DNA of 64,000 nucleotides from Caldilineaceae bacterium (GTDB lineage Bacteria > Chloroflexota > Anaerolineae > Caldilineales > Caldilineaceae), in contig JAJEDJ010000019.1 in the NCBI GenBank assembly GCA_022821545.1, positions 1 to 64,000 of the forward strand. Direction: 5' to 3'. Below, in pieces: positions 1 to 64,000 of the stretch. The translations under genes were made by a program, and so were the position numbers. A model generated the notes under the pieces. The model was given only the letters and a program-made list of their open reading frames with translations. It made no database searches and was not told the origin of the DNA. How positions within the stretch are numbered: the stretch's first letter is position 1; every line of letters begins with the position of its first letter.

Positions 1-2
1 GG

Positions 3-1088
3 TTTCACTTTCCGCGCGAGGTGACGCAGACCTTGACGAAGGTGATCACCGACGAGGGCGCGGAAGGTTACTATTTTGGCGGCCACGGGCACGGGGACGC
101 TGACGGCCTTACACCGGAAGACCGGGCGCAAGTGGAGGGGCGGCTTAAGGACATTGTCGTGGGGGAGGACCCGTACGACCGGGAGCGGTTCTGGCATTGG
201 ATGTGGGTGGCAAACGTGCCGGAGCATCTGCTGAGCGCGCTGGACTGTACCCTTTGGGACTTGCAGGCGCGCACAATGGGTGTGCCGCTCTATAAATTGC
301 TGGGCGGCTGCCGGGACAAGGTGAAGGCGTACGCCAGCACGTTTCCGAATATGGGCAGCGTCGCGGAGTATGCGGAGCATGCGGCGGCGTGTAAGGAGGA
401 GGGGTACACGCATTACAAGATTCACCCCTACTATTTCTGGAATCCGGTGACCCAGGAGGCCGTGCCGGGACGGCCTTCGCATATCGAGAAGGACATCGAA
501 GTGTGCCGGGCGGTGCGAGAGGCGGTCGGGTACGACATGGTGCTGAGCTACGACCCCTGGGGCACCTATCGGACCTATGAGGAAGCCTACAAAGTGGGGC
601 GCGTGCTCGAAGAGCTGGACTTCTACTGGTACGAGCACCCGATGAACGAGTACCGGGTGCAGCCCTATATCAAGCTGTGCCGGGAGCTGGACATTCCGAT
701 CCTGTCACCGGAAATTGCGGCGGGGAGTCTGTATACGCGCGCCGACTGGATCCTGCGGGGCGCGTCGGACATGACGAGGATCGATGTTCTGCGGGGCGGC
801 ATCACTGGTGTGCGCAAGATGGTTGCTGTGGCCGAGGGGTTTGGCGTGAAGTGCGAGATTCACATGAGCGGTTTCGCCAATCTGCAGATCCTGGGTTCCA
901 CGAGTGAGGATACGTGCGAGTATTACGAACGCGGTCTGCTGGCGCCGGGCATCGACTGCAATACCGCCCCGCCTTATCTCGAGGATATCGGCGACAGGAT
1001 GGACAGTGAAGGTTTTGTCCATCTGCCGCAGGAACCGGGGATGGGCTACAAGATTAACTGGGACTACATCGAAGACAACCTGGTGTAA
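3..1088 (+). CDS. Enolase-superfamily (mandelate racemase-type) sugar acid dehydratase, 5' partial
   Basis: The reading frame is open to the window edge, so the start lies outside; a GTG at 21 is in frame but sits inside the N-terminal capping domain. Counting from that GTG, the barrel domain shows a K133-x-H135 pair, metal ligands D178, E205 and E231, and a D255/H281 pair typical of the general-base His-Asp dyad of the mandelate racemase subgroup. Known members dehydrate or racemise sugar acids using Mg2+. The exact substrate cannot be read from the sequence; galactonate, gluconate or a similar aldonate is a guess. It ends 15 bp before a convergent dehydrogenase gene with no clear terminator between them. 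Confidence 0.85.
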   Translation, partial: FHFPREVTQTLTKVITDEGAEGYYFGGHGHGDADGLTPEDRAQVEGRLKDIVVGEDPYDRERFWHWMWVANVPEHLLSALDCTLWDLQARTMGVPLYKLLGGCRDKVKAYASTFPNMGSVAEYAEHAAACKEEGYTHYKIHPYYFWNPVTQEAVPGRPSHIEKDIEVCRAVREAVGYDMVLSYDPWGTYRTYEEAYKVGRVLEELDFYWYEHPMNEYRVQPYIKLCRELDIPILSPEIAAGSLYTRADWILRGASDMTRIDVLRGGITGVRKMVAVAEGFGVKCEIHMSGFANLQILGSTSEDTCEYYERGLLAPGIDCNTAPPYLEDIGDRMDSEGFVHLPQEPGMGYKINWDYIEDNLV

Positions 1089-1103
1089 CAGTAGACGGCC
1101 CAA

Positions 1104-2129
1104 TCAGAAAGCTACGCCCAGTTTTACATTCTCCTCCGGCGCGTTTGCAATCTTGGGATAGGCTTCGAGCAGGTCGTCGAAGGGAACGACTGGCTGGACA
1201 ACGGGTTCCGATTTCAGGCTGCCGTCGCACAGGAGCCGCCACACGACTGAGAAGAGACGGGTCTCGTCCCAGTTGGGGTATTCGGGATTGGGTTCGCTGC
1301 AGGCGCGGGAGAAGACGATGGTTGGGCGGTTGAAGTGGGCTTCGGCGCCGAGGTCGAGGCCTGCCGGGTAGCTGCCGGGCCAGGCGCCTGCGACGACGGT
1401 GCCGAGGTAGGCCACGCCGCGCAGGGCGGCCTGCAGCGCGCTGTAGTGGCCGCTGTAGTCTACGCAGACGTCCGCGCCTCGTCTGTCCGTGGCGAGCTTG
1501 ATTTCAAGGCCGGCGTCGCAGGTCGTTGGATCCATGACGGTGTCGGCCCCGCATTCGAGCGCGACGTCGCGGCGGAGGGGGATCGGATCGACGGCGATGA
1601 CAGGGTAGGCGCCGGCAAGTTTGGCGAGCTGGACGACGAAGAGACCGATGGCGCCCATGCCGAATACTGCAACGGCGTCTCCGAGACGGATGTGGCCGTC
1701 GCGGACGGCGCCGAGGGCGAAGTCGGCCGGGTCCAGGCAGACTGCTGCCTGCCAGGGTACGCCATTGGGCAGTTTGCGGGCGCGGTCAGCGGGCCATATA
1801 TGTTCCTGCCGGAAGTAGCCGTGCGCGAAGACGGTCTCGCCGAGACTGATGTCCCGGACGTCGGATCCGACTTCATTGACCTCGCCCACACACATGTTGC
1901 CAAGTCCGTTGGGGTACTTTACCATCTGGCTTTCCTGCGTGAAGATGTGCAGTTCGCCGTCGTAGTTGCCGCGATGGCCGGCGTAGCCCTGGAACATGGC
2001 CATTTCCGAGCCGTGCTTGGCCGCGCCGAAGCGGCTGCGTACTCTGATCTCTTCGGGTGCCAGGGGCCTGCTTTCGTACTCGTTGAAGGCGACTTCCTCG
2101 CGTGCGGGTGCGATGAGTTCTGTGGGCAT
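1104..2129 (-). CDS. MDR-family (zinc-type alcohol dehydrogenase-like) oxidoreductase
   Basis: A 341-residue medium-chain dehydrogenase/reductase. The Rossmann motif GMGAIG lies in the middle of the protein and is followed by VIAVD, which fits NAD(H) binding. The usual catalytic-zinc pattern (C...GHE) is not intact: the N-terminal segment reads AAKHGSE and GNMCVGEV where C-x-D/S and GHEGVGEV would be expected, so zinc dependence is doubtful. The ATG at 2129 was chosen because GGAGAAAG lies about 7 nt upstream; the in-frame ATG at 2153 would add 8 residues and has no such site. It is convergent with the sugar acid dehydratase and may act on a polyol or sugar in the same catabolic context (inference). 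Confidence 0.8.
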   Translation of the reverse strand: MPTELIAPAREEVAFNEYESRPLAPEEIRVRSRFGAAKHGSEMAMFQGYAGHRGNYDGELHIFTQESQMVKYPNGLGNMCVGEVNEVGSDVRDISLGETVFAHGYFRQEHIWPADRARKLPNGVPWQAAVCLDPADFALGAVRDGHIRLGDAVAVFGMGAIGLFVVQLAKLAGAYPVIAVDPIPLRRDVALECGADTVMDPTTCDAGLEIKLATDRRGADVCVDYSGHYSALQAALRGVAYLGTVVAGAWPGSYPAGLDLGAEAHFNRPTIVFSRACSEPNPEYPNWDETRLFSVVWRLLCDGSLKSEPVVQPVVPFDDLLEAYPKIANAPEENVKLGVAF

Positions 2130-2294
2130 CTTCTTTCTCCGGGAAGAGTTCATTGAGACTCAAATTGGATGACAGAGTACCGATTCGTAGGAGAATTCTA
2201 GGTAATAGGGGAAGCAAACTGTACTTGCAGTCTGCAAGCCTCTACAACGGTCGCTTAGCCTAAACCGATTGAGATGGCAGGGGATTTTCTGACA

Positions 2295-3440
2295 CTAAGA
2301 AAAATCAAGTTCTTCCACCAAGTCTTGGAAATGGCGCACTTTTCTGCGCACTTCCCTTGGATTCTGGTCACAGAGACGTTTTAGGTCAGATTCAATTGTT
2401 GTTGCTTCGTCACGCGACGACACCTTTGTAAACCACACAAGCTTAGGGTTTCTGCCCGCTGTCGAACTAGTGTCACCGTCACGATGTTCCATCAGCCGCT
2501 CACGCAGTTCACGAGTCTGTCCAGCGTAAAAAATGTTCCCGTCAAGCTTGAGAATATATACGAAGAATTCAGTTGCTTCGGCGTCTCCTGACTTCCACTT
2601 TCGGGAGTATTCTTTCTTGTATTTTCCGCTTGTCTTCCGCGGCTTTCTTCCGGCAGGGGCGGGGCTGCCTTCTGCTTGGGCCTCCTCACTCTTGGGGGCG
2701 CGTCTCAGCGGTTTGTCAGACTTTGGGCTTCCTTTTCCCTGATGGTCGTCAATCTCATTCTTGTCAATAACAAGCCTTTGCAGATTCGGGAGTTGCATTA
2801 CTTCTTCTGGAATCGAACCAGTCAGACGATTGTTCCTCAACCACAACTCTCTGAGATTGAACAGTTTTCCAAGAGACTTGGGGATTTCGCCAGTAAGCTG
2901 ATTGTTTCCAAGCCACAATTCTTGCAGGTTTGAGAGATTGCCGATTGAATCTGGTATGTTACCGGTCAAACAGTTATTTATCGCTGTGAATCTTTCCAGG
3001 TTCTTTAGTCCTCCGAGTTCCTCAGGTATCACGCCCGTCAGTTGGTTGTGTTTGAGCCACAAATCCTTCAGAAATGAGAGGTTGCCAATTGTAGGAGGGA
3101 TACTTCCATGCAGATAATTGTTATCGAGAACTAGACTCTCCAAGGCGGAAAGTTGCCCAAGCGAAGGAGAGATGATCCCGGTCAACCTTCTCTTTCTTAG
3201 ATTCAATTCAGTTACCCGTCCTCCGGTTACCTGAACTCCTTCCCATTTCTCAACGGGAGTGCGTGCATTCCAGTTCACTGAAGCGGCTCCTTCCAAGGCT
3301 TCCTTGGCCGCCAAAAGAGTTTCCAAGTCTTCCTCTAATGTAGTGTTCTGATTCTTGGAGATTGTTGCCGGGGAAGCCTTTCCTTTCAGTTGCCGCGAGT
3401 GTGGGCCAGATTTAGACTTATTCCTAATGAACCATTTCAA
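2295..3440 (-). CDS. Leucine-rich-repeat protein with C-terminal GIY-YIG nuclease-like domain
   Basis: A 381-residue protein with an unusual domain order. Residues about 38-75 look like an LRR N-terminal cap (VNWNARTPVEKWEGV). Residues 75-232 hold six to seven 24-residue plant-type repeats (LxxLxLxxNxLTGxIPxxLGN). Residues 233-288 are a basic, Lys/Pro/Ser-rich linker. Residues 291-355 match a UPF0213/URI-like GIY-YIG domain, with Y295 (VYI), Y305 (YAG), an RELRER arginine cluster near 310-315, EH at 318-319 and E350 in the catalytic positions. The start is TTG, supported by AGGAGG 7 nt upstream; no ATG is available before the repeats. There is no signal peptide. The gene and its flanks are visibly AT-richer than the neighbours, suggesting acquisition. 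The function is unknown; both domains are clear. Confidence 0.8.
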   Translation of the reverse strand: MKWFIRNKSKSGPHSRQLKGKASPATISKNQNTTLEEDLETLLAAKEALEGAASVNWNARTPVEKWEGVQVTGGRVTELNLRKRRLTGIISPSLGQLSALESLVLDNNYLHGSIPPTIGNLSFLKDLWLKHNQLTGVIPEELGGLKNLERFTAINNCLTGNIPDSIGNLSNLQELWLGNNQLTGEIPKSLGKLFNLRELWLRNNRLTGSIPEEVMQLPNLQRLVIDKNEIDDHQGKGSPKSDKPLRRAPKSEEAQAEGSPAPAGRKPRKTSGKYKKEYSRKWKSGDAEATEFFVYILKLDGNIFYAGQTRELRERLMEHRDGDTSSTAGRNPKLVWFTKVSSRDEATTIESDLKRLCDQNPREVRRKVRHFQDLVEELDFS

Positions 3441-3658
3441 TATTCGACCTCCTACGATGGCTTGCCAACTAGCCCCTAAGAAAAGAAGTCAAAGTCCTGA
3501 ATTTCGTATATCGTTACTGCAAGTGTCGGGAGTCTGATCAATGCTATAGCCGGCCATTCTACCTTCAAGCGCTAGTTTATGCAATTGCCCTCAGTTTTCC
3601 TCTGTGCTAATCTCATCCTGATGTTCCAAAGCCATTACACGAAGGAACTTAGTTTGGC

Positions 3659-4645
3659 ATGCCACTCTGGTTGACGCGAAACGACGTAGTGAATCTCCTG
3701 GACATGCCGGCGGCCATCGAGGCGGTTGCCGAGGCCTACCGCCTCATCTACCGCCGCGAGGCGGAGCTGCCTGTGCGCTCAAACATCCCGGTCGCGCCGC
3801 ATGACGGCAGCCTGATGACGATGCCGGCCTACCTGGGCGGCGAGTTGGATGCGCTCGGGGCGAAGTTGATCTCCTTTTACGGCACCAACCCTGCACGGCG
3901 CGGCCTGCCCGCCATCCAGGGGAATGTTGTCCTTTTCGACGGCAGGAATGGCGCCTTACTGGCGCTGATGGATGCCGGGCATCTGACGGCCATGCGTACG
4001 GGAGCGTCAGGGGGTGTGGCGGCACGCTACCTGGCGAGAGAGGACGCGCGTACTCTGACGATCTTCGGGAGCGGCGTGCAAGCCCCGTATCAGGTAGAGG
4101 CGGCCCTGTGTGAGCGGCCGCTGGAACGGGTCTTCGTGATTTCGCGTACGCCGGCCAATGCTGAGACCCTGGCGGTCGAGCTGACCGAAAAGCTCGGTGT
4201 CTCCGCACAGGCGACCGCCGATGTCGAAATGGCTGTACAAGCCGCCGACATCCTTGTCACGGCAACGAGCGCGCATGAACCCTTGTTTGATGGCGCACAA
4301 CTGCGGCCCGGAGTCCACATTTCGGGGATCGGCTCGCACCTGCCCTATGCCAGCGAAGTGGATGCCGTCACCCTGGGACGGTCCAAAGTCGTTGTTGATC
4401 AGATGAGCGCATGTCTGGCGGAAGCGGGTGACCTGATCCGGCCGATCGAAGAGGGCAGTTATGACGCCGGTCGGATACATGCAGAGATCGGCGCGCTTGT
4501 CGCAGGCGACCTGCCCGGGCGCGAAGACGACGAAGAGATCACGTTTTTCAAGTCAGTTGGACTGGCGGCGCAAGACGTGGCAGTGGCCCGAGTCGTTTAC
4601 GACAAAGCGCTGGCGCAGGGGGCTGGCATTGCCTTGGACGCATGA
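3659..4645 (+). CDS. Ornithine cyclodeaminase / mu-crystallin family protein
   Basis: A 328-residue protein of usual family length. It has the family TAMRTGA segment, an NAD-binding [12 protein letters not shown] loop near residue 140, and a C-terminal [13 protein letters not shown] signature. Known members include ornithine cyclodeaminase, alanine dehydrogenase, ketimine reductase and tauropine-type enzymes, so the substrate cannot be assigned from sequence alone. The ATG at 3659 has AAGGAA 11 nt upstream. The stop overlaps the start of the downstream GNAT gene by 4 bp (ATGA), so the two are probably translationally coupled. Confidence 0.88.
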
Positions 4646-5697
4646 CGGCTGCGATGGTTAAAATGGCGGCGGGGGCTGGAGTTGAGCTGGTCGAGTTTGA
4701 TGTGGATGATCCCCGGCACGTGCGGTGGGCGGTGGAGCTCTGGAACGAGGCCGCCGGCAACGAACTCCCCATTACCGAGAGATTCCTGAGATACAACTGT
4801 ACAGAGGACGTGGGCGTTGCCCGCGGAGGGCGTCTTGCTCTCGCAGAGGGCCTTCCCGTGGGATTCGTGTTGTGCAGCGCCTATCCCGGTGCGCCGCCTG
4901 CCATGCGTACGGATGTCGCGGGCTGGATCGAAGCCATGGCGGTTGCGCCTGCGTTTCAGAGACGGGGAGTCGGCAGATCGCTGCTGCACTGGGCCGAAGG
5001 GTGGCTGGCTGCACAAAGTTTACCTGGTGCAGACCCGGCAGCCCCCAGTCATCCGGCAGATTCGGGGTTTATAGGTCGGATTCGTGTAGGCGGCGGCCTG
5101 CGTCCCTTTGTGCCTGGCCCTCTGGCCGGCTCGGAGGCGGAGGCGTTTTTCCAGGCGTGCGGCTATGAACACGACGAGGAACCCCTGTCCTGGGACGTGG
5201 CGCGGTCCCTCAGCGACTATCAGCCGCCTGTGCTGAGTGATGTGCCTGCGGCGGCGAGGCCGGGTCAGCCGGGACAGGAGGCGGATCTGGTCGGTTTCCT
5301 GGCCAGGGAGTTTCCCGGACGGTGGCACTGGCAGGCGCAGAGGTTTCTGGAGGAAGGCGGACGGATTTCAGACTATATGCTGCTGTGGACGGATGAGGGC
5401 CTGAATGGATCTTGCCGCCTTACCTTTGAGGACTCGGTAAGCCCAATCGACCGTTTCTTTCCCTACGGGCTGGCGCGCCCCTGGGCACAGCTGGGGTCGA
5501 TCGGGGTCAGCGAGACCCTGCGCGGGCAGGGTCTGGGGCTTTATCTGCTGGACGCGGGGCTGAGGCGGCTGCACAACAGCGGAATTAACGGATGCGTGAT
5601 CGACTGGACCACAATCCTGGATTTCTATGCCAAGTGCGGTTTTCTGCCGTATCGCAGTTGGGCGCAGTTGGGGCGGAGTCTGGAAAGCGGGAATTAA
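4642..5697 (+). CDS. Tandem GNAT-fold N-acetyltransferase
   Basis: A 351-residue protein with two GNAT-like halves. The first has the acetyl-CoA loop RRGVGRSLL near residue 112. The second has RGQGLGLYLLDAGL near residue 290, followed by a C-terminal FYAKCGFLPYRSW typical of the last GNAT strands. The acceptor substrate is unknown. It overlaps the upstream cyclodeaminase-family gene by 4 bp, and anmK begins 57 bp downstream on the same strand, so the three may form one transcription unit. Confidence 0.8.
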   Translation: MTAAMVKMAAGAGVELVEFDVDDPRHVRWAVELWNEAAGNELPITERFLRYNCTEDVGVARGGRLALAEGLPVGFVLCSAYPGAPPAMRTDVAGWIEAMAVAPAFQRRGVGRSLLHWAEGWLAAQSLPGADPAAPSHPADSGFIGRIRVGGGLRPFVPGPLAGSEAEAFFQACGYEHDEEPLSWDVARSLSDYQPPVLSDVPAAARPGQPGQEADLVGFLAREFPGRWHWQAQRFLEEGGRISDYMLLWTDEGLNGSCRLTFEDSVSPIDRFFPYGLARPWAQLGSIGVSETLRGQGLGLYLLDAGLRRLHNSGINGCVIDWTTILDFYAKCGFLPYRSWAQLGRSLESGN

Positions 5698-5754
5698 AGT
5701 GACCTGCGCGACTGTCAAGTTCCTGTATCTGACAGCAGTTGGAAAGCGGCCGAG

Positions 5755-6954
5755 ATGAGAGTTGTTGGTCTGATGAGTGGGACCTCTGCCGACGGCATAG
5801 ACGCCGTACTGGCCGAGATTACGGGAACCGCCGGCGGTCCCCGTATGCGGCAGCTTGCATTTGAAAGCGTTCAGTGGCCTGTGCCGGAGCGGGAACTGAT
5901 CACAAAACTGATCGACGGTCGCGGCGGAACGCGCGCAGTGAGCCGGGCCGGATTTCTCTTGGGGGAACGGTTCGCCGAGGCAGCTTTACGCGTAGTCAAC
6001 GTTAGTGGCCTGGGCAATGGAGAGGTCGATCTGATCGGTTCGCACGGGCAGACCGTGTGGCATGAAGTTGAGGAGGGCGGTGCGGTCCAATCGACGTTCC
6101 AGATTGGAGAGGCGGCGGTCATCGCGGAGAGGACCGGACTCACAACCGTTGCCGATTTTCGCGTAGCCGATGTGGCTGCTGGGGGACAGGGCGCCCCGCT
6201 CATACCGGTCTTTGACAGGCTCTTTCTGCGGCCCCCGGCAGGTCTGGGAGGATGTCGGGCGGTTCAGAATATCGGCGGCATCGGCAACGTCACACTTTTG
6301 CCGCCTGCGGGATCGGATGCTTCGATTCAGGCCTTTGACACTGGGCCGGGCAATGTGCTGATCGACTGGGCGGCGGCCCGTGCGACGGACGGCGCCCTGC
6401 AGTTCGACAAGGACGGCCGGCTGGCGGCCCGCGGGCGCGTCCACGACAATCTGGTCGAGCACTGGCTGGGACACCCCTACTATCAGCAGCCTCCTCCCAA
6501 GTCGACTGGGCGGGAGCTGTTCAGCAGTGCGCTGGCCGGTAGCTACTGCCGGCAGGCGGCGGAAGCTGGGCTGTCCATGGCCGATTTTGCCGCCGCGGTT
6601 ACCGAGTTGACTGCAGCGTCCATTGCCGAGAGCTACCGCCGTTTCGCGCCGCTCCCTGTGAAGGAGGTGGTTGTCAGCGGAGGAGGCGCTCGCAACCCGT
6701 TTCTGATGGAGCGGATCGAGGCGCAGCTGGCGCGGCGGTGCGGACCTGAAATCTCGCTGGTCCGCTACGGGGAATTGGCGGGCATACCCGGTGGCGAGGA
6801 CTCGAAAGAGGCGCTTGGTTTTGCACTACTGGCCTGGCTGGCGGTGCAGGGTGAGGGAGGCAACGTGCCGGAGAGTACGGGTGCAAGTGGACTGCGTGTG
6901 TTGGGCAAGATTACGCCGGGCCGGAACTTCCGAAGGCTGATGGCAACTCTCTAG
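5755..6954 (+). CDS. anmK: Anhydro-N-acetylmuramic acid kinase
   Basis: A 399-residue protein in the usual length range. The N-terminus reads VGLMSGTSADGIDAV, the ATP-binding signature of AnmK. Further family blocks are IGSHGQTVWH, ADFRVADVAAGGQGAPL and FDTGPGNVLID. The enzyme phosphorylates and opens 1,6-anhydro-MurNAc to MurNAc-6-phosphate during recycling of peptidoglycan fragments in the cytoplasm. No murQ homologue is adjacent here. The gene converges with priA across a 33 bp gap without an obvious terminator hairpin. Confidence 0.93.
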   Translation: MRVVGLMSGTSADGIDAVLAEITGTAGGPRMRQLAFESVQWPVPERELITKLIDGRGGTRAVSRAGFLLGERFAEAALRVVNVSGLGNGEVDLIGSHGQTVWHEVEEGGAVQSTFQIGEAAVIAERTGLTTVADFRVADVAAGGQGAPLIPVFDRLFLRPPAGLGGCRAVQNIGGIGNVTLLPPAGSDASIQAFDTGPGNVLIDWAAARATDGALQFDKDGRLAARGRVHDNLVEHWLGHPYYQQPPPKSTGRELFSSALAGSYCRQAAEAGLSMADFAAAVTELTAASIAESYRRFAPLPVKEVVVSGGGARNPFLMERIEAQLARRCGPEISLVRYGELAGIPGGEDSKEALGFALLAWLAVQGEGGNVPESTGASGLRVLGKITPGRNFRRLMATL

Positions 6955-6987
6955 CGTCTCTCACATTTCCGCGAAGAAAATCCCCAA

Positions 6988-9702
6988 TTACATCATTGAG
7001 ACCGGGTCGATGTCGATACGCCACCCGAAGGGGATGTCGATGCCGTGCAAAAAGGCGGATGGGTCGGTCGCGCGTACAATGATCTGCCAGCGGAAGTAGC
7101 TGCGAAAGCGAGCGTAAGGCGCGGGGGCAGGGCCCAGCAGATCGACGCCATCGCCCCAGATGCCGATCTCCTCTGCACGCAACCGAAGGTTCTTCATCAT
7201 CCGGTCGGTTTGCTCCACGGCCGTTTCCAGCTTCTTATGCCAGAAGATCAGCCGCGCAATCCTGCTGACGGGTGGGTATTCCTGTTCGCGCCGGAACTCC
7301 ATTTCCCTTTCGTAAAAGGCATGGAAGTCGTGTTCGGCGGCTGCCTGGAGCGCGTAATGTTGGGGCGTGTAGCTCTGAAAAATGACGCGCCCGCCTCTGC
7401 GGCTGCGGCCGGCGCGGCCGGCAACCTGGGTCAGGAGCTGAAAAGTGCGTTCCGGGCCGCGGAAGTCCGGCAGGTAGAGGCCGACGTCGGCGGCGACCAC
7501 ACCGACCAGCGTGACCAGGGGCAGGTCCAGTCCCTTGGCGATCATCTGTGTGCCGATGAGGACATCGGCCTCGTGGCGCGCGAAATGATCGAGAATCTGT
7601 TCGTGACTGCCTTTGCGGCCGGTTGTGTCGCGGTCCCAGCGCAGGAGGCGGGCGCGCGGCGCGATCTGGCCCACCAGCTCTTCGATGCGCTGCGTGCCAG
7701 CGCCGAAGAAGCGGATGCGGTGACTGTGGCAGCCCGGGCACCGGTCCGGGCTCGGTTCGCGGCCATTGCAGCGGTGGCATATTAGCTGGGCGGCGCGTTC
7801 GTGGAACGTAAGGGGCGTCTCGCAGCGCGGGCATTCGGCGACGAAGCCGCAGTCACGGCACATCACGAAGGAGTGGCTGCCGCGGCGGTTGAGAAAGAGA
7901 ATGGCCTGTTCGCCGGCGTCGAGAACGGCGTGGAGTTCCGACTGGAGACTGCGGCTGAAAATGCTGCGATTGCCGGCGCGGAGTTCCTGGCGCATGTCGA
8001 CGACTTCGACGGGAGGAAGACCTGCATAGGCGGGCGCTTCAGGCCGTTCAACCTTTTCGCCCGCGCCGTTTCCAGCCGCTTCACCGTGCCCAAGTACCCT
8101 GTCGGGCATTTCAAGGAGCCTCAATCTGCCCTGCTGGGCGGCATGGTAACTGTCCAGCGACGGTGTGGCGGTTCCGAAGATCAGGGCGCTTCCCGTTGCC
8201 GCCGCCAGCTGGGTAGCGACGGTGCGGGCGTCGTAGAAGACGGTGAAGCTGCCCCATTCGTCCGTGTCCTGCTTGTATGTTGACTCGTGCTCTTCATCGA
8301 CGATGATCAGGCCCAGTCGGGGCAGCGGAGAGAAGAGCGCGCTGCGTGCTCCGACGATGACGTCGATCCTGCCTTCGCGCGCCCTGCGCCAGACGTCATA
8401 GCGCTGGCTGGCGTTTAGCCCGGAGTGAACAACCGAGACCCGATCGGGAAAGCGGCCGGCGAAACGGGAGACGGTCTGCGGGGTGAGAGCGATTTCCGGA
8501 ACGAGGATGATGGCCTGGCGATTGCGTGCCAGTGTTGCCGCCATGGCCCGCAGGTAGATCTCGGTCTTGCCGCTGCCGGTTGCTCCATGGAGGAGAAAAC
8601 TCTCGCCCCGAACTGCGGCGTTTGCATGAGTGCCGCTTTCCGATGTGGTGCGACTCGATTCAGTAGCGGCTCTTGGAAAGCAGCTTGTACTGATCTCGTC
8701 CCAAGCGTATTGCTGCTGGTCTGTCAGTTTGGGAGGGTGGGTCCTCGGGTAAATGCGTCCGCCGAGCGGGTCTCGGTAGCGCACTTTCTGTTCGAGCCGG
8801 ATCAGCCCGGCGTCCTGCAGTCTCCGCAGGACGGCCAGGTTGGCGTCGACTTCCGCATAGAGATCGGTTTTCCACATCGGCGTCTCGGATTGTCCGAGCG
8901 CCCGCAGTATGGCCTCATATTTGGACGCGCCTTTCAGTTGTAGAATGGCCTCTTCGACGGCTCCGAGCGGCTGGGCCAGCACTGCCTCTTCGTTCAGTAG
9001 CCGGAGCAGCCCTTTCTCCTCCAAGGCTGAAATGGGCGCATTAGAAGACAGGTTGCAGGCGTTCTTCAATTCATCGAGTGACCTGGCGCCGGTGGGCCTG
9101 GATAGGAATTCAGCCAGGACCTTCGCTTGCTTGCTGCCGTGTTCGAGTCCAAGTAGCCGTTCACGGATGGTTGCGGGGTCGATGAGAAGCTCTACCTGTT
9201 CCTCCCGCTTGACGCGGACTTTAGGTGACTCTCCGCTCTTGCTGAGGAGCCCGGGCGTCAGGAAGAGCTTTACCGCTTCGGAAATGGGAGCGACGTAATA
9301 GTCGGCGATCCAGAAGGCAATCTTCAGCTGGGCCGGCGTCAGCACCGGCCGCGGCCGGGCCAGTCGATCGATGGCTTTTGTCTCGACGGGGGAAAACTCT
9401 GCCGGTCCGACGACGATTCCCTGCAGTTGCTGCGCGCCAAACGGGACCCACACCAGGTGGCCGGGCTCGACCTCGCCTCTGAGATCGGGAGGCAGATGAT
9501 AGTGGAAAGTCTGAAATCGAGCTGCGCCCCCGGTGCGCTGGTGAACCGATTCCGGCCTCAGTTGACCGGGTGAGAGATTCAGCGCCCCGCCTTCTACGAG
9601 TCCGCCGCCGTCATCGCCGGAAGGCGGCAGCTCCTCCTGCCTGAAAGAGCGGCGAATTGGGACAAATACGATTACCTCTACCAGTGACTTTCCATCTGGC
9701 AC
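6988..9702 (-). CDS. priA: Primosomal protein N' (replication restart helicase PriA)
   Basis: PriA reloads the replisome at stalled forks. The 904-residue product has an N-terminal 3'-DNA-end binding region (FHYHLPPDLRGEVEPGHLVWVPFG), the SF2 helicase Walker A loop GATGSGKTEIY, the Walker B box VDEEHESTYKQ, and eight cysteines in paired C-x2-C zinc clusters (CRDCGF, CPRC, CHRC, CPGC), followed by GAGTQRIEE. The GTG at 9702 is preferred: GGAGG lies 8 nt upstream and the protein then begins just before the VEVIVFVPI strand typical of PriA. A TTG at 9783 would add 27 residues without support. Confidence 0.93.
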   Translation of the reverse strand: MPDGKSLVEVIVFVPIRRSFRQEELPPSGDDGGGLVEGGALNLSPGQLRPESVHQRTGGAARFQTFHYHLPPDLRGEVEPGHLVWVPFGAQQLQGIVVGPAEFSPVETKAIDRLARPRPVLTPAQLKIAFWIADYYVAPISEAVKLFLTPGLLSKSGESPKVRVKREEQVELLIDPATIRERLLGLEHGSKQAKVLAEFLSRPTGARSLDELKNACNLSSNAPISALEEKGLLRLLNEEAVLAQPLGAVEEAILQLKGASKYEAILRALGQSETPMWKTDLYAEVDANLAVLRRLQDAGLIRLEQKVRYRDPLGGRIYPRTHPPKLTDQQQYAWDEISTSCFPRAATESSRTTSESGTHANAAVRGESFLLHGATGSGKTEIYLRAMAATLARNRQAIILVPEIALTPQTVSRFAGRFPDRVSVVHSGLNASQRYDVWRRAREGRIDVIVGARSALFSPLPRLGLIIVDEEHESTYKQDTDEWGSFTVFYDARTVATQLAAATGSALIFGTATPSLDSYHAAQQGRLRLLEMPDRVLGHGEAAGNGAGEKVERPEAPAYAGLPPVEVVDMRQELRAGNRSIFSRSLQSELHAVLDAGEQAILFLNRRGSHSFVMCRDCGFVAECPRCETPLTFHERAAQLICHRCNGREPSPDRCPGCHSHRIRFFGAGTQRIEELVGQIAPRARLLRWDRDTTGRKGSHEQILDHFARHEADVLIGTQMIAKGLDLPLVTLVGVVAADVGLYLPDFRGPERTFQLLTQVAGRAGRSRRGGRVIFQSYTPQHYALQAAAEHDFHAFYEREMEFRREQEYPPVSRIARLIFWHKKLETAVEQTDRMMKNLRLRAEEIGIWGDGVDLLGPAPAPYARFRSYFRWQIIVRATDPSAFLHGIDIPFGWRIDIDPVSMM

Positions 9703-9879
9703 TGGACAGCCCTCCGGGAGAAATGACCCATATGTTCGTAAGCGTTCAGGGAGATTGTAGCGCAAATGCCGCCCGGCCGCCAAGGGCGGGACATCTCAGT
9801 ATGTTCGGGAACTGAGTGTGGAACGGCTTCGCCGCGGGTCGACACGTGTGCGAGGTTGTGGTGGTCCTTCTTCTGGAGG

Positions 9880-11295
9880 CTACCAGCGGCGGCGGCGTTG
9901 GAAAGTCAGTAATGTAGTGATGCGGAAAATAGCGGCGTAGACGTATACTTGCCAGATGCCGATGGGAAAGGCAAAGGCGGCCGGCAAGTAGGTGGTCGCC
10001 GCATGAGTGGTTATCGAGACGTTCAGACTGTTGAAGAGGGCAGCCAAGAGCCCGTATGCGATCACACCTAGAACAACGCCCATGAGCGGCTGGATCAATG
10101 ATCGCAGGATGTACAGGCGGTCAAACTCTTCATGCACCCGCATCCGCTCGAAGAGGAATGAAATGGTGCCCAGCCAGCCGCCGATTCCGCCGGCGGCAAC
10201 TGTCCAAAGCAGCGAATAGTAGTGGGATGTGTTCCATCCGGTGCTGGCGCCGACTGTTCCGATGATTTCGTTTACTTCAAGCGGCTGGAGATAGAGGGCT
10301 GCGCCAAGTCCCCCCAGGCCGGCAAGCCAAAGAAAGAGCAGACTGAAAGTGCGCAGCGCGATGCCGCGTGAGCGTCTGCGGCTGGTCCTGGCGCGTTCGA
10401 TTATCAGTCTTGCCTGCTGGATATTGTACTGCGCTCTTTCGACGCGATTGGGCTGGCTTGAGATTATCTCTCTGGCCTCTCGCAACAGCGACAGGGCATG
10501 ACCTGTGTTTTCGCGCCGCGTTTCCCGGAACCGGTCGATGGCCTCGTAGAGAATGAGGATTTCTTCCTCGATCAACTGGGCATCGGCAGATAGCGATTCG
10601 GGCGCAACCTCGAACTTGAACCAGTCCGGTGGCGGCGCTGCGGTGACGGGGCTGTCCAGAACAGAATCAGACTGCGGCTGATAATTCTGAATGGGAAACT
10701 GCTGCGACTGATGCTCAGGCTGGGGCGACGGACCCGCGCCCGGCTGTGTATAGTGCAGATCTTCCGCTAAGGGCTGGTCGATGGCTTGAGGAGGCTGGCT
10801 GAGACTTTCGGTCAGGGGGGCTGTATCGGAGCCAGGCGCGATATCTTGGTGCGGCGAAGTTTGGGAGCTGAGAGACCACTCCTGTTCCCAGTCCCCATGG
10901 TCGACCTTGTCCGAATTCGCGGCTGATGAATTGGAAGCGACAGAACGATCCTGTTCTGGTTCCGCAAGGATCAGCCTGTCTGGTTCGGACCTGTCATTTC
11001 GCTCCTGTCCTGGGTCACGTCGCGGCTGGTCCCCCTCCGGTCTTGCGGCGACCTTGGTGGCTCCGTCCGAGGATTCGCTGGAAGGGGAAGTGCCTGGTCC
11101 CGTTGACATCTGCTCGAGAATCAATTCGGCGCGTTGACGCAACGCCGCGAGCTGGGCAGCCGACTCCTCCAGCATCTGCAGAGAGGAAAACTCATCCCGC
11201 GGTGAAGCTGTCGGTCCCGCGGCCGCCTGACTTTTTTCGGACTGTCTCGCGCTGTCGGCCGAAGTTCGGGTGGCGTTCTCTGATTCAGAGTTCAA
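9880..11295 (-). CDS. Unknown four-helix membrane protein with long disordered N-terminus
   Basis: Not recognised as a named family. The 471 residues divide into a low-complexity Ser/Gln/Pro/Glu-rich region (about 1-225), an amphipathic helical stretch (about 230-310) with tetratricopeptide-like spacing (ALSLLREAREII, AQYNIQQARLII), and four predicted membrane segments near 312-332, 355-378, 395-418 and 432-455, ending in a basic RRRRW tail. The longest frame starts at a TTG without a good ribosome site; an ATG at codon 42 (MLEESAAQL) is a possible alternative. The N-terminus is predicted cytoplasmic. It lies between priA and the rpmH promoter, pointing away from rpmH. Confidence 0.55.
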   Translation of the reverse strand: MNSESENATRTSADSARQSEKSQAAAGPTASPRDEFSSLQMLEESAAQLAALRQRAELILEQMSTGPGTSPSSESSDGATKVAARPEGDQPRRDPGQERNDRSEPDRLILAEPEQDRSVASNSSAANSDKVDHGDWEQEWSLSSQTSPHQDIAPGSDTAPLTESLSQPPQAIDQPLAEDLHYTQPGAGPSPQPEHQSQQFPIQNYQPQSDSVLDSPVTAAPPPDWFKFEVAPESLSADAQLIEEEILILYEAIDRFRETRRENTGHALSLLREAREIISSQPNRVERAQYNIQQARLIIERARTSRRRSRGIALRTFSLLFLWLAGLGGLGAALYLQPLEVNEIIGTVGASTGWNTSHYYSLLWTVAAGGIGGWLGTISFLFERMRVHEEFDRLYILRSLIQPLMGVVLGVIAYGLLAALFNSLNVSITTHAATTYLPAAFAFPIGIWQVYVYAAIFRITTLLTFQRRRRW

Positions 11296-11503
11296 GATAC
11301 GCTACAGTTCATTTTGCAACGCCCGATGCCCGGAGGCGGCGCCGGTTTGACGGAGGCTCGGCCGCCCGATGGGGAGCCAGCGGCTGTATACTACTATATC
11401 ATACGGCATAATTGAGCGGAAAAGCCGGCCTTCTGATTCAAAGGCAGTTCTGTGGAGGAATGTATGGACTGGGATTCGCGGCGTATCGAAAATAGCGCAA
11501 GAT

Positions 11504-11533
11504 TTGACATTGGCTGTCGATGCCGCCTATAAT
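11504..11533 (+). promoter_or_regulatory. Near-consensus sigma-70-type promoter for the rpmH operon
   Basis: TTGACA at 11504-11509 and TATAAT at 11528-11533 are separated by 18 bp. Both hexamers are perfect. Transcription should begin near 11540, about 40 nt before the rpmH ATG. The remaining DNA between the divergent gene start at 11295 and rpmH shows no DnaA-box cluster. Confidence 0.8.
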
Positions 11534-11582
11534 TGACTATTGGTAGTTATTCTGAATTGTTAATTTTTGAAGGAGTAGAGAT

Positions 11583-11747
11583 ATGCCCAAACGAACCTGG
11601 CAACCAAAGGTTCGCAAGCGGCTGCGGACACACGGCTTTCGCAAGCGTATGAGCAAACCCGGCGGACGCAATGTCTTGAAGCGCCGCCGCCTGAAGCAGC
11701 GGACAGAACTGACTGTCCAGCTTTCAACTCGCAAACGAACATTCTAG
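11583..11747 (+). CDS. rpmH: 50S ribosomal protein L34
   Basis: A 54-residue, strongly basic protein beginning [19 protein letters not shown] and continuing with [19 protein letters not shown], the L34 signature. L34 normally has 44-50 residues; the C-terminal tail [16 protein letters not shown] is a few residues longer. AAGGAG lies 8 nt before the ATG. It is the first gene of the conserved rpmH-rnpA-yidD-yidC-jag order and sits behind a consensus promoter. Confidence 0.95.
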
Positions 11748-11788
11748 TTGGGCGGCCTCGAAAGTGACTGGGGCGTAAGCGCAGCGGC

Positions 11789-12154
11789 TTGAAACGACGC
11801 TATCGAGTACGGGATAACAACCGGTTCCAGGAGGTCCGCCGGACGGGACAGACCTATAGCAACCGCCTTGCCGTTCTGTGCGTATTGGAAAATCGCCTCC
11901 CTTACAGCCGCTTCGGCTTCTCCGTCAGCCGCCGAATTGGCAATGCGGTTGTACGGAATCGTGTAAAGAGGCGGATGCGTGAATCGATGCGTCTGCGCAT
12001 GAGTCAGATTCAGCCGGGATGGGACTGTGTCGTAATAGCCCGGTCGCCGATTCGGAGAACAACGTACGCGCAGATTGACGCCGCCCTTGCCCGCCTCTTT
12101 GGCCGGGCAGCTCTGTTCGTCACCGGTTTGGGCCGAAACGAGGGCCGGGCCTGA
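11789..12154 (+). CDS. rnpA: Ribonuclease P protein component
   Basis: A 121-residue basic protein that assists the RNase P RNA in removing tRNA 5' leaders. The family motif RNRVKRRMRES is present near residue 56, preceded by FGFSVSRRIGNAVV. The start is TTG at 11789; the GTG upstream at 11764 runs into a stop four codons later and is excluded. The C-terminal tail after the conserved fold is short. yidD follows after 12 bp. Confidence 0.93.
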   Translation: MKRRYRVRDNNRFQEVRRTGQTYSNRLAVLCVLENRLPYSRFGFSVSRRIGNAVVRNRVKRRMRESMRLRMSQIQPGWDCVVIARSPIRRTTYAQIDAALARLFGRAALFVTGLGRNEGRA

Positions 12155-12166
12155 GAGAGGCAACCT

Positions 12167-12376
12167 GTGCGCGCCGTCCTGTTGCTCTTGATAAGAATCT
12201 ATCAGAGGAGCGTCTCGCCGCTCTTGGGGAGCAACTGCCGCTTCTATCCGACCTGTTCACAGTACACATACGAGGCGGTGGAACGGTACGGAGCGGCACA
12301 GGGGGGATGGATGGGATTGCGGCGCATCTGCCGGTGCCATCCGTGGCATCCCGGTGGATTCGACCCCGTTCCTTGA
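12167..12376 (+). CDS. yidD: Membrane protein insertion efficiency factor YidD
   Basis: A 69-residue protein with the YidD family core: [33 protein letters not shown] and the C-terminal [13 protein letters not shown]. YidD is an amphipathic, membrane-associated protein thought to help Sec/YidC-mediated insertion. The start is GTG at 12167 with a GAGAGG site upstream. Its 3' end lies 61 bp before the preferred yidC start. Confidence 0.93.
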
Positions 12377-12437
12377 GGAGCCGCCGAAACCGGCCCTGCC
12401 GGCGCCACTGTTTGGCGCGGCGATTAGGAGAAAAACT

Positions 12438-13439
12438 GTGATTCGCAGAAGGATTCTCTGGCTGTTGGTCCTGGGACTGGCAGCGGTTCTGCTTGGCGGT
12501 TGTGGTGTTCCCCGCGAAGGCGTGGTGGATTGGAACACCGCCGAGGCAGATGGATGGTGGCAGGTCGTAATCGTATTTCCCCTCGCAAAATCCCTCATCT
12601 GGCTGAATACAAGTCTGGTAAACTGGGACATCCCCTATAGCTGGGGCTTTGCGATCATCTTGTTTACGATCATCATCAAAATGATCACGTTCCCGTTGAC
12701 GATGATACAGATTAGGAGTATGCAGGCGCAGAAGAACCTTCAGCCTCAACTTCAGGAGCTGCAGAAGAAATTTGGCAAGAATCGGGACAAGATGGCGCAG
12801 GAGCAGATGAAGCTGTATCGCGAGGCTGGCGTTAACCCTCTCAGCGGCTGTCTGCCGATGGTCGTGCAGATGCCGGTCCTTTTCGGACTGTACTCGGCCC
12901 TGGTGGCGTTGGGTCCCTCACTGACCGATGCCCGCTTCTTTTGGATTCCCGACCTCGGCTTTCCTGAATTCACGCGGGGCCTTGCCTGGATCCCCGAGAA
13001 GTTCAATGAAGGTGAATACCTGCTCTTGCTGGCATACCTCGTGTTGCCGGCCCTGCTCATGATCAGCCAGGTCTACATGCAACGAATGACGACGGCGACC
13101 ACGCCCACGGGCAGTGAAGGCCAGGCCGGTATGATGAAGCAGATGACGACGATCATGACCCTTATGTTTGGCTTCTTTACCTTGCAGGTGCCGGCCGGCC
13201 TTTCGCTGTATTGGGTAACGAGCAACTTGCTGCAATTGGGCCAGACCTACGCCGCAAATTATCTGAGCGGTGTGAACAACGCGATTGCGCCTGCCGCGCC
13301 CCAAGCCCTGCCGGCCACTGCCGGCGTGGCCACGTCGGACGGCGGCTCGACCGTGGCCCCGGCTGCGGAAGCAACCGAGGTCGTACGAAAGAGAACGCCT
13401 CAGCGCCGGCGGAACCGGCGTAATCGAAAGAGACGATAA
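12438..13439 (+). CDS. yidC: Membrane protein insertase YidC (lipoprotein type)
   Basis: A 333-residue insertase. The GTG at 12438 is preferred, with AGGAG 7 nt upstream. From there the protein opens with a positively charged lipoprotein signal peptide (RRRILWLLVLGLAAVLLGGC) with lipobox LGGC, as in Bacillus SpoIIIJ. The YidC core follows: a membrane segment at IPYSWGFAIILFTIIIKM, the charged hairpin MQAQKNLQPQLQELQKKFG, GVNPLSGCLPMVVQMPVLFGLY, and two C-terminal membrane segments ending in LYWVTSNLLQ. The extreme C-terminus is rich in Arg and Lys, as in homologues that contact the ribosome. A longer frame from 12354 would bury the signal peptide and is rejected. Confidence 0.93.
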   Translation: MIRRRILWLLVLGLAAVLLGGCGVPREGVVDWNTAEADGWWQVVIVFPLAKSLIWLNTSLVNWDIPYSWGFAIILFTIIIKMITFPLTMIQIRSMQAQKNLQPQLQELQKKFGKNRDKMAQEQMKLYREAGVNPLSGCLPMVVQMPVLFGLYSALVALGPSLTDARFFWIPDLGFPEFTRGLAWIPEKFNEGEYLLLLAYLVLPALLMISQVYMQRMTTATTPTGSEGQAGMMKQMTTIMTLMFGFFTLQVPAGLSLYWVTSNLLQLGQTYAANYLSGVNNAIAPAAPQALPATAGVATSDGGSTVAPAAEATEVVRKRTPQRRRNRRNRKRR

Positions 13440-13440
13440 G

Positions 13441-14289
13441 ATGAACGAAGGTCAGAGCTACGAATACAGTGCGAAGACCGTGGAAGCGGCTGTAAACGCA
13501 GGATTGCGCCAACTTGGGGTTTCCCGGGAAGAAATCGAGATCGAAGTTATCAATGAGGGGAGCCGGGGAATCCTGGGAATCGGCGCCTCTGATGCCCTTG
13601 TACGTCTCACGCGCCGAGATTCAGGTCAGCCCTCGAAAACTCGGGCCCGGGATGATGGCGAAGAAGTGATCGATGTCGAAGCGAGGACGGAACCGGAGGA
13701 GACGGCCGAGATTGTTTCTGACGATGCTCCAACTGAGGTCTCCGCAGCTGTTGACGTGGAATCAGACCCGGGGCCGGCGGATGAGAAACAGCCGGAGATC
13801 GACTCGGAAGGCAGTGCGGATGACGCAGAACTGGAAGACCTCGCATTCGATCTCCTGAACCAGATGTTGGTCCATTTGGGCATAAAGGCCGAAATCGAAG
13901 TTTCCTGGCAGGAAAACCCGGAGGACAGTGACCGTGCGCTCAGTCTGAATGTTGTGGGAGAGGACTTGGGCTTCCTCATCGGGCGCAATGGCGAGACGCT
14001 TTCGAGCATGCAGTACCTGATTCGACTTATGGTTAATCAGGAGCTGCATCGCTGGAAAAACATTGTTGTCGATATTGACGGTTACAAGCAGAGAAGGGCC
14101 GAGCAGTTGAGCCAGTTGGCCCACCGCTTGGCAGAGCAGGTCGTAGCCAGCGGCCGGCCGGCTTCTCTGGAACCGATGCCGCCAAACGAACGCCGTCTCG
14201 TTCACATTGCCTTGCGAAATCACGAACACGTCTATACGGCAAGCACCGGCGAGGACACACGTCGCAAAGTGCAGATCCTGCTGAAATGA
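13441..14289 (+). CDS. jag: Jag / SpoIIIJ-associated RNA-binding protein (KhpB)
   Basis: A 282-residue protein starting 1 bp after the yidC stop. It has the three Jag parts: an N-terminal Jag_N domain (KTVEAAVNAGLRQLGVSREE ... SRGILGIG), a KH domain with the GRNGETLSSMQYL loop, and a C-terminal R3H domain (RRLVHIALRNHEHVYTASTGE). Between Jag_N and KH there is an acidic linker of about 90 residues rich in Glu, Asp, Ser and Thr, longer than in many homologues. Jag binds RNA and is linked to cell envelope control in Gram-positive bacteria. The ATG at 13441 was chosen over a longer frame that overlaps yidC. Confidence 0.92.
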   Translation: MNEGQSYEYSAKTVEAAVNAGLRQLGVSREEIEIEVINEGSRGILGIGASDALVRLTRRDSGQPSKTRARDDGEEVIDVEARTEPEETAEIVSDDAPTEVSAAVDVESDPGPADEKQPEIDSEGSADDAELEDLAFDLLNQMLVHLGIKAEIEVSWQENPEDSDRALSLNVVGEDLGFLIGRNGETLSSMQYLIRLMVNQELHRWKNIVVDIDGYKQRRAEQLSQLAHRLAEQVVASGRPASLEPMPPNERRLVHIALRNHEHVYTASTGEDTRRKVQILLK

Positions 14290-14316
14290 GGTGGACCTGG
14301 AGCTCACGAACCGTCA

Positions 14317-15198
14317 ATGTCGATCGATCTTCTTGCTATAGGCACGGTTACTCGCGACATTGCGTCCGCGGATCCCGCCGCGACCGACTACTTGCTGGGG
14401 GGTACAGTCAGCTTTGCCGCGGTCACGGCTGCCCGCCTCGGGCGCAGGCCGGCTGTTCTTACTCGAGCTGGTGACGATGTTGAGCTGTCGGAACTGAGCG
14501 GCCTGGCAGAACTGCACGTATTGCCTTGCGAAAACACGACAACTTTCGCGAATCTGTACACGCCTGACGGACGCATACAATACTGCTACACGCCTTCACC
14601 TCCCATTTCAGCAGTGGACATCCCCCCTCAATTGAGGGCGCCTCATATTGCTCTCCTGGGACCTCTCGTAAACGAGGTGGCGCCGGAAGTGGCCTCCATT
14701 TTTGACACCGACACGATCGTGGCGGCTGTGCCCCAGGGCTGGATGCGCCGCTGGGACGGAGAGGGCAGGGTATACCCGGCGCCCTGGCGGGATAGGGCCC
14801 TGATCCTTCCCCATCTCGATGCCCTCATACTCTCGAAAGAGGACATTGACGGCGACCTCAGACAGGTTAAGGAGTTTCTCGAATACATTTCACTCGTTGT
14901 CCTGACCGAATACCGGGACGGCAGCACCGTCTACATGCGCAGACCGGACTCAGAGGTGGAAACAGTCCCGATTCCTCCCCGTCCGGCAACTGAAGTGGAC
15001 CCAACCGGGGCCGGGGACATATTTGCCACTGCATTCCTGCTTCGTCTTGATGAGACCGGAGACCCGCTGGACGCGGCCCGGTACGCCAATGTGACCGCCT
15101 CCTTCGGCGTTGAGGGTCATGGCGTGACGGGGATTCCCAGCCACAATAGTGTGCTGGAGTATATGGCACTGCATCCCTGGCGGCACGGAAGAGTCTAG
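14317..15198 (+). CDS. PfkB-family carbohydrate kinase
   Basis: A 293-residue ribokinase-like protein. The N-terminal substrate region (LLGGTVSFAAVTAARLG) and the C-terminal ATP/anion-hole signature DPTGAGDIFATAF are both clear, with the catalytic Asp in that motif. The substrate could be a sugar, nucleoside or inositol-type compound and cannot be resolved. It sits 27 bp after jag and 59 bp before parA, so it may be carried in the same transcript, although it has no obvious link to chromosome segregation. Confidence 0.85.
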   Translation: MSIDLLAIGTVTRDIASADPAATDYLLGGTVSFAAVTAARLGRRPAVLTRAGDDVELSELSGLAELHVLPCENTTTFANLYTPDGRIQYCYTPSPPISAVDIPPQLRAPHIALLGPLVNEVAPEVASIFDTDTIVAAVPQGWMRRWDGEGRVYPAPWRDRALILPHLDALILSKEDIDGDLRQVKEFLEYISLVVLTEYRDGSTVYMRRPDSEVETVPIPPRPATEVDPTGAGDIFATAFLLRLDETGDPLDAARYANVTASFGVEGHGVTGIPSHNSVLEYMALHPWRHGRV

Positions 15199-15266
15199 CC
15201 TGTCAGACCTCTGAACTACAGGCTTGCCAGGGTTCATGCAGGTAACTCTTCGAAACTGTGAGGCAC

Positions 15267-16097
15267 ATGACCGCCCAGATTTTCGCAATCGCCAATCAAA
15301 AGGGAGGCGTGGGTAAGACGACAACGGCCGTCAACCTGTGCGCTTTCCTCGCCGGCGCCGGCTGCCGGGTCTTGCTCGTTGACAGCGACCCGCAGGCAAA
15401 TGCCACGACCAGCTTGGGTATCGACCCCAGAAGGCCCGGTACTAGCCTCTACGACGTTCTAATCGACAACAGGCCCGTCCAGGAGGCGGTCTCGGAGACA
15501 GCGCTCCCGGGTCTGAGTCTGGTGCCCGCCAATCTCGACCTGGCCGGCGCGGAAGTGGAGATGGCCGCGAGGATGGCGCGCGAGCAGCTGCTCTCGAAAG
15601 CGCTCCAGCCTCTGCACTGCCAGTATGATTACGTATTCATCGATGACCCGCCAAGCCTGGGTCTGATCACGATAAACGGGCTGACCGCCGCGGATGGGAT
15701 CATCATTCCGGTCCAGTGCGAATACCTGGCGCTTGAGGGCTTGAGCCAGCTGCTGAGTACGATTCAGCAAGTTCGAAAGGTTCTCAACGGCCGTCTCAAG
15801 GTCGCTGGAGTCCTGCTGACGATGTCGGACGCGCGCACGAAACTCAGCACGCAGGTGGTGGACGACGTGCGCGCACACTTTCCTTTGGAGACGTTCGAGA
15901 CGTTGATTCCCCGTTCAGTTCGCCTTAGCGAAGCGCCGAGCCACGGGCTTACAGTCCTCAGCTATGCCCCGGAGAGCGCTGGCGCGCTGGCCTACGAAGC
16001 TCTGGCCGCCGAGTTTATGGGTCGTTTTCCCGTTGGGGTTGAAGCGGCCGCCGGCGGTCTGCCAGGATCACAAGATCCCGCGGTGACCTATCGATGA
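15267..16097 (+). CDS. parA: ParA/Soj chromosome-partitioning ATPase
   Basis: A 276-residue ParA-type ATPase. The deviant Walker A is NQKGGVGKTTTAV, followed by LLVDSDPQANATT (Walker A' and switch I region) and VFIDDPPSLG (Walker B). ParA dimers on the nucleoid drive segregation of ParB-bound origins. The ATG at 15267 is used; an in-frame GTG at 15258 would add three residues. parB starts within the stop codon (ATGA overlap). Confidence 0.93.
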   Translation: MTAQIFAIANQKGGVGKTTTAVNLCAFLAGAGCRVLLVDSDPQANATTSLGIDPRRPGTSLYDVLIDNRPVQEAVSETALPGLSLVPANLDLAGAEVEMAARMAREQLLSKALQPLHCQYDYVFIDDPPSLGLITINGLTAADGIIIPVQCEYLALEGLSQLLSTIQQVRKVLNGRLKVAGVLLTMSDARTKLSTQVVDDVRAHFPLETFETLIPRSVRLSEAPSHGLTVLSYAPESAGALAYEALAAEFMGRFPVGVEAAAGGLPGSQDPAVTYR

Positions 16098-17038
16098 GCC
16101 GAGAAACTGGACAAGGACAGTTGAATCCCCGCCGAAGGCATGGGCTGGGCCGCGGGCTGGGCGCTCTGCTCGGCAGACCCGCCGCTGACGAAGATGGCGA
16201 GGTGGAAGAACAGGCTGCGCCGAATGGCGACGAAGGAATCCGCGACCTTCCCGTAGACGAGATCGAGCCGAATCCCCACCAGCCGCGCACGCGCTTCGAG
16301 CAGGCCACACTGGTTGAGCTGGCCACCTCTATCAGGGAACACGGTGTTATCCAACCGCTTATCGTAGCCGAGCGTCCCGATCAACCCCAGCGCTACTGGT
16401 TGGTCGCGGGAGAGAGGCGCTGGCGTGCGGCGCGCCAGGCTGGGCTGGCGGTCGTGCCGGCTGTCGTGCGCGAGGCGACGTCGCAACAGCTGCTGGAACT
16501 GGCTCTGGTCGAGAACCTGCAGCGCGACGATCTGAGCCCTTTGGAGGAGGCTTCTGCCTTCAATACGCTGATTGACCAGTTCAGCCTGACCCAGGCGCGG
16601 GTGGCGTACCGGGTGGGCAAGAGCCGGTCGGCCGTGGCCAACGCAATACGTCTCCTGGCGCTTCCTGCAGAGGTCCAGGCAGCGTTGAATGATCGCATGA
16701 TAAGCGCGGGCCATGCGCGCGCCCTTTTGGGCCTTGACAGCGACGACGACAAACTGGAGGCTCTGGACCTGATTGTGGCGCGGGAGTTGAACGTTCGGCA
16801 GGCGGAAGAGCTCGTAAAGACGTGGCGGGAAGAGCCGCCGGCCGAGGAGGCGGAGAAGGAATCTCCGCACCTGCAGGCCCAGATTCGCTACTGGGAGAAC
16901 CAGTTTCGCGACCGGCTGAGCACCAAGGTTAACCTTGACCGCAGGGCGGACGGCAGCGGTCGTCTCGTCATCCATTTCTATAGCGATGAGGATCTGGAGA
17001 CGATTTACCGCGAAATCGTCGGAGATGAGACCGATTGA
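16094..17038 (+). CDS. parB: ParB/Spo0J chromosome-partitioning protein
   Basis: A 314-residue protein overlapping parA by 4 bp. The ParB/Srx CTPase domain carries NPHQPRTRFE, the catalytic GERRWRAARQAG segment and ENLQRDDLSPLEEA. A helix-turn-helix follows (QARVAYRVGKSRSAVANAIRLL), and the C-terminal region should dimerise. The N-terminus (RRRHGLGRGLGALLG) matches the conserved ParA-stimulating peptide. No parS sequence with the TGTTTCACGTGAAACA consensus was recognised in the window. Confidence 0.93.
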   Translation: MSRETGQGQLNPRRRHGLGRGLGALLGRPAADEDGEVEEQAAPNGDEGIRDLPVDEIEPNPHQPRTRFEQATLVELATSIREHGVIQPLIVAERPDQPQRYWLVAGERRWRAARQAGLAVVPAVVREATSQQLLELALVENLQRDDLSPLEEASAFNTLIDQFSLTQARVAYRVGKSRSAVANAIRLLALPAEVQAALNDRMISAGHARALLGLDSDDDKLEALDLIVARELNVRQAEELVKTWREEPPAEEAEKESPHLQAQIRYWENQFRDRLSTKVNLDRRADGSGRLVIHFYSDEDLETIYREIVGDETD

Positions 17039-17116
17039 GACTACACCGTAGCTGGCGCGGCCCCGGCAGGACCTTTAGGATTTCGCAAGAGGCACACGGA
17101 CACTGGGCTGTATTCC

Positions 17117-17130
17117 TTGAACTGGTTCAA
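17117..17130. promoter_or_regulatory. 14-bp inverted repeat upstream of the prenyl-synthase-like gene
   Basis: TTGAAC-TG-GTTCAA is a perfect 6-2-6 inverted repeat 24 bp before the ATG at 17154. It could be an operator or overlap a promoter, but no binding protein can be named. Confidence 0.3.
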
Positions 17131-17153
17131 TGTAGCGTATCTGGAAGAGCCGA

Positions 17154-17849
17154 ATGGCTGAACAGGTAGGCGAAGCACTTCAGGCCGAACTGAATCTCGT
17201 TGCTGCGAAGCTGGAAGAGACGGTGGCCGGTCTTCCCGATGGCCTGGCGCAGTTCGTCCGCAGCGAAGTGGCAGACCGACAGGTGCTGGCGGGCGTCGTA
17301 CTCGCCTCGGCGGTGCCGGAGAACGATTCCGCCGAGGACGAGTCCCGGAGAGTGTCGCTGGCTTCGGCCCTGGAGCTTCTACAGATCGCGCTCAACATCC
17401 ACCGCCTTCTGCTCAAGCCCAAACAGACCGGCTCAATCGACAGTTTCCTGCTTGGCGGCACGATTTTGGCTGGGGATTACTGTTTCAGCCGGGCAGCAGT
17501 GCTGGCGGCGCGCACCAACCACCCCCGCGTGGTCGCGATTTTCGCCGAGCTTCTCCAGGAACTCAGTCAGTCCAATTTGAGGCGGGTCATCGTCAGTGAG
17601 AGCCCCTGCCGCGATTCGGCTGGCGTCAACGAGAGGGAGTCGCTGTTCCACAGCGGCGCGTCGGCCGGCGTCTTGCTGGCGGGGCTTGACGAAGAAGATC
17701 GGAAAGCCGTAATCAGCTACGCTGTCTGTCTGGGACGTCGGCGCCCGCAGGACGGAACAGGCGCTCCCGGTGGCCCGGCTGGCGAGACTCTTGACAAAAT
17801 GCCGCAGCGTCAAAGGGAGCGCTGGCGGGCGCTCGCCTCGATTCTCTGA
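17154..17849 (+). CDS. Polyprenyl synthetase-like protein lacking the aspartate-rich motif
   Basis: A 231-residue mostly helical protein. The stretch ALELLQIALNIHRLL ... GGTILAGDYCFSRAAVLAA ... VVAIFAELLQELSQSNLRR follows the pattern of trans-isoprenyl diphosphate synthases (helices around FARM and the GDYL region). The first aspartate-rich motif (DDxxD), expected right after the IH, is replaced by RLLLK, and no second DDxxD is seen. It is therefore unlikely to be catalytic on its own; a regulatory or heterodimer subunit (as in two-component heptaprenyl diphosphate synthase) is possible. The overall length is shorter than a full synthase (about 320). The assignment rests on pattern similarity only. 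Confidence 0.5.
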   Translation: MAEQVGEALQAELNLVAAKLEETVAGLPDGLAQFVRSEVADRQVLAGVVLASAVPENDSAEDESRRVSLASALELLQIALNIHRLLLKPKQTGSIDSFLLGGTILAGDYCFSRAAVLAARTNHPRVVAIFAELLQELSQSNLRRVIVSESPCRDSAGVNERESLFHSGASAGVLLAGLDEEDRKAVISYAVCLGRRRPQDGTGAPGGPAGETLDKMPQRQRERWRALASIL

Positions 17850-17886
17850 GCATTCGAGCCCTGAAGAACTGCAACCGGGAGTCAAC

Positions 17887-19152
17887 GTGTCCTCAAAACG
17901 AGCGCTCCTCCTCACTACGCCTAACAGTTACCGCACCCAGGACTACGTAGATGCCGCCGCACGGCTGGGCATCGAGGCGGTGGTGGCCGTGGACCTGCCC
18001 AGGACGCTGGCCGAAGAGTGGAACTTCCCTCTCGGCGCCGACTTCGGGCGCCCGGTTCAGGCCTCCGAACAGCTTATTGACGCGCTGGCCGATTCGGGAG
18101 GGGAGGAAAACCGTTACGACGCCGTGCTGGCGCTGGATGATTCAGGATCCAGGGTGGCGGCGTTGGTGGCCCAAAAGCTTGGCCTGCCTCACAACGACCC
18201 CATGGCAGCGGAGGCGGCCAGGAACAAGTTCAGGATGCGGACGATGCTTGCCGCTTGCGGCGCTCCCGTGCCTGCCTTTGCCGAGTTTCGGACCGGTGAC
18301 AATCTGAAGGAGATTATCGCACGCGCGGAGGAAGCCATCGGCTACCCATGCGTGGTCAAGCCCGAGGAGCTGAATGGGAGCCGGGGCGTCATCCGCGCTA
18401 ATCTGCGTTGCGAATTAGGCGCTGCCGTCAGAAGGCTGACCGCTCTGATTGGAGACAAGCAACCCTTTCTGATCGAAGGTTACATTCCGGGGGTTGAGAT
18501 TGCCCTTGAGGGTCTGCTGGACAGAGACCGCCTCCATTGCCTGGCCCTGTTCGACAAGCCGGATCCACTTGAGGGGCCCTACTTCGAGGAGACGATATAC
18601 GTCACGCCTTCGCGGCTGCATCTCGAGACGCAGAACCGAATCGTCGAAACGACTGAGGCCGCGGCCAGGGGCCTGGGCTTGCAAACCGGGCCAATTCACG
18701 CGGAACTGCGTATCAATGACGACGGACCGTGGATCGTCGAAGTGGCAGGGCGGTCGATTGGCGGGCTCTGTTCCCGAATCTTGCGATTCGGCATGGAAGT
18801 GGGCAACGGGAGTTCGCTGGAGGATCTGATACTGCGCCAGGCATGCGGCCTGCCATTGGAGAGCCTGGAAAGGGAGTCACAGGCGGGCGGTGTGATGATG
18901 ATTCCGATTCCGGAGGCCGGTATCTTGCGGCGGGTGAACGGGGTCGAAGAGGCAAGGAGAGTGGCGGGGATCGAGGATGTTCAGATCACTGCCAGGCTGG
19001 ACCAGTCAATTGTCCCCCTGCCTGAGGGAGATGCCTACCTGGGCTTTATCTTCGCAAAAGGGCCTTCGCCGGCCCAGGTCGAAGAATCGTTGCGAAATGC
19101 GCACGGCAGCCTTCGGTTCGAGGTTGACCCGGAGTTCGCGCTTGCCCAGTAG
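17887..19152 (+). CDS. ATP-grasp domain ligase (amino-acid ligase/BacD-like)
   Basis: A 421-residue protein. After an N-terminal Rossmann-like domain (ALLLTTPNSYRTQDYVDAA), the ATP-grasp fold shows the lid lysines (YPCVVKPEELNGSRGV), EGYIPGVEIALEGLL, and the metal-binding strand HAELRINDDGPWIVEVAGRS. The closest style is the carboxylate-amine/L-amino acid ligase group; the two substrates are unknown. GTG at 17887 is preceded by GGGAG about 6 nt upstream; the longer frame from 17770 overlaps the previous gene by 80 bp and is not preferred. Confidence 0.78.
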   Translation: MSSKRALLLTTPNSYRTQDYVDAAARLGIEAVVAVDLPRTLAEEWNFPLGADFGRPVQASEQLIDALADSGGEENRYDAVLALDDSGSRVAALVAQKLGLPHNDPMAAEAARNKFRMRTMLAACGAPVPAFAEFRTGDNLKEIIARAEEAIGYPCVVKPEELNGSRGVIRANLRCELGAAVRRLTALIGDKQPFLIEGYIPGVEIALEGLLDRDRLHCLALFDKPDPLEGPYFEETIYVTPSRLHLETQNRIVETTEAAARGLGLQTGPIHAELRINDDGPWIVEVAGRSIGGLCSRILRFGMEVGNGSSLEDLILRQACGLPLESLERESQAGGVMMIPIPEAGILRRVNGVEEARRVAGIEDVQITARLDQSIVPLPEGDAYLGFIFAKGPSPAQVEESLRNAHGSLRFEVDPEFALAQ

Positions 19153-19177
19153 AGTGCTTCCCTAGTAGGGTGCTTCT

Positions 19178-19498
19178 CTACTTCCTGGGCGCGCCTTTCC
19201 CCGCCGGAACGCCTTGGCCCATGCCGGGTGTGCCTTCCGGGGTCCAGCCTTCGGGCATCTGTGCGCCAACGCCGAAGAAGAACTCTTCCATCTGCTGCAT
19301 CAGGAATTCGCGTGACTGCGGGTCGCCCAGGCTGAGGCCGTAGTGGTTAATCAGTACAACTGAGTACTGCATCCACATATCCCAGCCGGCCTGCGAAATG
19401 TTCTCATAAATCCGTTGCCCCAGCGCCCCTGGGTAAGGGGGTGACGCCAAGCCCGGTAACTCTTGTCCAATCTTGGCACACTGCACTAAGCGAGCCAT
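19178..19498 (-). CDS. YggX-like Fe(II)-trafficking / oxidative damage protection protein
   Basis: A 106-residue protein whose first 90 residues follow YggX closely: VQCAKIGQELPGLASPPYPG with the conserved Cys7, LGQRIYENISQAGWDMW, INHYGLSLGDPQSREFL and a C-terminal MEEFFFG. YggX protects Fe-S enzymes from oxidative damage and is about 90 residues long in proteobacteria. Here a 16-residue Gly/Pro/Lys tail is added. It is transcribed alone and converges with the ATP-grasp gene 25 bp away. Confidence 0.82.
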   Translation of the reverse strand: MARLVQCAKIGQELPGLASPPYPGALGQRIYENISQAGWDMWMQYSVVLINHYGLSLGDPQSREFLMQQMEEFFFGVGAQMPEGWTPEGTPGMGQGVPAGKGAPRK

Positions 19499-19561
19499 GA
19501 GTTTGCTCCCATCCTGAATTAAGGTAAGCGTTGGGCACCATTATAGGCTTGAGTTGAACCT

Positions 19562-20452
19562 GTGTCAAAGGAAATGCGTACTCTGTTCGCAGGAATGTCC
19601 GGGCCGTTCAGCCGCATCGTGCTGGAAAGGCTCCTTGACAGAAACATTCGCATTGCCGCTGTACTGCTCAACGGGAGGAGAGATGTCCCGTTGCGGGAGT
19701 TTCCCCAGCCCGGCGTTAGCGTTCCGTCGCCAGCGTTTTTGTCCAGTATCCCTTCATTCGAATGTGGGGATATCGGCCACCCGCAAGTAACGGACTGGTT
19801 GGTTGAGATGTCGGTTGACGTCGTCTGCGTCGCCTGCTGGAATCGCGTTATCCCAGTGTCTGTTCTGGACATTCCGCGGCACGGATTCCTGAACGTGCAT
19901 CCTTCGATATTGCCCGCCTACAGGGGGCCGTATCCCCTGTTCTGGCAGTACCGGGCAGGCGAGGCGGCAACGGGTGTGTCGGTACACTGGATGGACGCGG
20001 GTCTGGACACGGGCGCCATTGCCGGGCAGCGAGAGATTCAGTTTGAAGACGGTATGCGCGGCGCTGAGGCTGAGGCCTTGTGCGCCTTTTCAGGCGGCGA
20101 GCTGCTGGCCGACGTGCTTGACAGGCTGGAGGGCGGCGAACCGTTGCGAAAGCCCCAGCCCGCTCGAGGCAGCTACTTTCCCGTTCCTTCGCAAGAGGAT
20201 TTCGCCCTTGACGCAGATTGGCATCCGCGCCGGGCATTCAATTTCATGCGCGCGAACGCTGAGTGGGGAGTCCCGTTTCGGCACGAATCGGGGGGTACGG
20301 TGCGCTGGCTGTCTGACGCGCTTGAGTGGAGGGGGGAGACTTCGCCGCAAGCGCCAGGCGAAGGAACAGTTTGGGTGTCGTTTCGCGGCGGGTCAGTGCT
20401 GGCCGTGGAGGGTCCCGCAGTAGCCGTCCGACTGGAAAACGTAGGTCCATAG
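19562..20452 (+). CDS. Formyltransferase family protein (methionyl-tRNA formyltransferase-like)
   Basis: A 296-residue protein with the formyl-THF-dependent transferase core. The catalytic Asn-His-Asp set is seen as CWNRVIP (N), NVHPSILPAYRGPYPLFW (H) and LDTGAI (D). The C-terminal part is short and differs from the tRNA-binding domain of Fmt, so it may formylate a sugar-nucleotide amine or another amine rather than Met-tRNA. GTG at 19562 or ATG at 19574 are both possible starts. Its promoter region is shared with the divergent YggX-like gene (63 bp apart). Confidence 0.75.
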   Translation: MSKEMRTLFAGMSGPFSRIVLERLLDRNIRIAAVLLNGRRDVPLREFPQPGVSVPSPAFLSSIPSFECGDIGHPQVTDWLVEMSVDVVCVACWNRVIPVSVLDIPRHGFLNVHPSILPAYRGPYPLFWQYRAGEAATGVSVHWMDAGLDTGAIAGQREIQFEDGMRGAEAEALCAFSGGELLADVLDRLEGGEPLRKPQPARGSYFPVPSQEDFALDADWHPRRAFNFMRANAEWGVPFRHESGGTVRWLSDALEWRGETSPQAPGEGTVWVSFRGGSVLAVEGPAVAVRLENVGP

Positions 20453-20529
20453 TCTCCACCGCTGAGTGTCAACTACAATAATCAAGCCATCACAAATCCG
20501 CATTGCATCCCGGAAACAGGAGAGCCCAA

Positions 20530-21549
20530 ATGTCACTAATGTCCATACCGCCAGGAATGAAGATCGCGGCCCAGGTGTCTCCTGAGGCGAGCGACGAGGA
20601 GTTGCAGTTTGTCAAGCAGATGGGCCTGGACTGGGCCGTTTGCTGGACTGACGGCGAACATGCCGGCTATGACTACTATGCGCGCACTAAGGACCGTTTT
20701 GAGAAGGCAGGAGTCAGGATTTACGGATTCGGCAACCGGGAAGTGCATAACCAGGACGCTATCGTACTGGGTCTGGACAACCGGAATGCAAAGATTGAGG
20801 AGTACGTCGCTCACTTGAGGGCGCTTGGAAAGGCTGGAATCCCTTACACCACCTACGCCCACATGGGGAACGGCATCTGGAGCACTGAGCGGGAGTCGAC
20901 CCGCGGCGGCGCGGACGCCAGGGGGTTTGACCTGGCGAAGGCCGACGCCGGCCACTGGGCGGGCCGCTACTATCACCTGCCCCTGACTCACGGACGCGCC
21001 TATTCGGAAGATGAGATCTGGGAGAACTTTCGCTATTTTGTTGCGCAGGCGGCTCCGGTGGCCGAGGAGGAAGGCGTCCGGATCGGCATTCACCCTGACG
21101 ACCCTCCTCAACCGGAGCTTGGGGGGATTCCGCGCTGCATTTTCAGCAGTTTCGACGGATACGACAGGGCGATGGAGATCGCCGGCAGCCCCAACGTCGG
21201 CATCTGCTTCTGCATCGGCTGCTGGCTGGAGGGCGGCGATCTCATGGGACGGGGCGTGGAAGAGTCGCTGCAGGCGTTCGGGAAGGCCAACAAGCTCTTC
21301 AAGATTCACTTCCGCAATGTGGACCGGCCTCTGCCTCACTTCGTGGAGACGTTTGTCGACGACGGCTACTTTGAAATGTACAAGGCGATGCGCGTGCTGG
21401 AGCAGACAGGCTTCGACGGCGTCCTGATTCCGGACCATATTCCGATGATGGCCGGTGATGCTCGCGTAGGAACGGCCTATACGATTGGCTATATGAAGGC
21501 CTTGCTGGCGCGGGCGCAGGAGGAAGTCAAAAGGGAGGCCCCTGCATGA
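20530..21549 (+). CDS. Mannonate dehydratase (UxuA-like)
   Basis: A 339-residue TIM-barrel protein of the UxuA/xylose isomerase-like superfamily. The metal-binding blocks IGIHPDDPP, KIHFRNV and LIPDHIPMM are typical of UxuA, which converts D-mannonate to 2-keto-3-deoxygluconate in hexuronate catabolism. ATG at 20530 has AGGAGA 7 nt upstream. The next gene overlaps by 4 bp (ATGA), so the two are coupled. The family also includes related epimerases, so the exact sugar acid is an inference. Confidence 0.85.
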   Translation: MSLMSIPPGMKIAAQVSPEASDEELQFVKQMGLDWAVCWTDGEHAGYDYYARTKDRFEKAGVRIYGFGNREVHNQDAIVLGLDNRNAKIEEYVAHLRALGKAGIPYTTYAHMGNGIWSTERESTRGGADARGFDLAKADAGHWAGRYYHLPLTHGRAYSEDEIWENFRYFVAQAAPVAEEEGVRIGIHPDDPPQPELGGIPRCIFSSFDGYDRAMEIAGSPNVGICFCIGCWLEGGDLMGRGVEESLQAFGKANKLFKIHFRNVDRPLPHFVETFVDDGYFEMYKAMRVLEQTGFDGVLIPDHIPMMAGDARVGTAYTIGYMKALLARAQEEVKREAPA

Positions 21550-22427
21550 ATACGGTCGGTATTCTGAGCCCGGGGGACATGGGCCATACGGTTGGTGAGA
21601 GGCTGAAAGAGAACGGTCTGCGGGTGATCGCTCATCTTGCGGACCGCAGCGCAAGGACGCGGGGGCTGGCGCAAAAGGCCGGGATTGAGGAGGTGGAATC
21701 CTACGACGCGCTGGTGGAGGAAGCGGACGTCGTGCTGTGCATTCTTGTTCCTGCGCAGGCAGGGGCGGCGGCGCAGACTGTGGCCGGCGCGTTGCGGCGG
21801 ACAGGCGCAGACCTGCTCTATGCCGACTGTAATGCGGTCGCGCCGCAGACGACGATAGAAATTGGAGAAACAATCGCCGGCGCCGGCGGCCGCTTCGCAG
21901 ATGCCTCGATCATTGGGCCGCCTCCTCGGCGGGAAGGGGCGACCCGTTTCTACGCCTCGGGCGTCTACGCGCGCGAGCTGGCGAAACTCAATGACTACGG
22001 CCTGGACGTGCCGGTTATCAGCGACCGGGTGGGTGATGCTTCGGCGATCAAGATGTGCTATGCGGGGCTGACGAAGGGACTAACGGCGCTTTGCACGAAC
22101 CTGCTGGTCGCGGCAGAGGCGCTGGGCGTACGCGACGCCCTGTTTGACGAGTACGAACTGAGCCAGTCCGCGATGCTGAAACGGATGCAGGGACTCCCGA
22201 GTATGCCGCCTAAGTCAAGGCGGTGGGTTGGCGAAATGGAGGAGATTGCGGCCACGATGGCGGGCGTCGCCATGTCGCCCAAGTTCCACGAGGGCGCCGC
22301 CGACGTCTACCGCCTGGTTGGCGGCTCAACGCTGGCGGACCGCACGCCGGAGGATCCTGAGGAGCCGACCTTGGAGGAGATGTTGCGTGTTCTGGTCAAA
22401 ACCCTTCCTTCCGTTTCCTCTACATGA
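21546..22427 (+). CDS. NAD(P)-dependent 6-phosphogluconate dehydrogenase-like oxidoreductase
   Basis: A 293-residue beta-hydroxyacid dehydrogenase. The nucleotide-binding loop is GILSPGDMGHTVGERL, with a central DASIIGPPP segment and the catalytic-type helix around DASAIKMCYAGLTKGLTA (K in SAIKM). The C-terminal domain resembles DUF1932. Coupled to the UxuA-like gene, it may oxidise or reduce a hexonate intermediate (for example a fructuronate reductase role), but this is inference. It converges with the ABC permease operon at a 57 bp gap. Confidence 0.8.
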   Translation: MNTVGILSPGDMGHTVGERLKENGLRVIAHLADRSARTRGLAQKAGIEEVESYDALVEEADVVLCILVPAQAGAAAQTVAGALRRTGADLLYADCNAVAPQTTIEIGETIAGAGGRFADASIIGPPPRREGATRFYASGVYARELAKLNDYGLDVPVISDRVGDASAIKMCYAGLTKGLTALCTNLLVAAEALGVRDALFDEYELSQSAMLKRMQGLPSMPPKSRRWVGEMEEIAATMAGVAMSPKFHEGAADVYRLVGGSTLADRTPEDPEEPTLEEMLRVLVKTLPSVSST

Positions 22428-22484
22428 GTTCCAGGCAAGGGTCCTCATTGATGTAGTCAAACTCTTTTCCGATATACGGTAAGC

Positions 22485-23384
22485 TCAGATCTTCAGGCCG
22501 CTGAGGACGACGCCCTGGATGAAGTAGCGTTGTGCGACTGCGAAGAGGGTGATGACGGGAACTGTCATGATCGCGGCGGCGGCCATCAGCAGGTGGTCGC
22601 GCGGGTCACTCGTTTCGAGAGGAATGTTCTGGAAGAAGCGCAGACCGACGGCAGCTGTAAAGAGATCGACTTTATTCAGGTAGATGAAGGGGCCGAAGAA
22701 TTCATTCCAGTCGCCAAGGAACTGCAAGATCGCCACTGTCGTCAGGGCTGGCTTCATCAGCGGAAGCAGGACACCCCAGAGAATGCGGATGGGTGACGCG
22801 CCGTCCATGAGCGCCGCTTCGTCCAGGTCGCGGGGAATCGACATGATGAACTGGCGCAGTAGGAAGATCATGAATGCGCCGCCTCCGAGCCAGGAGCCGA
22901 TAGTGAGGGGGACGTAAGTATTGATAAGTTTCAGATTGAAAAAGAGCACATACTGCGGGATCAGAGTCACTTGTGTGGGGATCATCATCGTGCCGAGCAT
23001 GAGGACGAACCAGATTTCCTTGCCGATATAGTTGAAGCGGGCGAAGGAGTAGGCGGTTAGTGAACCGGTGATTATCACGCCGGGGATCGTGATTGCCGTA
23101 ATCAGGAAGCTGTTTGCCATCCAGCGAGCGAAAGGCACCGAACTGAAGACCATTGCATAGTTTCCCCACTGGGGAATGGCCGGAAGTAGATGCGGCTCGA
23201 AGGAACGCAACTCCTTCCAGGTCTGCAGGGAGCTCGACACCGTCCAGAAGAGCGGGAATGCAAACATCAGAGCAGCCGCTGTGAGAAGAATATAGGTCAC
23301 GGCCCTTTGAACGCGATTTCGTCCGCGGCGGTAGACATCGCTGCGGAGTTCGGCGTTGGGCAATCGTTCGATCGTTGCAGCCAT
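22485..23384 (-). CDS. Carbohydrate ABC transporter permease, MalG type (system B)
   Basis: A 299-residue CUT1-type inner membrane permease with six predicted membrane segments. The cytoplasmic EAA loop reads EAALMDGASPIRILWGVLLPL, the site that docks the ATPase. It is the last gene of system B and starts 6 bp after the stop of its MalF-type partner. No ATPase gene follows. Confidence 0.9.
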   Translation of the reverse strand: MAATIERLPNAELRSDVYRRGRNRVQRAVTYILLTAAALMFAFPLFWTVSSSLQTWKELRSFEPHLLPAIPQWGNYAMVFSSVPFARWMANSFLITAITIPGVIITGSLTAYSFARFNYIGKEIWFVLMLGTMMIPTQVTLIPQYVLFFNLKLINTYVPLTIGSWLGGGAFMIFLLRQFIMSIPRDLDEAALMDGASPIRILWGVLLPLMKPALTTVAILQFLGDWNEFFGPFIYLNKVDLFTAAVGLRFFQNIPLETSDPRDHLLMAAAAIMTVPVITLFAVAQRYFIQGVVLSGLKI

Positions 23385-23390
23385 CTTCGT

Positions 23391-24326
23391 CTAGCTCCCG
23401 TAGTAGAAAACCCAGCGGCGTGAGAGCCGCAACTGCCAGATAGTGAGCGACACGATGACGAAAGCAAAGAACCAGGCCAGGGAGGAAGCATAGCCCATGT
23501 TCCAGTAGTCGAAGGCGTGTCGGTAGAGGTGGAGACTGTAGAAGGTGGTGGCAAATCCCGGGCCGCCCTCGGTGGCAACAAATGCCGCGGTAAAGACCTG
23601 CAGGCCGCCGATAATTCCAAGGACCATGTTAAAAAAGATGGTCGGCGTCAGCAGGGGGATAGTCACATGTCGCAGTTTGTGAAGGGCGGTGGCGCCGTCG
23701 ATGGAGGCGGCTTCGTAGAGGGATTCGGGGATTCCTTGGAGACCGGCCAGAAAGATGATCATGCGTGTGCCGCCGAGACCTTGCCAAAGGCCCATTACAA
23801 TGAGTGATGGAATCGCCCAGCGGCGGTCACCGAACCATCCGGGCGGGTCAGACCAGCCGAGATCGATGAGCCACTGGTTGATGATGCCGAAGTCGGCGTG
23901 GAGCAGCCACTTCCAGAGGACAACGGAGGCGACGATGGGCACCAGGGAGGGCATGAAAAAGAGGGTGCGATAGGTGGCCAGGCCGCGCAGTTTGGCGTTG
24001 AGCAGGATAGCCAGAAACATCGAACCGATGACGCCGAGGGGGACGCCCACCCCAGCGTAGTAGAAGGTGCGCCCCAGCGAGGTGTAGAAAAGGGGGTCGT
24101 CGGAAAACATCTTGATATAGTTTTCCAGGCCGATCCAGACGGGCGAACTGAGGACATCGTACTTGGTAAAGCTCAGGTAGAGGGAAAACAGCCCGGGGCC
24201 GATAAACAGCCCGAAGAATCCTATCAGCCAGGGGGTGAGAAACAGATAGCCGTAGACGTTTTCCCGCCTCTGTTTCGTGGTAGTCAATCTTTCTGAAAAT
24301 CGAAGCCGGCTGGCCAGCGTTGCCAT
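23391..24326 (-). CDS. Carbohydrate ABC transporter permease, MalF/UgpA type (system B)
   Basis: A 311-residue CUT1 permease with six membrane segments (first at YGYLFLTPWLIGFFGLFIG) and the EAA loop EAASIDGATALHKLRHVTIPLL. Two ATGs stand six bases apart in the sequence ATGCAAATG; the second, at 24326, has GGAG at the better spacing. A TTG at 24347 is also in frame but lacks support. It pairs with the MalG-type gene downstream and the binding protein upstream (78 bp gap). Confidence 0.88.
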   Translation of the reverse strand: MATLASRLRFSERLTTTKQRRENVYGYLFLTPWLIGFFGLFIGPGLFSLYLSFTKYDVLSSPVWIGLENYIKMFSDDPLFYTSLGRTFYYAGVGVPLGVIGSMFLAILLNAKLRGLATYRTLFFMPSLVPIVASVVLWKWLLHADFGIINQWLIDLGWSDPPGWFGDRRWAIPSLIVMGLWQGLGGTRMIIFLAGLQGIPESLYEAASIDGATALHKLRHVTIPLLTPTIFFNMVLGIIGGLQVFTAAFVATEGGPGFATTFYSLHLYRHAFDYWNMGYASSLAWFFAFVIVSLTIWQLRLSRRWVFYYGS

Positions 24327-24403
24327 TTGCATCTCCAAGAAAGGCAAGCGCCGGGCAGAACGGGGAATTTCTCTGCCAGCGCTTTTCGGGCGTGAAACCT
24401 GGT

Positions 24404-25747
24404 CTAGGCGGGATCCTCGTCGAGGACTGCCTGGATATTGTCGTTCAGGTCCTGCAGGCCTTTTTCGAACTCAACCGGCTGGTTCGGGTCGAGCAGGAGG
24501 TCGGTCCACTGCTGCACGGCGGAGGTATACTCGCGGCCGCGGGAGTTGGCGGGCGCGTGGGCGGGGATGCCGTTTTCGAGACTGGAGATAAACCACTCGT
24601 GGATCGGGTCGTCGTCGATCAGGGACTGAACAACGTCCGGGCGCACCATGGCGAAGTTGCGGGCAACGAGATTGAAGCTGAGGCTGCCGTCGTGACCTGC
24701 GATGTGCCGGAGGAACTGGAAGGCGACATCGGCGTGGTCCTGGTCTGTGCGGAGATTCCAGGTGCCGCCGCGCAGCTGGGACGGGAAGCGGCCGTCCTCG
24801 CGTGCGGGGAAGAGAATCTGCCAGGCCTTGGCGACGCTTTCGTCCTCGATCTGGTTATTGAAGTTGCGCACGCAGAGCGAGCCACACCAGTTCATTGTCA
24901 GGAGACCGGCGACAAGCGCGCCGCCGGAGTTTTCGATGTCTCCCGGCGCAGGCAGGACTTTGTCGACGACGCCGAGGTCGTAGGCCCAACGCAGAGCTTC
25001 GGTGGCATTGGGGTCATCGAGAAGGAGGCACTTGGTGCCTTCTTCGTTGATAAGAGAGCTTCCAAACAGCCGGCACAGCACCACGACAGTGGCTTCATTG
25101 TGGCTGATGTTGAGCCCGAAGCGTTCGCCTTCGACGTAGAAGGAGTGCGCCCATTCGGTGATGGTATCGATTGAGACATCGCGACCGGAGGGGTCGGGAA
25201 GGTCGAGGCCGGCCTCTTCGAGATGGACTGCGTTGGTGACCAGAGTATCGAATCCGGCCCAGCCCCAACTGGGGAAGCCGTACAGTTGGCCCTGGTAGTA
25301 TTGCAGGCCCATGAAGTGCTCGAACCATTCGCTCAAGTCGGTGCCGTCTGCGGCGACCAACTCGTCGATCGGCATGATGATGTCTTTGTTGATGGCTCGC
25401 CAGAAATGGTAATGGGAGGGGTCGAAGGCGATGACCTCACCGAGATCGCCGGCGGCCTGGGCTGCGTACATCTTGGCGTAGTTGTCCTGCTGGCCCGAAC
25501 CGGCCAGGGGCCGCAGCTCGATGGTTACGTCAGAGTGCATCTCAGTGAAAGTTTCGATGCGCTCTTCGTTCCAACCGCTGCCGATGCCGCGGAATGTGTC
25601 CCAGCGCAGGTGGACCGGCTCCATTGCCGCGCCTTCGTCGCCCATGTCGCCTTCGGGAGCGGCTGGGGCGACGCAGGCGGCCAGCGCGCCTGCGGAGACT
25701 GCGAGTGCGCCCTGCAGGAATGAACGTCGAGAAACATGATTTTTCAT
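24404..25747 (-). CDS. Sugar ABC transporter substrate-binding lipoprotein (system B)
   Basis: A 447-residue extracytoplasmic solute-binding protein, family 1 type. The signal peptide combines a twin-arginine motif (SRRSFLQG) with a lipobox (LAAC, Cys25), so it is probably exported folded by Tat and lipid-anchored. Mature blocks such as TFTEMHSDVTIELRPLAGSG and VIAFDPSHYHFW fit a bilobal sugar-binding protein. AGGAGG lies 5 nt before the ATG. It is only distantly similar to the two binding proteins upstream, suggesting a different ligand. Confidence 0.9.
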   Translation of the reverse strand: MKNHVSRRSFLQGALAVSAGALAACVAPAAPEGDMGDEGAAMEPVHLRWDTFRGIGSGWNEERIETFTEMHSDVTIELRPLAGSGQQDNYAKMYAAQAAGDLGEVIAFDPSHYHFWRAINKDIIMPIDELVAADGTDLSEWFEHFMGLQYYQGQLYGFPSWGWAGFDTLVTNAVHLEEAGLDLPDPSGRDVSIDTITEWAHSFYVEGERFGLNISHNEATVVVLCRLFGSSLINEEGTKCLLLDDPNATEALRWAYDLGVVDKVLPAPGDIENSGGALVAGLLTMNWCGSLCVRNFNNQIEDESVAKAWQILFPAREDGRFPSQLRGGTWNLRTDQDHADVAFQFLRHIAGHDGSLSFNLVARNFAMVRPDVVQSLIDDDPIHEWFISSLENGIPAHAPANSRGREYTSAVQQWTDLLLDPNQPVEFEKGLQDLNDNIQAVLDEDPA

Positions 25748-25795
25748 TGTTTCCTCCTGGAATGGTTTGACGGATATGAGTAGTCAACGATTAAA

Positions 25796-25834
25796 GGCCG
25801 CGACCCGGGTTCCGTCAGCTGCCGGGCCGCGGCC
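25796..25834 (-). terminator. Strong GC hairpin downstream of the second binding protein
   Basis: Arms 25796-25808 and 25822-25834 pair over 13 positions with one mismatch around a 13-nt loop, and on the minus strand are followed by TTTAAT. It begins 20 bp after the stop at 25855. It may terminate transcription or protect the 3' end of the binding-protein mRNA. Confidence 0.6.
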
Positions 25835-25854
25835 GAAACAGCCGCTGTACGGAA

Positions 25855-27183
25855 CTATGCCAGCGAATCCTTGTCCAGGACTTCCTGTACGAGGAGGTGC
25901 GTCTGCTCGACTCCCTCGTCGAAAGTCGTCACCTCGGTCCACACTGCCTGGAGATTGTTGTTGAGCGTGTCGACAAACTCCAGCGTGCGGGCGTTGGCCG
26001 GGCGGTGCCACTTGCGCGGTCCGTCGGGGTAAGTGGCGATGTGCTGGCGGAAGATGGGGTGGACGGCGAAGAGCTCGTCGCTGTCCCATACGTCGGCGCG
26101 GCCGCCCGGACTGCCGGCGCCAAACAGGACATGCTCGATTCCGTCCTCCTTCGTGGAGTAGAAGTCGAGTATCTGGAATGCTTCCGATGGATGCTTGGAG
26201 TTGCCCGTGATGCCAAAGGCGGCGGCGGACACCTGCGACCCTCTGAGTCCGGTCGGACCGACGGGGCCCACGAGAACGTCCCAGTCAAAGGCAATGTCGC
26301 CGGACTCTTTCTGATTGTTCCAGCGGCCTACAAAGCCGGTCGTCCAGTTGTAGACCCCGACCGTGCCTGCGACGTAGTTGTTGAAGGTCTCGTTGCTGCA
26401 GAGGCAGGGGTCGACTCCGTGCGTGAATCGCAGGTCGTAGAGCCACTGGAGGCCCGCGATCGACTCTTCCTGGTCCAGCAGCGACTTCGTGCCTTCTTCG
26501 TTGATCGCGTCGCCGCCGAAGATCCGCAGGTAGGAGGGGATGTGCTCCTGCCCGACCCCCATCGCGCGCACGCCCCAGACTTCAGGGGGCGCGGTGATCG
26601 CCTGACCGATTGTGACCACGTCGTCGGTTGTCCAGTCGGGTGACGGGACTTCGGCGCCGGACTCTTCGATCAGGTTCCTGTTGATGTAATAGGCGGTCGT
26701 GCCAAAGTGACCGTGATTGGGAATGGCATGCAGCTCGCCGTTCAGGGTGAGCGCGGATATCAACGATTCCCAGAACGGGGAGAGGTCGAAGTCCTTGGCT
26801 GCGACAATGTCATCCAGTGGGATCAGCACGCCCTTGGCCTTGTGTTCCGGCGGGTTGTTGAGGTAGGTCCAGACAACGTCGCCGACCGTCCCTGAGGCGG
26901 ACAGGGCGTAGATCTTGGGGTACATTTCATTGCCGGGGAGCTCGTCAAATTCGATGATCAGGCCCGGGTTCTGCTCCTCAAAGAGCTCTTTGCGGCTGAC
27001 GTGCCAGTCGGCATGCGCCCCCAATCGGGTGTGGAAGAGAAGGGTAACCGGTTCATCGGACGGGGCCATGTCCCCATCGCCATCACCGGCGGGGGCGGCC
27101 GCGGGCACGCACGCCGACAGCGCCGCAGCGGATACCGCCAGCGCTCCCTGCAAGAACGAACGTCGCGAAACTTGAATGCTCAT
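25855..27183 (-). CDS. Sugar ABC transporter substrate-binding lipoprotein, duplicate copy
   Basis: A 442-residue solute-binding protein with a Tat motif (SRRSFLQG) and lipobox LSAC (Cys25). The mature part is nearly collinear with, and very similar to, the product of the next gene upstream (shared blocks include FHTRLG, ELPGNEMYPKIYALSASG, EHIPSYLRIFGGDAINEEG). A DPCLC motif near the middle holds two close cysteines conserved as CxC in the twin. The ATG at 27183 has AGGAGAG 6 nt upstream; the longer frame to 27249 is not supported. It is flanked on both sides by hairpins, so it may be expressed as a separate unit. Confidence 0.9.
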   Translation of the reverse strand: MSIQVSRRSFLQGALAVSAAALSACVPAAAPAGDGDGDMAPSDEPVTLLFHTRLGAHADWHVSRKELFEEQNPGLIIEFDELPGNEMYPKIYALSASGTVGDVVWTYLNNPPEHKAKGVLIPLDDIVAAKDFDLSPFWESLISALTLNGELHAIPNHGHFGTTAYYINRNLIEESGAEVPSPDWTTDDVVTIGQAITAPPEVWGVRAMGVGQEHIPSYLRIFGGDAINEEGTKSLLDQEESIAGLQWLYDLRFTHGVDPCLCSNETFNNYVAGTVGVYNWTTGFVGRWNNQKESGDIAFDWDVLVGPVGPTGLRGSQVSAAAFGITGNSKHPSEAFQILDFYSTKEDGIEHVLFGAGSPGGRADVWDSDELFAVHPIFRQHIATYPDGPRKWHRPANARTLEFVDTLNNNLQAVWTEVTTFDEGVEQTHLLVQEVLDKDSLA

Positions 27184-27257
27184 GGTTCTCTCCTGATGGG
27201 TGTGAAGGGAAATGGTTGAGCGCATACTAAAGAGCATAGCAAAGCGCATGCAAAAGA

Positions 27258-27290
27258 CGCGGCCCAGGTTGAGACTGCTCCTGAGCCGCG
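27258..27290 (-). terminator. Hairpin terminator downstream of the system A binding protein
   Basis: Arms 27258-27268 and 27280-27290 pair over 11 bp (one G-U on the minus-strand RNA) around an 11-nt loop, and are followed on the minus strand by TCTTTTGC. It lies 24 bp beyond the stop of the upstream binding-protein gene. It fits a leaky intrinsic terminator. Confidence 0.6.
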
Positions 27291-27313
27291 ATCATAACGG
27301 CCGCAATCAGGGG

Positions 27314-28648
27314 TCAGACCAGCGGATCCTTGTCCAGGACCTCCTGAACGAGGAGATGCGTCTGCTCGACTCCCTCTTCAAACTCCACTGCCTGCGTCCA
27401 AATGGCCTGCAGGTTGTTGTTCATCGTGTTGACGAACTCTGACGTGCGGGCATTGGCGGGGCGGTGCCAGTTGCGCGGTCCTTCAGGATAGATCTGCTGA
27501 TGCTGGCGGAATATCGGGTGGATGGAGTTGAGCTCATCGCTTTCCCAAACGTCCTTGCGGCCGCCCGGACTGCCGGCGCCGAAGAAGACATGCTCGATGC
27601 CGTCTTCCTTGGTCGAATAGAAGTCCAGGACCTGGAAGGCCTCGGAGGGATGGTCGGAATTGCCGGTGATGCCGAATGCAGCGGCAGACACCTGCGAACC
27701 GCGTAGCCCGTCCGGCCCTATCGGGCCCACGACCGCATCCCAATCGAACGCGATGTCCCCTTCATTCTTCATGTTGGTCAGGCGGCCAATCCAGCCCGTT
27801 GTCGTGTTGAAAATGCCTACCGTGCCGGCGACGTAGTTGTTGGCAACCTCATCGCCGCACTGACAGGGATCGATCTGATGCGTGTGCTGCAGGTCGTAGA
27901 GCCAGCGCAGGCCGGCGATGGATCCCTCCTGGTCCAGCAGGGATTTCGTTCCTTCCTCGTTGATCGCGTCGCCGCCGAAGATGCGCAGGTAGGATGGAAT
28001 ATGCTCCTGGCCTGTACCGAAGCTGCGGACGCCCCAGACCTCTGGCGGCGCCGTGACAGCCTGCCCGATTGTAACGTAGTCATCGACCGTCCACTCCGGA
28101 CTGGGGTTTTCTGCCCCGGACTCCTCGATCAGCGTCTTATTGTGATAGTAGGCGGTCGTGCCGTAGTGGCCGTGATTGGGGATGGCATGCAGTTCTCCGT
28201 CCAGCGTAAGCGCCTGGAGCAGGGAGTCCCAGAAGTTCGATAGGTCGAAGTCTTTGGCCGCGACGATGTCGTCCAGGGGGATCAGGACGCCCTTGGCCTT
28301 GTGTTCCGGCGGGTTGTTGAGATAGGTCCAGACTACGTCCCCGACTGTGCCGGAGGCGGAGAGCGCGTAAATCTTGGGATACATTTCATTGCCCGGCAGC
28401 TCGTCGATTTCGAGCAGAATGCCGGGATTCTGTTCCTCGAACAGGTCCTGGCGGCTCTTGTGCCAGTCGGCGTGCGTTCCGAGACGGGTGTGGAAAAGGA
28501 CCGTGACCGGTTCTGTCGATGCCTCCATCGACCCTCCATCATCACCGGAGGTTGGGGCGGCGGGCACGCAGGCAGACAGAGCCAGGGCTCCGGTTGTTGC
28601 CAGCGAACCTGCCAGGAACTGGCGGCGGCTCACATTCTTCTTCAACAT
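27314..28648 (-). CDS. Sugar ABC transporter substrate-binding lipoprotein (system A)
   Basis: A 444-residue family 1 solute-binding protein. The signal peptide has a Tat-type SRRQFLAG and the lipobox LSAC (Cys27). The mature domain is highly similar to the neighbouring duplicate, with most differences in short surface-type segments and in the DPCQCGDE region. The ATG at 28648 follows AAGGAGGAG at good spacing. It lies 61 bp after the MalG-type permease of system A and is followed by a terminator-like hairpin. Confidence 0.9.
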   Translation of the reverse strand: MLKKNVSRRQFLAGSLATTGALALSACVPAAPTSGDDGGSMEASTEPVTVLFHTRLGTHADWHKSRQDLFEEQNPGILLEIDELPGNEMYPKIYALSASGTVGDVVWTYLNNPPEHKAKGVLIPLDDIVAAKDFDLSNFWDSLLQALTLDGELHAIPNHGHYGTTAYYHNKTLIEESGAENPSPEWTVDDYVTIGQAVTAPPEVWGVRSFGTGQEHIPSYLRIFGGDAINEEGTKSLLDQEGSIAGLRWLYDLQHTHQIDPCQCGDEVANNYVAGTVGIFNTTTGWIGRLTNMKNEGDIAFDWDAVVGPIGPDGLRGSQVSAAAFGITGNSDHPSEAFQVLDFYSTKEDGIEHVFFGAGSPGGRKDVWESDELNSIHPIFRQHQQIYPEGPRNWHRPANARTSEFVNTMNNNLQAIWTQAVEFEEGVEQTHLLVQEVLDKDPLV

Positions 28649-28709
28649 GGTTGTCTCCTCCTTTGGAATACCGTAACGATTTGTGACGGTCGGATTCACG
28701 CGAAGCGCG

Positions 28710-29636
28710 CTATCCTTTGATGCCGGACATCACAATCCCCTGGACCAGGTAACGCTGCGCCAGGAAGAAGATGATGATGATCGGTGCAGTCATCATGACA
28801 CTGGCAGCCATGAGAAGGTGGTACTTTGGCTCAGTGTCATCGGCGAAGCCGGCGACGGCCTGGAAATAGCGGATGCCGATCGCCAGCGTGTACTTGGACT
28901 TCGTATTGAGAAAGATAAATGGCTGAAGAAATTCATTCCACTGTGCCATGAAGGTCAGAACGGCGGCGGTTGCCGTAACGGGAATGGAAAGAGGCATCAG
29001 AATCTGCCAGAAGATTCGCAGATAGTTGGCGCCATCTATGCGCGCCGCTTCGTCGAGGTCTATGGGAATGCTCATAAAGAACTGGCGCATCAGGAAGATC
29101 AGGAAGGCGCTACCCCCGAAGAATGAAGGGATGATAAGGGGTCTGTAGGAGTCCAGCCACCCAATCTTGGCGAACATGAGGTAAAGGGGAATCAGGGTCA
29201 CTTCCACGGGCAGCATCATTGTGCTGAGCGTGATAATGAAGAGCACGTCCCGGGCAGGATACCGAAAACGGGCGAAGGAGTAACCGACGAGGGCGGCTGT
29301 CAGAACGGCGCCAAAGGTTGAGACTATCGCCACAAAGGTCGAGTTCCATGTCCAGGTGGCCCAGGAGACGATTTCGAAGACTTTCGGATAGTTCTGAAAC
29401 TGCGGAACCTCAGGAAGCCAGGTGGGAGGAAACCTGAAGAGCTCGCCGCCTCTTTTCAGCGATGAAAGAACGGTCCAGACAAAGGGGAACATGAACACGG
29501 CCGAACTGGAAACCGCGATCAGGTAGAGGATTCCCCGGCCTATGGCGCGCTGGAATGAGGCCGACTGGAAGAGCCCGGCTGGATGGATACCGCTCCCGGT
29601 CTGTTTTCGGCCCGGAGCAATTGCTTCGCCTGCCAT
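28710..29636 (-). CDS. Carbohydrate ABC transporter permease, MalG type (system A)
   Basis: A 308-residue CUT1 permease with six predicted membrane segments and the EAA loop EAARIDGANYLRIFWQILMPL. The ATG at 29636 overlaps the stop of the MalF-type gene by one base (TGATG) and has GGAGG 7 nt upstream. The longer frame from 29726 lies inside the previous gene and is rejected. Confidence 0.9.
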   Translation of the reverse strand: MAGEAIAPGRKQTGSGIHPAGLFQSASFQRAIGRGILYLIAVSSSAVFMFPFVWTVLSSLKRGGELFRFPPTWLPEVPQFQNYPKVFEIVSWATWTWNSTFVAIVSTFGAVLTAALVGYSFARFRYPARDVLFIITLSTMMLPVEVTLIPLYLMFAKIGWLDSYRPLIIPSFFGGSAFLIFLMRQFFMSIPIDLDEAARIDGANYLRIFWQILMPLSIPVTATAAVLTFMAQWNEFLQPFIFLNTKSKYTLAIGIRYFQAVAGFADDTEPKYHLLMAASVMMTAPIIIIFFLAQRYLVQGIVMSGIKG

Positions 29637-30586
29637 CAGTCCACCTCCCCTGCGTAGTAGACCCACCGTCGCGACTGCCTGAACTGAACATAGGTGAAGA
29701 CGAAAAGGACGAAGAAGAAGATCCACGCCAGCGCCGAAGCATAGCCCATTTCAAAGTACTGGAAAGCGCGCGTATAGATATGCAATGCGTAGAACCAGGT
29801 GGAGTATGCCGGCCCGCCCTGGGTGGCGACGTATGCCGCCGCGAAAACCCTCAGCGCCCCGATGATTCCAAGAACCATGTTGAAAAAGATTGTCGGCGTA
29901 AGCATCGGCAGGGTCACGTTGCGAAATTTGGCCCAGATACCGGCGCCGTCCACGACCGCGGCATCGTACAGTTCCTGGGGAACGCCCTGGAGGCCGGCCA
30001 GGAAGATCAGCATGGTGTTGCCGCCGATTGCCCCCCACATTGCCATGATAATCAGGCCGGTCATCGCCCAGTCCGGGTCCCGGAACCAACCCGGGGCGTT
30101 GTCGCTGCCGGTAATCGTACGAATCCAGTGATTGATCGGCCCCACGTCTGCGTTGAAGATCCAGCCCCATAGAACGGCGGCTGCGACGATTGGCGTCAGG
30201 TGGGGGAGGAAGAAGAAGGTGCGAAACCAGGTCGTTCCCAGCAGCGCCTGGTTGAGGAGCATCGCCGCGGCGAGAGCGCCGATTAGCGAAAGCGGGACCA
30301 CGATCAGGGCGTAGCGGAACGTCAGCAGGAGCGAGGGCCAGAAGAGCCGGTCTTTAGAAAAGATTTCGATGAAGTTCTTCAGGCCGACGAATTCGGGCGG
30401 GTTGACGATGTCGTAGCGGGTGAAGCTGAGGAAGCCGGAGGTCATCATTGGGCCGACGATGAAGAGAATTATGCCCAGCAGCCAGGGTGACAGGAATATG
30501 TAGCCGGCAATCGCCTCTTTGGTTCGGAGGTTCGTCGTCCAGCGGGGAAGAGGTATTCGAGAGCCTGCCGCCGCTTCTGTCCTCAT
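29636..30586 (-). CDS. Carbohydrate ABC transporter permease, MalF/UgpA type (system A)
   Basis: A 316-residue CUT1 permease. Six membrane segments are visible, starting with AGYIFLSPWLLGIILFIVG, and the EAA-like loop is YDAAVVDGAGIWAKFRNVTLPML, with Asp in place of the second-position residue of a strict EAA box. It overlaps the upstream hydrolase gene by 4 bp, so hydrolase and transporter are translationally coupled. Confidence 0.9.
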   Translation of the reverse strand: MRTEAAAGSRIPLPRWTTNLRTKEAIAGYIFLSPWLLGIILFIVGPMMTSGFLSFTRYDIVNPPEFVGLKNFIEIFSKDRLFWPSLLLTFRYALIVVPLSLIGALAAAMLLNQALLGTTWFRTFFFLPHLTPIVAAAVLWGWIFNADVGPINHWIRTITGSDNAPGWFRDPDWAMTGLIIMAMWGAIGGNTMLIFLAGLQGVPQELYDAAVVDGAGIWAKFRNVTLPMLTPTIFFNMVLGIIGALRVFAAAYVATQGGPAYSTWFYALHIYTRAFQYFEMGYASALAWIFFFVLFVFTYVQFRQSRRWVYYAGEVD

Positions 30587-32574
30587 TTCTTCCTCTCCCT
30601 GACCATTTCATGTCCCTCGTAGAGATCGCGCGCCACTGTACCCTGGGCTTGCGCCGGCGGATCGACGCCGAGGATGTGGCAGAAAGTCGGGACGACGTCG
30701 ACGGCATGAATGTAGCCCAACCGGTCGACGGGCCGTTCGTATCCCTTCTTGAGGCGCGGCCCGTCGAGGAAAAAGGAGCCAAAAGTGGAGGAGAAACCGT
30801 TTGACGTCGGGATGAAGCCGCCGTGATGGGCGCCGTAGACGAGGGGAGCGCCGACATTTCCGCCGCCGTCGATCCCGAGCCATTGCATGTAATATCCGCT
30901 GACGTAGTCGTGGTCCCAGGCGAAGATGACGTCTCCGCATTCGTCACCCCACTGGCCGAGAAGATAGGCATCGCGTTTGGGCAGGGCGATGGCGACGACG
31001 GTGTTGCCCGTTTCATCGTCGATCCAGGTGCGTAGAGCGGTGAGGAGCTCGCGCTCAATCTCGTCGAACTCCGGGCCTGGTTCGGCATTGATCGTAATGT
31101 CGAAGCCCCGCCTTGCAAGAGAGGCCTTGGTCCTGTCCCAGTCGATCAGCTCTGAAGGGGGATCCAGGTCCTGAGAAATCGCCTCGTCACAGGGTTGCTT
31201 GAGAACGAGGAAGCCCTTGTCGTACAGGAACTGGCGAATGTTGGCGATGCGGACGTCGGGGAAGGCGCCGTGGTCGGAGATGATGCCGACATAGACTTCG
31301 CCGCCCCTGCCGTTGGCCTTGTCGGCTGCCTCGTACATCAGGCCGAGGACGCGGTCGCCGACCTGGTAGGCGCGGCGGAAGTAGTCCAGGTACTTCTCTT
31401 TGGTTTCGGGATTGAAGCCGGGACAGTCCGGGTCCACGTCTGCCATGTGGATATGGTTGAGATAGTCATACAGGTGCCAGTGACAGGTGAAGTAGGAGCA
31501 ATCTCTTTCGTGGAGCATGTAGTTGGCGACGTTGGCGAACCAGAGACCCTGGTATTCGCACTCTTCGAGAGCCGTTTCAAAGTCGATCATGCCTGAGGTG
31601 TAGGGCGTCATCGAGGCATGTTCCTGGTAGGGGCCGAAGCGCCGGATCAGTTCCGCTTCGAGTTCGGCGTCGCCGTAAGTGAAGCCGTCGGTGTAAGTAA
31701 TCTGCGTGCGGTAGAGTTTCAGGGCGCTGCCGTCGCCGGCGAGGTCCATCACTTTGAAGCGGACGGCGGCCTTCTGGTCGCGTCCGTCGATCCGAAAGGT
31801 CTCGACGGCCCAGCTGCTCCATTCGCAGGTCCCCGACTCTGCTACCACGTCGCTCCCGTCGCGGCTGCGGCATATCCGGACCCGGTCGTAACCGTTGCCG
31901 CTGCTGTCGAGCGCAAGAACGTAGAACTGATTGAGGTCGCCTCCCAGGCGGGCGCTGACGGTGAATTCGGTTGCGAGCGGCGGAGAGCCGCTTTCCGGAA
32001 GATTGGCCCAGCCTTCGGGTGACGAGAGTGGTGGGATGGGCTCTACGCTGCGGGGGCCTTCGACGGCGGAACCGTCATGGCCCATTGCGACGTCGCCGGC
32101 CGCGGAGGCGTCGGTGGTGTAAGCCTGGGCCGCGGCAACCTCGAAGTCGGTGCTGTTGTGACCGGGGGCTCCGAAGCCGTCTACGACATAGCCAATGTTC
32201 ACTCCGGAAGGGTGGGCGCCGGGATAGTGTACGGCGACGCTCTTGAGACCGGCCCGTTCCAACGCGTTCCAGATGCGTTCGGCGTTGTTGGCGCGGCCGT
32301 CAAAGCTGCTGACTGTCACGTCCTTTTCGTTGGGGCCGGACTTGCGCTCCAGCACGGTCTGCCAGGTGGGAACACTGTGCGTGCCGGTGTGGGCGCCGGT
32401 GGAAAGGGTCGCCCAATTGGTGGGTGTCCATACGGGGAAGGAGGGATAGGTTTCGTTGACCGTACCTTCGTTGAGCAAGCGGCTGAAGTTCGGCAGACAC
32501 CCCTCAGCCGCGAACTGTTTCATCATTGGAGTGACAAAACCGTCCATCCCAAAAGCGTAGATTTTCTTAGTCAT
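30583..32574 (-). CDS. Alkaline phosphatase superfamily hydrolase (type I phosphodiesterase/nucleotide pyrophosphatase family)
   Basis: A 663-residue protein with no signal peptide. The N-terminus (IYAFGMDGFVTPMMKQF) supplies the first metal-binding Asp; TPTNWATLSTGAHTGTH holds the nucleophile Thr/Ser; SDHGAF and the later AHHGG supply further Asp/His metal ligands. Such enzymes cleave phosphate mono- or diesters, sulfate or phosphonate esters. A segment of about 200 residues between the nucleophile region and the second metal site (roughly 150-320) is inserted relative to small family members. As the first gene of the system A operon, coupled to the permease, it probably acts on the imported compound in the cytoplasm (inference). 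Confidence 0.83.
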   Translation of the reverse strand: MTKKIYAFGMDGFVTPMMKQFAAEGCLPNFSRLLNEGTVNETYPSFPVWTPTNWATLSTGAHTGTHSVPTWQTVLERKSGPNEKDVTVSSFDGRANNAERIWNALERAGLKSVAVHYPGAHPSGVNIGYVVDGFGAPGHNSTDFEVAAAQAYTTDASAAGDVAMGHDGSAVEGPRSVEPIPPLSSPEGWANLPESGSPPLATEFTVSARLGGDLNQFYVLALDSSGNGYDRVRICRSRDGSDVVAESGTCEWSSWAVETFRIDGRDQKAAVRFKVMDLAGDGSALKLYRTQITYTDGFTYGDAELEAELIRRFGPYQEHASMTPYTSGMIDFETALEECEYQGLWFANVANYMLHERDCSYFTCHWHLYDYLNHIHMADVDPDCPGFNPETKEKYLDYFRRAYQVGDRVLGLMYEAADKANGRGGEVYVGIISDHGAFPDVRIANIRQFLYDKGFLVLKQPCDEAISQDLDPPSELIDWDRTKASLARRGFDITINAEPGPEFDEIERELLTALRTWIDDETGNTVVAIALPKRDAYLLGQWGDECGDVIFAWDHDYVSGYYMQWLGIDGGGNVGAPLVYGAHHGGFIPTSNGFSSTFGSFFLDGPRLKKGYERPVDRLGYIHAVDVVPTFCHILGVDPPAQAQGTVARDLYEGHEMVRERKK

Positions 32575-32875
32575 CGCTGGCTTTCTGCTCCCAGTATGGT
32601 ATGCGAAAGATCAGGTGGGCGCCTCCGCTGGGCTCTGATGGGGTGCTGATGCTTCAAGACTGATGCGAAGACGCTGCCAGGCCGTGCGAATTGGTGTGCC
32701 AACATTCAGGCGAGTCTGTTGCCTGAAGAGGAATGTTACGGCAGAAGTGCGGCAGAACTCTTGCGGCTACGCTGGCCGGGGCTGCTAGATCGTTATGTCT
32801 ACGCGCCGCACAATTGTGAGAGCGCCGGGATTATATCAGTATCTTCCGGGGAATGCAAACCTGCCGCGCAGGCCC
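32575..32875. other. Leader region of the hydrolase/transporter operon
   Basis: No gene is seen in these 301 bases. On the minus strand, TATAAT at 32830-32835 is preceded by a weak -35 candidate (TTGCAT, RC of about 32853-32858), which would give a leader of roughly 250 nt before the hydrolase ATG. The promoter call is tentative. Confidence 0.35.
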
Positions 32876-33037
32876 CTATCCCGCAACCATGCCGACGACC
32901 GACATGGCAACGACGGCGATGAGCGTGAACGCGATCATGAGAGCGGCCCAACCGCCAAAGAGAAAGGTTGCAAACGTATATGAGTTGGGTCGGTCACTTT
33001 CCTGGCCAGTATCTTCCTGAACGCTATCTTCCGCCAC
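32876..33037 (-). CDS. Small single-span membrane protein, 53 residues
   Basis: A short gene with GTG start at 33037 and AGGAG 8-9 nt upstream. The first 19 residues are acidic and polar (AEDSVQEDTGQESDRPNS). The rest is a long hydrophobic stretch (FATFLFGGWAALMIAFTLIA and VVAMSVVGMVAG), enough for one long or two short membrane helices. The good ribosome site, the clean hydrophobic design and the lack of an overlapping gene support it. No family is recognised. It precedes the hydrolase/ABC operon on the same strand by 301 bp, so a link is possible but unproven. Confidence 0.6.
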   Translation of the reverse strand: MAEDSVQEDTGQESDRPNSYTFATFLFGGWAALMIAFTLIAVVAMSVVGMVAG

Positions 33038-33403
33038 TTTAAATTCTCCTGTAGTAGTTCAACTCGATGCCGTGCGGTCATCGAGTCTTGCGAATAGCCG
33101 GCCCTCAGCCCGGCCCTCATCGGGCGATGCGCCGGTACAGACGTGCTCTGCTCAGGCCAGCAGCAGCAGGGCGCGAGACTGACCTCAAGCGGCTGCCGGC
33201 GCCATTATAGCACGCGACAGGTCCATCCGCACGATTTTCTACGCCTGCAAAGGCGCGCTACAATGTGTCCCGCAATGTGTGTCCTGCAATGTGTGTCCTG
33301 CAATGTGTGACCTGCAATGTGTGACCTGCAATGTGACCAGCAAAGTGACCAGCAAAGTGACCTCAGCGGCAAAAACCAGCTACCAGGGAAGGGGAAGGCT
33401 CGA
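33038..33403. other. Intergenic region between divergent small membrane protein and aldo/keto reductase
   Basis: This 366-bp stretch has no convincing gene. Its right part is a tandem repeat (33261-33366). A frame that runs through the repeat into the reductase from 33317 exists but the reductase has its own ribosome site at 33404. A minus-strand TATAAT at 33204-33209 lacks a good -35. Confidence 0.5.
33261..33366. repeat. Tandem minisatellite, unit CAATGTGTGTCCTG (14 bp, with 12-bp variants)
   Basis: Eight consecutive units are visible: lengths 12, 14, 14, 14, 14, 12, 12 and about 14 bp. Two middle units are identical, the next two carry one T-to-A change, and the 12-bp units lack one GT. 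It ends 37 bp before the ATG of the aldo/keto reductase and may vary in copy number. Confidence 0.9.
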
Positions 33404-34354
33404 ATGGAGTATCGGACTTTCGGACGTACGGGTCTGCGCGTGAGCGTTGCAGGCGTGGGCGCCGGCGGACCCAGCCGGTTGGGCATGGCGACAGGTCGGA
33501 GCGAAGCGGAATCAGTCGCCGTGGTCCGGCGCGCACTGGAGCTGGGCGTGAACTACATTGACACGGCGGAGGCCTACGGAACGGAGGAGATTGTCGGTAA
33601 GTCGATCCAGGGCTTCGACAGGGATAGCCTGGTCATTGCGACCAAGAAGGGGGCCTACCGTAAGGGCAGCAAGAGTGAACCGGTGCCGGCCGACGAGTTC
33701 GCGGCCGGAATCGAGACCAGTCTGAAACGGCTCGGCGTGGAGACGATAGACGTCTTCCACTTCCACGGCGCAAGGTTGGACCAGTACCGGCATATCTGCG
33801 AGGAGCTGCTTCCCGTACTTCAGAGCATGCAGAAGGCGGGCAAGATACGCCATCTGGCGGTGAGTGAACATTTCGCTTCGGACTTTGAGCACCGGCTTCT
33901 GCAGCAGGCGGTCGAGGACGACCATTTTGACGTGGTCATGGTCGGCTTCAATATCCTCAATCAGACGGCCAGGCGCGAAGTGCTGCCGCTGACTCGGGAG
34001 AAGGGGATCGCGACGGAATGTATGTTTGCGGTGCGGCGCGCGTTCAGCAATCCGGCGCGGTTGCGGGAGATCCTGGTCGAGTTGCGGCGCACCGGCGAGA
34101 TTGACGCAGATGCCGTGGACCTTTTCGAGCCGCTTGACTGGGTGCTGGAGCGGAGCGACGCAAAAACGTTGCCGGAGGCGGCTTACCGGTTCTGCCGCCA
34201 CGAGCCGGGGATAGACGTTGTCCTCACCGGAACGGGCAATATCCGGCACCTGGAGGACAACATAAATTCGCTCTTGAGACCCCCGCTGCCGTCAGAGGTA
34301 GTCGAACGGTTGGGGGAGATATTCAGTCGCGTCCACTCTGTAAACGGTAGCTGA
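33404..34354 (+). CDS. Aldo/keto reductase family oxidoreductase
   Basis: A 316-residue (beta/alpha)8 NADPH-dependent reductase. The AKR blocks are present: MEYRTFGRTGLRVSVAGVGAG, the catalytic Asp-Tyr region NYIDTAEAYGTEEIVG (D and Y), the catalytic Lys in VIATKKG, and the catalytic His in FHFHGARLDQ. The ATG at 33404 follows GGGGAAGG; the longer frame to 33317 is only repeat DNA. The substrate is unknown. The last five codons including the stop are repeated directly afterwards. Confidence 0.88.
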   Translation: MEYRTFGRTGLRVSVAGVGAGGPSRLGMATGRSEAESVAVVRRALELGVNYIDTAEAYGTEEIVGKSIQGFDRDSLVIATKKGAYRKGSKSEPVPADEFAAGIETSLKRLGVETIDVFHFHGARLDQYRHICEELLPVLQSMQKAGKIRHLAVSEHFASDFEHRLLQQAVEDDHFDVVMVGFNILNQTARREVLPLTREKGIATECMFAVRRAFSNPARLREILVELRRTGEIDADAVDLFEPLDWVLERSDAKTLPEAAYRFCRHEPGIDVVLTGTGNIRHLEDNINSLLRPPLPSEVVERLGEIFSRVHSVNGS

Positions 34355-34369
34355 GTAAACGGTAGCTGA
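34340..34369. repeat. Exact 15-bp tandem duplication across the stop codon
   Basis: GTAAACGGTAGCTGA occurs twice head to tail (34340-34354 and 34355-34369). The first copy encodes the final Val-Asn-Gly-Ser and the TGA stop of the aldo/keto reductase. Confidence 0.95.
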
Positions 34370-34397
34370 ACCCCGCCCGGCAGCCGTTCCCGACACT

Positions 34398-37115
34398 TCA
34401 GTCCAATATCTCGACTGTTCCGCTGCTTCCGTCGACACGAACTCTGTCGCCGGTCTTCAGGCGCGAAGTCGCCTGGTCCACGCCGACGACGGCGGGAATG
34501 CCGTATTCGCGGGCGACAACGGAGCCGTGGGTCATCATGCCGCCTACCTCCATGACCAGCCCACCGGCGACAAGGAAGAGGGGCGTCCAAGAAGGATCGG
34601 TGCCCGTACAGACGAGAATGTCGCCAGGGCCGAGGCCGGCTTCCAAAGGATCGAACACTACAGTTACAGTTCCCTCGACGACGCCGGGAGATACTCCTGA
34701 GCCCGCGAGCGCGGTTCCGTCAGCGCCGCCAGAAGAAGTGATGCCTGCAAAGTAGGCGGTACCGTCACTGAGCAGCAGGCGGGGGATGGGCTGGCGTCTG
34801 CGTTCGTTGCGTTCGGCAGTTCTGCGCTCGCCGACCAGCCTCTTCCAGTTTCCCGGCGCACCTATCGCCAGCGTCTTCAATTCCCGAATTGAAAGGTAGA
34901 AAAGATCGTCGGCGTCTTCGAGGACGCCCTTTTCGACGAGTTCCCGGCCGCTGTCCAGGAGCGCCTCACGTGCCATTCCCATGATGCGGATCATGGTAAA
35001 CTTGGGGCTTTCGCGGAAGCCGGCCAGGGCGCGGAGGCGTCGCGTGAGCAGATGCACGAGCCAGGGCCCGACCTTAGGTCCCCAAGCGCTGGCGGCGGCT
35101 CTTGCCAGGCGGGCCTCGGCGCTGGCTGCCTCTCGCCGCCCTTTCCGGAAGACGCGGTCGGGCGCCATCTCCCGGTCGGGAATCGTGAGGTAGCTTTGCA
35201 GGGCGCGAATGATGGGATCGGGCCGTTCGCGCCAGCGAGGCTGTCCGAAATCGAGTTCGGCCAGCCCCCGCATACCGTACCGGTCGAGGAAGCTGTCGAG
35301 GGCGCTCTGAATTGCGGCGGGCAGTTGCTTGCGTTTGTATCGGCCGGCCAGGTCGGCGGCGTCCGAAGCGGCGAATGCGGCGGCGCCGGCACTGTCTTCC
35401 TTAATCCGGGTTGCCACCTTCCATAGCTCCAGATCCATCTCAGTGGTCACATTATTGGGCAGACTGCGGGTCAGCTCCAGCGCCAGTTCGGGGGTTATGC
35501 CGGGATTGGCGCCCGCCAGGAAAGAGGCGATCCGGGTGAGCAGGCCAAGAGAGGCGTAGCCGGCAATGATCGGAGGGATGAAAAGGGGTATCAGGAAGGA
35601 AAACATGGCGTTGTAGCAGAGCCACTCGCACAGATCGGCCCTTTCTCCAAGCGAGCGTGCGGCGCGTGTTTTCCGGACGGTGGCGGCAAGGTGAGCCTCA
35701 ATCGCAGAATGGACGGATCGCACACTGGCTTCCGGGTTGAGAAAGGCTTGCAGAGCCGACAGGAAAACGCGAGTCATGAATGGCGTTGCAACGGCGAAGA
35801 AACGGGGAGAAAGCCTGGTTGACTCGATGCGGGAATCTGCTATCAGGTCCTGGATGGCCCTGGCGGCGCCCGGCTCAACCATGGGTAGAGCTCTGCGAAA
35901 GACGATGCGGCCGATGGGATTGCCGAGGGCGGCCGTCGAGTCGATCCAGGGACGGTCGGCCGCGGAATGCAGGATGCCCTGACTGTAAAGGGTGGCGTGC
36001 GGGGAGAAGATTCGGGCAATGCCGGAAAAGAGACCGCGGAGCATATCCATGCCGAGCGGAGTAAACGGACCCAGGACACCTTGGATTGCTCCCAGCGAAA
36101 CGTACACTTTCAAGGCGCCGTCATCCGCTCCGCGGGGCAGAGGGAAGAGAGAGGTGATTGGCCGGGCCTGGAGTATATGGAGGCTGCCGCCGGCAAAGGC
36201 CCATTCAATGTCCTGTGGTTCACCGTAGAAATTTGCCGCGTTTCGACCCAGCTCCGTCAACTGACGGACCTGGACGTCCGTCAGTGCCTCTTCATGACGG
36301 GGTCCGGACTGTTTTACGCTCACACCACCCTCTGCTGCACCGTGGGTGACGGTTGACTTCGTTCCCAGCTCTCTGTGAAGGATGTCGCCGCTTTGGCTCG
36401 AGACGACGTAGTGGTCAGGTTCGACCTCCCCGCTCATCAGGGCTTCTCCAAGGCCAAAGGCAGCGTCGATGACGGTTTCGGTGCGGCGGCCCGTCAGTGG
36501 GTTGGCTGTGAACAGGACGCCGGACGTTTCGCTCTGTACCATTTCCTGAACGACGACGGCCATTGATACGGCCGACTGGTCGATACGGTTGCGGTCCCGA
36601 TAGGCAATGGCGCGTGCCGTCCATAGGCTGCTCCAGCAGGCCAAAACGGCGCGGAGCAGAGCATCTTCGGTGACGACGTTAAGGAATGTGTCCTGCTGGC
36701 CTGCGAAAGAGAGGCCAGGCAGATCTTCAGCGGTTGCGGAGGAGCGCACAGCGACCGGCGGCCGGCCCAATTCGGCATAGGCCGCACAGATCTGGCCGGA
36801 AAGCGAGGCGGGAATCTCGCTGGCGTGGAGGCGATCGCGCAATCTGTCGGAGAGAACCGCCAGCGCAGAGGCTTCGCTTGTTGCGGCGGTTGCGACTTCC
36901 GCCGCCATCCAGCCTGCGAGCCCGGCGGCGTTTACGAAGGCGTCGTAGGCTTCGGTTGCAATGATGAAGGCTGCAGGAACCTGGAATCCGGCTACAGCCA
37001 TCCTGGCCAGATTCAGCCCTTTGCCGCCCACGCGGGCAAGCGAGAGTCCTGGCGTCGTTAAGGGGAGGCAAATGGGAGAAGATTCCTCAAGGCGTCCTGC
37101 GGCAGATGTGGGCAT
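34398..37115 (-). CDS. PEP synthase / rifampin phosphotransferase-like dikinase
   Basis: A 905-residue three-domain protein. The N-terminal ATP-grasp domain has LARVGGKGLNLARM, VAVRSSATAEDLPGLSFAGQQDTFLNV and the ATP-site QEMVQSETSGVLFTANP. A long helical middle domain (about 330-780) resembles the substrate domain of rifampin phosphotransferase. The C-terminal swivelling domain carries the phospho-His in GGMMTHGSVVAREYGIPAVVGV. Such enzymes transfer the beta-phosphate of ATP through the His to a substrate (pyruvate in PpsA, rifampin in Rph). The middle domain argues against a true PEP synthase. The natural substrate is unknown, and drug resistance should not be assumed. Confidence 0.8.
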   Translation of the reverse strand: MPTSAAGRLEESSPICLPLTTPGLSLARVGGKGLNLARMAVAGFQVPAAFIIATEAYDAFVNAAGLAGWMAAEVATAATSEASALAVLSDRLRDRLHASEIPASLSGQICAAYAELGRPPVAVRSSATAEDLPGLSFAGQQDTFLNVVTEDALLRAVLACWSSLWTARAIAYRDRNRIDQSAVSMAVVVQEMVQSETSGVLFTANPLTGRRTETVIDAAFGLGEALMSGEVEPDHYVVSSQSGDILHRELGTKSTVTHGAAEGGVSVKQSGPRHEEALTDVQVRQLTELGRNAANFYGEPQDIEWAFAGGSLHILQARPITSLFPLPRGADDGALKVYVSLGAIQGVLGPFTPLGMDMLRGLFSGIARIFSPHATLYSQGILHSAADRPWIDSTAALGNPIGRIVFRRALPMVEPGAARAIQDLIADSRIESTRLSPRFFAVATPFMTRVFLSALQAFLNPEASVRSVHSAIEAHLAATVRKTRAARSLGERADLCEWLCYNAMFSFLIPLFIPPIIAGYASLGLLTRIASFLAGANPGITPELALELTRSLPNNVTTEMDLELWKVATRIKEDSAGAAAFAASDAADLAGRYKRKQLPAAIQSALDSFLDRYGMRGLAELDFGQPRWRERPDPIIRALQSYLTIPDREMAPDRVFRKGRREAASAEARLARAAASAWGPKVGPWLVHLLTRRLRALAGFRESPKFTMIRIMGMAREALLDSGRELVEKGVLEDADDLFYLSIRELKTLAIGAPGNWKRLVGERRTAERNERRRQPIPRLLLSDGTAYFAGITSSGGADGTALAGSGVSPGVVEGTVTVVFDPLEAGLGPGDILVCTGTDPSWTPLFLVAGGLVMEVGGMMTHGSVVAREYGIPAVVGVDQATSRLKTGDRVRVDGSSGTVEILD

Positions 37116-37254
37116 CAGCTAGACAGCTTCCTCCTGAAAGAGACGCTACCGAAACGAACTGACGACGCTCCGTCCAATGGGAAAGACCTGCGGGGCAGTG
37201 TATGTGAGTTTGCCTGCTCCAGTCAAGGCGGAAGGCTGCCGATACGGGTCGGTA

Positions 37255-37283
37255 TTGACGAGTTCTGGTGAACTTAGTATGCT
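37255..37283 (+). promoter_or_regulatory. Sigma-70-type promoter for malate synthase
   Basis: TTGACG at 37255-37260 and TATGCT at 37278-37283 are separated by 17 bp. The predicted start near 37290 leaves a leader of about 40 nt, ending in AAGGAG before the ATG. Confidence 0.65.
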
Positions 37284-37328
37284 TAGCGAGTACCTCTTTC
37301 CTTTTCCCTTTCAAATAAGGAGCGCTCC

Positions 37329-38930
37329 ATGTCACGGGAGAACGAACGCGTGGGAAACCAGGTGGATGTTCAGGTTGTTGGCGAGGCGCTGGCGGCATCT
37401 GAAAAGATGCTGACGACTGAAGCGCTGGCCTTCGTAGCAGAGCTGCACGGCAAGTTTGATTCCAGGCGCCGGGCGCTGCTGGCGGCGCGGGAGGCGCGAC
37501 AGGCCCGAATCGACGCGGGCGAGGCCCCGGGCTTTCTGGATGAGACCGAGGATGTCCGCAGCGGCGACTGGCAGGTGGCAGCAACACCCGATGACCTGCA
37601 GCGGCGCTGGGCCGAGATTACGGGTCCGGTCGATCGAAAGATGGTGATCAATGCGCTGAACTCGGGCGCGGACGTGTTTATGGCGGATTTCGAGGACGCC
37701 AACTCGCCGACGTGGGCGAACTGCGTGGAGGGGCAACTGAACCTGTATGACGCGGTGCGGCGGACGATCCGGTTGGAGGACGAGGCCAGGGGACGGGTCT
37801 ACGAACTGAATGATGAGATTGCGACGCTGCTGGTCAGGCCTCGCGGCTGGCACCTGGTGGAGAAGAACGTGCTGGTGGGCGGCGAGGCGGTTTCCGCCAG
37901 TCTCTTCGACGTGGGGTTGTACGTCTTCCACAATGCGGCCGAACGGCAGCGGCGGGGAAGTTCATGCTACTTTTACCTGCCTAAACTGGAGAGCCATCTG
38001 GAGGCGCGGCTGTGGGCGGAGGTGTTCGCCCACGCTGAAGAGGCGCTGGGAATACCTCACGGCTCTTTTCGAGCGACGGTCCTGATAGAGACGATTCTGG
38101 CTGCGCTGGAGATGGAGGAGATTCTCTATGAGCTGCGGGACTATTCGGCCGGTTTGAACGCGGGCAGATGGGACTACATTTTCAGCGCCATCAAGAAGTT
38201 CCGTGACAGCCCGGATACAGTGCTGCCGGAGCGGGCGCAGGTTACGATGACCACGCCCTTTATGCGGGCCTACACTGAGCTCCTGGTCCGCACATGCCAC
38301 AAGAGAGGCGCACACGCAATTGGCGGAATGGCGGCTTTCATCCCCAGCCGGCGGGATCCTGCGGTCAACGAGGAGGCGCTGGCCAAGGTACGGGCCGACA
38401 AGGAGCGGGAATCGGGTGACGGCTGCGACGGAACCTGGGTCGCGCATCCCGATCTGGTGCCGCTGGCGCGAGGGATCTTCGAAGAGGCTACCGGCGGCGC
38501 GCCGCACCAGAAGCACCGAATGCGAGAGGACGTGGCGGTGTCGGCGGAGCAGATCGTTGCTGTCGGCGTTCCGGGGGGTACGATAACGGAGAGCGGGCTG
38601 CGCACTAATGTGGACGTCTCTTTGCAGTACCTGAATGCATGGCTGCTGGGCAACGGCGCGGCGGCGATTTACAATTTGATGGAGGACGCGGCCACGGCCG
38701 AGATTTCACGTTCACAGATCTGGCAGTGGATCCGGCACAATGCGAAACTGGAGGACGGGAGGCCGGTCACGCGCGAGCTGTACGAGCAGATCCGTGACGA
38801 GGAGCTCAAGAGACTTGGCGAGTACGGGCCGGGCCGCCTGGAGGAGGCGGGAGAGATTCTGGACAGGCTCATTTTAACAGACGATTTCGTTGAGTTCCTC
38901 ACACTAATTGCCTACGATCATTTGACGTAA
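37329..38930 (+). CDS. aceB: Malate synthase A
   Basis: A 533-residue protein of typical MSA length. The N-terminal part has the family block [18 protein letters not shown] and [34 protein letters not shown] supplies the Mg2+-binding Glu; [13 protein letters not shown] and the C-terminal [34 protein letters not shown] complete the active site. It condenses glyoxylate with acetyl-CoA to malate. Isocitrate lyase is not in the window. AAGGAG precedes the ATG by 7 nt, behind its own promoter. Confidence 0.95.
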
Positions 38931-39037
38931 CCGGATTGGCCCCACTTGAGAGGCATTTGAGGATTGCCAAGTTCGGTCGGATATGGCATTACTGTTAGAG
39001 TCAGAGTAAGTTTCTTCGCGGAGATTACGACCAGGTT

Positions 39038-39313
39038 ATGCCATACGAAGGTCAGGAAAAGATCCCTCTCGCTCTGCAAAGGCAGATTGCCGGCGCCCCC
39101 GATCAGACGATGTATCTGCTGTTGCACGTCAGTGAAACGGGGGCGGCGCAGCTTGCCGAAATCGAGAGAGCGGGATATGTGGTGCGGCAACAGACTTCGA
39201 TCATACCCTGTTACGCGGTGAGCGGTCCGGGACGGGGACTGCAGGCACTGGCGAAAAAGGCCTGGCTCGTCAAGGTGGAGGAAGACAGCGCCGTTCACAC
39301 GATGCAGGAATAG
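39038..39313 (+). CDS. Stand-alone peptidase-inhibitor I9-like small protein
   Basis: A 91-residue protein. The pattern MYLLLHVSETGAAQLAEIERAGYVVR ... IIPCYAVSGPGRGLQALAKKAWLVKVEED follows the beta-alpha-beta-beta-alpha-beta layout of subtilisin propeptides (inhibitor I9), including the final V-x-x-V-E-E-D. It has no signal peptide. A subtilase gene starts 174 bp downstream on the same strand. It may act as a chaperone or inhibitor of that protease in trans. The ribosome site is weak (CCAGG), and the assignment rests on pattern only. Confidence 0.6.
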   Translation: MPYEGQEKIPLALQRQIAGAPDQTMYLLLHVSETGAAQLAEIERAGYVVRQQTSIIPCYAVSGPGRGLQALAKKAWLVKVEEDSAVHTMQE

Positions 39314-39487
39314 GCATCGTTCGCTGCCCAGCGAAGAGACCAGAGTAGGCAACTTCCGGAACAATCGGGTCTCAGAAGAGGCAGCGTGTTGCTTGCTGGC
39401 GGAAGCTGCACGCGCAACAAGGGTCGAGGCGCAACCTCGACTGTCTTGCCGGACGCGGGCAAGGGTTCTTCAGGAGGAGTTTGGTCA

Positions 39488-40789
39488 ATGTATTCGGAGA
39501 AATTCTCCGCCCATGTACGGGACGCAGTCGAACAGGCCCGGATGGCCAGTGAAGAGTTGCAGGTAATTGTCAGGTTTCATTCTGAAGGCGGTCAGCGGAG
39601 CATTGGAAGGCTGGCCGCAAGCGCCGGCACGATAAAAGTCAATCAAGAGTACAGATTGATTCCGGCGACGGCCCTCTCTCTTACAGCGCCGGCGCTGGAC
39701 GAATTGACCGATTCGGATGATGTGGCGGAGATATGGCTGGACGAGGCCGTTCACATATTGCTGGACGTTTCGACTCCTCACATCAGGGCGCCACAGGTTT
39801 GGGAGCAGCTGAACAATGATGGCGAGGGGGTCACGATCTGCATTGTCGACACGGGCATTGACGCGGCACACCCTGACTTTGCCGGTCGCGTTGGGCTGAC
39901 CGCCGACTTCAGCGGGAAAGGATCGGCTGCGGACGGCAACGGCCACGGAACGCATGTAGCCTCTACGGCGGCCGGGACCGGGGCGGCCAGCGGCGGCAAG
40001 TACATTGGCGTTGCTCCGGGGGCCACGATAATGGCGGCCAAGGCCCTTGCCGACAACGGCAGCGGCCGGATGAGCAATGTCATGGCGGGCCTGGAATGGT
40101 CCGCTCAGAACGGCGCCGACATACTGAATCTGTCACTGGGCAGCCGGGGCAGCAGCGACGGCTCGGATGCGCTGAGCACGATGTGTAATGCGATCGTAGA
40201 TATGGGCAAAATCATGATCGTTGCCGCGGGGAACAGCGGGCCGCGTCAGAGCACGATCGGCAGCCCGGGCGCGGCTGAAAAGGTGATTACGGTTGGCGCG
40301 TCCAATGACCAGGACAGTGTTGCCCGCTTCAGCAGCAGAGGGCCGACTGCAGACGGCCGGGTAAAGCCGGACCTCGTAGCGCCCGGCAGCAGAATCGTAG
40401 CCGCGCGCGCGGCGGGTACTTCTGTGGGCCAGGTGGTGGATGACCACTACACGACCGCCAGCGGCACCAGTATGGCTACCCCTCACGTAGCCGGCCTGGC
40501 TGCCTTGATGCTCAGGGCCAATTCCGGGTTGGGGCCGGCAGAGATCAAGAAGATGCTGATGGCCACGAGCGTAGACATAAACAGTTCGGAATATGGACAG
40601 GCCGAGGCCGACAAGTACGTTCAGGGCGATGGACGCATTGATGCATTGACTGCGGTGCAGTATGCAGGCACCGGCCAACAGCCGCCGCCCCACAAACCCT
40701 CCCTGCCGGTTCCGTCTCCGCCTTCTCCGAATCCCAGTCCGCCAATCGGTTGTATGGCAGCCCCTTTGAGACTGTTCAAGCTCATTTGA
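39488..40789 (+). CDS. Subtilisin-like serine protease (peptidase S8)
   Basis: A 433-residue S8 protease. Residues about 20-90 form an I9-like prodomain (EELQVIVRFHSEGG ... VAEIWLDEAVH). The catalytic triad is complete: Asp in CIVDTGIDAAHPDF, His in GNGHGTHVAST and Ser in ASGTSMATPHVAGLAA; Asn of the oxyanion hole lies in VAAGNSG. A Pro/Ser-rich tail (about 400-433) follows. The ATG at 39488 has GGAG 8 nt upstream. No signal peptide is visible from this or the longer start (39386), so the protein is either cytoplasmic, like intracellular subtilisins, or exported by another route. Confidence 0.87.
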   Translation: MYSEKFSAHVRDAVEQARMASEELQVIVRFHSEGGQRSIGRLAASAGTIKVNQEYRLIPATALSLTAPALDELTDSDDVAEIWLDEAVHILLDVSTPHIRAPQVWEQLNNDGEGVTICIVDTGIDAAHPDFAGRVGLTADFSGKGSAADGNGHGTHVASTAAGTGAASGGKYIGVAPGATIMAAKALADNGSGRMSNVMAGLEWSAQNGADILNLSLGSRGSSDGSDALSTMCNAIVDMGKIMIVAAGNSGPRQSTIGSPGAAEKVITVGASNDQDSVARFSSRGPTADGRVKPDLVAPGSRIVAARAAGTSVGQVVDDHYTTASGTSMATPHVAGLAALMLRANSGLGPAEIKKMLMATSVDINSSEYGQAEADKYVQGDGRIDALTAVQYAGTGQQPPPHKPSLPVPSPPSPNPSPPIGCMAAPLRLFKLI

Positions 40790-40862
40790 CCCCTCTTGTG
40801 CGGGACCAATTCAGATTAGTACGAGATTCGGCTCGCCGGGCAGACGGCGGTCAGGAGGGCGG

Positions 40863-40885
40863 CAGGCCCATGGATTCAGGGCCTG
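40863..40885 (+). terminator. Intrinsic terminator candidate after the subtilase gene
   Basis: CAGGCCC (40863-40869) and GGGCCTG (40879-40885) form a perfect 7-bp stem with a 9-nt loop, followed by TTTCAGTTT on the plus strand. It lies 74 bp after the protease stop and before the convergent GNAT gene. Confidence 0.5.
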
Positions 40886-40910
40886 TTTCAGTTTGGCGCT
40901 CGAAGACGGC

Positions 40911-41570
40911 TCAAGAGGTGGGGATTTCGCTTCCGAGGACGTCAAAGGCCTTGACGCGAGCGCCGGCTACCGGACTGTTTCCCAACTGATCGAGAAAGAG
41001 CGTCCAGATCATCATGTCAGTGGGTGAGCCGTCAGGGCCGGCGGCGCGACGGCGGAGCAGGGCTTCCTGAGTGAAGCCCAGTTTGCGGGGAATCGCGGCG
41101 CTGCGTACATTGGCCGGGTCGCAATGGATTTCGACGCGGTCCACCTTGTTTACGGTAAAGGCTACTTTGGTCAGTGCGGCGGCAATCTCAGTCGCGAGTC
41201 CCCGGTTGATCAGGTCTGCGCGGATCCAGTAGCCGATCTCGAGAGCGTTTCCTGCCAGGCGTTTGTGCAGTCCGGTCCCGCCCCACACTTCCTCTTCGTT
41301 CGCCGAAAAGATGCCGTACGTATAGTCGCTGTCCTGGTCGAATTCGGCGCGCCAGCGGCGGAGAAGTGCGATCTTTTCTTCCAGGTCCGTCGGTTCGTCC
41401 TTCGCCCAGGGCATCCACTCCCTCAAGTGGTCGATGCTCCGGGTAAGGGCGTGCAAAAGGATACCGGCGTCGGCGGGGCGCCAGCAGCGCAGGACCGCCC
41501 GCTCGGTTTCGACGCGATAGGCCGGGCATCTGGCCGGGCGGCCGGTGTCGGTAGTAGTTTTGGAAGTCAT
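40911..41570 (-). CDS. GNAT family acetyltransferase (RimJ/RimL-like)
   Basis: A 219-residue protein from the ATG at 41570. Typical RimJ/RimL blocks are present: TERAVLRCWRPADAGILLHAL, IGYWIRADLINRGLATEIAAAL (acetyl-CoA loop) and IHCDPANVRSAAIPRKLGFTQEALLRR. These enzymes acetylate N-termini of ribosomal proteins or other amines. The longer frame to 41660 overlaps clpC and starts in low-complexity Arg/Pro sequence, so the inner start is preferred. It begins 22 bp after clpC on the same strand. Confidence 0.82.
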   Translation of the reverse strand: MTSKTTTDTGRPARCPAYRVETERAVLRCWRPADAGILLHALTRSIDHLREWMPWAKDEPTDLEEKIALLRRWRAEFDQDSDYTYGIFSANEEEVWGGTGLHKRLAGNALEIGYWIRADLINRGLATEIAAALTKVAFTVNKVDRVEIHCDPANVRSAAIPRKLGFTQEALLRRRAAGPDGSPTDMMIWTLFLDQLGNSPVAGARVKAFDVLGSEIPTS

Positions 41571-41592
41571 CGGCGGCGCAGCACTGTGAATG

Positions 41593-44127
41593 TCATTTCC
41601 GCGAGCCCTGCCGGTCCTGGCCCGGGCCGGCTTCGGCCTGCGTTCCGGGCGACCATTCAACCGCTATCGGCTCCGGATCCTTTCGTACGAAGACCAGCTT
41701 CTCCTTGCCTCCATCCTCGTCCGCGGCAAAGTCGATCAGGATTTCGTCTCCGGTCTTGTATTCGGCGCGCAGCAGGCGCTTGCTGAGTTCATTCTCGACC
41801 CGCTTCTGCAGCAGCCGGCGCAAAGGCCGGGCGCCGTATTCGGCGTGATAACCTGAGTCGGCGAGGTGGTCGCGGGCCTTCTCGGTCATCTCGATGGCGA
41901 TGCCGATCTCATCGAGGCGCTGGGCGATCTCTTCCATCAGCAGCGAGACGATATCGCGTACGTTTTCCCTGGTCAACGGATCGAAAATGATGGTTTCGTC
42001 GATGCGGTTGAGGAACTCGGGGCGAAACAGCCTCTTCATCTCCTTGCTGTACTCGCCCTGGGCGAGGGCCGCTTCGTCAAGCTCAGGCGTGGCAAAGCCC
42101 AGGGGGCCGCGCTTGATCGAGTCTGCGCCGACGTTGCTGGTCATAATGACGACCGTGTTTCGGAAGTTCACCGTGCGTCCCTGGCCATCGGTCATGTGGC
42201 CGTCCTCCATGATCTGGAGAAGCGTGTTCCAGACCTCGGGGTGGGCCTTTTCGATTTCATCGAAGAGCAACACCTGGTAGGGGCGTCTTCGCACCTGTTC
42301 GGTGAGTTGGCCCCCCTGTTCGTAGCCTACGTATCCGGGAGGGGCGCCGAACAGTTTGCTGACGGTGTGTCCTTCGCGATATTCGCTCATATCGACGCGC
42401 AGAAGAGCGTCTTCGCTGTCGAAGAGGAAGGCGGCAAGGACCTTGGCGAGCTCGGTCTTGCCGATGCCGGTCGGCCCGAGGAAGAGGAAGGTTCCGATGG
42501 GCCGGCGCGGGTCTTTGAGGCCGCTGCGGGCGCGGCGGATGGCATCGCTGACGGCTTCGACGGCCCGCTCCTGGCCGATGATGCGCTGCCGGAGGAACTC
42601 TTCCATGCGGAGCAGCTTGTCCATCTCCTCTTCGAGCAGATCCATGACGGGGATTCCGGTCCAGCTGTGTACGATGGCGGCGACGTCGCCGGTGTCAACA
42701 ACGTCGTCGAGGTCGGTCTCGATCTTCCAGGATTTGAGGGCCGATTTGAACTCCTCCTTCAGCCGGGCAAGTTCGGCCTTGGTCTGCGCCGCCCTTTCGT
42801 AGTCGCGTTCAGCCCAGGCATTTTCTTCGAGGTCTTCGAGCTCCTGGATCGAGGCCTTGGTTTTCTTAAGGTCTTCGGGCATGGCGTGCATGGCCACCCG
42901 CAGGCGGGCGGCGGCCTCGTCGATGAGGTCGATCGCCTTGTCCGGCAGCTTGCGGTCCGGGACGTAGCGGTGGCTGAGGCGGACCGCCTGCTCGAGCGCG
43001 TCATCGGTGTAGGCGATTGCGTGGTGCTCCTCGTAACGGAGGCGCAGGCCCCGCAGGATAGCGATGGTGTCGTCGATGTCCGGTTCGTCGACGTAGACCG
43101 GGGCGAAGCGCCGCTCCAGCGCGGAATCTTTCTCGATGTGCTGGCGGTATTCGTCGAGCGTGGTGGCGCCGATGCACTGCAGTTCACCGCGCGAGAGGGC
43201 GGGTTTGAGCATGTTGCTGGCGTCGAGCGCGCCCGCGGCGTTGCCGGCGCCGACTACGGTGTGCAGTTCATCTACGAAGAGGATGATCTCGCCCTCGCTG
43301 CGGCGGATCTCGTCCATGGCGGCTTTCAGGCGTTCCTCGAACTCGCCTCGAAAGCGGGTCCCGGCGATCATGGCCCCCAGGTCCAAAGAGATCAAGCGTT
43401 TGCCGGCCAGGATCTCGGGCACGTCGTTGGCCGTTATCTGTTGAGCAAGACCCTCGATAATGGCTGTCTTGCCGACACCGGCCTCGCCGATGAGGACGGG
43501 GTTGTTTTTTGACCGCCGGCACAAGACCTGCATCACACGAGTGATCTCCTCGACGCGACCGACGACCGGGTCCAGCTTCTCTTCCGCGGCGGCTTGCGTG
43601 AGATCGCGGCCGTACTTCTCCAGGACCTGGAATTTGCTTTCGGCGTCCGGCTCGCTGACTCGCTTCCCTCCTCTCAAGTCCTCAATAGCGCCGTAAAGGC
43701 GCTCCTTGGTGACACTGGCGTCCCGCAGGATGATTGCGCTGGGTGTGTTCCGTTCGTCGGCGATGGCAAGCAGGATGTGTTCGGTGCTGATGTACTCGTC
43801 CTGAAGTTTGTTTGCCTCATCGTTGGCGACGCCCATTACGCGATTGAGCCTTGGCGTGATGAAGACCTGCACCGTTGGCAGGCCGCCGTGAGGCGACCCG
43901 CCGCTCTTACGCGTGACGGCGAGGACGGCTTCCAGCTTGCGGGCAATGACGGCGACGGAGGCGCCGAGTGCTTCGAGCAGCTGAGGCACCGTTCCCTCCG
44001 GCTGTTCGACAAGAGCCAGGAAGAAGTGTTCAGTATCGATCTGCGTGTGTTTGTACTTTTGCAGAATCTCGAGCGAACGAGTTGCCGCGTGCTGGGCCTT
44101 TTCGGTAAATCGGTCAAATGGCATCAT
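41593..44127 (-). CDS. clpC: ATP-dependent Clp protease ATP-binding subunit ClpC
   Basis: An 844-residue Hsp100 ATPase. The N-terminal Clp_N repeats ([21 protein letters not shown]) are followed by the first AAA+ module ([24 protein letters not shown]), a short ClpC-type middle coiled coil with UVR-like character (near 420-470), and the second AAA+ module ([26 protein letters not shown]) with the C-terminal D2-small domain ([15 protein letters not shown]). It unfolds substrates for ClpP. The start at 44127 gives [11 protein letters not shown], the normal family beginning; a frame to 44208 adds an unconserved extension. No CtsR gene or CIRCE element was seen nearby. Confidence 0.92.
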
Positions 44128-44273
44128 TGTGGTTTTTCCCGGCATTTGAGAGTGGCATTCATCCTTATAGTAAACCATTTCTGCATCAGCACCACCTTTG
44201 AGAAACATTTGAAAACTGTTAATGCTGCGGTGCAGAGGTGTCAGGGGGACCGCGCAGGGCTGCTTTACATGGA

Positions 44274-44288
44274 ATTATTCTAAATAAT
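44274..44288. promoter_or_regulatory. Fur/PerR-type operator candidate
   Basis: ATTATTCTAAATAAT is a perfect 6-3-6 inverted repeat and fits the 7-1-7 geometry of PerR/Fur boxes with one mismatch. It ends 2 bp before the TTGACA hexamer of the promoter for the Fur-family gene and lies between the divergent clpC and regulator genes. Confidence 0.6.
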
Positions 44289-44290
44289 GG

Positions 44291-44319
44291 TTGACAGGGC
44301 CGGGAGGCGGGTATACACT
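44291..44319 (+). promoter_or_regulatory. Promoter of the Fur-family regulator / P1B ATPase operon
   Basis: TTGACA at 44291-44296 and TACACT at 44314-44319 have a 17-bp spacer. Transcription should begin near 44326, about 43 nt before the preferred ATG. The adjoining palindrome at 44274-44288 suggests autoregulation. Confidence 0.65.
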
Positions 44320-44368
44320 AGAAGCATCGCTGTTTAGAGTGGTTCTAATTTCAATGAGGTGGCCAGGA

Positions 44369-44890
44369 ATGGCAGCACGGTTTATCGACACACTGCGGCG
44401 CGCCGGTTTGCGGGTTACGAGCCAGCGGGTTGCCGTATGCGAATTTCTTGCCCGCACAAAGATTCACCCAACGCCGTCTCAGGTCTTCGAAGCCGTGCGA
44501 GAGGCGCATCCGGAGATCAGCCAAGCCACGGTCTACAATACGCTCAACACACTGCGGGACCTGGGCGCCATCGTTGAGATCGGCGCCGGTACTGAGCAAA
44601 CACACTACGAGACGGATCTCGACCCTCACGTCAATCTGGTCTGTTTGCGGTGCCATGAGATTTCCGACCTGGAGGACACCCAGGCGCCCGAAGTCCTGAT
44701 GGACAATATCTTTCATGATACGGGATTCAGGGCGACCACGCTTCAGGTGCAGGTTACCGGATTCTGTCCTGCTTGTCAGGAGGCCAAACGTGAGGAGATC
44801 GGGAGAAAGCTGCGGGCGCGGGCAGTACGGTCATCGGGGAAGGCAGCCGGGTCAAGAGGACCGGTCGGCGATTCCAGCGGTGAACTGTGA
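44369..44890 (+). CDS. Fur family transcriptional regulator (PerR-like)
   Basis: A 173-residue Fur-type metalloregulator. The winged-helix part reads RRAGLRVTSQRVAVCEFLARTKIHPTPSQVFEAVREAHPEISQATVYNTLNTLRDLG. The dimer domain has HYETDLDPHVNLVCLRC with paired structural-zinc cysteines (CLRC, and CPAC near the C-terminus), as in PerR. The C-terminal 25 residues are a basic, Gly/Ser-rich tail. ATG at 44369 has GAGGTGG upstream; the ATG at 44354 is also possible. Its stop lies just before, and nearly overlaps, the metal ATPase start. PerR-like rather than Fur-like is an inference from the partner gene and motif geometry. Confidence 0.85.
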   Translation: MAARFIDTLRRAGLRVTSQRVAVCEFLARTKIHPTPSQVFEAVREAHPEISQATVYNTLNTLRDLGAIVEIGAGTEQTHYETDLDPHVNLVCLRCHEISDLEDTQAPEVLMDNIFHDTGFRATTLQVQVTGFCPACQEAKREEIGRKLRARAVRSSGKAAGSRGPVGDSSGEL

Positions 44891-44907
44891 GTAGAAGGGT
44901 GGAAAAT

Positions 44908-46959
44908 ATGGCCACAGGTTCATACGACCGGGTTATGGCGGCGGGGGAAGGCCGGCCGTCACGGCTTATCCTGCAATCTTTATCGCCGCTCTCGCCGGAA
45001 TTCTGGCGAGGGAATCCTGAGCTGGTTCTTGCTTCGATAACGCTTGCCGCCTTGCTGACGGGTTGGTTAGGCGGTTCTGTCAGCGGACTGCTGCCGGGCT
45101 GGGCAGTGGTCATCTTTGCGCTGGTCGCGTACGGGGCGGGTGGTTATTCCGGAGCAAAGGTAGCGCTGGCCAATGCATGCTGCGGTGTATTCAACATCGA
45201 CCTCCTGATGGTCGCGGCGGCTTTGGGGGCGGCGCTGATCGGTGAATGGGAGGAAGGCGCCTTGCTTCTCTTTCTATTTACCTTGAGCGGCGCGCTGGAA
45301 TCGTTTGCGTCTGAACGGACCCGACAGGCGATCACCGGGCTGGCAGAATTGCGGCCTGATACGGCGCGCATTCTGCGAGACGGCCAGGAGGTGGAGATCG
45401 GCGTTGAGGCGCTGTCTGTTGGCGACGCGGTTGTCGTAAGGCCGGGCGAGCGGATGCCGGTTGACGGCTCGGTGTTGCTGGGATCAAGCACTGTAGACCA
45501 GAGTCCCATCACCGGAGAGAGTATTCCGGTCTACAAGGAGATCGGGGACCCTGTCTTTTCGGGAACGATCAATGGAAGCGGGGCGCTGGAACTGCAAGTG
45601 ACCAGGTTGGCGTCGGAAAGCACGATTAGCAAGATTATCGGCCTCGTCCAGGAGGCCCGCAACAACGCCGCCCCGACTCAGCGGCTGATCGACAGATTCA
45701 GTCAGCCTTATACACTGGTCGTGATAGGCGCTACGGTCCTGGCGGCTATTGTTCCGATACTGTTTACGGACGAACCGATCAGCCAGACGGTCTACCGGGC
45801 GATTACACTTCTTGTTGTTGCGAGCCCTTGCGCGCTCATCATCAGTACGCCGGCCTCGATTCTGAGCGCCATTGCCGCAGCGGCGCGCGAGGGGGTACTG
45901 TTCAAAGGAGGGGCATACCTTGAAAGGGCGGCCGCTCTTGATATGTTCGCCTTTGACAAGACCGGAACGTTGACCAGCGGCAACCCCCAAGTGACCGACG
46001 TCGTACCCTTGAACGGTTACACCGAGCAGGAGCTGATTGCGATAGCCGCCGGCGCCGAAAGTCTCAGTGAGCATCCGATTGCCCAGGCGGTTGTGAGGCG
46101 GGCGCAGGAGATGGACCTGCCTTATGAGTCGCCGCGCGAGTTTCGCGGTATCGCGGGGCACGGCGTTCAGGCCGTTTACGGGCGCGGCGCCCGCCGGGAG
46201 TTGATTTCCATCGGCAACGACAAGCAGTTTGAGAGCGAGGAAATGGAGTTGCCGCCTTCGATCAGAATGATTGGCCGGCGGTTGCAGGAAGAGGGCAAAA
46301 CGGCCATTCTGGTCGTGCGGCGCAGTATCGCAACGGACGCCGTCGCAAGGGAAAATGCGAGTGGTCGCGGCGAGGCGGTTGGGTTTCTGGCGGTGGCGGA
46401 TACGGTTCGGTCCGGGGCGGCGGATACGATAGAGGCCCTCAAGGAACTCGGTATCGAGCGTATGGTGATGTTGACCGGAGACAATCGCGACGCGTCGGCT
46501 GCCGTCGCCGAACAGACCGGCGTGGAGGAGGTCTATGCCGACCTGCTGCCAGGGGAGAAGGTTGAAGTTCTGGAAAGACTTGTGAAATCCGGCTCCGTTG
46601 GAATGATCGGCGATGGGGTGAACGACGCGCCGGCGCTGGCGGCGTCCAGCCTGGGGATAGCGATGGGGGGCGCGGGCACGGACGTTGCCCTGGAGACGGC
46701 CGACGTGGTACTCATGTCCGACGACCTCGGTAAGCTTCCCTTTATGCTGCGTCTGAGCAGGCGTGCGAGTGAAATTGTGCGTCAGAACCTCTACTTTTCG
46801 GTGGCGGTGATTCTTGCCCTGGTCGCGCTGACCGTGGTCGTTCCCCTGCTGGTCCCCGGATTCAGACTGCCCCTCCCGCTGGGCGTGCTGGGTCATGAGG
46901 GCAGCACGCTCCTCGTGGTCGTTAACGGGCTGCGGATGTTGACGATGAAGTCCAGCTAG
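44908..46959 (+). CDS. P1B-4-type heavy-metal-exporting P-type ATPase (PfeT/CtpD/CoaT-like)
   Basis: A 683-residue P-type ATPase without an N-terminal metal-binding domain. The core motifs are TGES (actuator), SPC in the metal-binding helix (VVASPCALI), DKTGTLT with the phosphorylated Asp, and GDGVNDAPAL. The last helices contain HEGST. SPC together with HEGST is the signature of P1B-4 pumps, which export Co2+ or Fe2+. GGTGG lies 5 nt before ATG 44908; an alternative GTG at 44887 overlaps the regulator stop. The Fur-type gene directly upstream fits the known control of PfeT-type iron exporters. Confidence 0.9.
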   Translation: MATGSYDRVMAAGEGRPSRLILQSLSPLSPEFWRGNPELVLASITLAALLTGWLGGSVSGLLPGWAVVIFALVAYGAGGYSGAKVALANACCGVFNIDLLMVAAALGAALIGEWEEGALLLFLFTLSGALESFASERTRQAITGLAELRPDTARILRDGQEVEIGVEALSVGDAVVVRPGERMPVDGSVLLGSSTVDQSPITGESIPVYKEIGDPVFSGTINGSGALELQVTRLASESTISKIIGLVQEARNNAAPTQRLIDRFSQPYTLVVIGATVLAAIVPILFTDEPISQTVYRAITLLVVASPCALIISTPASILSAIAAAAREGVLFKGGAYLERAAALDMFAFDKTGTLTSGNPQVTDVVPLNGYTEQELIAIAAGAESLSEHPIAQAVVRRAQEMDLPYESPREFRGIAGHGVQAVYGRGARRELISIGNDKQFESEEMELPPSIRMIGRRLQEEGKTAILVVRRSIATDAVARENASGRGEAVGFLAVADTVRSGAADTIEALKELGIERMVMLTGDNRDASAAVAEQTGVEEVYADLLPGEKVEVLERLVKSGSVGMIGDGVNDAPALAASSLGIAMGGAGTDVALETADVVLMSDDLGKLPFMLRLSRRASEIVRQNLYFSVAVILALVALTVVVPLLVPGFRLPLPLGVLGHEGSTLLVVVNGLRMLTMKSS

Positions 46960-46992
46960 GGGCGCCGGCAAACTGTTCGCCGCAGGCTTCCG

Positions 46993-47646
46993 CTATTCGA
47001 GGTCGGGGTAGGCCGCGGGCAACGAGAGCCTCAGGCCCAGAACGGCGCACCAGGCAAAATAGGCGAGAAGGGCGATCAGCAGATGCCGGAGGTCCGGAAG
47101 CAAAAAGGGAGAAAGAAAAGCCAGAACGCCGGCGACTGCGCCGGGTACCATCCAGGAAGTCGGCAGCTTTTCCAAGACCACCAGGTCGACGCAGATCCAG
47201 GTCGTGACAGCTCCCCCCATGAGCATCCCCGCTCCAAGAAAGGCAAGGGCGAAGTACTCGACGAGATTCTCGTAGATGGCGAACGTCTCCCCAGGCTGGC
47301 CGTCACTCAGAATCCCGGTCAGGCCAAAACGGTTCGTCCCGGCCAGGACACTGATGATCAGAAGAATAGCGCCGACGACGACCAGCCCGGACTGTAACGC
47401 CGTGCTAATCCGGTGCGCGGGCGCATAGTAGTGCTTCAAGGCCACCAGCAGGATCATCCAGGCAAAGATAGTCATCATCCACAGCCACCCGCCAAGCCGC
47501 CACTGCCAGAGGGAATCTTCGGCCAGCCACCACGCGTGCTGCGCCTGGACGGACTGGAGATAGAACGGTCTGAGGACGAAGAGAGAATAAATGCCGGCGG
47601 AGAGTGCGGAAAGGGCGGCAAATCGTGCCGCGCGAATCAGCCTCAT
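46993..47646 (-). CDS. Unknown integral membrane protein, six predicted helices
   Basis: A 217-residue hydrophobic protein with no recognised family. Membrane segments are predicted near 7-27, 51-70, 84-104, 128-152, 160-180 and 185-205. Conserved-looking features are many Trp residues in the second segment (WWLAEDSLWQWRLGGWLW). Its ATG overlaps the recO stop by 4 bp, so the two are translated together. No functional inference is possible beyond membrane location. Confidence 0.75.
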   Translation of the reverse strand: MRLIRAARFAALSALSAGIYSLFVLRPFYLQSVQAQHAWWLAEDSLWQWRLGGWLWMMTIFAWMILLVALKHYYAPAHRISTALQSGLVVVGAILLIISVLAGTNRFGLTGILSDGQPGETFAIYENLVEYFALAFLGAGMLMGGAVTTWICVDLVVLEKLPTSWMVPGAVAGVLAFLSPFLLPDLRHLLIALLAYFAWCAVLGLRLSLPAAYPDLE

Positions 47647-48524
47647 TGGTCTGCCTCACTGTATGAGCTCCCTGGATCGAGCGGCCGGTGATCTACGCGG
47701 CGGCCGGCGTCGGTACGGGTTGCAGACCCGCCTTCGCCGGCTCTCTCCGCCGGGACCTGGCGCAAGCGGTATATGAAGTCGGTGGACTTCAGGCGGCGCT
47801 CGAGAACTGTCACGAGGTAGCGCTGCAAAACGCTTTCCGCGGCCAGGGCCGTGGTCCGTCCAATGCGGAGGTCTCGCAACGAGTCCCAGCGGTTGCGGGC
47901 AAGATGCCGCAGAATCCTGAGCGTAGCGAGGTTGATCGGCTCCGCGCCCCGCTGTGTGCGGCCGCAATTGGGGCAGAAGACACCGCCGGCTTGCAGTTGC
48001 AGGAAGTTCTCCACGGGACGCAGATCATCCCCGCAGCCCAGACAGGCGAACAGCTCGGGCTGAAACCCCATCAGGCGCAGCATCTGCAGCTCAAACCAGC
48101 GCAGCAGCAGATCCGTCCTTGCGGCGTCATTCAGGGCGCCGTCCAGTTCCCTCAGACAGATCAGAAGCAGCTCCCACACCGGCTCGTAGTCATCGTCTTC
48201 GGCGGTGAAGGCGTCAACCAGCTCGCAGATGTAAGCGGCCCGGCTGATGCCGTCCAGATCGTTGCGCAACTGTAGAAAGCTCTCTACGGTAACGCTTTCG
48301 GTGATGATGTCCCAGGTGCGGGCCTGGGCCACCTGGAGACTGGAGTGACTGAAGAGTTCCAGGTGCCCTGCCTGACGGCTGGTCGTCTTGCGCGACCCTT
48401 TGGCGATGAGCATGCGTTTGCCCATGCGGGGCGTGAAGACGGTCAGTATCCGGTCTGCGTCGCTGTAATTGCGTCTGCGCAGTATCACGGCCCTCGTTCG
48501 GTAGGACTGGCTTCGGTCGGCCAC
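47643..48524 (-). CDS. recO: DNA repair protein RecO
   Basis: A 293-residue protein. The OB fold begins SYRTRAVILRRRNYSDADRILTVFTPRMGK, with LIAKGSRKTTSRQAG. A zinc-finger with CLGC and CPNC follows in the helical domain. RecO loads RecA on SSB-coated gaps together with RecR. The start is GTG at 48524. The C-terminal 40 residues are polar and not conserved. The downstream membrane protein overlaps by 4 bp. Confidence 0.9.
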   Translation of the reverse strand: MADRSQSYRTRAVILRRRNYSDADRILTVFTPRMGKRMLIAKGSRKTTSRQAGHLELFSHSSLQVAQARTWDIITESVTVESFLQLRNDLDGISRAAYICELVDAFTAEDDDYEPVWELLLICLRELDGALNDAARTDLLLRWFELQMLRLMGFQPELFACLGCGDDLRPVENFLQLQAGGVFCPNCGRTQRGAEPINLATLRILRHLARNRWDSLRDLRIGRTTALAAESVLQRYLVTVLERRLKSTDFIYRLRQVPAERAGEGGSATRTDAGRRVDHRPLDPGSSYSEADQ

Positions 48525-48597
48525 TGGCGTTTCTCGATTCTCAGTGCTGGATCCCCAGAGGAGTTCGGGGCCTGTCCGGACGCGTTGACCGTCGCCG

Positions 48598-49626
48598 CTA
48601 ACGTTGGATCTCGCGGTCTTCGGCTTCGGTGGCCAGGAGATCGAGCTGTTCGGGTGTTCCCAGGGCGATCAGTGTGTCGCCGGCGCGGAGGGAGAATTCC
48701 ACGCCCGGATTGACGAACGTCTCACCATCGGGGCGCCGCACGGCCAGGATATTGGCTCCCAACCGTTTGCGCACTTCGGTGTCGGCGATGGTCTGATCGC
48801 GCAGCGAGGACCGTTCGCTCACTCCAATGTCCTCGATGAGGATGTCGACCTCGTCGCGGTGCATGACAACGTCCATGAACTCCAGGATGTTGGGGTGAAT
48901 AAGCTGGCGCGCCATGCGGCGGCCGCTCGTGACATAGGGGTTGATGACATGGTCAACGCCGGCAATCTTCAGTTTGCGCTCGCTCTCAAAGCTGTTCGAA
49001 CGGGAGATAATGGTGAGCTCCGGGCTCAAGGCGCGGGCGGTCAGGGCGACATAGACGTTGTCGGAGTCGTTGGGAAGGCAGCAGCAGATTCCGGACGCCC
49101 GCTCGATTCCGGCTTGAATGAGGGCGGCATCGTTGGTCGCGTTGCCTTCGACGGGAATCACGCCCAGGTTTTCCAGGTCCGGCCGCAGGGTCGCCAGGAT
49201 TTCTACGACCACAAGTGGAACTTTGTTCACCAGGAGTTCATTTACCACCTGCTCGCCCACGCGACCGTAACCACAGACGATGAAATGTCCGTTCATCTTA
49301 TCGATCCGGTTCTGCATGCGTTTTCTCCAAATGAGGCCGCGGAACTCACCCGCAACGATTACGTCAGCCAGGGTGCTGATGGCATAGGCGGTCGTACTGA
49401 CGCCAAGAATGATCAGTCCGCCGGTGAATACGCGGCCAATCGATGAAAGCGGTCGAATCTCGCCGAATCCAACTGTACTGATGGTTATGACGGTCATGTA
49501 GATACTGTCGGCCCACGGCCAGCCCTCAATCAACATGTATCCAGCGCTGCCCACGGCGAGCAGAATGAGATAGAGCGTGGCAACGAAGAACAGGTGTCGA
49601 TAGAGTCTGCGGGCAGTTACTGTCAA
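48598..49626 (-). CDS. Potassium channel with RCK (TrkA-N/TrkA-C) domains
   Basis: A 342-residue channel subunit. Two membrane helices surround the pore loop with the selectivity filter TVGFGE (TVGYG variant). An RCK N-domain follows (GHFIVCGYGRVGEQVVNEL), ending in a TrkA-C domain near 260-335 (GVEFSLRAGDTLIALGTPEQL). The start is TTG, supported by AGGAGG 9 nt upstream. It resembles MthK/KchA-type ligand-gated channels regulated by nucleotides or Ca2+. Confidence 0.88.
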   Translation of the reverse strand: MTVTARRLYRHLFFVATLYLILLAVGSAGYMLIEGWPWADSIYMTVITISTVGFGEIRPLSSIGRVFTGGLIILGVSTTAYAISTLADVIVAGEFRGLIWRKRMQNRIDKMNGHFIVCGYGRVGEQVVNELLVNKVPLVVVEILATLRPDLENLGVIPVEGNATNDAALIQAGIERASGICCCLPNDSDNVYVALTARALSPELTIISRSNSFESERKLKIAGVDHVINPYVTSGRRMARQLIHPNILEFMDVVMHRDEVDILIEDIGVSERSSLRDQTIADTEVRKRLGANILAVRRPDGETFVNPGVEFSLRAGDTLIALGTPEQLDLLATEAEDREIQR

Positions 49627-49679
49627 TTCCGCATGCCTCCTGGTACTGAATTACGCGAGGGCGTGTGCGGTAGGGGGCC

Positions 49680-50609
49680 CTAGCGAGTGAGCGGCTGTGC
49701 CTGACACTGTCTTACCCGGTTGACAAATACAGGCACCGAGCGGCCGCGCTTTCGAAACCGGAGTGATTCGTAGAGATTCCGGGAGGGCGTATTGCTTTCC
49801 TGCGTGTTGAGAAAGACGCGTTCTGTTCTCAGCCGGTGCGCGTAGCAGAGGCTTGCCGCCAGCAGCTGGCGGCCTATTCCCCCGGACTGCGCCCCCGGAT
49901 GGACGGCAAGACGCACTAGCTGGGCAGAGCCGAATCCGCGCGGCGATCCATCCGAAAACAGGCGGAGAGCCGAGTATCCCACCGTCGTCCGCTCTATTTC
50001 AGCGATTTCAATGCGGCAGTCTCGTTGCAGATGCCGCAGTTCGGTCTCTCCCATGTGCCACAGGGGTTCAAAGGCCGCGGCGTCCAACCGGGCCAGCTGG
50101 GGCAGGTCGGAGGGCTGAGCAGGACGCAAGTCGGCCGGCTGATAGACCGGTTCGACGGCGCGAGAACTGCGTTCATAGAAACGGACTGCATCGCAATGCT
50201 CGAAACCGGATTCCTGCAGGCTGGCGCGGAGCCAGCCCTGGTCGGTAAGCGCGTAGAAGAGATAGTCCTGCGGTTGCGGCGGGAGCTGCAGACGCGTGTG
50301 CTCGAAAAGCGCATGGAACTGCAGGCGCGCAGCCGCTCCTGCAGAGGAAATCGCGGCGGCCCGCAGAGGAACTTTGGACGGCGCCGAGTCAGGCAGGGCC
50401 TGGGAGCGCCAGACGCGGTCGAAGGCGAGAAAACCGTTCAGTTTCCCGGTATGCCGGTCGACCAGGACGGCGTTTACCCCCTTGCACAGCTCCGGCTCCT
50501 CGCCGTCGCCCAGGTCATCGTAGTAGTAGCGGCGCAGGCTGCCGGCGTGCAAGCGCTGCAACTCGGGCAGATCTTCCAACCGTCCTGGGCGAATCGAGGA
50601 GAGATTCAT
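49680..50609 (-). CDS. GNAT family N-acetyltransferase (tandem-domain-like)
   Basis: A 309-residue protein starting at ATG 50609, whose first base overlaps the last base of the rfbB stop (TGATG). The C-terminal GNAT domain is clear (LVRLAVHPGAQSGGIGRQLLAASLCYAH, then NTQESNTPSRNLYESLRFRKRG). The N-terminal half (SIRPGRLEDLPELQRLHAGS) looks like a second, degenerate GNAT half. Coupling to rfbB suggests modification of a surface sugar, but the acceptor is unknown. A frame extending to 50693 lies within rfbB and is rejected. Confidence 0.78.
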   Translation of the reverse strand: MNLSSIRPGRLEDLPELQRLHAGSLRRYYYDDLGDGEEPELCKGVNAVLVDRHTGKLNGFLAFDRVWRSQALPDSAPSKVPLRAAAISSAGAAARLQFHALFEHTRLQLPPQPQDYLFYALTDQGWLRASLQESGFEHCDAVRFYERSSRAVEPVYQPADLRPAQPSDLPQLARLDAAAFEPLWHMGETELRHLQRDCRIEIAEIERTTVGYSALRLFSDGSPRGFGSAQLVRLAVHPGAQSGGIGRQLLAASLCYAHRLRTERVFLNTQESNTPSRNLYESLRFRKRGRSVPVFVNRVRQCQAQPLTR

Positions 50610-51643
50610 CACTGAAGATCGAGCTCTCTGCGCGCTCCGTAGACTGTTTCGTAGTACTGCTTGAACTCTCCGTCGCGGATCGGCTGCCACCACCAGCGGT
50701 TGTCCCGGTACCAGCGGGCGGTCGCCCGGATCGCCTGCTCAGGCGTGTAGTCCGGCTCCCAGCCCAGCGCCAGCGTCTTGCTAACATCCAGGCTGTAGCG
50801 ACGGTCGTGGCCCAGCCGGTCTTCGACGTGCCGGATGAGGCTGGGGGGCTTGTCAAGCTCGTCGAGCAGGATTTCAACCATGGCAAGGTTGGTCATCTCG
50901 CTGCCGGTACCAATGTTATACGTTTCGCCGATGCGACCGCGCGTGAGGATGAGATAGATTGCGGCGCAGTGATCGGCGACGAACTGGTAGTCCCGCATCT
51001 GTTTTCCGTCGCCGTAAACGGGCAAGGGAATGGACTCGAGGGCGTTTGTGATGAAGAGGGGGACGACCTTTTCGGGGTACTGGTAGGGTCCTATGTTGTT
51101 GGCGCCGCGGCTGATGGTGACGGGCAGGCCGTAGGTCGTGCAGTAGGCGTTGACGAAGAGGTCGGCGCCGGCCTTACTGGCTGAATAGGGGCTGCGGGGG
51201 GCGAGGGCGTCCTCTTCAAGAGAGCGGCGGCGGCCGGCGACGTGGCCGTACACTTCGTCGGTGCTGATCTGGTGGAAGCGGAGATTGCCCAGTTTGCGAG
51301 CCGCTTCCAGCAGCACGTAGGTCCCGTAAACGTCGGTCTTGACGAATGCGTCGGGATCGAGAATCGACCTGTCCACGTGGGTTTCGGCGGCGAAATTGAT
51401 GATGGTGTCGATATTGCGGAGGGCGACGGTTTCTTCGACCCTGGCGGCGTCACAGACGTCACCCTGAACGAAGTGGTAGCGCCCCCCGAAGCGTTCGCTG
51501 ACTGCGGCGAGGTTTTCGAGACGGCCGGCGTAGGTCAGCTTATCGAAAACGGTTACTTTCAGTTCCGGTTCGCGGTTGAGGACGTAGCGGACGAAATTGC
51601 AGCCGATGAAGCCGGCGCCTCCCGTCACCAGGATGTTTTTCAT
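50609..51643 (-). CDS. rfbB: dTDP-glucose 4,6-dehydratase
   Basis: A 344-residue extended SDR enzyme. The NAD loop is TGGAGFIGCNFVRYVL, the substrate/catalytic regions are FAAETHVDRSI and STDEVYG, and the catalytic YxxxK is YSASKAGAD. It converts dTDP-glucose to dTDP-4-keto-6-deoxyglucose for rhamnose and related deoxysugars. rfbA is two genes upstream; rfbC and rfbD are not in the window. Confidence 0.93.
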   Translation of the reverse strand: MKNILVTGGAGFIGCNFVRYVLNREPELKVTVFDKLTYAGRLENLAAVSERFGGRYHFVQGDVCDAARVEETVALRNIDTIINFAAETHVDRSILDPDAFVKTDVYGTYVLLEAARKLGNLRFHQISTDEVYGHVAGRRRSLEEDALAPRSPYSASKAGADLFVNAYCTTYGLPVTISRGANNIGPYQYPEKVVPLFITNALESIPLPVYGDGKQMRDYQFVADHCAAIYLILTRGRIGETYNIGTGSEMTNLAMVEILLDELDKPPSLIRHVEDRLGHDRRYSLDVSKTLALGWEPDYTPEQAIRATARWYRDNRWWWQPIRDGEFKQYYETVYGARRELDLQ

Positions 51644-51672
51644 CTGTGTCTTCCCGAGTCGAGCCAGGCAGG

Positions 51673-52491
51673 CTATGCGCGCCGCCTGGCGTTACTTTCC
51701 CAGGTGCGCCGCAATCTTCTCACCCTGCCGGGTTGACGGCTGGCGGGCAGGGGAAACTCTACGCCCAGGGTCAATGTCGGCAGCCGTTGCAGGGGCGGAA
51801 GGAGAGAGTCGTCGAGACCGGGGGGCGCGGGACCGCGCCAGGCCCACTGCCAGTACGCTTTCTCTTCGCCGCCGGCAGTGGCGGCGAGGAAATCGATGTC
51901 ATTCCAGAGAGCGCGTCGCGTCTCAGCCATTACCGTCAGCAGCTTTTCCCAGTAGGCGCGCATCTTTGGCTGCTCGAATTCGAGAAAGTGCGCGGTGAAA
52001 CTGGATCTGTCCGCCGAAGAGTTGAAAGGGGGTCTTGCCGTCTGATACGCGGGGAAAAACTCCTGGGCCCAGTACTGTTCGGCGAGCTGGAAGGAAGGAA
52101 AGAGAAGATCGGCAAAGAAGGTGACGTTCACCGTGCCGATTCGCTCCTCCACGTGGACGAGGCGGGGGGCATGTTCCGGCCAGAGATCGAAAAAGGCCGG
52201 GATGTCGAACTCCTGCCATTCGCCGTATGCCCTGGAAAGCCGGCGCAGTTTATCGGCGGCCTGGGCGATGGCGGTAACGGCGGTCTGCACTTCCCTGGGG
52301 CCGATCTGATTCCGGACGAGATAGGCAGGCGAGAGCGCGCGCGTTTTGAAGATTTCCGTGTAAGAGGCGGGCAGCACGCAGCTGTCGATACAGCGCATTC
52401 TTGCCGCCAGGGCCGGCAAGCTGCGGACCGCGTTCATGCTATTTTTCAGAGCGCCATTGCGTCTATCGAGGGCGACCGTCATCTTGGACAT
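51673..52491 (-). CDS. Unknown protein encoded between rfbA and rfbB
   Basis: A 272-residue soluble protein with no recognised family. It is rich in aromatic residues (FDLWPEHAPRLVH, YWAQEFFPAYQTARPPF, AYWQWAWRG), has no signal peptide, and ends in a basic Arg-rich tail. Its ATG overlaps the rfbA stop by one base (TGATG), and rfbB begins 29 bp after it, so it belongs to the exopolysaccharide operon. A role in deoxysugar or surface polymer synthesis is suggested by position only. Confidence 0.7.
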   Translation of the reverse strand: MSKMTVALDRRNGALKNSMNAVRSLPALAARMRCIDSCVLPASYTEIFKTRALSPAYLVRNQIGPREVQTAVTAIAQAADKLRRLSRAYGEWQEFDIPAFFDLWPEHAPRLVHVEERIGTVNVTFFADLLFPSFQLAEQYWAQEFFPAYQTARPPFNSSADRSSFTAHFLEFEQPKMRAYWEKLLTVMAETRRALWNDIDFLAATAGGEEKAYWQWAWRGPAPPGLDDSLLPPLQRLPTLTLGVEFPLPASRQPGRVRRLRRTWESNARRRA

Positions 52492-53378
52492 CAGGAAAGC
52501 GACTCTGAGAACTCGTCGCGCAAGAGCTGCAAAAGATAGTTGCCGTACCGGTTTGTCCGGAGCGCTTCGGCCAGGGCGCGGAACTGGCCGCGATCGATGA
52601 ATCCCTGCCTGAGGGCGATTTCCTCCGGACAGGAGATCATCATCCCCTGTCTCTCCTGGAGGGCTTGAACGAAATTGGCGGCTTGCAGGAGAGATTCGTG
52701 GGTGCCGGCATCCAACCAGGCAAATCCCCGGCCCAGAATCTCAACCTGCAGCTCTCCCTGCTCCAGATAGAAGTTGTTTATGTCGGTAATCTCCAGTTCG
52801 CCCCTGGCGGAAGGCTCCAGACTCTCCGCCGCGTCGAGGACGCGATTGTCATAGAAGTATACTCCCGGCACGGCATAATTGGAACGGGGCCGCCGGGGCT
52901 TCTCCTCAATGCTCAAGGCCCTGCCGGAAGGGTTGAACTCGACTACGCCATATCGACTGGGGTCGGCGACGGGATAGGCGAAGACGAGGGCGCCCCGTTC
53001 GAGGGTGGCCGCTCTGCGCAGAATTTCCGGCAAACCGTGACCGTAGAAGATGTTGTCGCCCAACGCCAGGCATACGGGGGAGTCGCCGACGAACTCCCTT
53101 CCCAGGAGAAAGGCGTCGGCGATGCCGCGAGGCCGGGGTTGCTCTACATAGGTGAATTGAACGCCCCACTGGCTGCCGTCCCGGAGAAGCTCCCTGTAGA
53201 GGGGCAGGGCGGCCGGCGTGCTCACGACGAGGACTTGGCGTATTCCCGCCAGCATCAGCATCGAAAGGGGGTAATAGATCATCGGCTTGTCGTAGACCGG
53301 CAGGATCTGCTTGCTCAGGCTGGTGGTGAGGGGATAGAGCCGCGTGCCGTGCCCTCCGGCGAGGAGAATGCCTTTCAT
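52491..53378 (-). CDS. rfbA: Glucose-1-phosphate thymidylyltransferase
   Basis: A 295-residue nucleotidyltransferase. The N-terminus [16 protein letters not shown] is the nucleotide-binding signature, followed by [16 protein letters not shown] and [12 protein letters not shown] (metal-binding Asp). It makes dTDP-glucose, the substrate of rfbB two genes downstream. It starts 9 bp after the CpsD-like gene. Confidence 0.94.
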
Positions 53379-53387
53379 CAGAAGGTC

Positions 53388-54038
53388 CTACTGGCCGTAG
53401 CCGGTGACAACCATCGAATCCTCAGCGTCGAGGAGCACGGCGCCGATGATATTCGACTGAACTTTCTCCAGTACTTCCTTGGCCCGCTGCGCCTGTTCGC
53501 GCCTGGTGCGCCCTGCCGTTACGGCCAATAGGGTTCCGTCTACCCGGCTGGCCCAGAGAGCCGCATCGGTAACGGCCAGCACAGGGGGGGCATCGACAAG
53601 GACATAGTCCGCTTCGGCGGTCAGGGTTTCGAGCAGTTCGGCAAGCCTCTTGTGACTGAGGAGCGCCACCGGGTTGGGCGGGAGAGGCCCGGCTGCAAGG
53701 AGACGAAGGTGGGAGACCTGCGTGTCCACCAGCGGCGGTTCGCCCCCGTGCTGCAACCAGTCCGTCAAGCCGGCCTCCCCTCTGACACCGAAGATTACAT
53801 GCTGGAGAGGACGGCGCAAATCGCCGTCGACGACGATCACCCGGTCGCCGGCGTCAGCCATTACGACGGCGAGATTGGCCAGGGCGTCGCTCTTGGCGGT
53901 CTCCATGTCAGGGCAGGCGACAAGCAATGAGTTCAGGCCGATGCCCAGCCCGGAGAATTCGATGTTCGTGCGAAGACTCTGGAAGGCTTCGGCAGCGGCG
54001 CTGCGGGGCGCAGTCAATGTAACCAGGTCTGAGGACAT
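53388..54038 (-). CDS. CpsD/Wze-like exopolysaccharide ATPase with degenerate P-loop
   Basis: A 216-residue BY-kinase-like protein. It aligns with tyrosine kinases of exopolysaccharide assembly: EAFQSLRTNIEFSG, the Walker A' VIVVDGDLRRP and the Walker B-like YVLVDAPPVL are conserved. The Walker A position reads CPDMETAKSDALANLA, without the GEGKS of active kinases, and the C-terminal Tyr cluster is reduced to a single Tyr (GYGQ). It probably lost kinase activity or acts as a scaffold for the Wzz-type partner upstream. Confidence 0.8.
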   Translation of the reverse strand: MSSDLVTLTAPRSAAAEAFQSLRTNIEFSGLGIGLNSLLVACPDMETAKSDALANLAVVMADAGDRVIVVDGDLRRPLQHVIFGVRGEAGLTDWLQHGGEPPLVDTQVSHLRLLAAGPLPPNPVALLSHKRLAELLETLTAEADYVLVDAPPVLAVTDAALWASRVDGTLLAVTAGRTRREQAQRAKEVLEKVQSNIIGAVLLDAEDSMVVTGYGQ

Positions 54039-54101
54039 CTACCAATCCTTTGCGGAGTTCACTGGGGCAGTGTTAGCAGTTCTCGGAGAGCTACCCGTCC
54101 C

Positions 54102-54815
54102 CTAGGCGCTGACGGCCGGCGTGGGAATACCTTCTCGCAGGTCGGCCTTTGCGGCCGAACCGGAGGTCGTTACCGGAATCGCCCCGAGAACGGCCAGATC
54201 AAGCGTCCTTTCCACAGAATCGGGTGTGCGGAGGAAACCGCTTTCGATCCAGACTATCAACAGAATCAGGCCTACGCCCAGAAGGAAGCCGAGGACCGCG
54301 CCCGCCATGGCATTGATGAGAGGCTGCGGCTGGTAGGGGGCGCCCTCGATGACACTGCTGACGATCTTGACCTCGATGCGGTCGCGTTTGTCCTGTTGAG
54401 CGTAGTAGGCGGTCCGTTCGTCGACAAAGTATTCCGCCAGCGTCAGCGCCATTTCCTCCGAGACGATTTTGTCCCTGGACCGGGCTTCTATTTCGATGGT
54501 GAAAGTGGAGGAATCGGGCGCAACGTTCGTCAGTCTCAGAAACTCGTTCGGGTGCATGTCCAGCTGCGCACGTGCGATCACTTCCTCGGCAACTTCAAAT
54601 GTCTGTAGATTGAGCACGAAGTTGCGCATCAGTTCCTTGGCCGAGTTCCCCAGCCCCCAGTCCGGACGGGCGGGCACGGTACTGACATGGACCGTCGCCC
54701 TGTACATCTCCACCTGGAAGTAGCTGACTCCGTAGGAGAGCGCGCTTGCCAGCAGGATGGATACGATGAGTATCCAGCCGAACCGCCGCACTACTCCGCT
54801 GTATTCCTGTATCAC
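54102..54815 (-). CDS. Wzz-type chain-length determinant protein (second copy)
   Basis: A 237-residue two-helix membrane protein. The first segment (FGWILIVSILLASALSYGVSYF) and the second near residue 175-195 (AMAGAVLGFLLGVGLILLIVWIESG) enclose an extracytoplasmic domain with a coiled-coil tendency. Such polysaccharide co-polymerases set chain length and activate CpsD-type partners. The GTG at 54815 has GGAGG 6 nt upstream; the TTG at 54848 is less likely. Confidence 0.8.
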   Translation of the reverse strand: MIQEYSGVVRRFGWILIVSILLASALSYGVSYFQVEMYRATVHVSTVPARPDWGLGNSAKELMRNFVLNLQTFEVAEEVIARAQLDMHPNEFLRLTNVAPDSSTFTIEIEARSRDKIVSEEMALTLAEYFVDERTAYYAQQDKRDRIEVKIVSSVIEGAPYQPQPLINAMAGAVLGFLLGVGLILLIVWIESGFLRTPDSVERTLDLAVLGAIPVTTSGSAAKADLREGIPTPAVSA

Positions 54816-54895
54816 GAACGCCTCCAATTCGCTGGACCGGCTGCGCAATGGACCGCGGCAGGCTGCGCCGAGGTCGATACGCGCCCGGCCCGCGT

Positions 54896-55591
54896 CTATT
54901 TGCGCTGCTTGGGGACGGCGACCAGCAGGGGCAGTCCCAGTTCTTCCAACTCAGTTCTGCGGCGCACGGTATCGTCCAGGTATTCCTGCAGGAAGGCCAG
55001 GCCGGCGCCGGCGACCAGGGCCAGCAGGATGCGCAAGGGCAGTTCGACGCGCTGGCGGGCGCTGGGGCCCACCGGGACGACGGCAGGCGGATCCATGACC
55101 TGAACGCCGGCGCCCTGGGTTCCCAGCTGGGCGAAGTAGGCGGCTGCGTTCTCCTCCAATTCGGCCACTGCGGCGGCGCCGATCTCTTGCAACTGCGCGG
55201 CATCATGCCAGTTAAAGGTGAGGCGGATGATGCGGTGCTGTTTGCCTGTGTTGGCGCTTGCGCTGAGCAGGCCGGCCGGGATGGCGATCTCCTTTGCGGC
55301 CAGACGGGCGTTTACGGCATTTGCGAACAGGCCGGATGCGAGTACCTCGGTGAAATCGTCAACGAGGTATTCGCTGGTCATCCAGGCGTAGTAGCGGGGG
55401 TCGTACTCCCCATCCTCGACGCCTTCGAGCGGCAGCACGCCAACCAGAATGCGCATCGAGGCGCTGTACGCCGGGGGCGGCGCCTGCCAGGGACGCAGCT
55501 GCAGTGCGCTGAATAGGGCCACCAGGACGGGAAGGAGGAGGGGCGCGGCCCAGCGCCTCCTCAAGATCGCCCAGTATTCCCTAATTTCCAT
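54896..55591 (-). CDS. Wzz-type chain-length determinant protein (first copy)
   Basis: A 231-residue protein beginning MEIREYWAILRRRWAAPLLL, the usual cytosolic start before the first membrane helix of Wzz. A second helix is near 187-205 and the end is cytoplasmic and charged. It is only weakly similar to the next Wzz-like gene, so the two may form a hetero-oligomer. It is the first gene of the exopolysaccharide cluster, 10 bp after mutS2. Confidence 0.8.
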   Translation of the reverse strand: MEIREYWAILRRRWAAPLLLPVLVALFSALQLRPWQAPPPAYSASMRILVGVLPLEGVEDGEYDPRYYAWMTSEYLVDDFTEVLASGLFANAVNARLAAKEIAIPAGLLSASANTGKQHRIIRLTFNWHDAAQLQEIGAAAVAELEENAAAYFAQLGTQGAGVQVMDPPAVVPVGPSARQRVELPLRILLALVAGAGLAFLQEYLDDTVRRRTELEELGLPLLVAVPKQRK

Positions 55592-55601
55592 GGCCGGCCG
55601 C

Positions 55602-58091
55602 CTAGCCTTCGTCGGTCATCAGATTGGCGACCGTCACGCCATCATCGCCCTCGCCGAGTACGCCGGGGCGGTATTTGCTCACCAGGGGATGACCCTTCAA
55701 AGCGGCGCGAACGGCATCCCGCATTGCGCCGGTTCCTTTGCCATGAATGATGCGTACCCAGGGAAGGTTCTCGAGATAGGCGTCATCGAGATAGCCTTCC
55801 AACCGCTGCAGGCCGGCTTCCACCCTCTCACCGCGCAGATCGATTTCCGTCAGGGCGTCCGAGCCGGCGGCGGCGGCTTTGGGCTTCGTCTGTATTCTTA
55901 CAGCGGGTTGGGGGACCGGCGAAGGCTCTGATTGGGCCTTGCTGCGCAGCTCAAGCCGGCGAACGGGCAGTTTGAGGCGGAAGTTGCCAACCTGCACGTC
56001 GGCCTCGTGCGGCACGCCCTGGCGATTCTCTACGGCGATCACTTCGCCGGTTGCCTGGAGGTTGGGGACGAAGACACGGTCTCCCTTTTCGATAGGCCCG
56101 CGAATACGGGCGTCCGGCGCTCCCGGGGTTGCGACGTCCTGTTCGACGCGGCCGTCAGTATCGAGCTGGCGTCGTCCAACAGTTTGAGTGGCCTGTTGCA
56201 GGAACTGTGTGTGGGCGTCCTGACTGTCGATGCCGCCTTTTGCCATGCGCCGGCGAAAGGCGTCGATCTCCCTTCTTATCTCGGCCAGCTCATTCTGCAT
56301 TGTCGTGCGGGTCTCCGCTACGACCTGGCGGCGGGCCTCTTCGATTCTGGCCAGCTGGTAACGCAGGTCCTCTTCGGCGACATGGGCGCGACTTTCCCTT
56401 TCTTTGGCGTGATCCAGGACGCGCTTGGCCTCCTGGCGGGCGCGGCGCACGTCCTCGAGCATGGCTTCAACTTCGAGGGATTCCGGGCGCGACATTCTTT
56501 CGGCGTCATCGACGATGACGGGATTGAGGCCGAGCCTGCGGGCGATGGTCAGGGCGTTGGAGCGGCCGGGCAGGCCGATACTGAGCTCAAAGGTAGGGCT
56601 CAGGTTTTCGACGTCGAATTCGACGGAGGCGTTGCGAACGCCGGCGGTGTTGTGGGCATAGAGTTTGAGATCGCTGTAGTGGGTCGTGGCCAGCGTGGTG
56701 ATGCCGCGATCGCGCAGGTTCTCCAGGAGAGCGGCGGCGAGGGCGGAACCTTCGTCGGGGTCGGTGCCGGCGCCGAGTTCATCGAGCAGGACGAGGCTCT
56801 GGGGGTCGGCCTCTTCCAGGATGCTGATGATATTGGTCATGTGACTTGAAAAAGTGCTCAAGTTCTGTTCGATGGACTGTTCGTCGCCGATGTCTGCGTA
56901 AACGCCTTCAAATACGGAGAGAGAGCTGCCTTCCTCGACGGGGATCATCAGGCCCGACTGCGCCATGAGAGTCAAGAGGCCGACGGTCTTGAGGGTTACG
57001 GTCTTGCCGCCGGTATTGGGGCCGGTTACGACAAGAATGTAGCAGTCGTCGTCGAAATAGACGTCAATCGGGACGACGGAATCGGGGTCCAGCAGAGGAT
57101 GGCGGGCCTGGCGGAAGTTGAGGACGGAGCCGGGGTGCTGGATCGTGCGTTCTTCTTTGGTCTCTTCGTCGATTCCGGCGAAGATTTCGGCGCGTTTCTG
57201 CTGGAAGGGCAGGATCTCGGGCGCGGTGGCTTCCATTTCGAGGGCGTACTTGGCCTTGGCGAAGGTGAAGTCGAGCTGGGAGAGAATCTGCACGTTGCGG
57301 CTGATGTAGTGCCCTTCGTCGGCAACCAGGTCCGAGAGTTCGGTAAGGATGCGGCGCACCTCTTTCTCTTCCGCCAGCTCCAGTTCGCGCACGGCGTTGT
57401 TCTGCTCGACGACGGTCAGCGGTTCGATGAAGAAGGTGGCGCCGCTCGCAGACTGGTCGTGAACGATGCCCTGCACCTGCCCCTTATACTCGGACCGCAC
57501 GGGAATGACATAGCGGCCCTGGCGCTGGGTGACGATTGATTCCTGCAGAAAGGGGATGATTTCAGTGTTCTGGACCAGTCTGTCCAGTGTACTGAGGAGC
57601 CTGTCCTGCGCGACGCGCAGCTGGGCGCGGATCCGGCCCAGCTCCGGGGAAGCGCTGTCGACGACCTCGGCGCGGTCGTTGATGCAACGGCTGATTTCGC
57701 CGATCACGTGTTCACAGGGCTCGATGGAGAAAGCAATGTCGGCCAGTCGCGGAAATTGACGGTTGAGACGGGTCAAGGTATTGCGAAGCGTGCGGGCGCG
57801 CATCAGGGTCGTGCGAACCTCGACCAGTTCGGTTGGAATCAGGATGCTGCCGCGTTCGGACTTGGCGACGAGGGCGCGCAGGTCGTAGACACCGCCAAAG
57901 TAGATGTCGGTCTTCTGGTCAAGGAGACGGCAGGCTTCGCCGGTCTGCTCCATCCAGTCGTTGATTGTACGCAGGTCGTCGCTGGGAAGGAGGGAAGAGG
58001 CCAGTTCGGCGCCGCCTTCGAAGGCGCAAAAGGTAGCCAGCCGCTGCAGGATTTTGTCGTATTCGAGAACGCGAATCGTGTGGGGATTCAT
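55602..58091 (-). CDS. mutS2: Endonuclease MutS2 (Smr-domain ribosome-collision/recombination factor)
   Basis: An 829-residue MutS-family protein without the mismatch-recognition domain. The ATPase has Walker A VTGPNTGGKTVTLKTVG and Walker B SLVLLDELGAGTDPDEG. A long coiled coil lies near 520-630. The C-terminal Smr domain has DLRGERVEAGLQRLEGYL and IIHGKGTGAMRDAV with the catalytic-type HGxG. It suppresses recombination and acts on collided ribosomes in other bacteria. The length is slightly above the usual 780-820. Confidence 0.93.
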   Translation of the reverse strand: MNPHTIRVLEYDKILQRLATFCAFEGGAELASSLLPSDDLRTINDWMEQTGEACRLLDQKTDIYFGGVYDLRALVAKSERGSILIPTELVEVRTTLMRARTLRNTLTRLNRQFPRLADIAFSIEPCEHVIGEISRCINDRAEVVDSASPELGRIRAQLRVAQDRLLSTLDRLVQNTEIIPFLQESIVTQRQGRYVIPVRSEYKGQVQGIVHDQSASGATFFIEPLTVVEQNNAVRELELAEEKEVRRILTELSDLVADEGHYISRNVQILSQLDFTFAKAKYALEMEATAPEILPFQQKRAEIFAGIDEETKEERTIQHPGSVLNFRQARHPLLDPDSVVPIDVYFDDDCYILVVTGPNTGGKTVTLKTVGLLTLMAQSGLMIPVEEGSSLSVFEGVYADIGDEQSIEQNLSTFSSHMTNIISILEEADPQSLVLLDELGAGTDPDEGSALAAALLENLRDRGITTLATTHYSDLKLYAHNTAGVRNASVEFDVENLSPTFELSIGLPGRSNALTIARRLGLNPVIVDDAERMSRPESLEVEAMLEDVRRARQEAKRVLDHAKERESRAHVAEEDLRYQLARIEEARRQVVAETRTTMQNELAEIRREIDAFRRRMAKGGIDSQDAHTQFLQQATQTVGRRQLDTDGRVEQDVATPGAPDARIRGPIEKGDRVFVPNLQATGEVIAVENRQGVPHEADVQVGNFRLKLPVRRLELRSKAQSEPSPVPQPAVRIQTKPKAAAAGSDALTEIDLRGERVEAGLQRLEGYLDDAYLENLPWVRIIHGKGTGAMRDAVRAALKGHPLVSKYRPGVLGEGDDGVTVANLMTDEG

Positions 58092-58259
58092 CAGTTAACC
58101 CTGGCACAAAAATGGTGCGATCATGGGCCGATCATATCACAGCGCGTACTTTGAATCCAAAGCAAGGGGAGGAGGCAGAGGGCGGCTTTTGGACGCCGCG
58201 GCGGGGCGGCAATGGGCCGGCAATGGGCCGGCTGCAAGCGTGCCCCGCTCATGAGCTAC

Positions 58260-59243
58260 CTACATGTGATACCCAAGCCGCCTCAGGAGATTCTCCTTGC
58301 GGCGCCACTTCTGCAATACCTTCACCCAGAGCTCCAGGTAGACGCGAGTTCCGACCATTTCTTCGATTTCCGGGCGGGCGGCCTGGCCGATTTTCTTGAT
58401 CATGGAGCCTTTGCCGCCCAATACGATGCCCTTCTGGCTGTGGCGCTCCACGTAGAGCGTGGCGGCGATATGTGTCATCTCGGCGCTGCGCTCGTTCCAC
58501 TCGGTCACGGATACGGCCAGGCTGTGCGGGATCTCCTGACGCAGAAGACTGAGGGCTTTTTCACGAACGATTTCGGCAGCGATGAATCGCATCGACAGGT
58601 CGGTGACCTGTTCGCTCGGGTAGTAGAGGGGGCCGGGAGGGAGAAGCTCTGCCAGCGCGGCGACAAGCGCTTCCACGCCATCCCCGGTTGCGGCGCTCAG
58701 CGTCAACACGGGGACGGACTCCTGACCTCCGCCGGCTACGGTCAGCCAGCGGAGGAGAGCCTGGTACTCGCGCTTCCGATCCTCGACGGGGGCGCCGGCG
58801 AGGCTGTCGACCTTATTTGCGCCGAGCAGCAGGAAGGGCAGCTCACCGGCTGCTTCGAGCACCTCCTTGAGCCGTTCGACGATATAGCGGTCCTCGTCGG
58901 TGGGGGGCGTGGTAATGTCCACCAGCCACAGAATTACGTCCGAATCGCTGGCAATCGCCTGTTCGGCCACGTTAACCATGTGTTTGCCGAGCTTGTTGCG
59001 GGGCTGGTGGATTCCGGGCGTGTCGAGGAAGATAAACTGGGCGCCGGCATCGGTGCGGATGCCGAGGATCTGGTCGCGGGTTGTCTGCGGTTTGTCGCTG
59101 GTGATGGCGATTTTCTGGCCGAGCAGGTTGTTCAGGAGGGTCGATTTGCCGACATTTGGACGTCCTATCACGGCGATGAATCCGCTGCGGAAGCCGTCCG
59201 GGAATTCATCAATTCCAGTTTCTGTTACCGCTTGGTTCATCAT
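58260..59243 (-). CDS. era: GTPase Era
   Basis: A 327-residue GTPase acting in 16S rRNA maturation. The G motifs are GRPNVGKST (G1), DTPGIHQPRN (G3), ANKVDS (G4) and SAATGDG (G5), followed by the C-terminal KH domain with KGIVLGGKGSMIKKIG. The first 18 residues are an extra polar extension. It precedes mutS2 on the same strand by 168 bp. Confidence 0.94.
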   Translation of the reverse strand: MMNQAVTETGIDEFPDGFRSGFIAVIGRPNVGKSTLLNNLLGQKIAITSDKPQTTRDQILGIRTDAGAQFIFLDTPGIHQPRNKLGKHMVNVAEQAIASDSDVILWLVDITTPPTDEDRYIVERLKEVLEAAGELPFLLLGANKVDSLAGAPVEDRKREYQALLRWLTVAGGGQESVPVLTLSAATGDGVEALVAALAELLPPGPLYYPSEQVTDLSMRFIAAEIVREKALSLLRQEIPHSLAVSVTEWNERSAEMTHIAATLYVERHSQKGIVLGGKGSMIKKIGQAARPEIEEMVGTRVYLELWVKVLQKWRRKENLLRRLGYHM

Positions 59244-59578
59244 GTATTCTCACAATAGACGGCGCCGGCCTGGCTGGATAAAGGGCGTGCAATTCGGCCC
59301 CGGCGCATTTTAGCACAAATGACTTGGCTTAGACTACACGGCATGGACGACTTGGCATGGACGACGCAGCATGAACGACTTGGCTTAGACGACGCAGTAT
59401 AAACGACGGATTCCCGAACGCGGTTCCCGAAGCAGACTCGATGAGCATATGTGCAGGGACGGCCGTGCGCGCCGGTGACGCGCGCAGCCTGGCGCGAACT
59501 GAGCGCAAGGGGAGCAGTTCAGGAGATCCTGTGGGAGGGGCGGCATCCGTCAGGCGGGCGAAGGAGGAAGGCGGCGTG
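59244..59578. other. Intergenic region between era and the tRNA cluster
   Basis: These 335 bases hold no gene. They include a 14-bp minisatellite (59319-59410) and a GC-rich stretch with short hairpins, for example GAACTG 59496-59501 with CAGTTC 59515-59520 and GCGCG/CGCGC near 59468-59484. No conserved ncRNA was recognised. Confidence 0.5.
59319..59410. repeat. Tandem minisatellite, 14-bp period (ACGACTTGGCATGG and variants)
   Basis: Six full 14-bp units and a partial seventh follow one another exactly in phase. Units 3 and 5 share ACGACTTGGC while units 4 and 6 share ACGACGCAG, giving an A-B-A-B higher-order pattern of 28 bp. It lies about 75 bp upstream of era. Confidence 0.85.
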
Positions 59579-59650
59579 TGGATCGGACAGGACTCGAACC
59601 TGTAACCCAGGAGTTATGAGCTCCTTGCTCTGCCATTGAGCTACCGATCC
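59579..59650 (-). tRNA. tRNA with CAU anticodon (elongator Met or Ile2)
   Basis: A 72-nt tRNA. The acceptor stem is GGATCGG/CCGATCC with discriminator A, the D arm GCTC/GAGC, the anticodon stem AGGAG/CTCCT with loop CTCATAA, and the T arm ACAGG/CCTGT. The three G:C pairs of an initiator anticodon stem are absent, so it is elongator Met or a lysidine-type Ile tRNA. CCA is not encoded. Confidence 0.93.
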
Positions 59651-59672
59651 AACTTTGGGAAGAAGGGCTGAG

Positions 59673-59743
59673 AGCGGGTAGTGGGGATCGAACCCACATC
59701 GTCGGCTTGGAAGGCCGGCGCTCTACCATTGAGCTATACCCGC
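59673..59743 (-). tRNA. tRNA-Gly (UCC)
   Basis: A 71-nt tRNA with acceptor GCGGGTA/TACCCGC, discriminator T, and anticodon loop CTTCCAA (anticodon TCC). The 27:43 pair of the anticodon stem is a C-A mismatch (CCGGC/GCCGA); the other arms pair well. CCA is not encoded. Confidence 0.93.
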
Positions 59744-59746
59744 AAG

Positions 59747-59820
<74 letters not shown>

Positions 59821-59885
59821 GTTCCGCGTCAAAGGATTATAGCCCAAATCCGGCGAAGAAACAATTTCGGGGGTGGACGGCAGTT

Positions 59886-60782
59886 CTAGCCGCCATTTGC
59901 GTTGCCGCAGTTTGAGACCAGCTCGTCGCGCCTTCCTCGCAGTTCAAGCCAGTCCAGCACGGCGATAGCGCTCGTGTATGCGGCGGCGGCGGCGCACCAA
60001 TTCTCGGCGCGGGCGAAGCCTTCGCCCAGCTGGACGTGCGCCCTCTGCAGCAGGTACTGAACGTCGCGATAGTCGGGGTCAATACGGTAGAGATCTTCCA
60101 GGAGACGAATCACCCTGGCCCAGTCTGCGCCCCAATAGGTCTTGACATCGACGTACAGGGCGATCATGTGCCGTTCCTGCCGGACCAGCGCGTTGTCCGG
60201 GTCCACTTCGAGGGCGCTGTCAAACAGCTGCACGGCCTCTTCCAGGTTTCCCTCGGCGACCACTGCCCTGGCCAGCTCGACGTAGGAAAAGAAGAGCAGC
60301 TGGTCGCGTTCAACGACTTTGTAATCGGGCTGCATGGTCTGTACGAGCGACAGGCGCTGGATGGCTTCCTGCCAACGGCCCTCTTCAAACAGGGCAACAG
60401 CCCCGGCCCACTCGACGTCGACGGCGGCCGGCTCGGCGACCGGCTGCGGAACGGTCTCGACGGGCTCGGTCGCGTCCAGGGCCAGGAGTGCGCTGTGGGC
60501 CGCGCCGTTTTGCGGGTCGACCTCTATTATCCGCTCGTAGACGGCGCGGGCTTCGTTGTACATGCCGGCGTCCCGCATGTCCGAAGCGCGCTGCAGGAGA
60601 ATGCCGACCTGTTGCCGCGCGTGCGCTTCAGCGCGCGTGAGGCCGTCGCGATAGCCCAGTAAGACCATTACAAGGATCACGATGATGGCCAGCCCGGTCG
60701 AGCCGGTTACGATGTACCAGACTGTCACCGGCATTCCGCGAAGGGTTAGCGGGGCATCGTTTATCCGCTGTTGCGTTTCCAT
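59886..60782 (-). CDS. Membrane-anchored TPR protein
   Basis: A 298-residue protein. A short cytoplasmic segment is followed by one membrane helix (about 20-43, WYIVTGSTGLAIIVILVMVLLG), then helical repeats. TPR-type pairs can be seen at YNEARAVYERIIEVDPQNGAAHSAL, WQEAIQRLSLVQTMQPDY, LEEAVQLFDSALEVDPDNALVRQ and WARVIRLLEDLYRIDPDY. Such proteins serve as scaffolds outside or at the membrane; no partner can be named. It is encoded downstream of metK (14 bp gap) and probably co-transcribed. Confidence 0.8.
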   Translation of the reverse strand: METQQRINDAPLTLRGMPVTVWYIVTGSTGLAIIVILVMVLLGYRDGLTRAEAHARQQVGILLQRASDMRDAGMYNEARAVYERIIEVDPQNGAAHSALLALDATEPVETVPQPVAEPAAVDVEWAGAVALFEEGRWQEAIQRLSLVQTMQPDYKVVERDQLLFFSYVELARAVVAEGNLEEAVQLFDSALEVDPDNALVRQERHMIALYVDVKTYWGADWARVIRLLEDLYRIDPDYRDVQYLLQRAHVQLGEGFARAENWCAAAAAYTSAIAVLDWLELRGRRDELVSNCGNANGG

Positions 60783-60796
60783 GTCCGGGGGGCGGT

Positions 60797-62011
60797 TCAG
60801 GCTGCGGCCTTTTGCAAGAGGTGGGCCTTGTCGGTACGTTCCCAGGGCAGAGAGATGTCGTCGCGGCCGAAATGTCCGTAGGCGGCGGTCTGCCGGTAGA
60901 TTGGACGGCGCAGGTCGAGATCGCGGATGATGGCGCCGGGCCGCAGGTCGAAGTGCTGGTGTATCAGTTTTTCGATCTCTTCATCACCGGTCGTGCCTGT
61001 GCCGAATGTTTCGACGTTGACGCTCAGCGGCCTGGCCACGCCGATGGCGTAGGCGATCTGGATTTCGCAGCGGTCGGCGAGGCCGGCGGCGACGATGTTT
61101 TTGGCGACCCAGCGGGCCGCGTAAGCGCCGCTGCGGTCTACTTTGGTGCAGTCTTTGCCGCTGAAGGCGCCGCCGCCATGCCGGCCCATGCCGCCGTAGG
61201 TGTCGACGATTATTTTGCGGCCGGTGAGGCCGGCGTCGCCCATGGGACCACCGACGACGAAGCGGCCGGTCGGGTTCACGTAGACCAGCATTTTATCATC
61301 GACGAGTTCCCCGGGCAGGGAGGGGATAATGCAATGTTCAGTTACCTGGCGCTCGATCTCTTCCTGGCAGACGTTGGGAAGGTGCTGCGTGCTGATCAGG
61401 ACGGTGTGGATGCGTTTCGGCCTGCCGTAACTGTATTCCACCGTCACCTGCGATTTGCCGTCGGGGCAGAGCCAGGGCAGTTCGCCGCCCTTGCGAAGGG
61501 TAGCAAGGCGGCGGCTGAGTTTATGGGCCAGGTAGATGGGCAGGGGCATCAGCGAGTCGGTCTCATTGCAGGCGAAGCCGAACATCATGCCCTGGTCGCC
61601 TGCGCCGACCGACTCGATCTCATCCTCCTCGCTGTCCATGGTGTCGTTCTTGAACTCCTGGGCCCGGTTCACGCCGAGAGCGATGTCGGGCGACTGCGAT
61701 GCAATGGCGACCTGCACGCCGCAGGTGTCGGCGTCGAAGCCCTTGGCGCTGTTGTCGAATCCGATCTCCTTGACGACCTTGCGTACGAGTTCATCGTAGT
61801 TCACTGAAGCGGTGGTCGTTATTTCACCGAGGAGAATTACAAATCCCGTTTTGACGGCGGCCTCGCAAGCGATACGCGCCTGGGGATCCTGGCAGATGAC
61901 GGCGTCAACGACGGCGTCGCTGATCTGGTCGCACATCTTGTCGGGGTGACCCTCCGTCACCGACTCGCTGGTGAAGAGAAGGGAAGGCGCGGTCATGAAG
62001 GTGCTGCTCAT
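60797..62011 (-). CDS. metK: S-adenosylmethionine synthetase
   Basis: A 404-residue enzyme that makes SAM from Met and ATP. Hallmarks are [41 protein letters not shown] and [19 protein letters not shown]. The start region reads ATGCAAATG; AGGAG sits 2-3 nt before the first ATG (62017) and 8 nt before the second (62011), so the second is preferred. It follows ahcY by about 45 bp, with a hairpin in the gap. Confidence 0.95.
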
Positions 62012-62030
62012 TTGCATTTCTCCTGCCCGC

Positions 62031-62048
62031 CGCCTCAGCGGCGGCGTG
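62031..62048 (-). promoter_or_regulatory. GC hairpin between ahcY and metK
   Basis: CCGCCGC (62031-62037) and GCGGCGG (62042-62048) form a perfect 7-bp stem with a 4-nt loop. On the minus strand it ends just before the metK ribosome site, with no U-tract. It may influence metK translation or mRNA processing. Confidence 0.5.
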
Positions 62049-62056
62049 CGACGGTC

Positions 62057-63355
<1,299 letters not shown>

Positions 63356-63398
63356 TCACGAACGTTGCGTGTATAGATATGGAGGAAATTTTGGAGTT

Positions 63399-63424
63399 CG
63401 AGCGTAGCATTACTCCCTCGCTCG
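63399..63424. promoter_or_regulatory. Inverted repeat upstream of ahcY
   Basis: CGAGCG (63399-63404) and CGCTCG (63419-63424) form a 6-bp inverted repeat with a 14-nt loop, 59 bp before the ahcY ATG and just after the small upstream gene. It could be a weak terminator or leader structure. Confidence 0.3.
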
Positions 63425-63433
63425 CATACACCT

Positions 63434-63910
63434 CTAGTCACTTAGCACATCGGCTAAGTGGGAACAACATTCCGCTAACGTAATCGGGAACTTTCGACGA
63501 TGGAACTCAATGTGGTTGCAGGGGTCGAGAAACTTCACTCTTTCTGCCCTGTGAAGCTCTCTGCCATGAACCGCAATGGGGCGAAATCTCACTTTGGCAT
63601 CTCCAGGAATGAGTCTCTCTGCTACAGACGCACCTGTCCGGAGTTGAGGGAGGAATTTACTTGCTCTAGGGGGGCTCTTGGTCAATTCAATAGGTGCGAC
63701 CCACTCAAATGAATTGTCTCTTCCACCACCAACGAATAGGAAATCGCAACGCGGTTCGTCTGGATGAACGGGAGTTCCATCGCGTTCTAAACCAAGCAAA
63801 ACAAAAGTCTCTGGCGCATTTTCCATCGATAGGGAGCATCCGCGGTCGCAACAAATTTCCGTATGGCATCTTTCGTCAGTGCCTTCTCGAACTTTCTGTT
63901 CCGCTAACAC
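63434..63910 (-). CDS. Small protein with PD-(D/E)xK nuclease-like pattern
   Basis: A 158-residue protein, not matched to a named family. A central EPRCDFLFVGG (RCD 54-56) followed by APIELTKSP (E75, K78) resembles the D...ExK core of small putative PD-(D/E)xK nucleases (RCD-hydrophobic then ELK), here as E-x-x-K. Cysteines cluster near the N-terminus (C15, C20, C21, C25) and C-terminus (CC 148-149). The start is GTG 63910, with GGGAGGAG upstream; its first base is the last base of the upstream stop (TAGTG). The DNA is AT-richer than the metabolic genes nearby. Nuclease function is an inference. Confidence 0.6.
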   Translation of the reverse strand: MLAEQKVREGTDERCHTEICCDRGCSLSMENAPETFVLLGLERDGTPVHPDEPRCDFLFVGGGRDNSFEWVAPIELTKSPPRASKFLPQLRTGASVAERLIPGDAKVRFRPIAVHGRELHRAERVKFLDPCNHIEFHRRKFPITLAECCSHLADVLSD

Positions 63911-63999
63911 TACTCTCCTCCCTCTTCAATTCTGGCCGAAATCTCCACCCACCTATTGTAAAGTTCCTGAGTTACCCGGCCGAAGCCAGCTGGAAGTGT
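63910..63999 (-). CDS. C-terminal fragment of an upstream gene, partial at window edge
   Basis: A frame open to the window edge encodes 29 residues ending AGFGRVTQELYNRWVEISAR plus IEEGGE, then TAG. The stop overlaps the GTG of the 158-residue gene by one base and a strong ribosome site lies inside its last codons. The pair is therefore an operon. The family cannot be judged from this tail. Confidence 0.5.
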   Translation of the reverse strand, partial: TLPAGFGRVTQELYNRWVEISARIEEGGE

Positions 64000-64000
64000 C

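Follow-up and report, generated by a model that had tools for sequence, protein, structure and literature searches.

The window, which is the whole stretch of 64,000 nucleotides analysed, carries on its minus strand a single open frame (2295..3440) that encodes a 381-aa protein in which an LRR array is fused to a GIY-YIG nuclease domain. The same fusion was found in two other genomes of the genus, G014 and G002. The gene starts with TTG, and a strong Shine-Dalgarno sequence, AGGAGG (3448..3453, minus strand), lies 7 nt upstream of it. In the G014 copy, AGGAGG stands at an equal distance from the corresponding TTG (L045:10873-10888), a conservation that supports this start. The fusion gene lies between a zinc-binding dehydrogenase gene (1104..2153, minus strand; Pfam ADH_zinc_N) and an ornithine cyclodeaminase/mu-crystallin gene (3659..4645, plus strand; Pfam OCD_Mu_crystall), both of which served as syntenic markers of the insertion site. 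It is not part of an operon, and its neighbours are not repair genes. No convincing repeats, promoters or terminators were found around it. In G014, the fusion gene is preceded by an open frame in the same reading frame (L045:10586-10885), whose product combines a recombinase-type helix-turn-helix (PF07508, E 2.6e-4) with the motif CPxSGxWN...GExFPxC. This frame may be a separate unit or the start of a longer N-terminal isoform of the G014 protein.

The protein was divided into five parts, all encoded on the minus strand. The N-terminal 34 residues (3339..3440) are basic and predicted to be disordered (pLDDT about 32), and no signal peptide was visible there or elsewhere in the 381-aa protein. 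The LRR N-cap (residues 35-75; 3216..3338), DLETLLAAKEALEGAASVNWNARTPVEKWEGV..., is modelled with a helix at residues 35-49 and lacks the Cys that the secreted paralogues have in their N-caps. The LRR array (residues 76-232; 2745..3215) consists of 24-residue LTGxIP-type repeats, which start at residues 76, 100, 124, 148, 172, 196, and 220, a spacing of exactly 24. The basic linker (residues 233-277; 2610..2744) has 13 K/R and 5 D/E, and the GIY-YIG domain of the UPF0213/Slx1 type follows (residues 278-381; 2298..2609). The sequence-only reading had described six to seven repeats, a basic linker and a GIY-YIG domain in one frame; Pfam, AlphaFold and Foldseek agreed with this arrangement, and the repeat starts in the sequence number seven. 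Pfam LRR_1 matched the protein at E 3.4e-22. In the AlphaFold model, built from nine family sequences, both folds are predicted: an LRR solenoid with most of residues 60-220 above pLDDT 85 and a well-folded C-terminal domain, with disorder in the linker (231-272). The structural matches of the LRR in Foldseek were the ectodomains of plant LRR receptors (FLS2, MIK2, and SERK). By its 24-residue LxxLxLxxNxLTGxIP repeats in a solenoid, found alike by Pfam, the model and Foldseek, the array is of the plant type.

The GIY-YIG profile PF01541 matched at E 1.1e-6. The full-length protein scored 29.3 bits and the isolated domain 32.9 bits, only moderately above the cut-off of 22.6. Y295, Y305, R315, H319, and E350 are invariant in the nine family members, and the catalytic Tyr, Tyr, Arg, and Glu claimed earlier are indeed at their expected positions (Y295, Y305, R315, and E350). 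By profile and catalytic residues the protein can be placed in the GIY-YIG superfamily, with predicted nuclease activity. Solved UPF0213 proteins were matched at E 1.6e-9 (1ywl) and 7.4e-9 (1zg2). When the nuclease domain alone was submitted to Foldseek, UPF0213 came first and Slx1-Slx4 second, both above UvrC; ranks 1-10 were UPF0213 and Slx1, and the top 17 ranks were GIY-YIG enzymes throughout, with a probability of 1.00 and a modest best E of 3.3e-3. Its closest sequence and fold relatives thus place the domain in the UPF0213/Slx1 lineage. A mark of that lineage is the absence of the C-terminal catalytic Asn (PMC1564403). N360, ten residues past E350, is a candidate counterpart of the UvrC Asn and is kept in 8 of the 9 members, with Ser in L055.

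Searches of 400 genomes of the phylum, of 396 of the class and of a GTDB-based contig collection returned a small and rare GIY-YIG subfamily, all members of which were found in Chloroflexota, in a motif scan that rests on two short peptides. It comprises the three LRR fusions and six further loci in other Chloroflexota (L050-L055), whose GIY-YIG domain is 55-66% identical. The N-terminal part of these proteins is exchangeable: where the fusion has the LRR, L050-L055 have a different module, CxxxxC...CxxH...CxxC...CxxC. Judged by its Cys/His pattern, this module looks like a zinc finger with putative zinc binding; its best Pfam zinc-ribbon matches fall below the cut-off. From this distribution, the simplest history would be that the LRR took the place of the Cys/His module in this genus. 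Two small VapB/VapC-like toxin-antitoxin genes follow the zinc-module GIY-YIG gene at L050 (L050:6493-7175) and are absent at the related L052.

Within the genus, the fusion is present in 3 of 17 genomes: the window's genome (G000), G014, and G002. In G002 it is flanked by the dehydrogenase and ornithine cyclodeaminase genes, just as in the window, and points the same way. Thirteen other congeners have an empty site, where the two flanking genes face each other and the roughly 170-315 bases that separate them hold no gene. The site is also empty in G014, where the fusion is located elsewhere. An assembly chimera, or two genes joined in error, was ruled out, because two further assemblies have the fusion as well, one of them at the syntenic site. 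An origin from phage, plasmid or virus was rejected as well: the scans of viral contigs gave no match, and the plasmid and phage records gave only 38% UPF0213-like matches in Listeria. The GIY-YIG domain of the window copy is 84% identical to that of G014 and 69% identical to that of the syntenic G002, whereas the order is reversed for the flanking ornithine cyclodeaminase, with 91% identity to G002 and 83% to G014. Since the fusion is closest to G014 while the flanking gene is closest to G002, the gene has probably been exchanged or replaced within the genus, or the copies are paralogues.

The window gene had been described as AT-richer than its surroundings, in keeping with a recent acquisition. 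The low GC is real (0.48 against about 0.60-0.65), but it is common to all three fused genes (0.48-0.49). Recent acquisition is also too simple an account, as the gene occupies this site in a relative too and the synonymous divergence is high; what the 13 empty sites and the discordant identities do indicate is that it has been gained, lost or exchanged among members of the genus. The dN/dS between the window copy and the G014 copy was about 0.2 overall, 0.09 for the GIY-YIG domain and 0.18 for the LRR, rough values given that synonymous sites are close to saturation. By these sequence comparisons, purifying selection on the fusion gene is clear, and the linker is its least constrained and fastest-changing segment.

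A single AT-rich gene whose location in G014 differs from that in G000/G002, with 13 empty sites, could also be a wandering, homing-like or accessory GIY-YIG gene which acquired by chance an LRR of little specific role. GIY-YIG domains are mobile and some of their fusions possibly lack functional meaning (PMC1564403), a warning that counts against a targeted nuclease, and the LRR cassette is fused to many unrelated domains in the genus. However, comparison of empty and filled sites gave no clean junction, no target duplication, terminal repeats or intron was found for the gene, and viral or mobile relatives were not found. The Slx1 lineage also differs from the homing lineage, and the LRR itself is under purifying selection against G014. 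We therefore regard a wandering gene as unlikely.

The plant-type LRR family is large in the genus, with 82 N-cap matches in G012 and as many as 88 in G015 against 6 in the window's genome. Most of the LRR proteins read in the genus have lipobox signal peptides together with N-cap and C-cap cysteines. The LRR of the fusion shares with these lipoproteins the N-cap pattern LLxxKxxLxGxxxLNWxxxxPxxxWxGV. In 10 of 10 signal-less LRR proteins compared, the RecQ fusions described below included, the first N-cap has no Cys. On this pattern, the lack of a signal peptide together with the lack of the N-cap Cys is a consistent sign of a cytosolic location. In the N-cap tree, a short alignment with many unresolved forks, the three GIY LRRs group with one signal-less LRR (92/87). 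Small stand-alone LRR proteins with neither signal peptide nor N-cap Cys occur in several congeners (L118, L119, L120, L128, and L127). By sequence reading, the cassette is also fused in congeners to a trypsin-like protease and to fibronectin-like stretches; at L118:5123-9001 and L144, LRR proteins run on into a trypsin/HtrA-like protease stretch. The G004 genome has a 2277-aa open frame (L136:5360-12193) in which about 45 LRRs form tandem blocks and a domain containing FSAEAAQWAVESWAL is repeated.

The sequence-only reading had the protein acting inside the cell or being delivered by another route. The first part was strengthened by the missing signal peptide and N-cap Cys; the second became unlikely. 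A role as an effector sent into host or competitor cells, like the LRR-containing secreted effectors, would fit a study of sponge-associated Chloroflexi that counts plant-type LRRs as eukaryote-like proteins (PMC6306507). We infer a sponge-associated source here, as for the Caldilineae in that study. The nearest NCBIfam LRR models are type III effectors. Nevertheless, the XopAC/XopAE/XopL-type LRR model scored 60.5 against a cut-off of 450 bits, and neither the T3SS/flagellar export protein (FliP family, PF00813) nor the contractile sheath (PF04984) was found in the genome. In addition, the protein has neither the signal peptide nor the N-cap Cys typical of its exported kin, and the relatives with the zinc-like module resemble ordinary cytosolic enzymes. 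Delivery as an effector is, in our judgement, very improbable.

The same cassette was also found on another DNA enzyme. In G009 (L141:6276-9125) and G015 (L114:1875-4187), a RecQ helicase (DEAD, Helicase_C, and RecQ_Zn_bind) has a C-terminal LRR cassette, and in both genomes the gene adjoins an ordinary recQ. In G014:C90, a signal-less LRR gene (L117:2600-3559) lies about 300 bp downstream of recQ on the same strand, possibly an unfused form of the RecQ-LRR arrangement. The discovery of Slx1 came from its synthetic lethality with Sgs1, a RecQ helicase (PMC4726241). The RecQ-LRR fusions and the Slx1-Sgs1 lethality together make a DNA-processing setting for the LRR-GIY-YIG protein somewhat likelier, in a circumstantial way. 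We speculated further, though we consider it improbable, that the cytosolic LRR cassette is a common docking adaptor for branched-DNA enzymes in the genus, on the Slx1-type nuclease in three species and on RecQ in two, with a separate gene just behind recQ in one more. If this is true, the bacterium would use LRR-protein contacts to assemble or place an Slx1/RecQ-like junction-processing machinery, a counterpart of what Slx1-Slx4 and Sgs1 do with the help of scaffolds in eukaryotes.

That a predicted nuclease is coupled here to protein recognition, as proposed from the sequence, was supported by the analysis. The suggested use in defence or competition was not established, given that metabolic genes surround the window copy, no defence model matched, and only the G014 copy is found among defence genes. 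The main rival to an LRR-placed nuclease is an anti-phage or anti-element one, in which the LRR would recognise a protein of a phage or plasmid and thereby trigger the GIY-YIG domain to cut the invading or the cell's own nucleic acid; it is possible, if somewhat unlikely. The G014 copy has a ThiF/E1-like gene on one side and a gene for a type I restriction subunit on the other, and the candidate defence genes PDC-M02A/B are close by. The patchy presence, the empty sites and the identities discordant with the flanking gene resemble the turnover of defence genes, and the linker and the LRR evolve faster than the nuclease domain. However, the LRR as a whole has no sign of positive selection and the overall dN/dS is low. 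Moreover, the syntenic G002 copy, like that of the window, sits among metabolic genes, those zinc-module relatives whose flanks were read have no evident defence genes, and no PADLOC family matched the protein at E 0.01.

We tentatively favour, with a probability of about 0.45, the view that the fusion works in the cytosol as a structure-selective endonuclease of the UPF0213/Slx1 lineage, that its N-terminal targeting module has been exchanged and that contact between the LRR and a protein directs it. The LRR cassette would have been drawn from the genus's own LRR repertoire, adapted to the cytosol and put in place of the Cys/His module. By binding one particular protein, the LRR would bring the flexible basic linker and the GIY-YIG domain to wherever that partner sits, and DNA that is branched or otherwise exposed there, rather than RNA, would be cut. 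An LRR-placed nuclease acting in the cytosol on branched or exposed DNA is favoured because the nearest characterised relatives cut branched DNA and because LEM-3/ANKLE1 has the same design. The retention of the fusion in frame in three species supports this targeted nuclease, and the window gene's lack of repair-gene neighbours counts against it. Since only 3 of 17 congeners have the fusion, it is not a core repair function, which also counts against this reading.

Prokaryotic Slx1-type GIY-YIG proteins have been described as typically bare catalytic domains, and their role is hardly known. The natural LRR fusion, its zinc-like sister form and RecQ-LRR offer a handle on what this nuclease lineage is directed to, and they suggest that the plant-type LRRs of Chloroflexota serve inside the cell too, beyond exported surface proteins. 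The best sequence and fold match, UPF0213/prokaryotic Slx1 (PDB 1ywl and 1zg2), has the same minimal GIY-YIG core and active-site residues. According to the 2006 survey of the superfamily, which does not mention LRRs, such proteins typically have no auxiliary domains (PMC1564403), whereas the fusion adds an LRR at the N-terminus and, at the C-terminus, an extension with the final residues FQDLVEELDF. Eukaryotic Slx1, in Slx1-Slx4, is of the same GIY-YIG lineage by Foldseek and also has a second domain that makes protein contacts. However, the fusion has no C-terminal RING finger like that of orthodox eukaryotic Slx1; it ends after the GIY-YIG domain, its extra domain is the N-terminal LRR, and no Slx4 is known for it. 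LEM-3/ANKLE1 is similar in layout, with N-terminal protein-binding repeats and a C-terminal GIY-YIG nuclease (PMC11975286), but its repeats are ankyrin repeats accompanied by a LEM domain, its GIY-YIG lineage is another one (COG3680), and it is confined to animals; the fusion protein has no ankyrin or LEM match in Pfam and has the LRR instead. Within the genus, the plant-type LRR lipoproteins have the same N-cap and LTGxIP repeats, but they carry lipobox signal peptides and cap cysteines, of which the fusion has neither, and the fusion has a nuclease domain. The RecQ-LRR proteins of G009 and G015 have the same cassette on a cytosolic DNA enzyme, which is a helicase rather than a nuclease and has the LRR at its C-terminus. 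The literature search gave no paper naming an LRR-GIY-YIG or a RecQ-LRR protein. The parts are known; within the literature searched, the LRR-GIY-YIG combination, the module exchange and the parallel fusion to RecQ are new.
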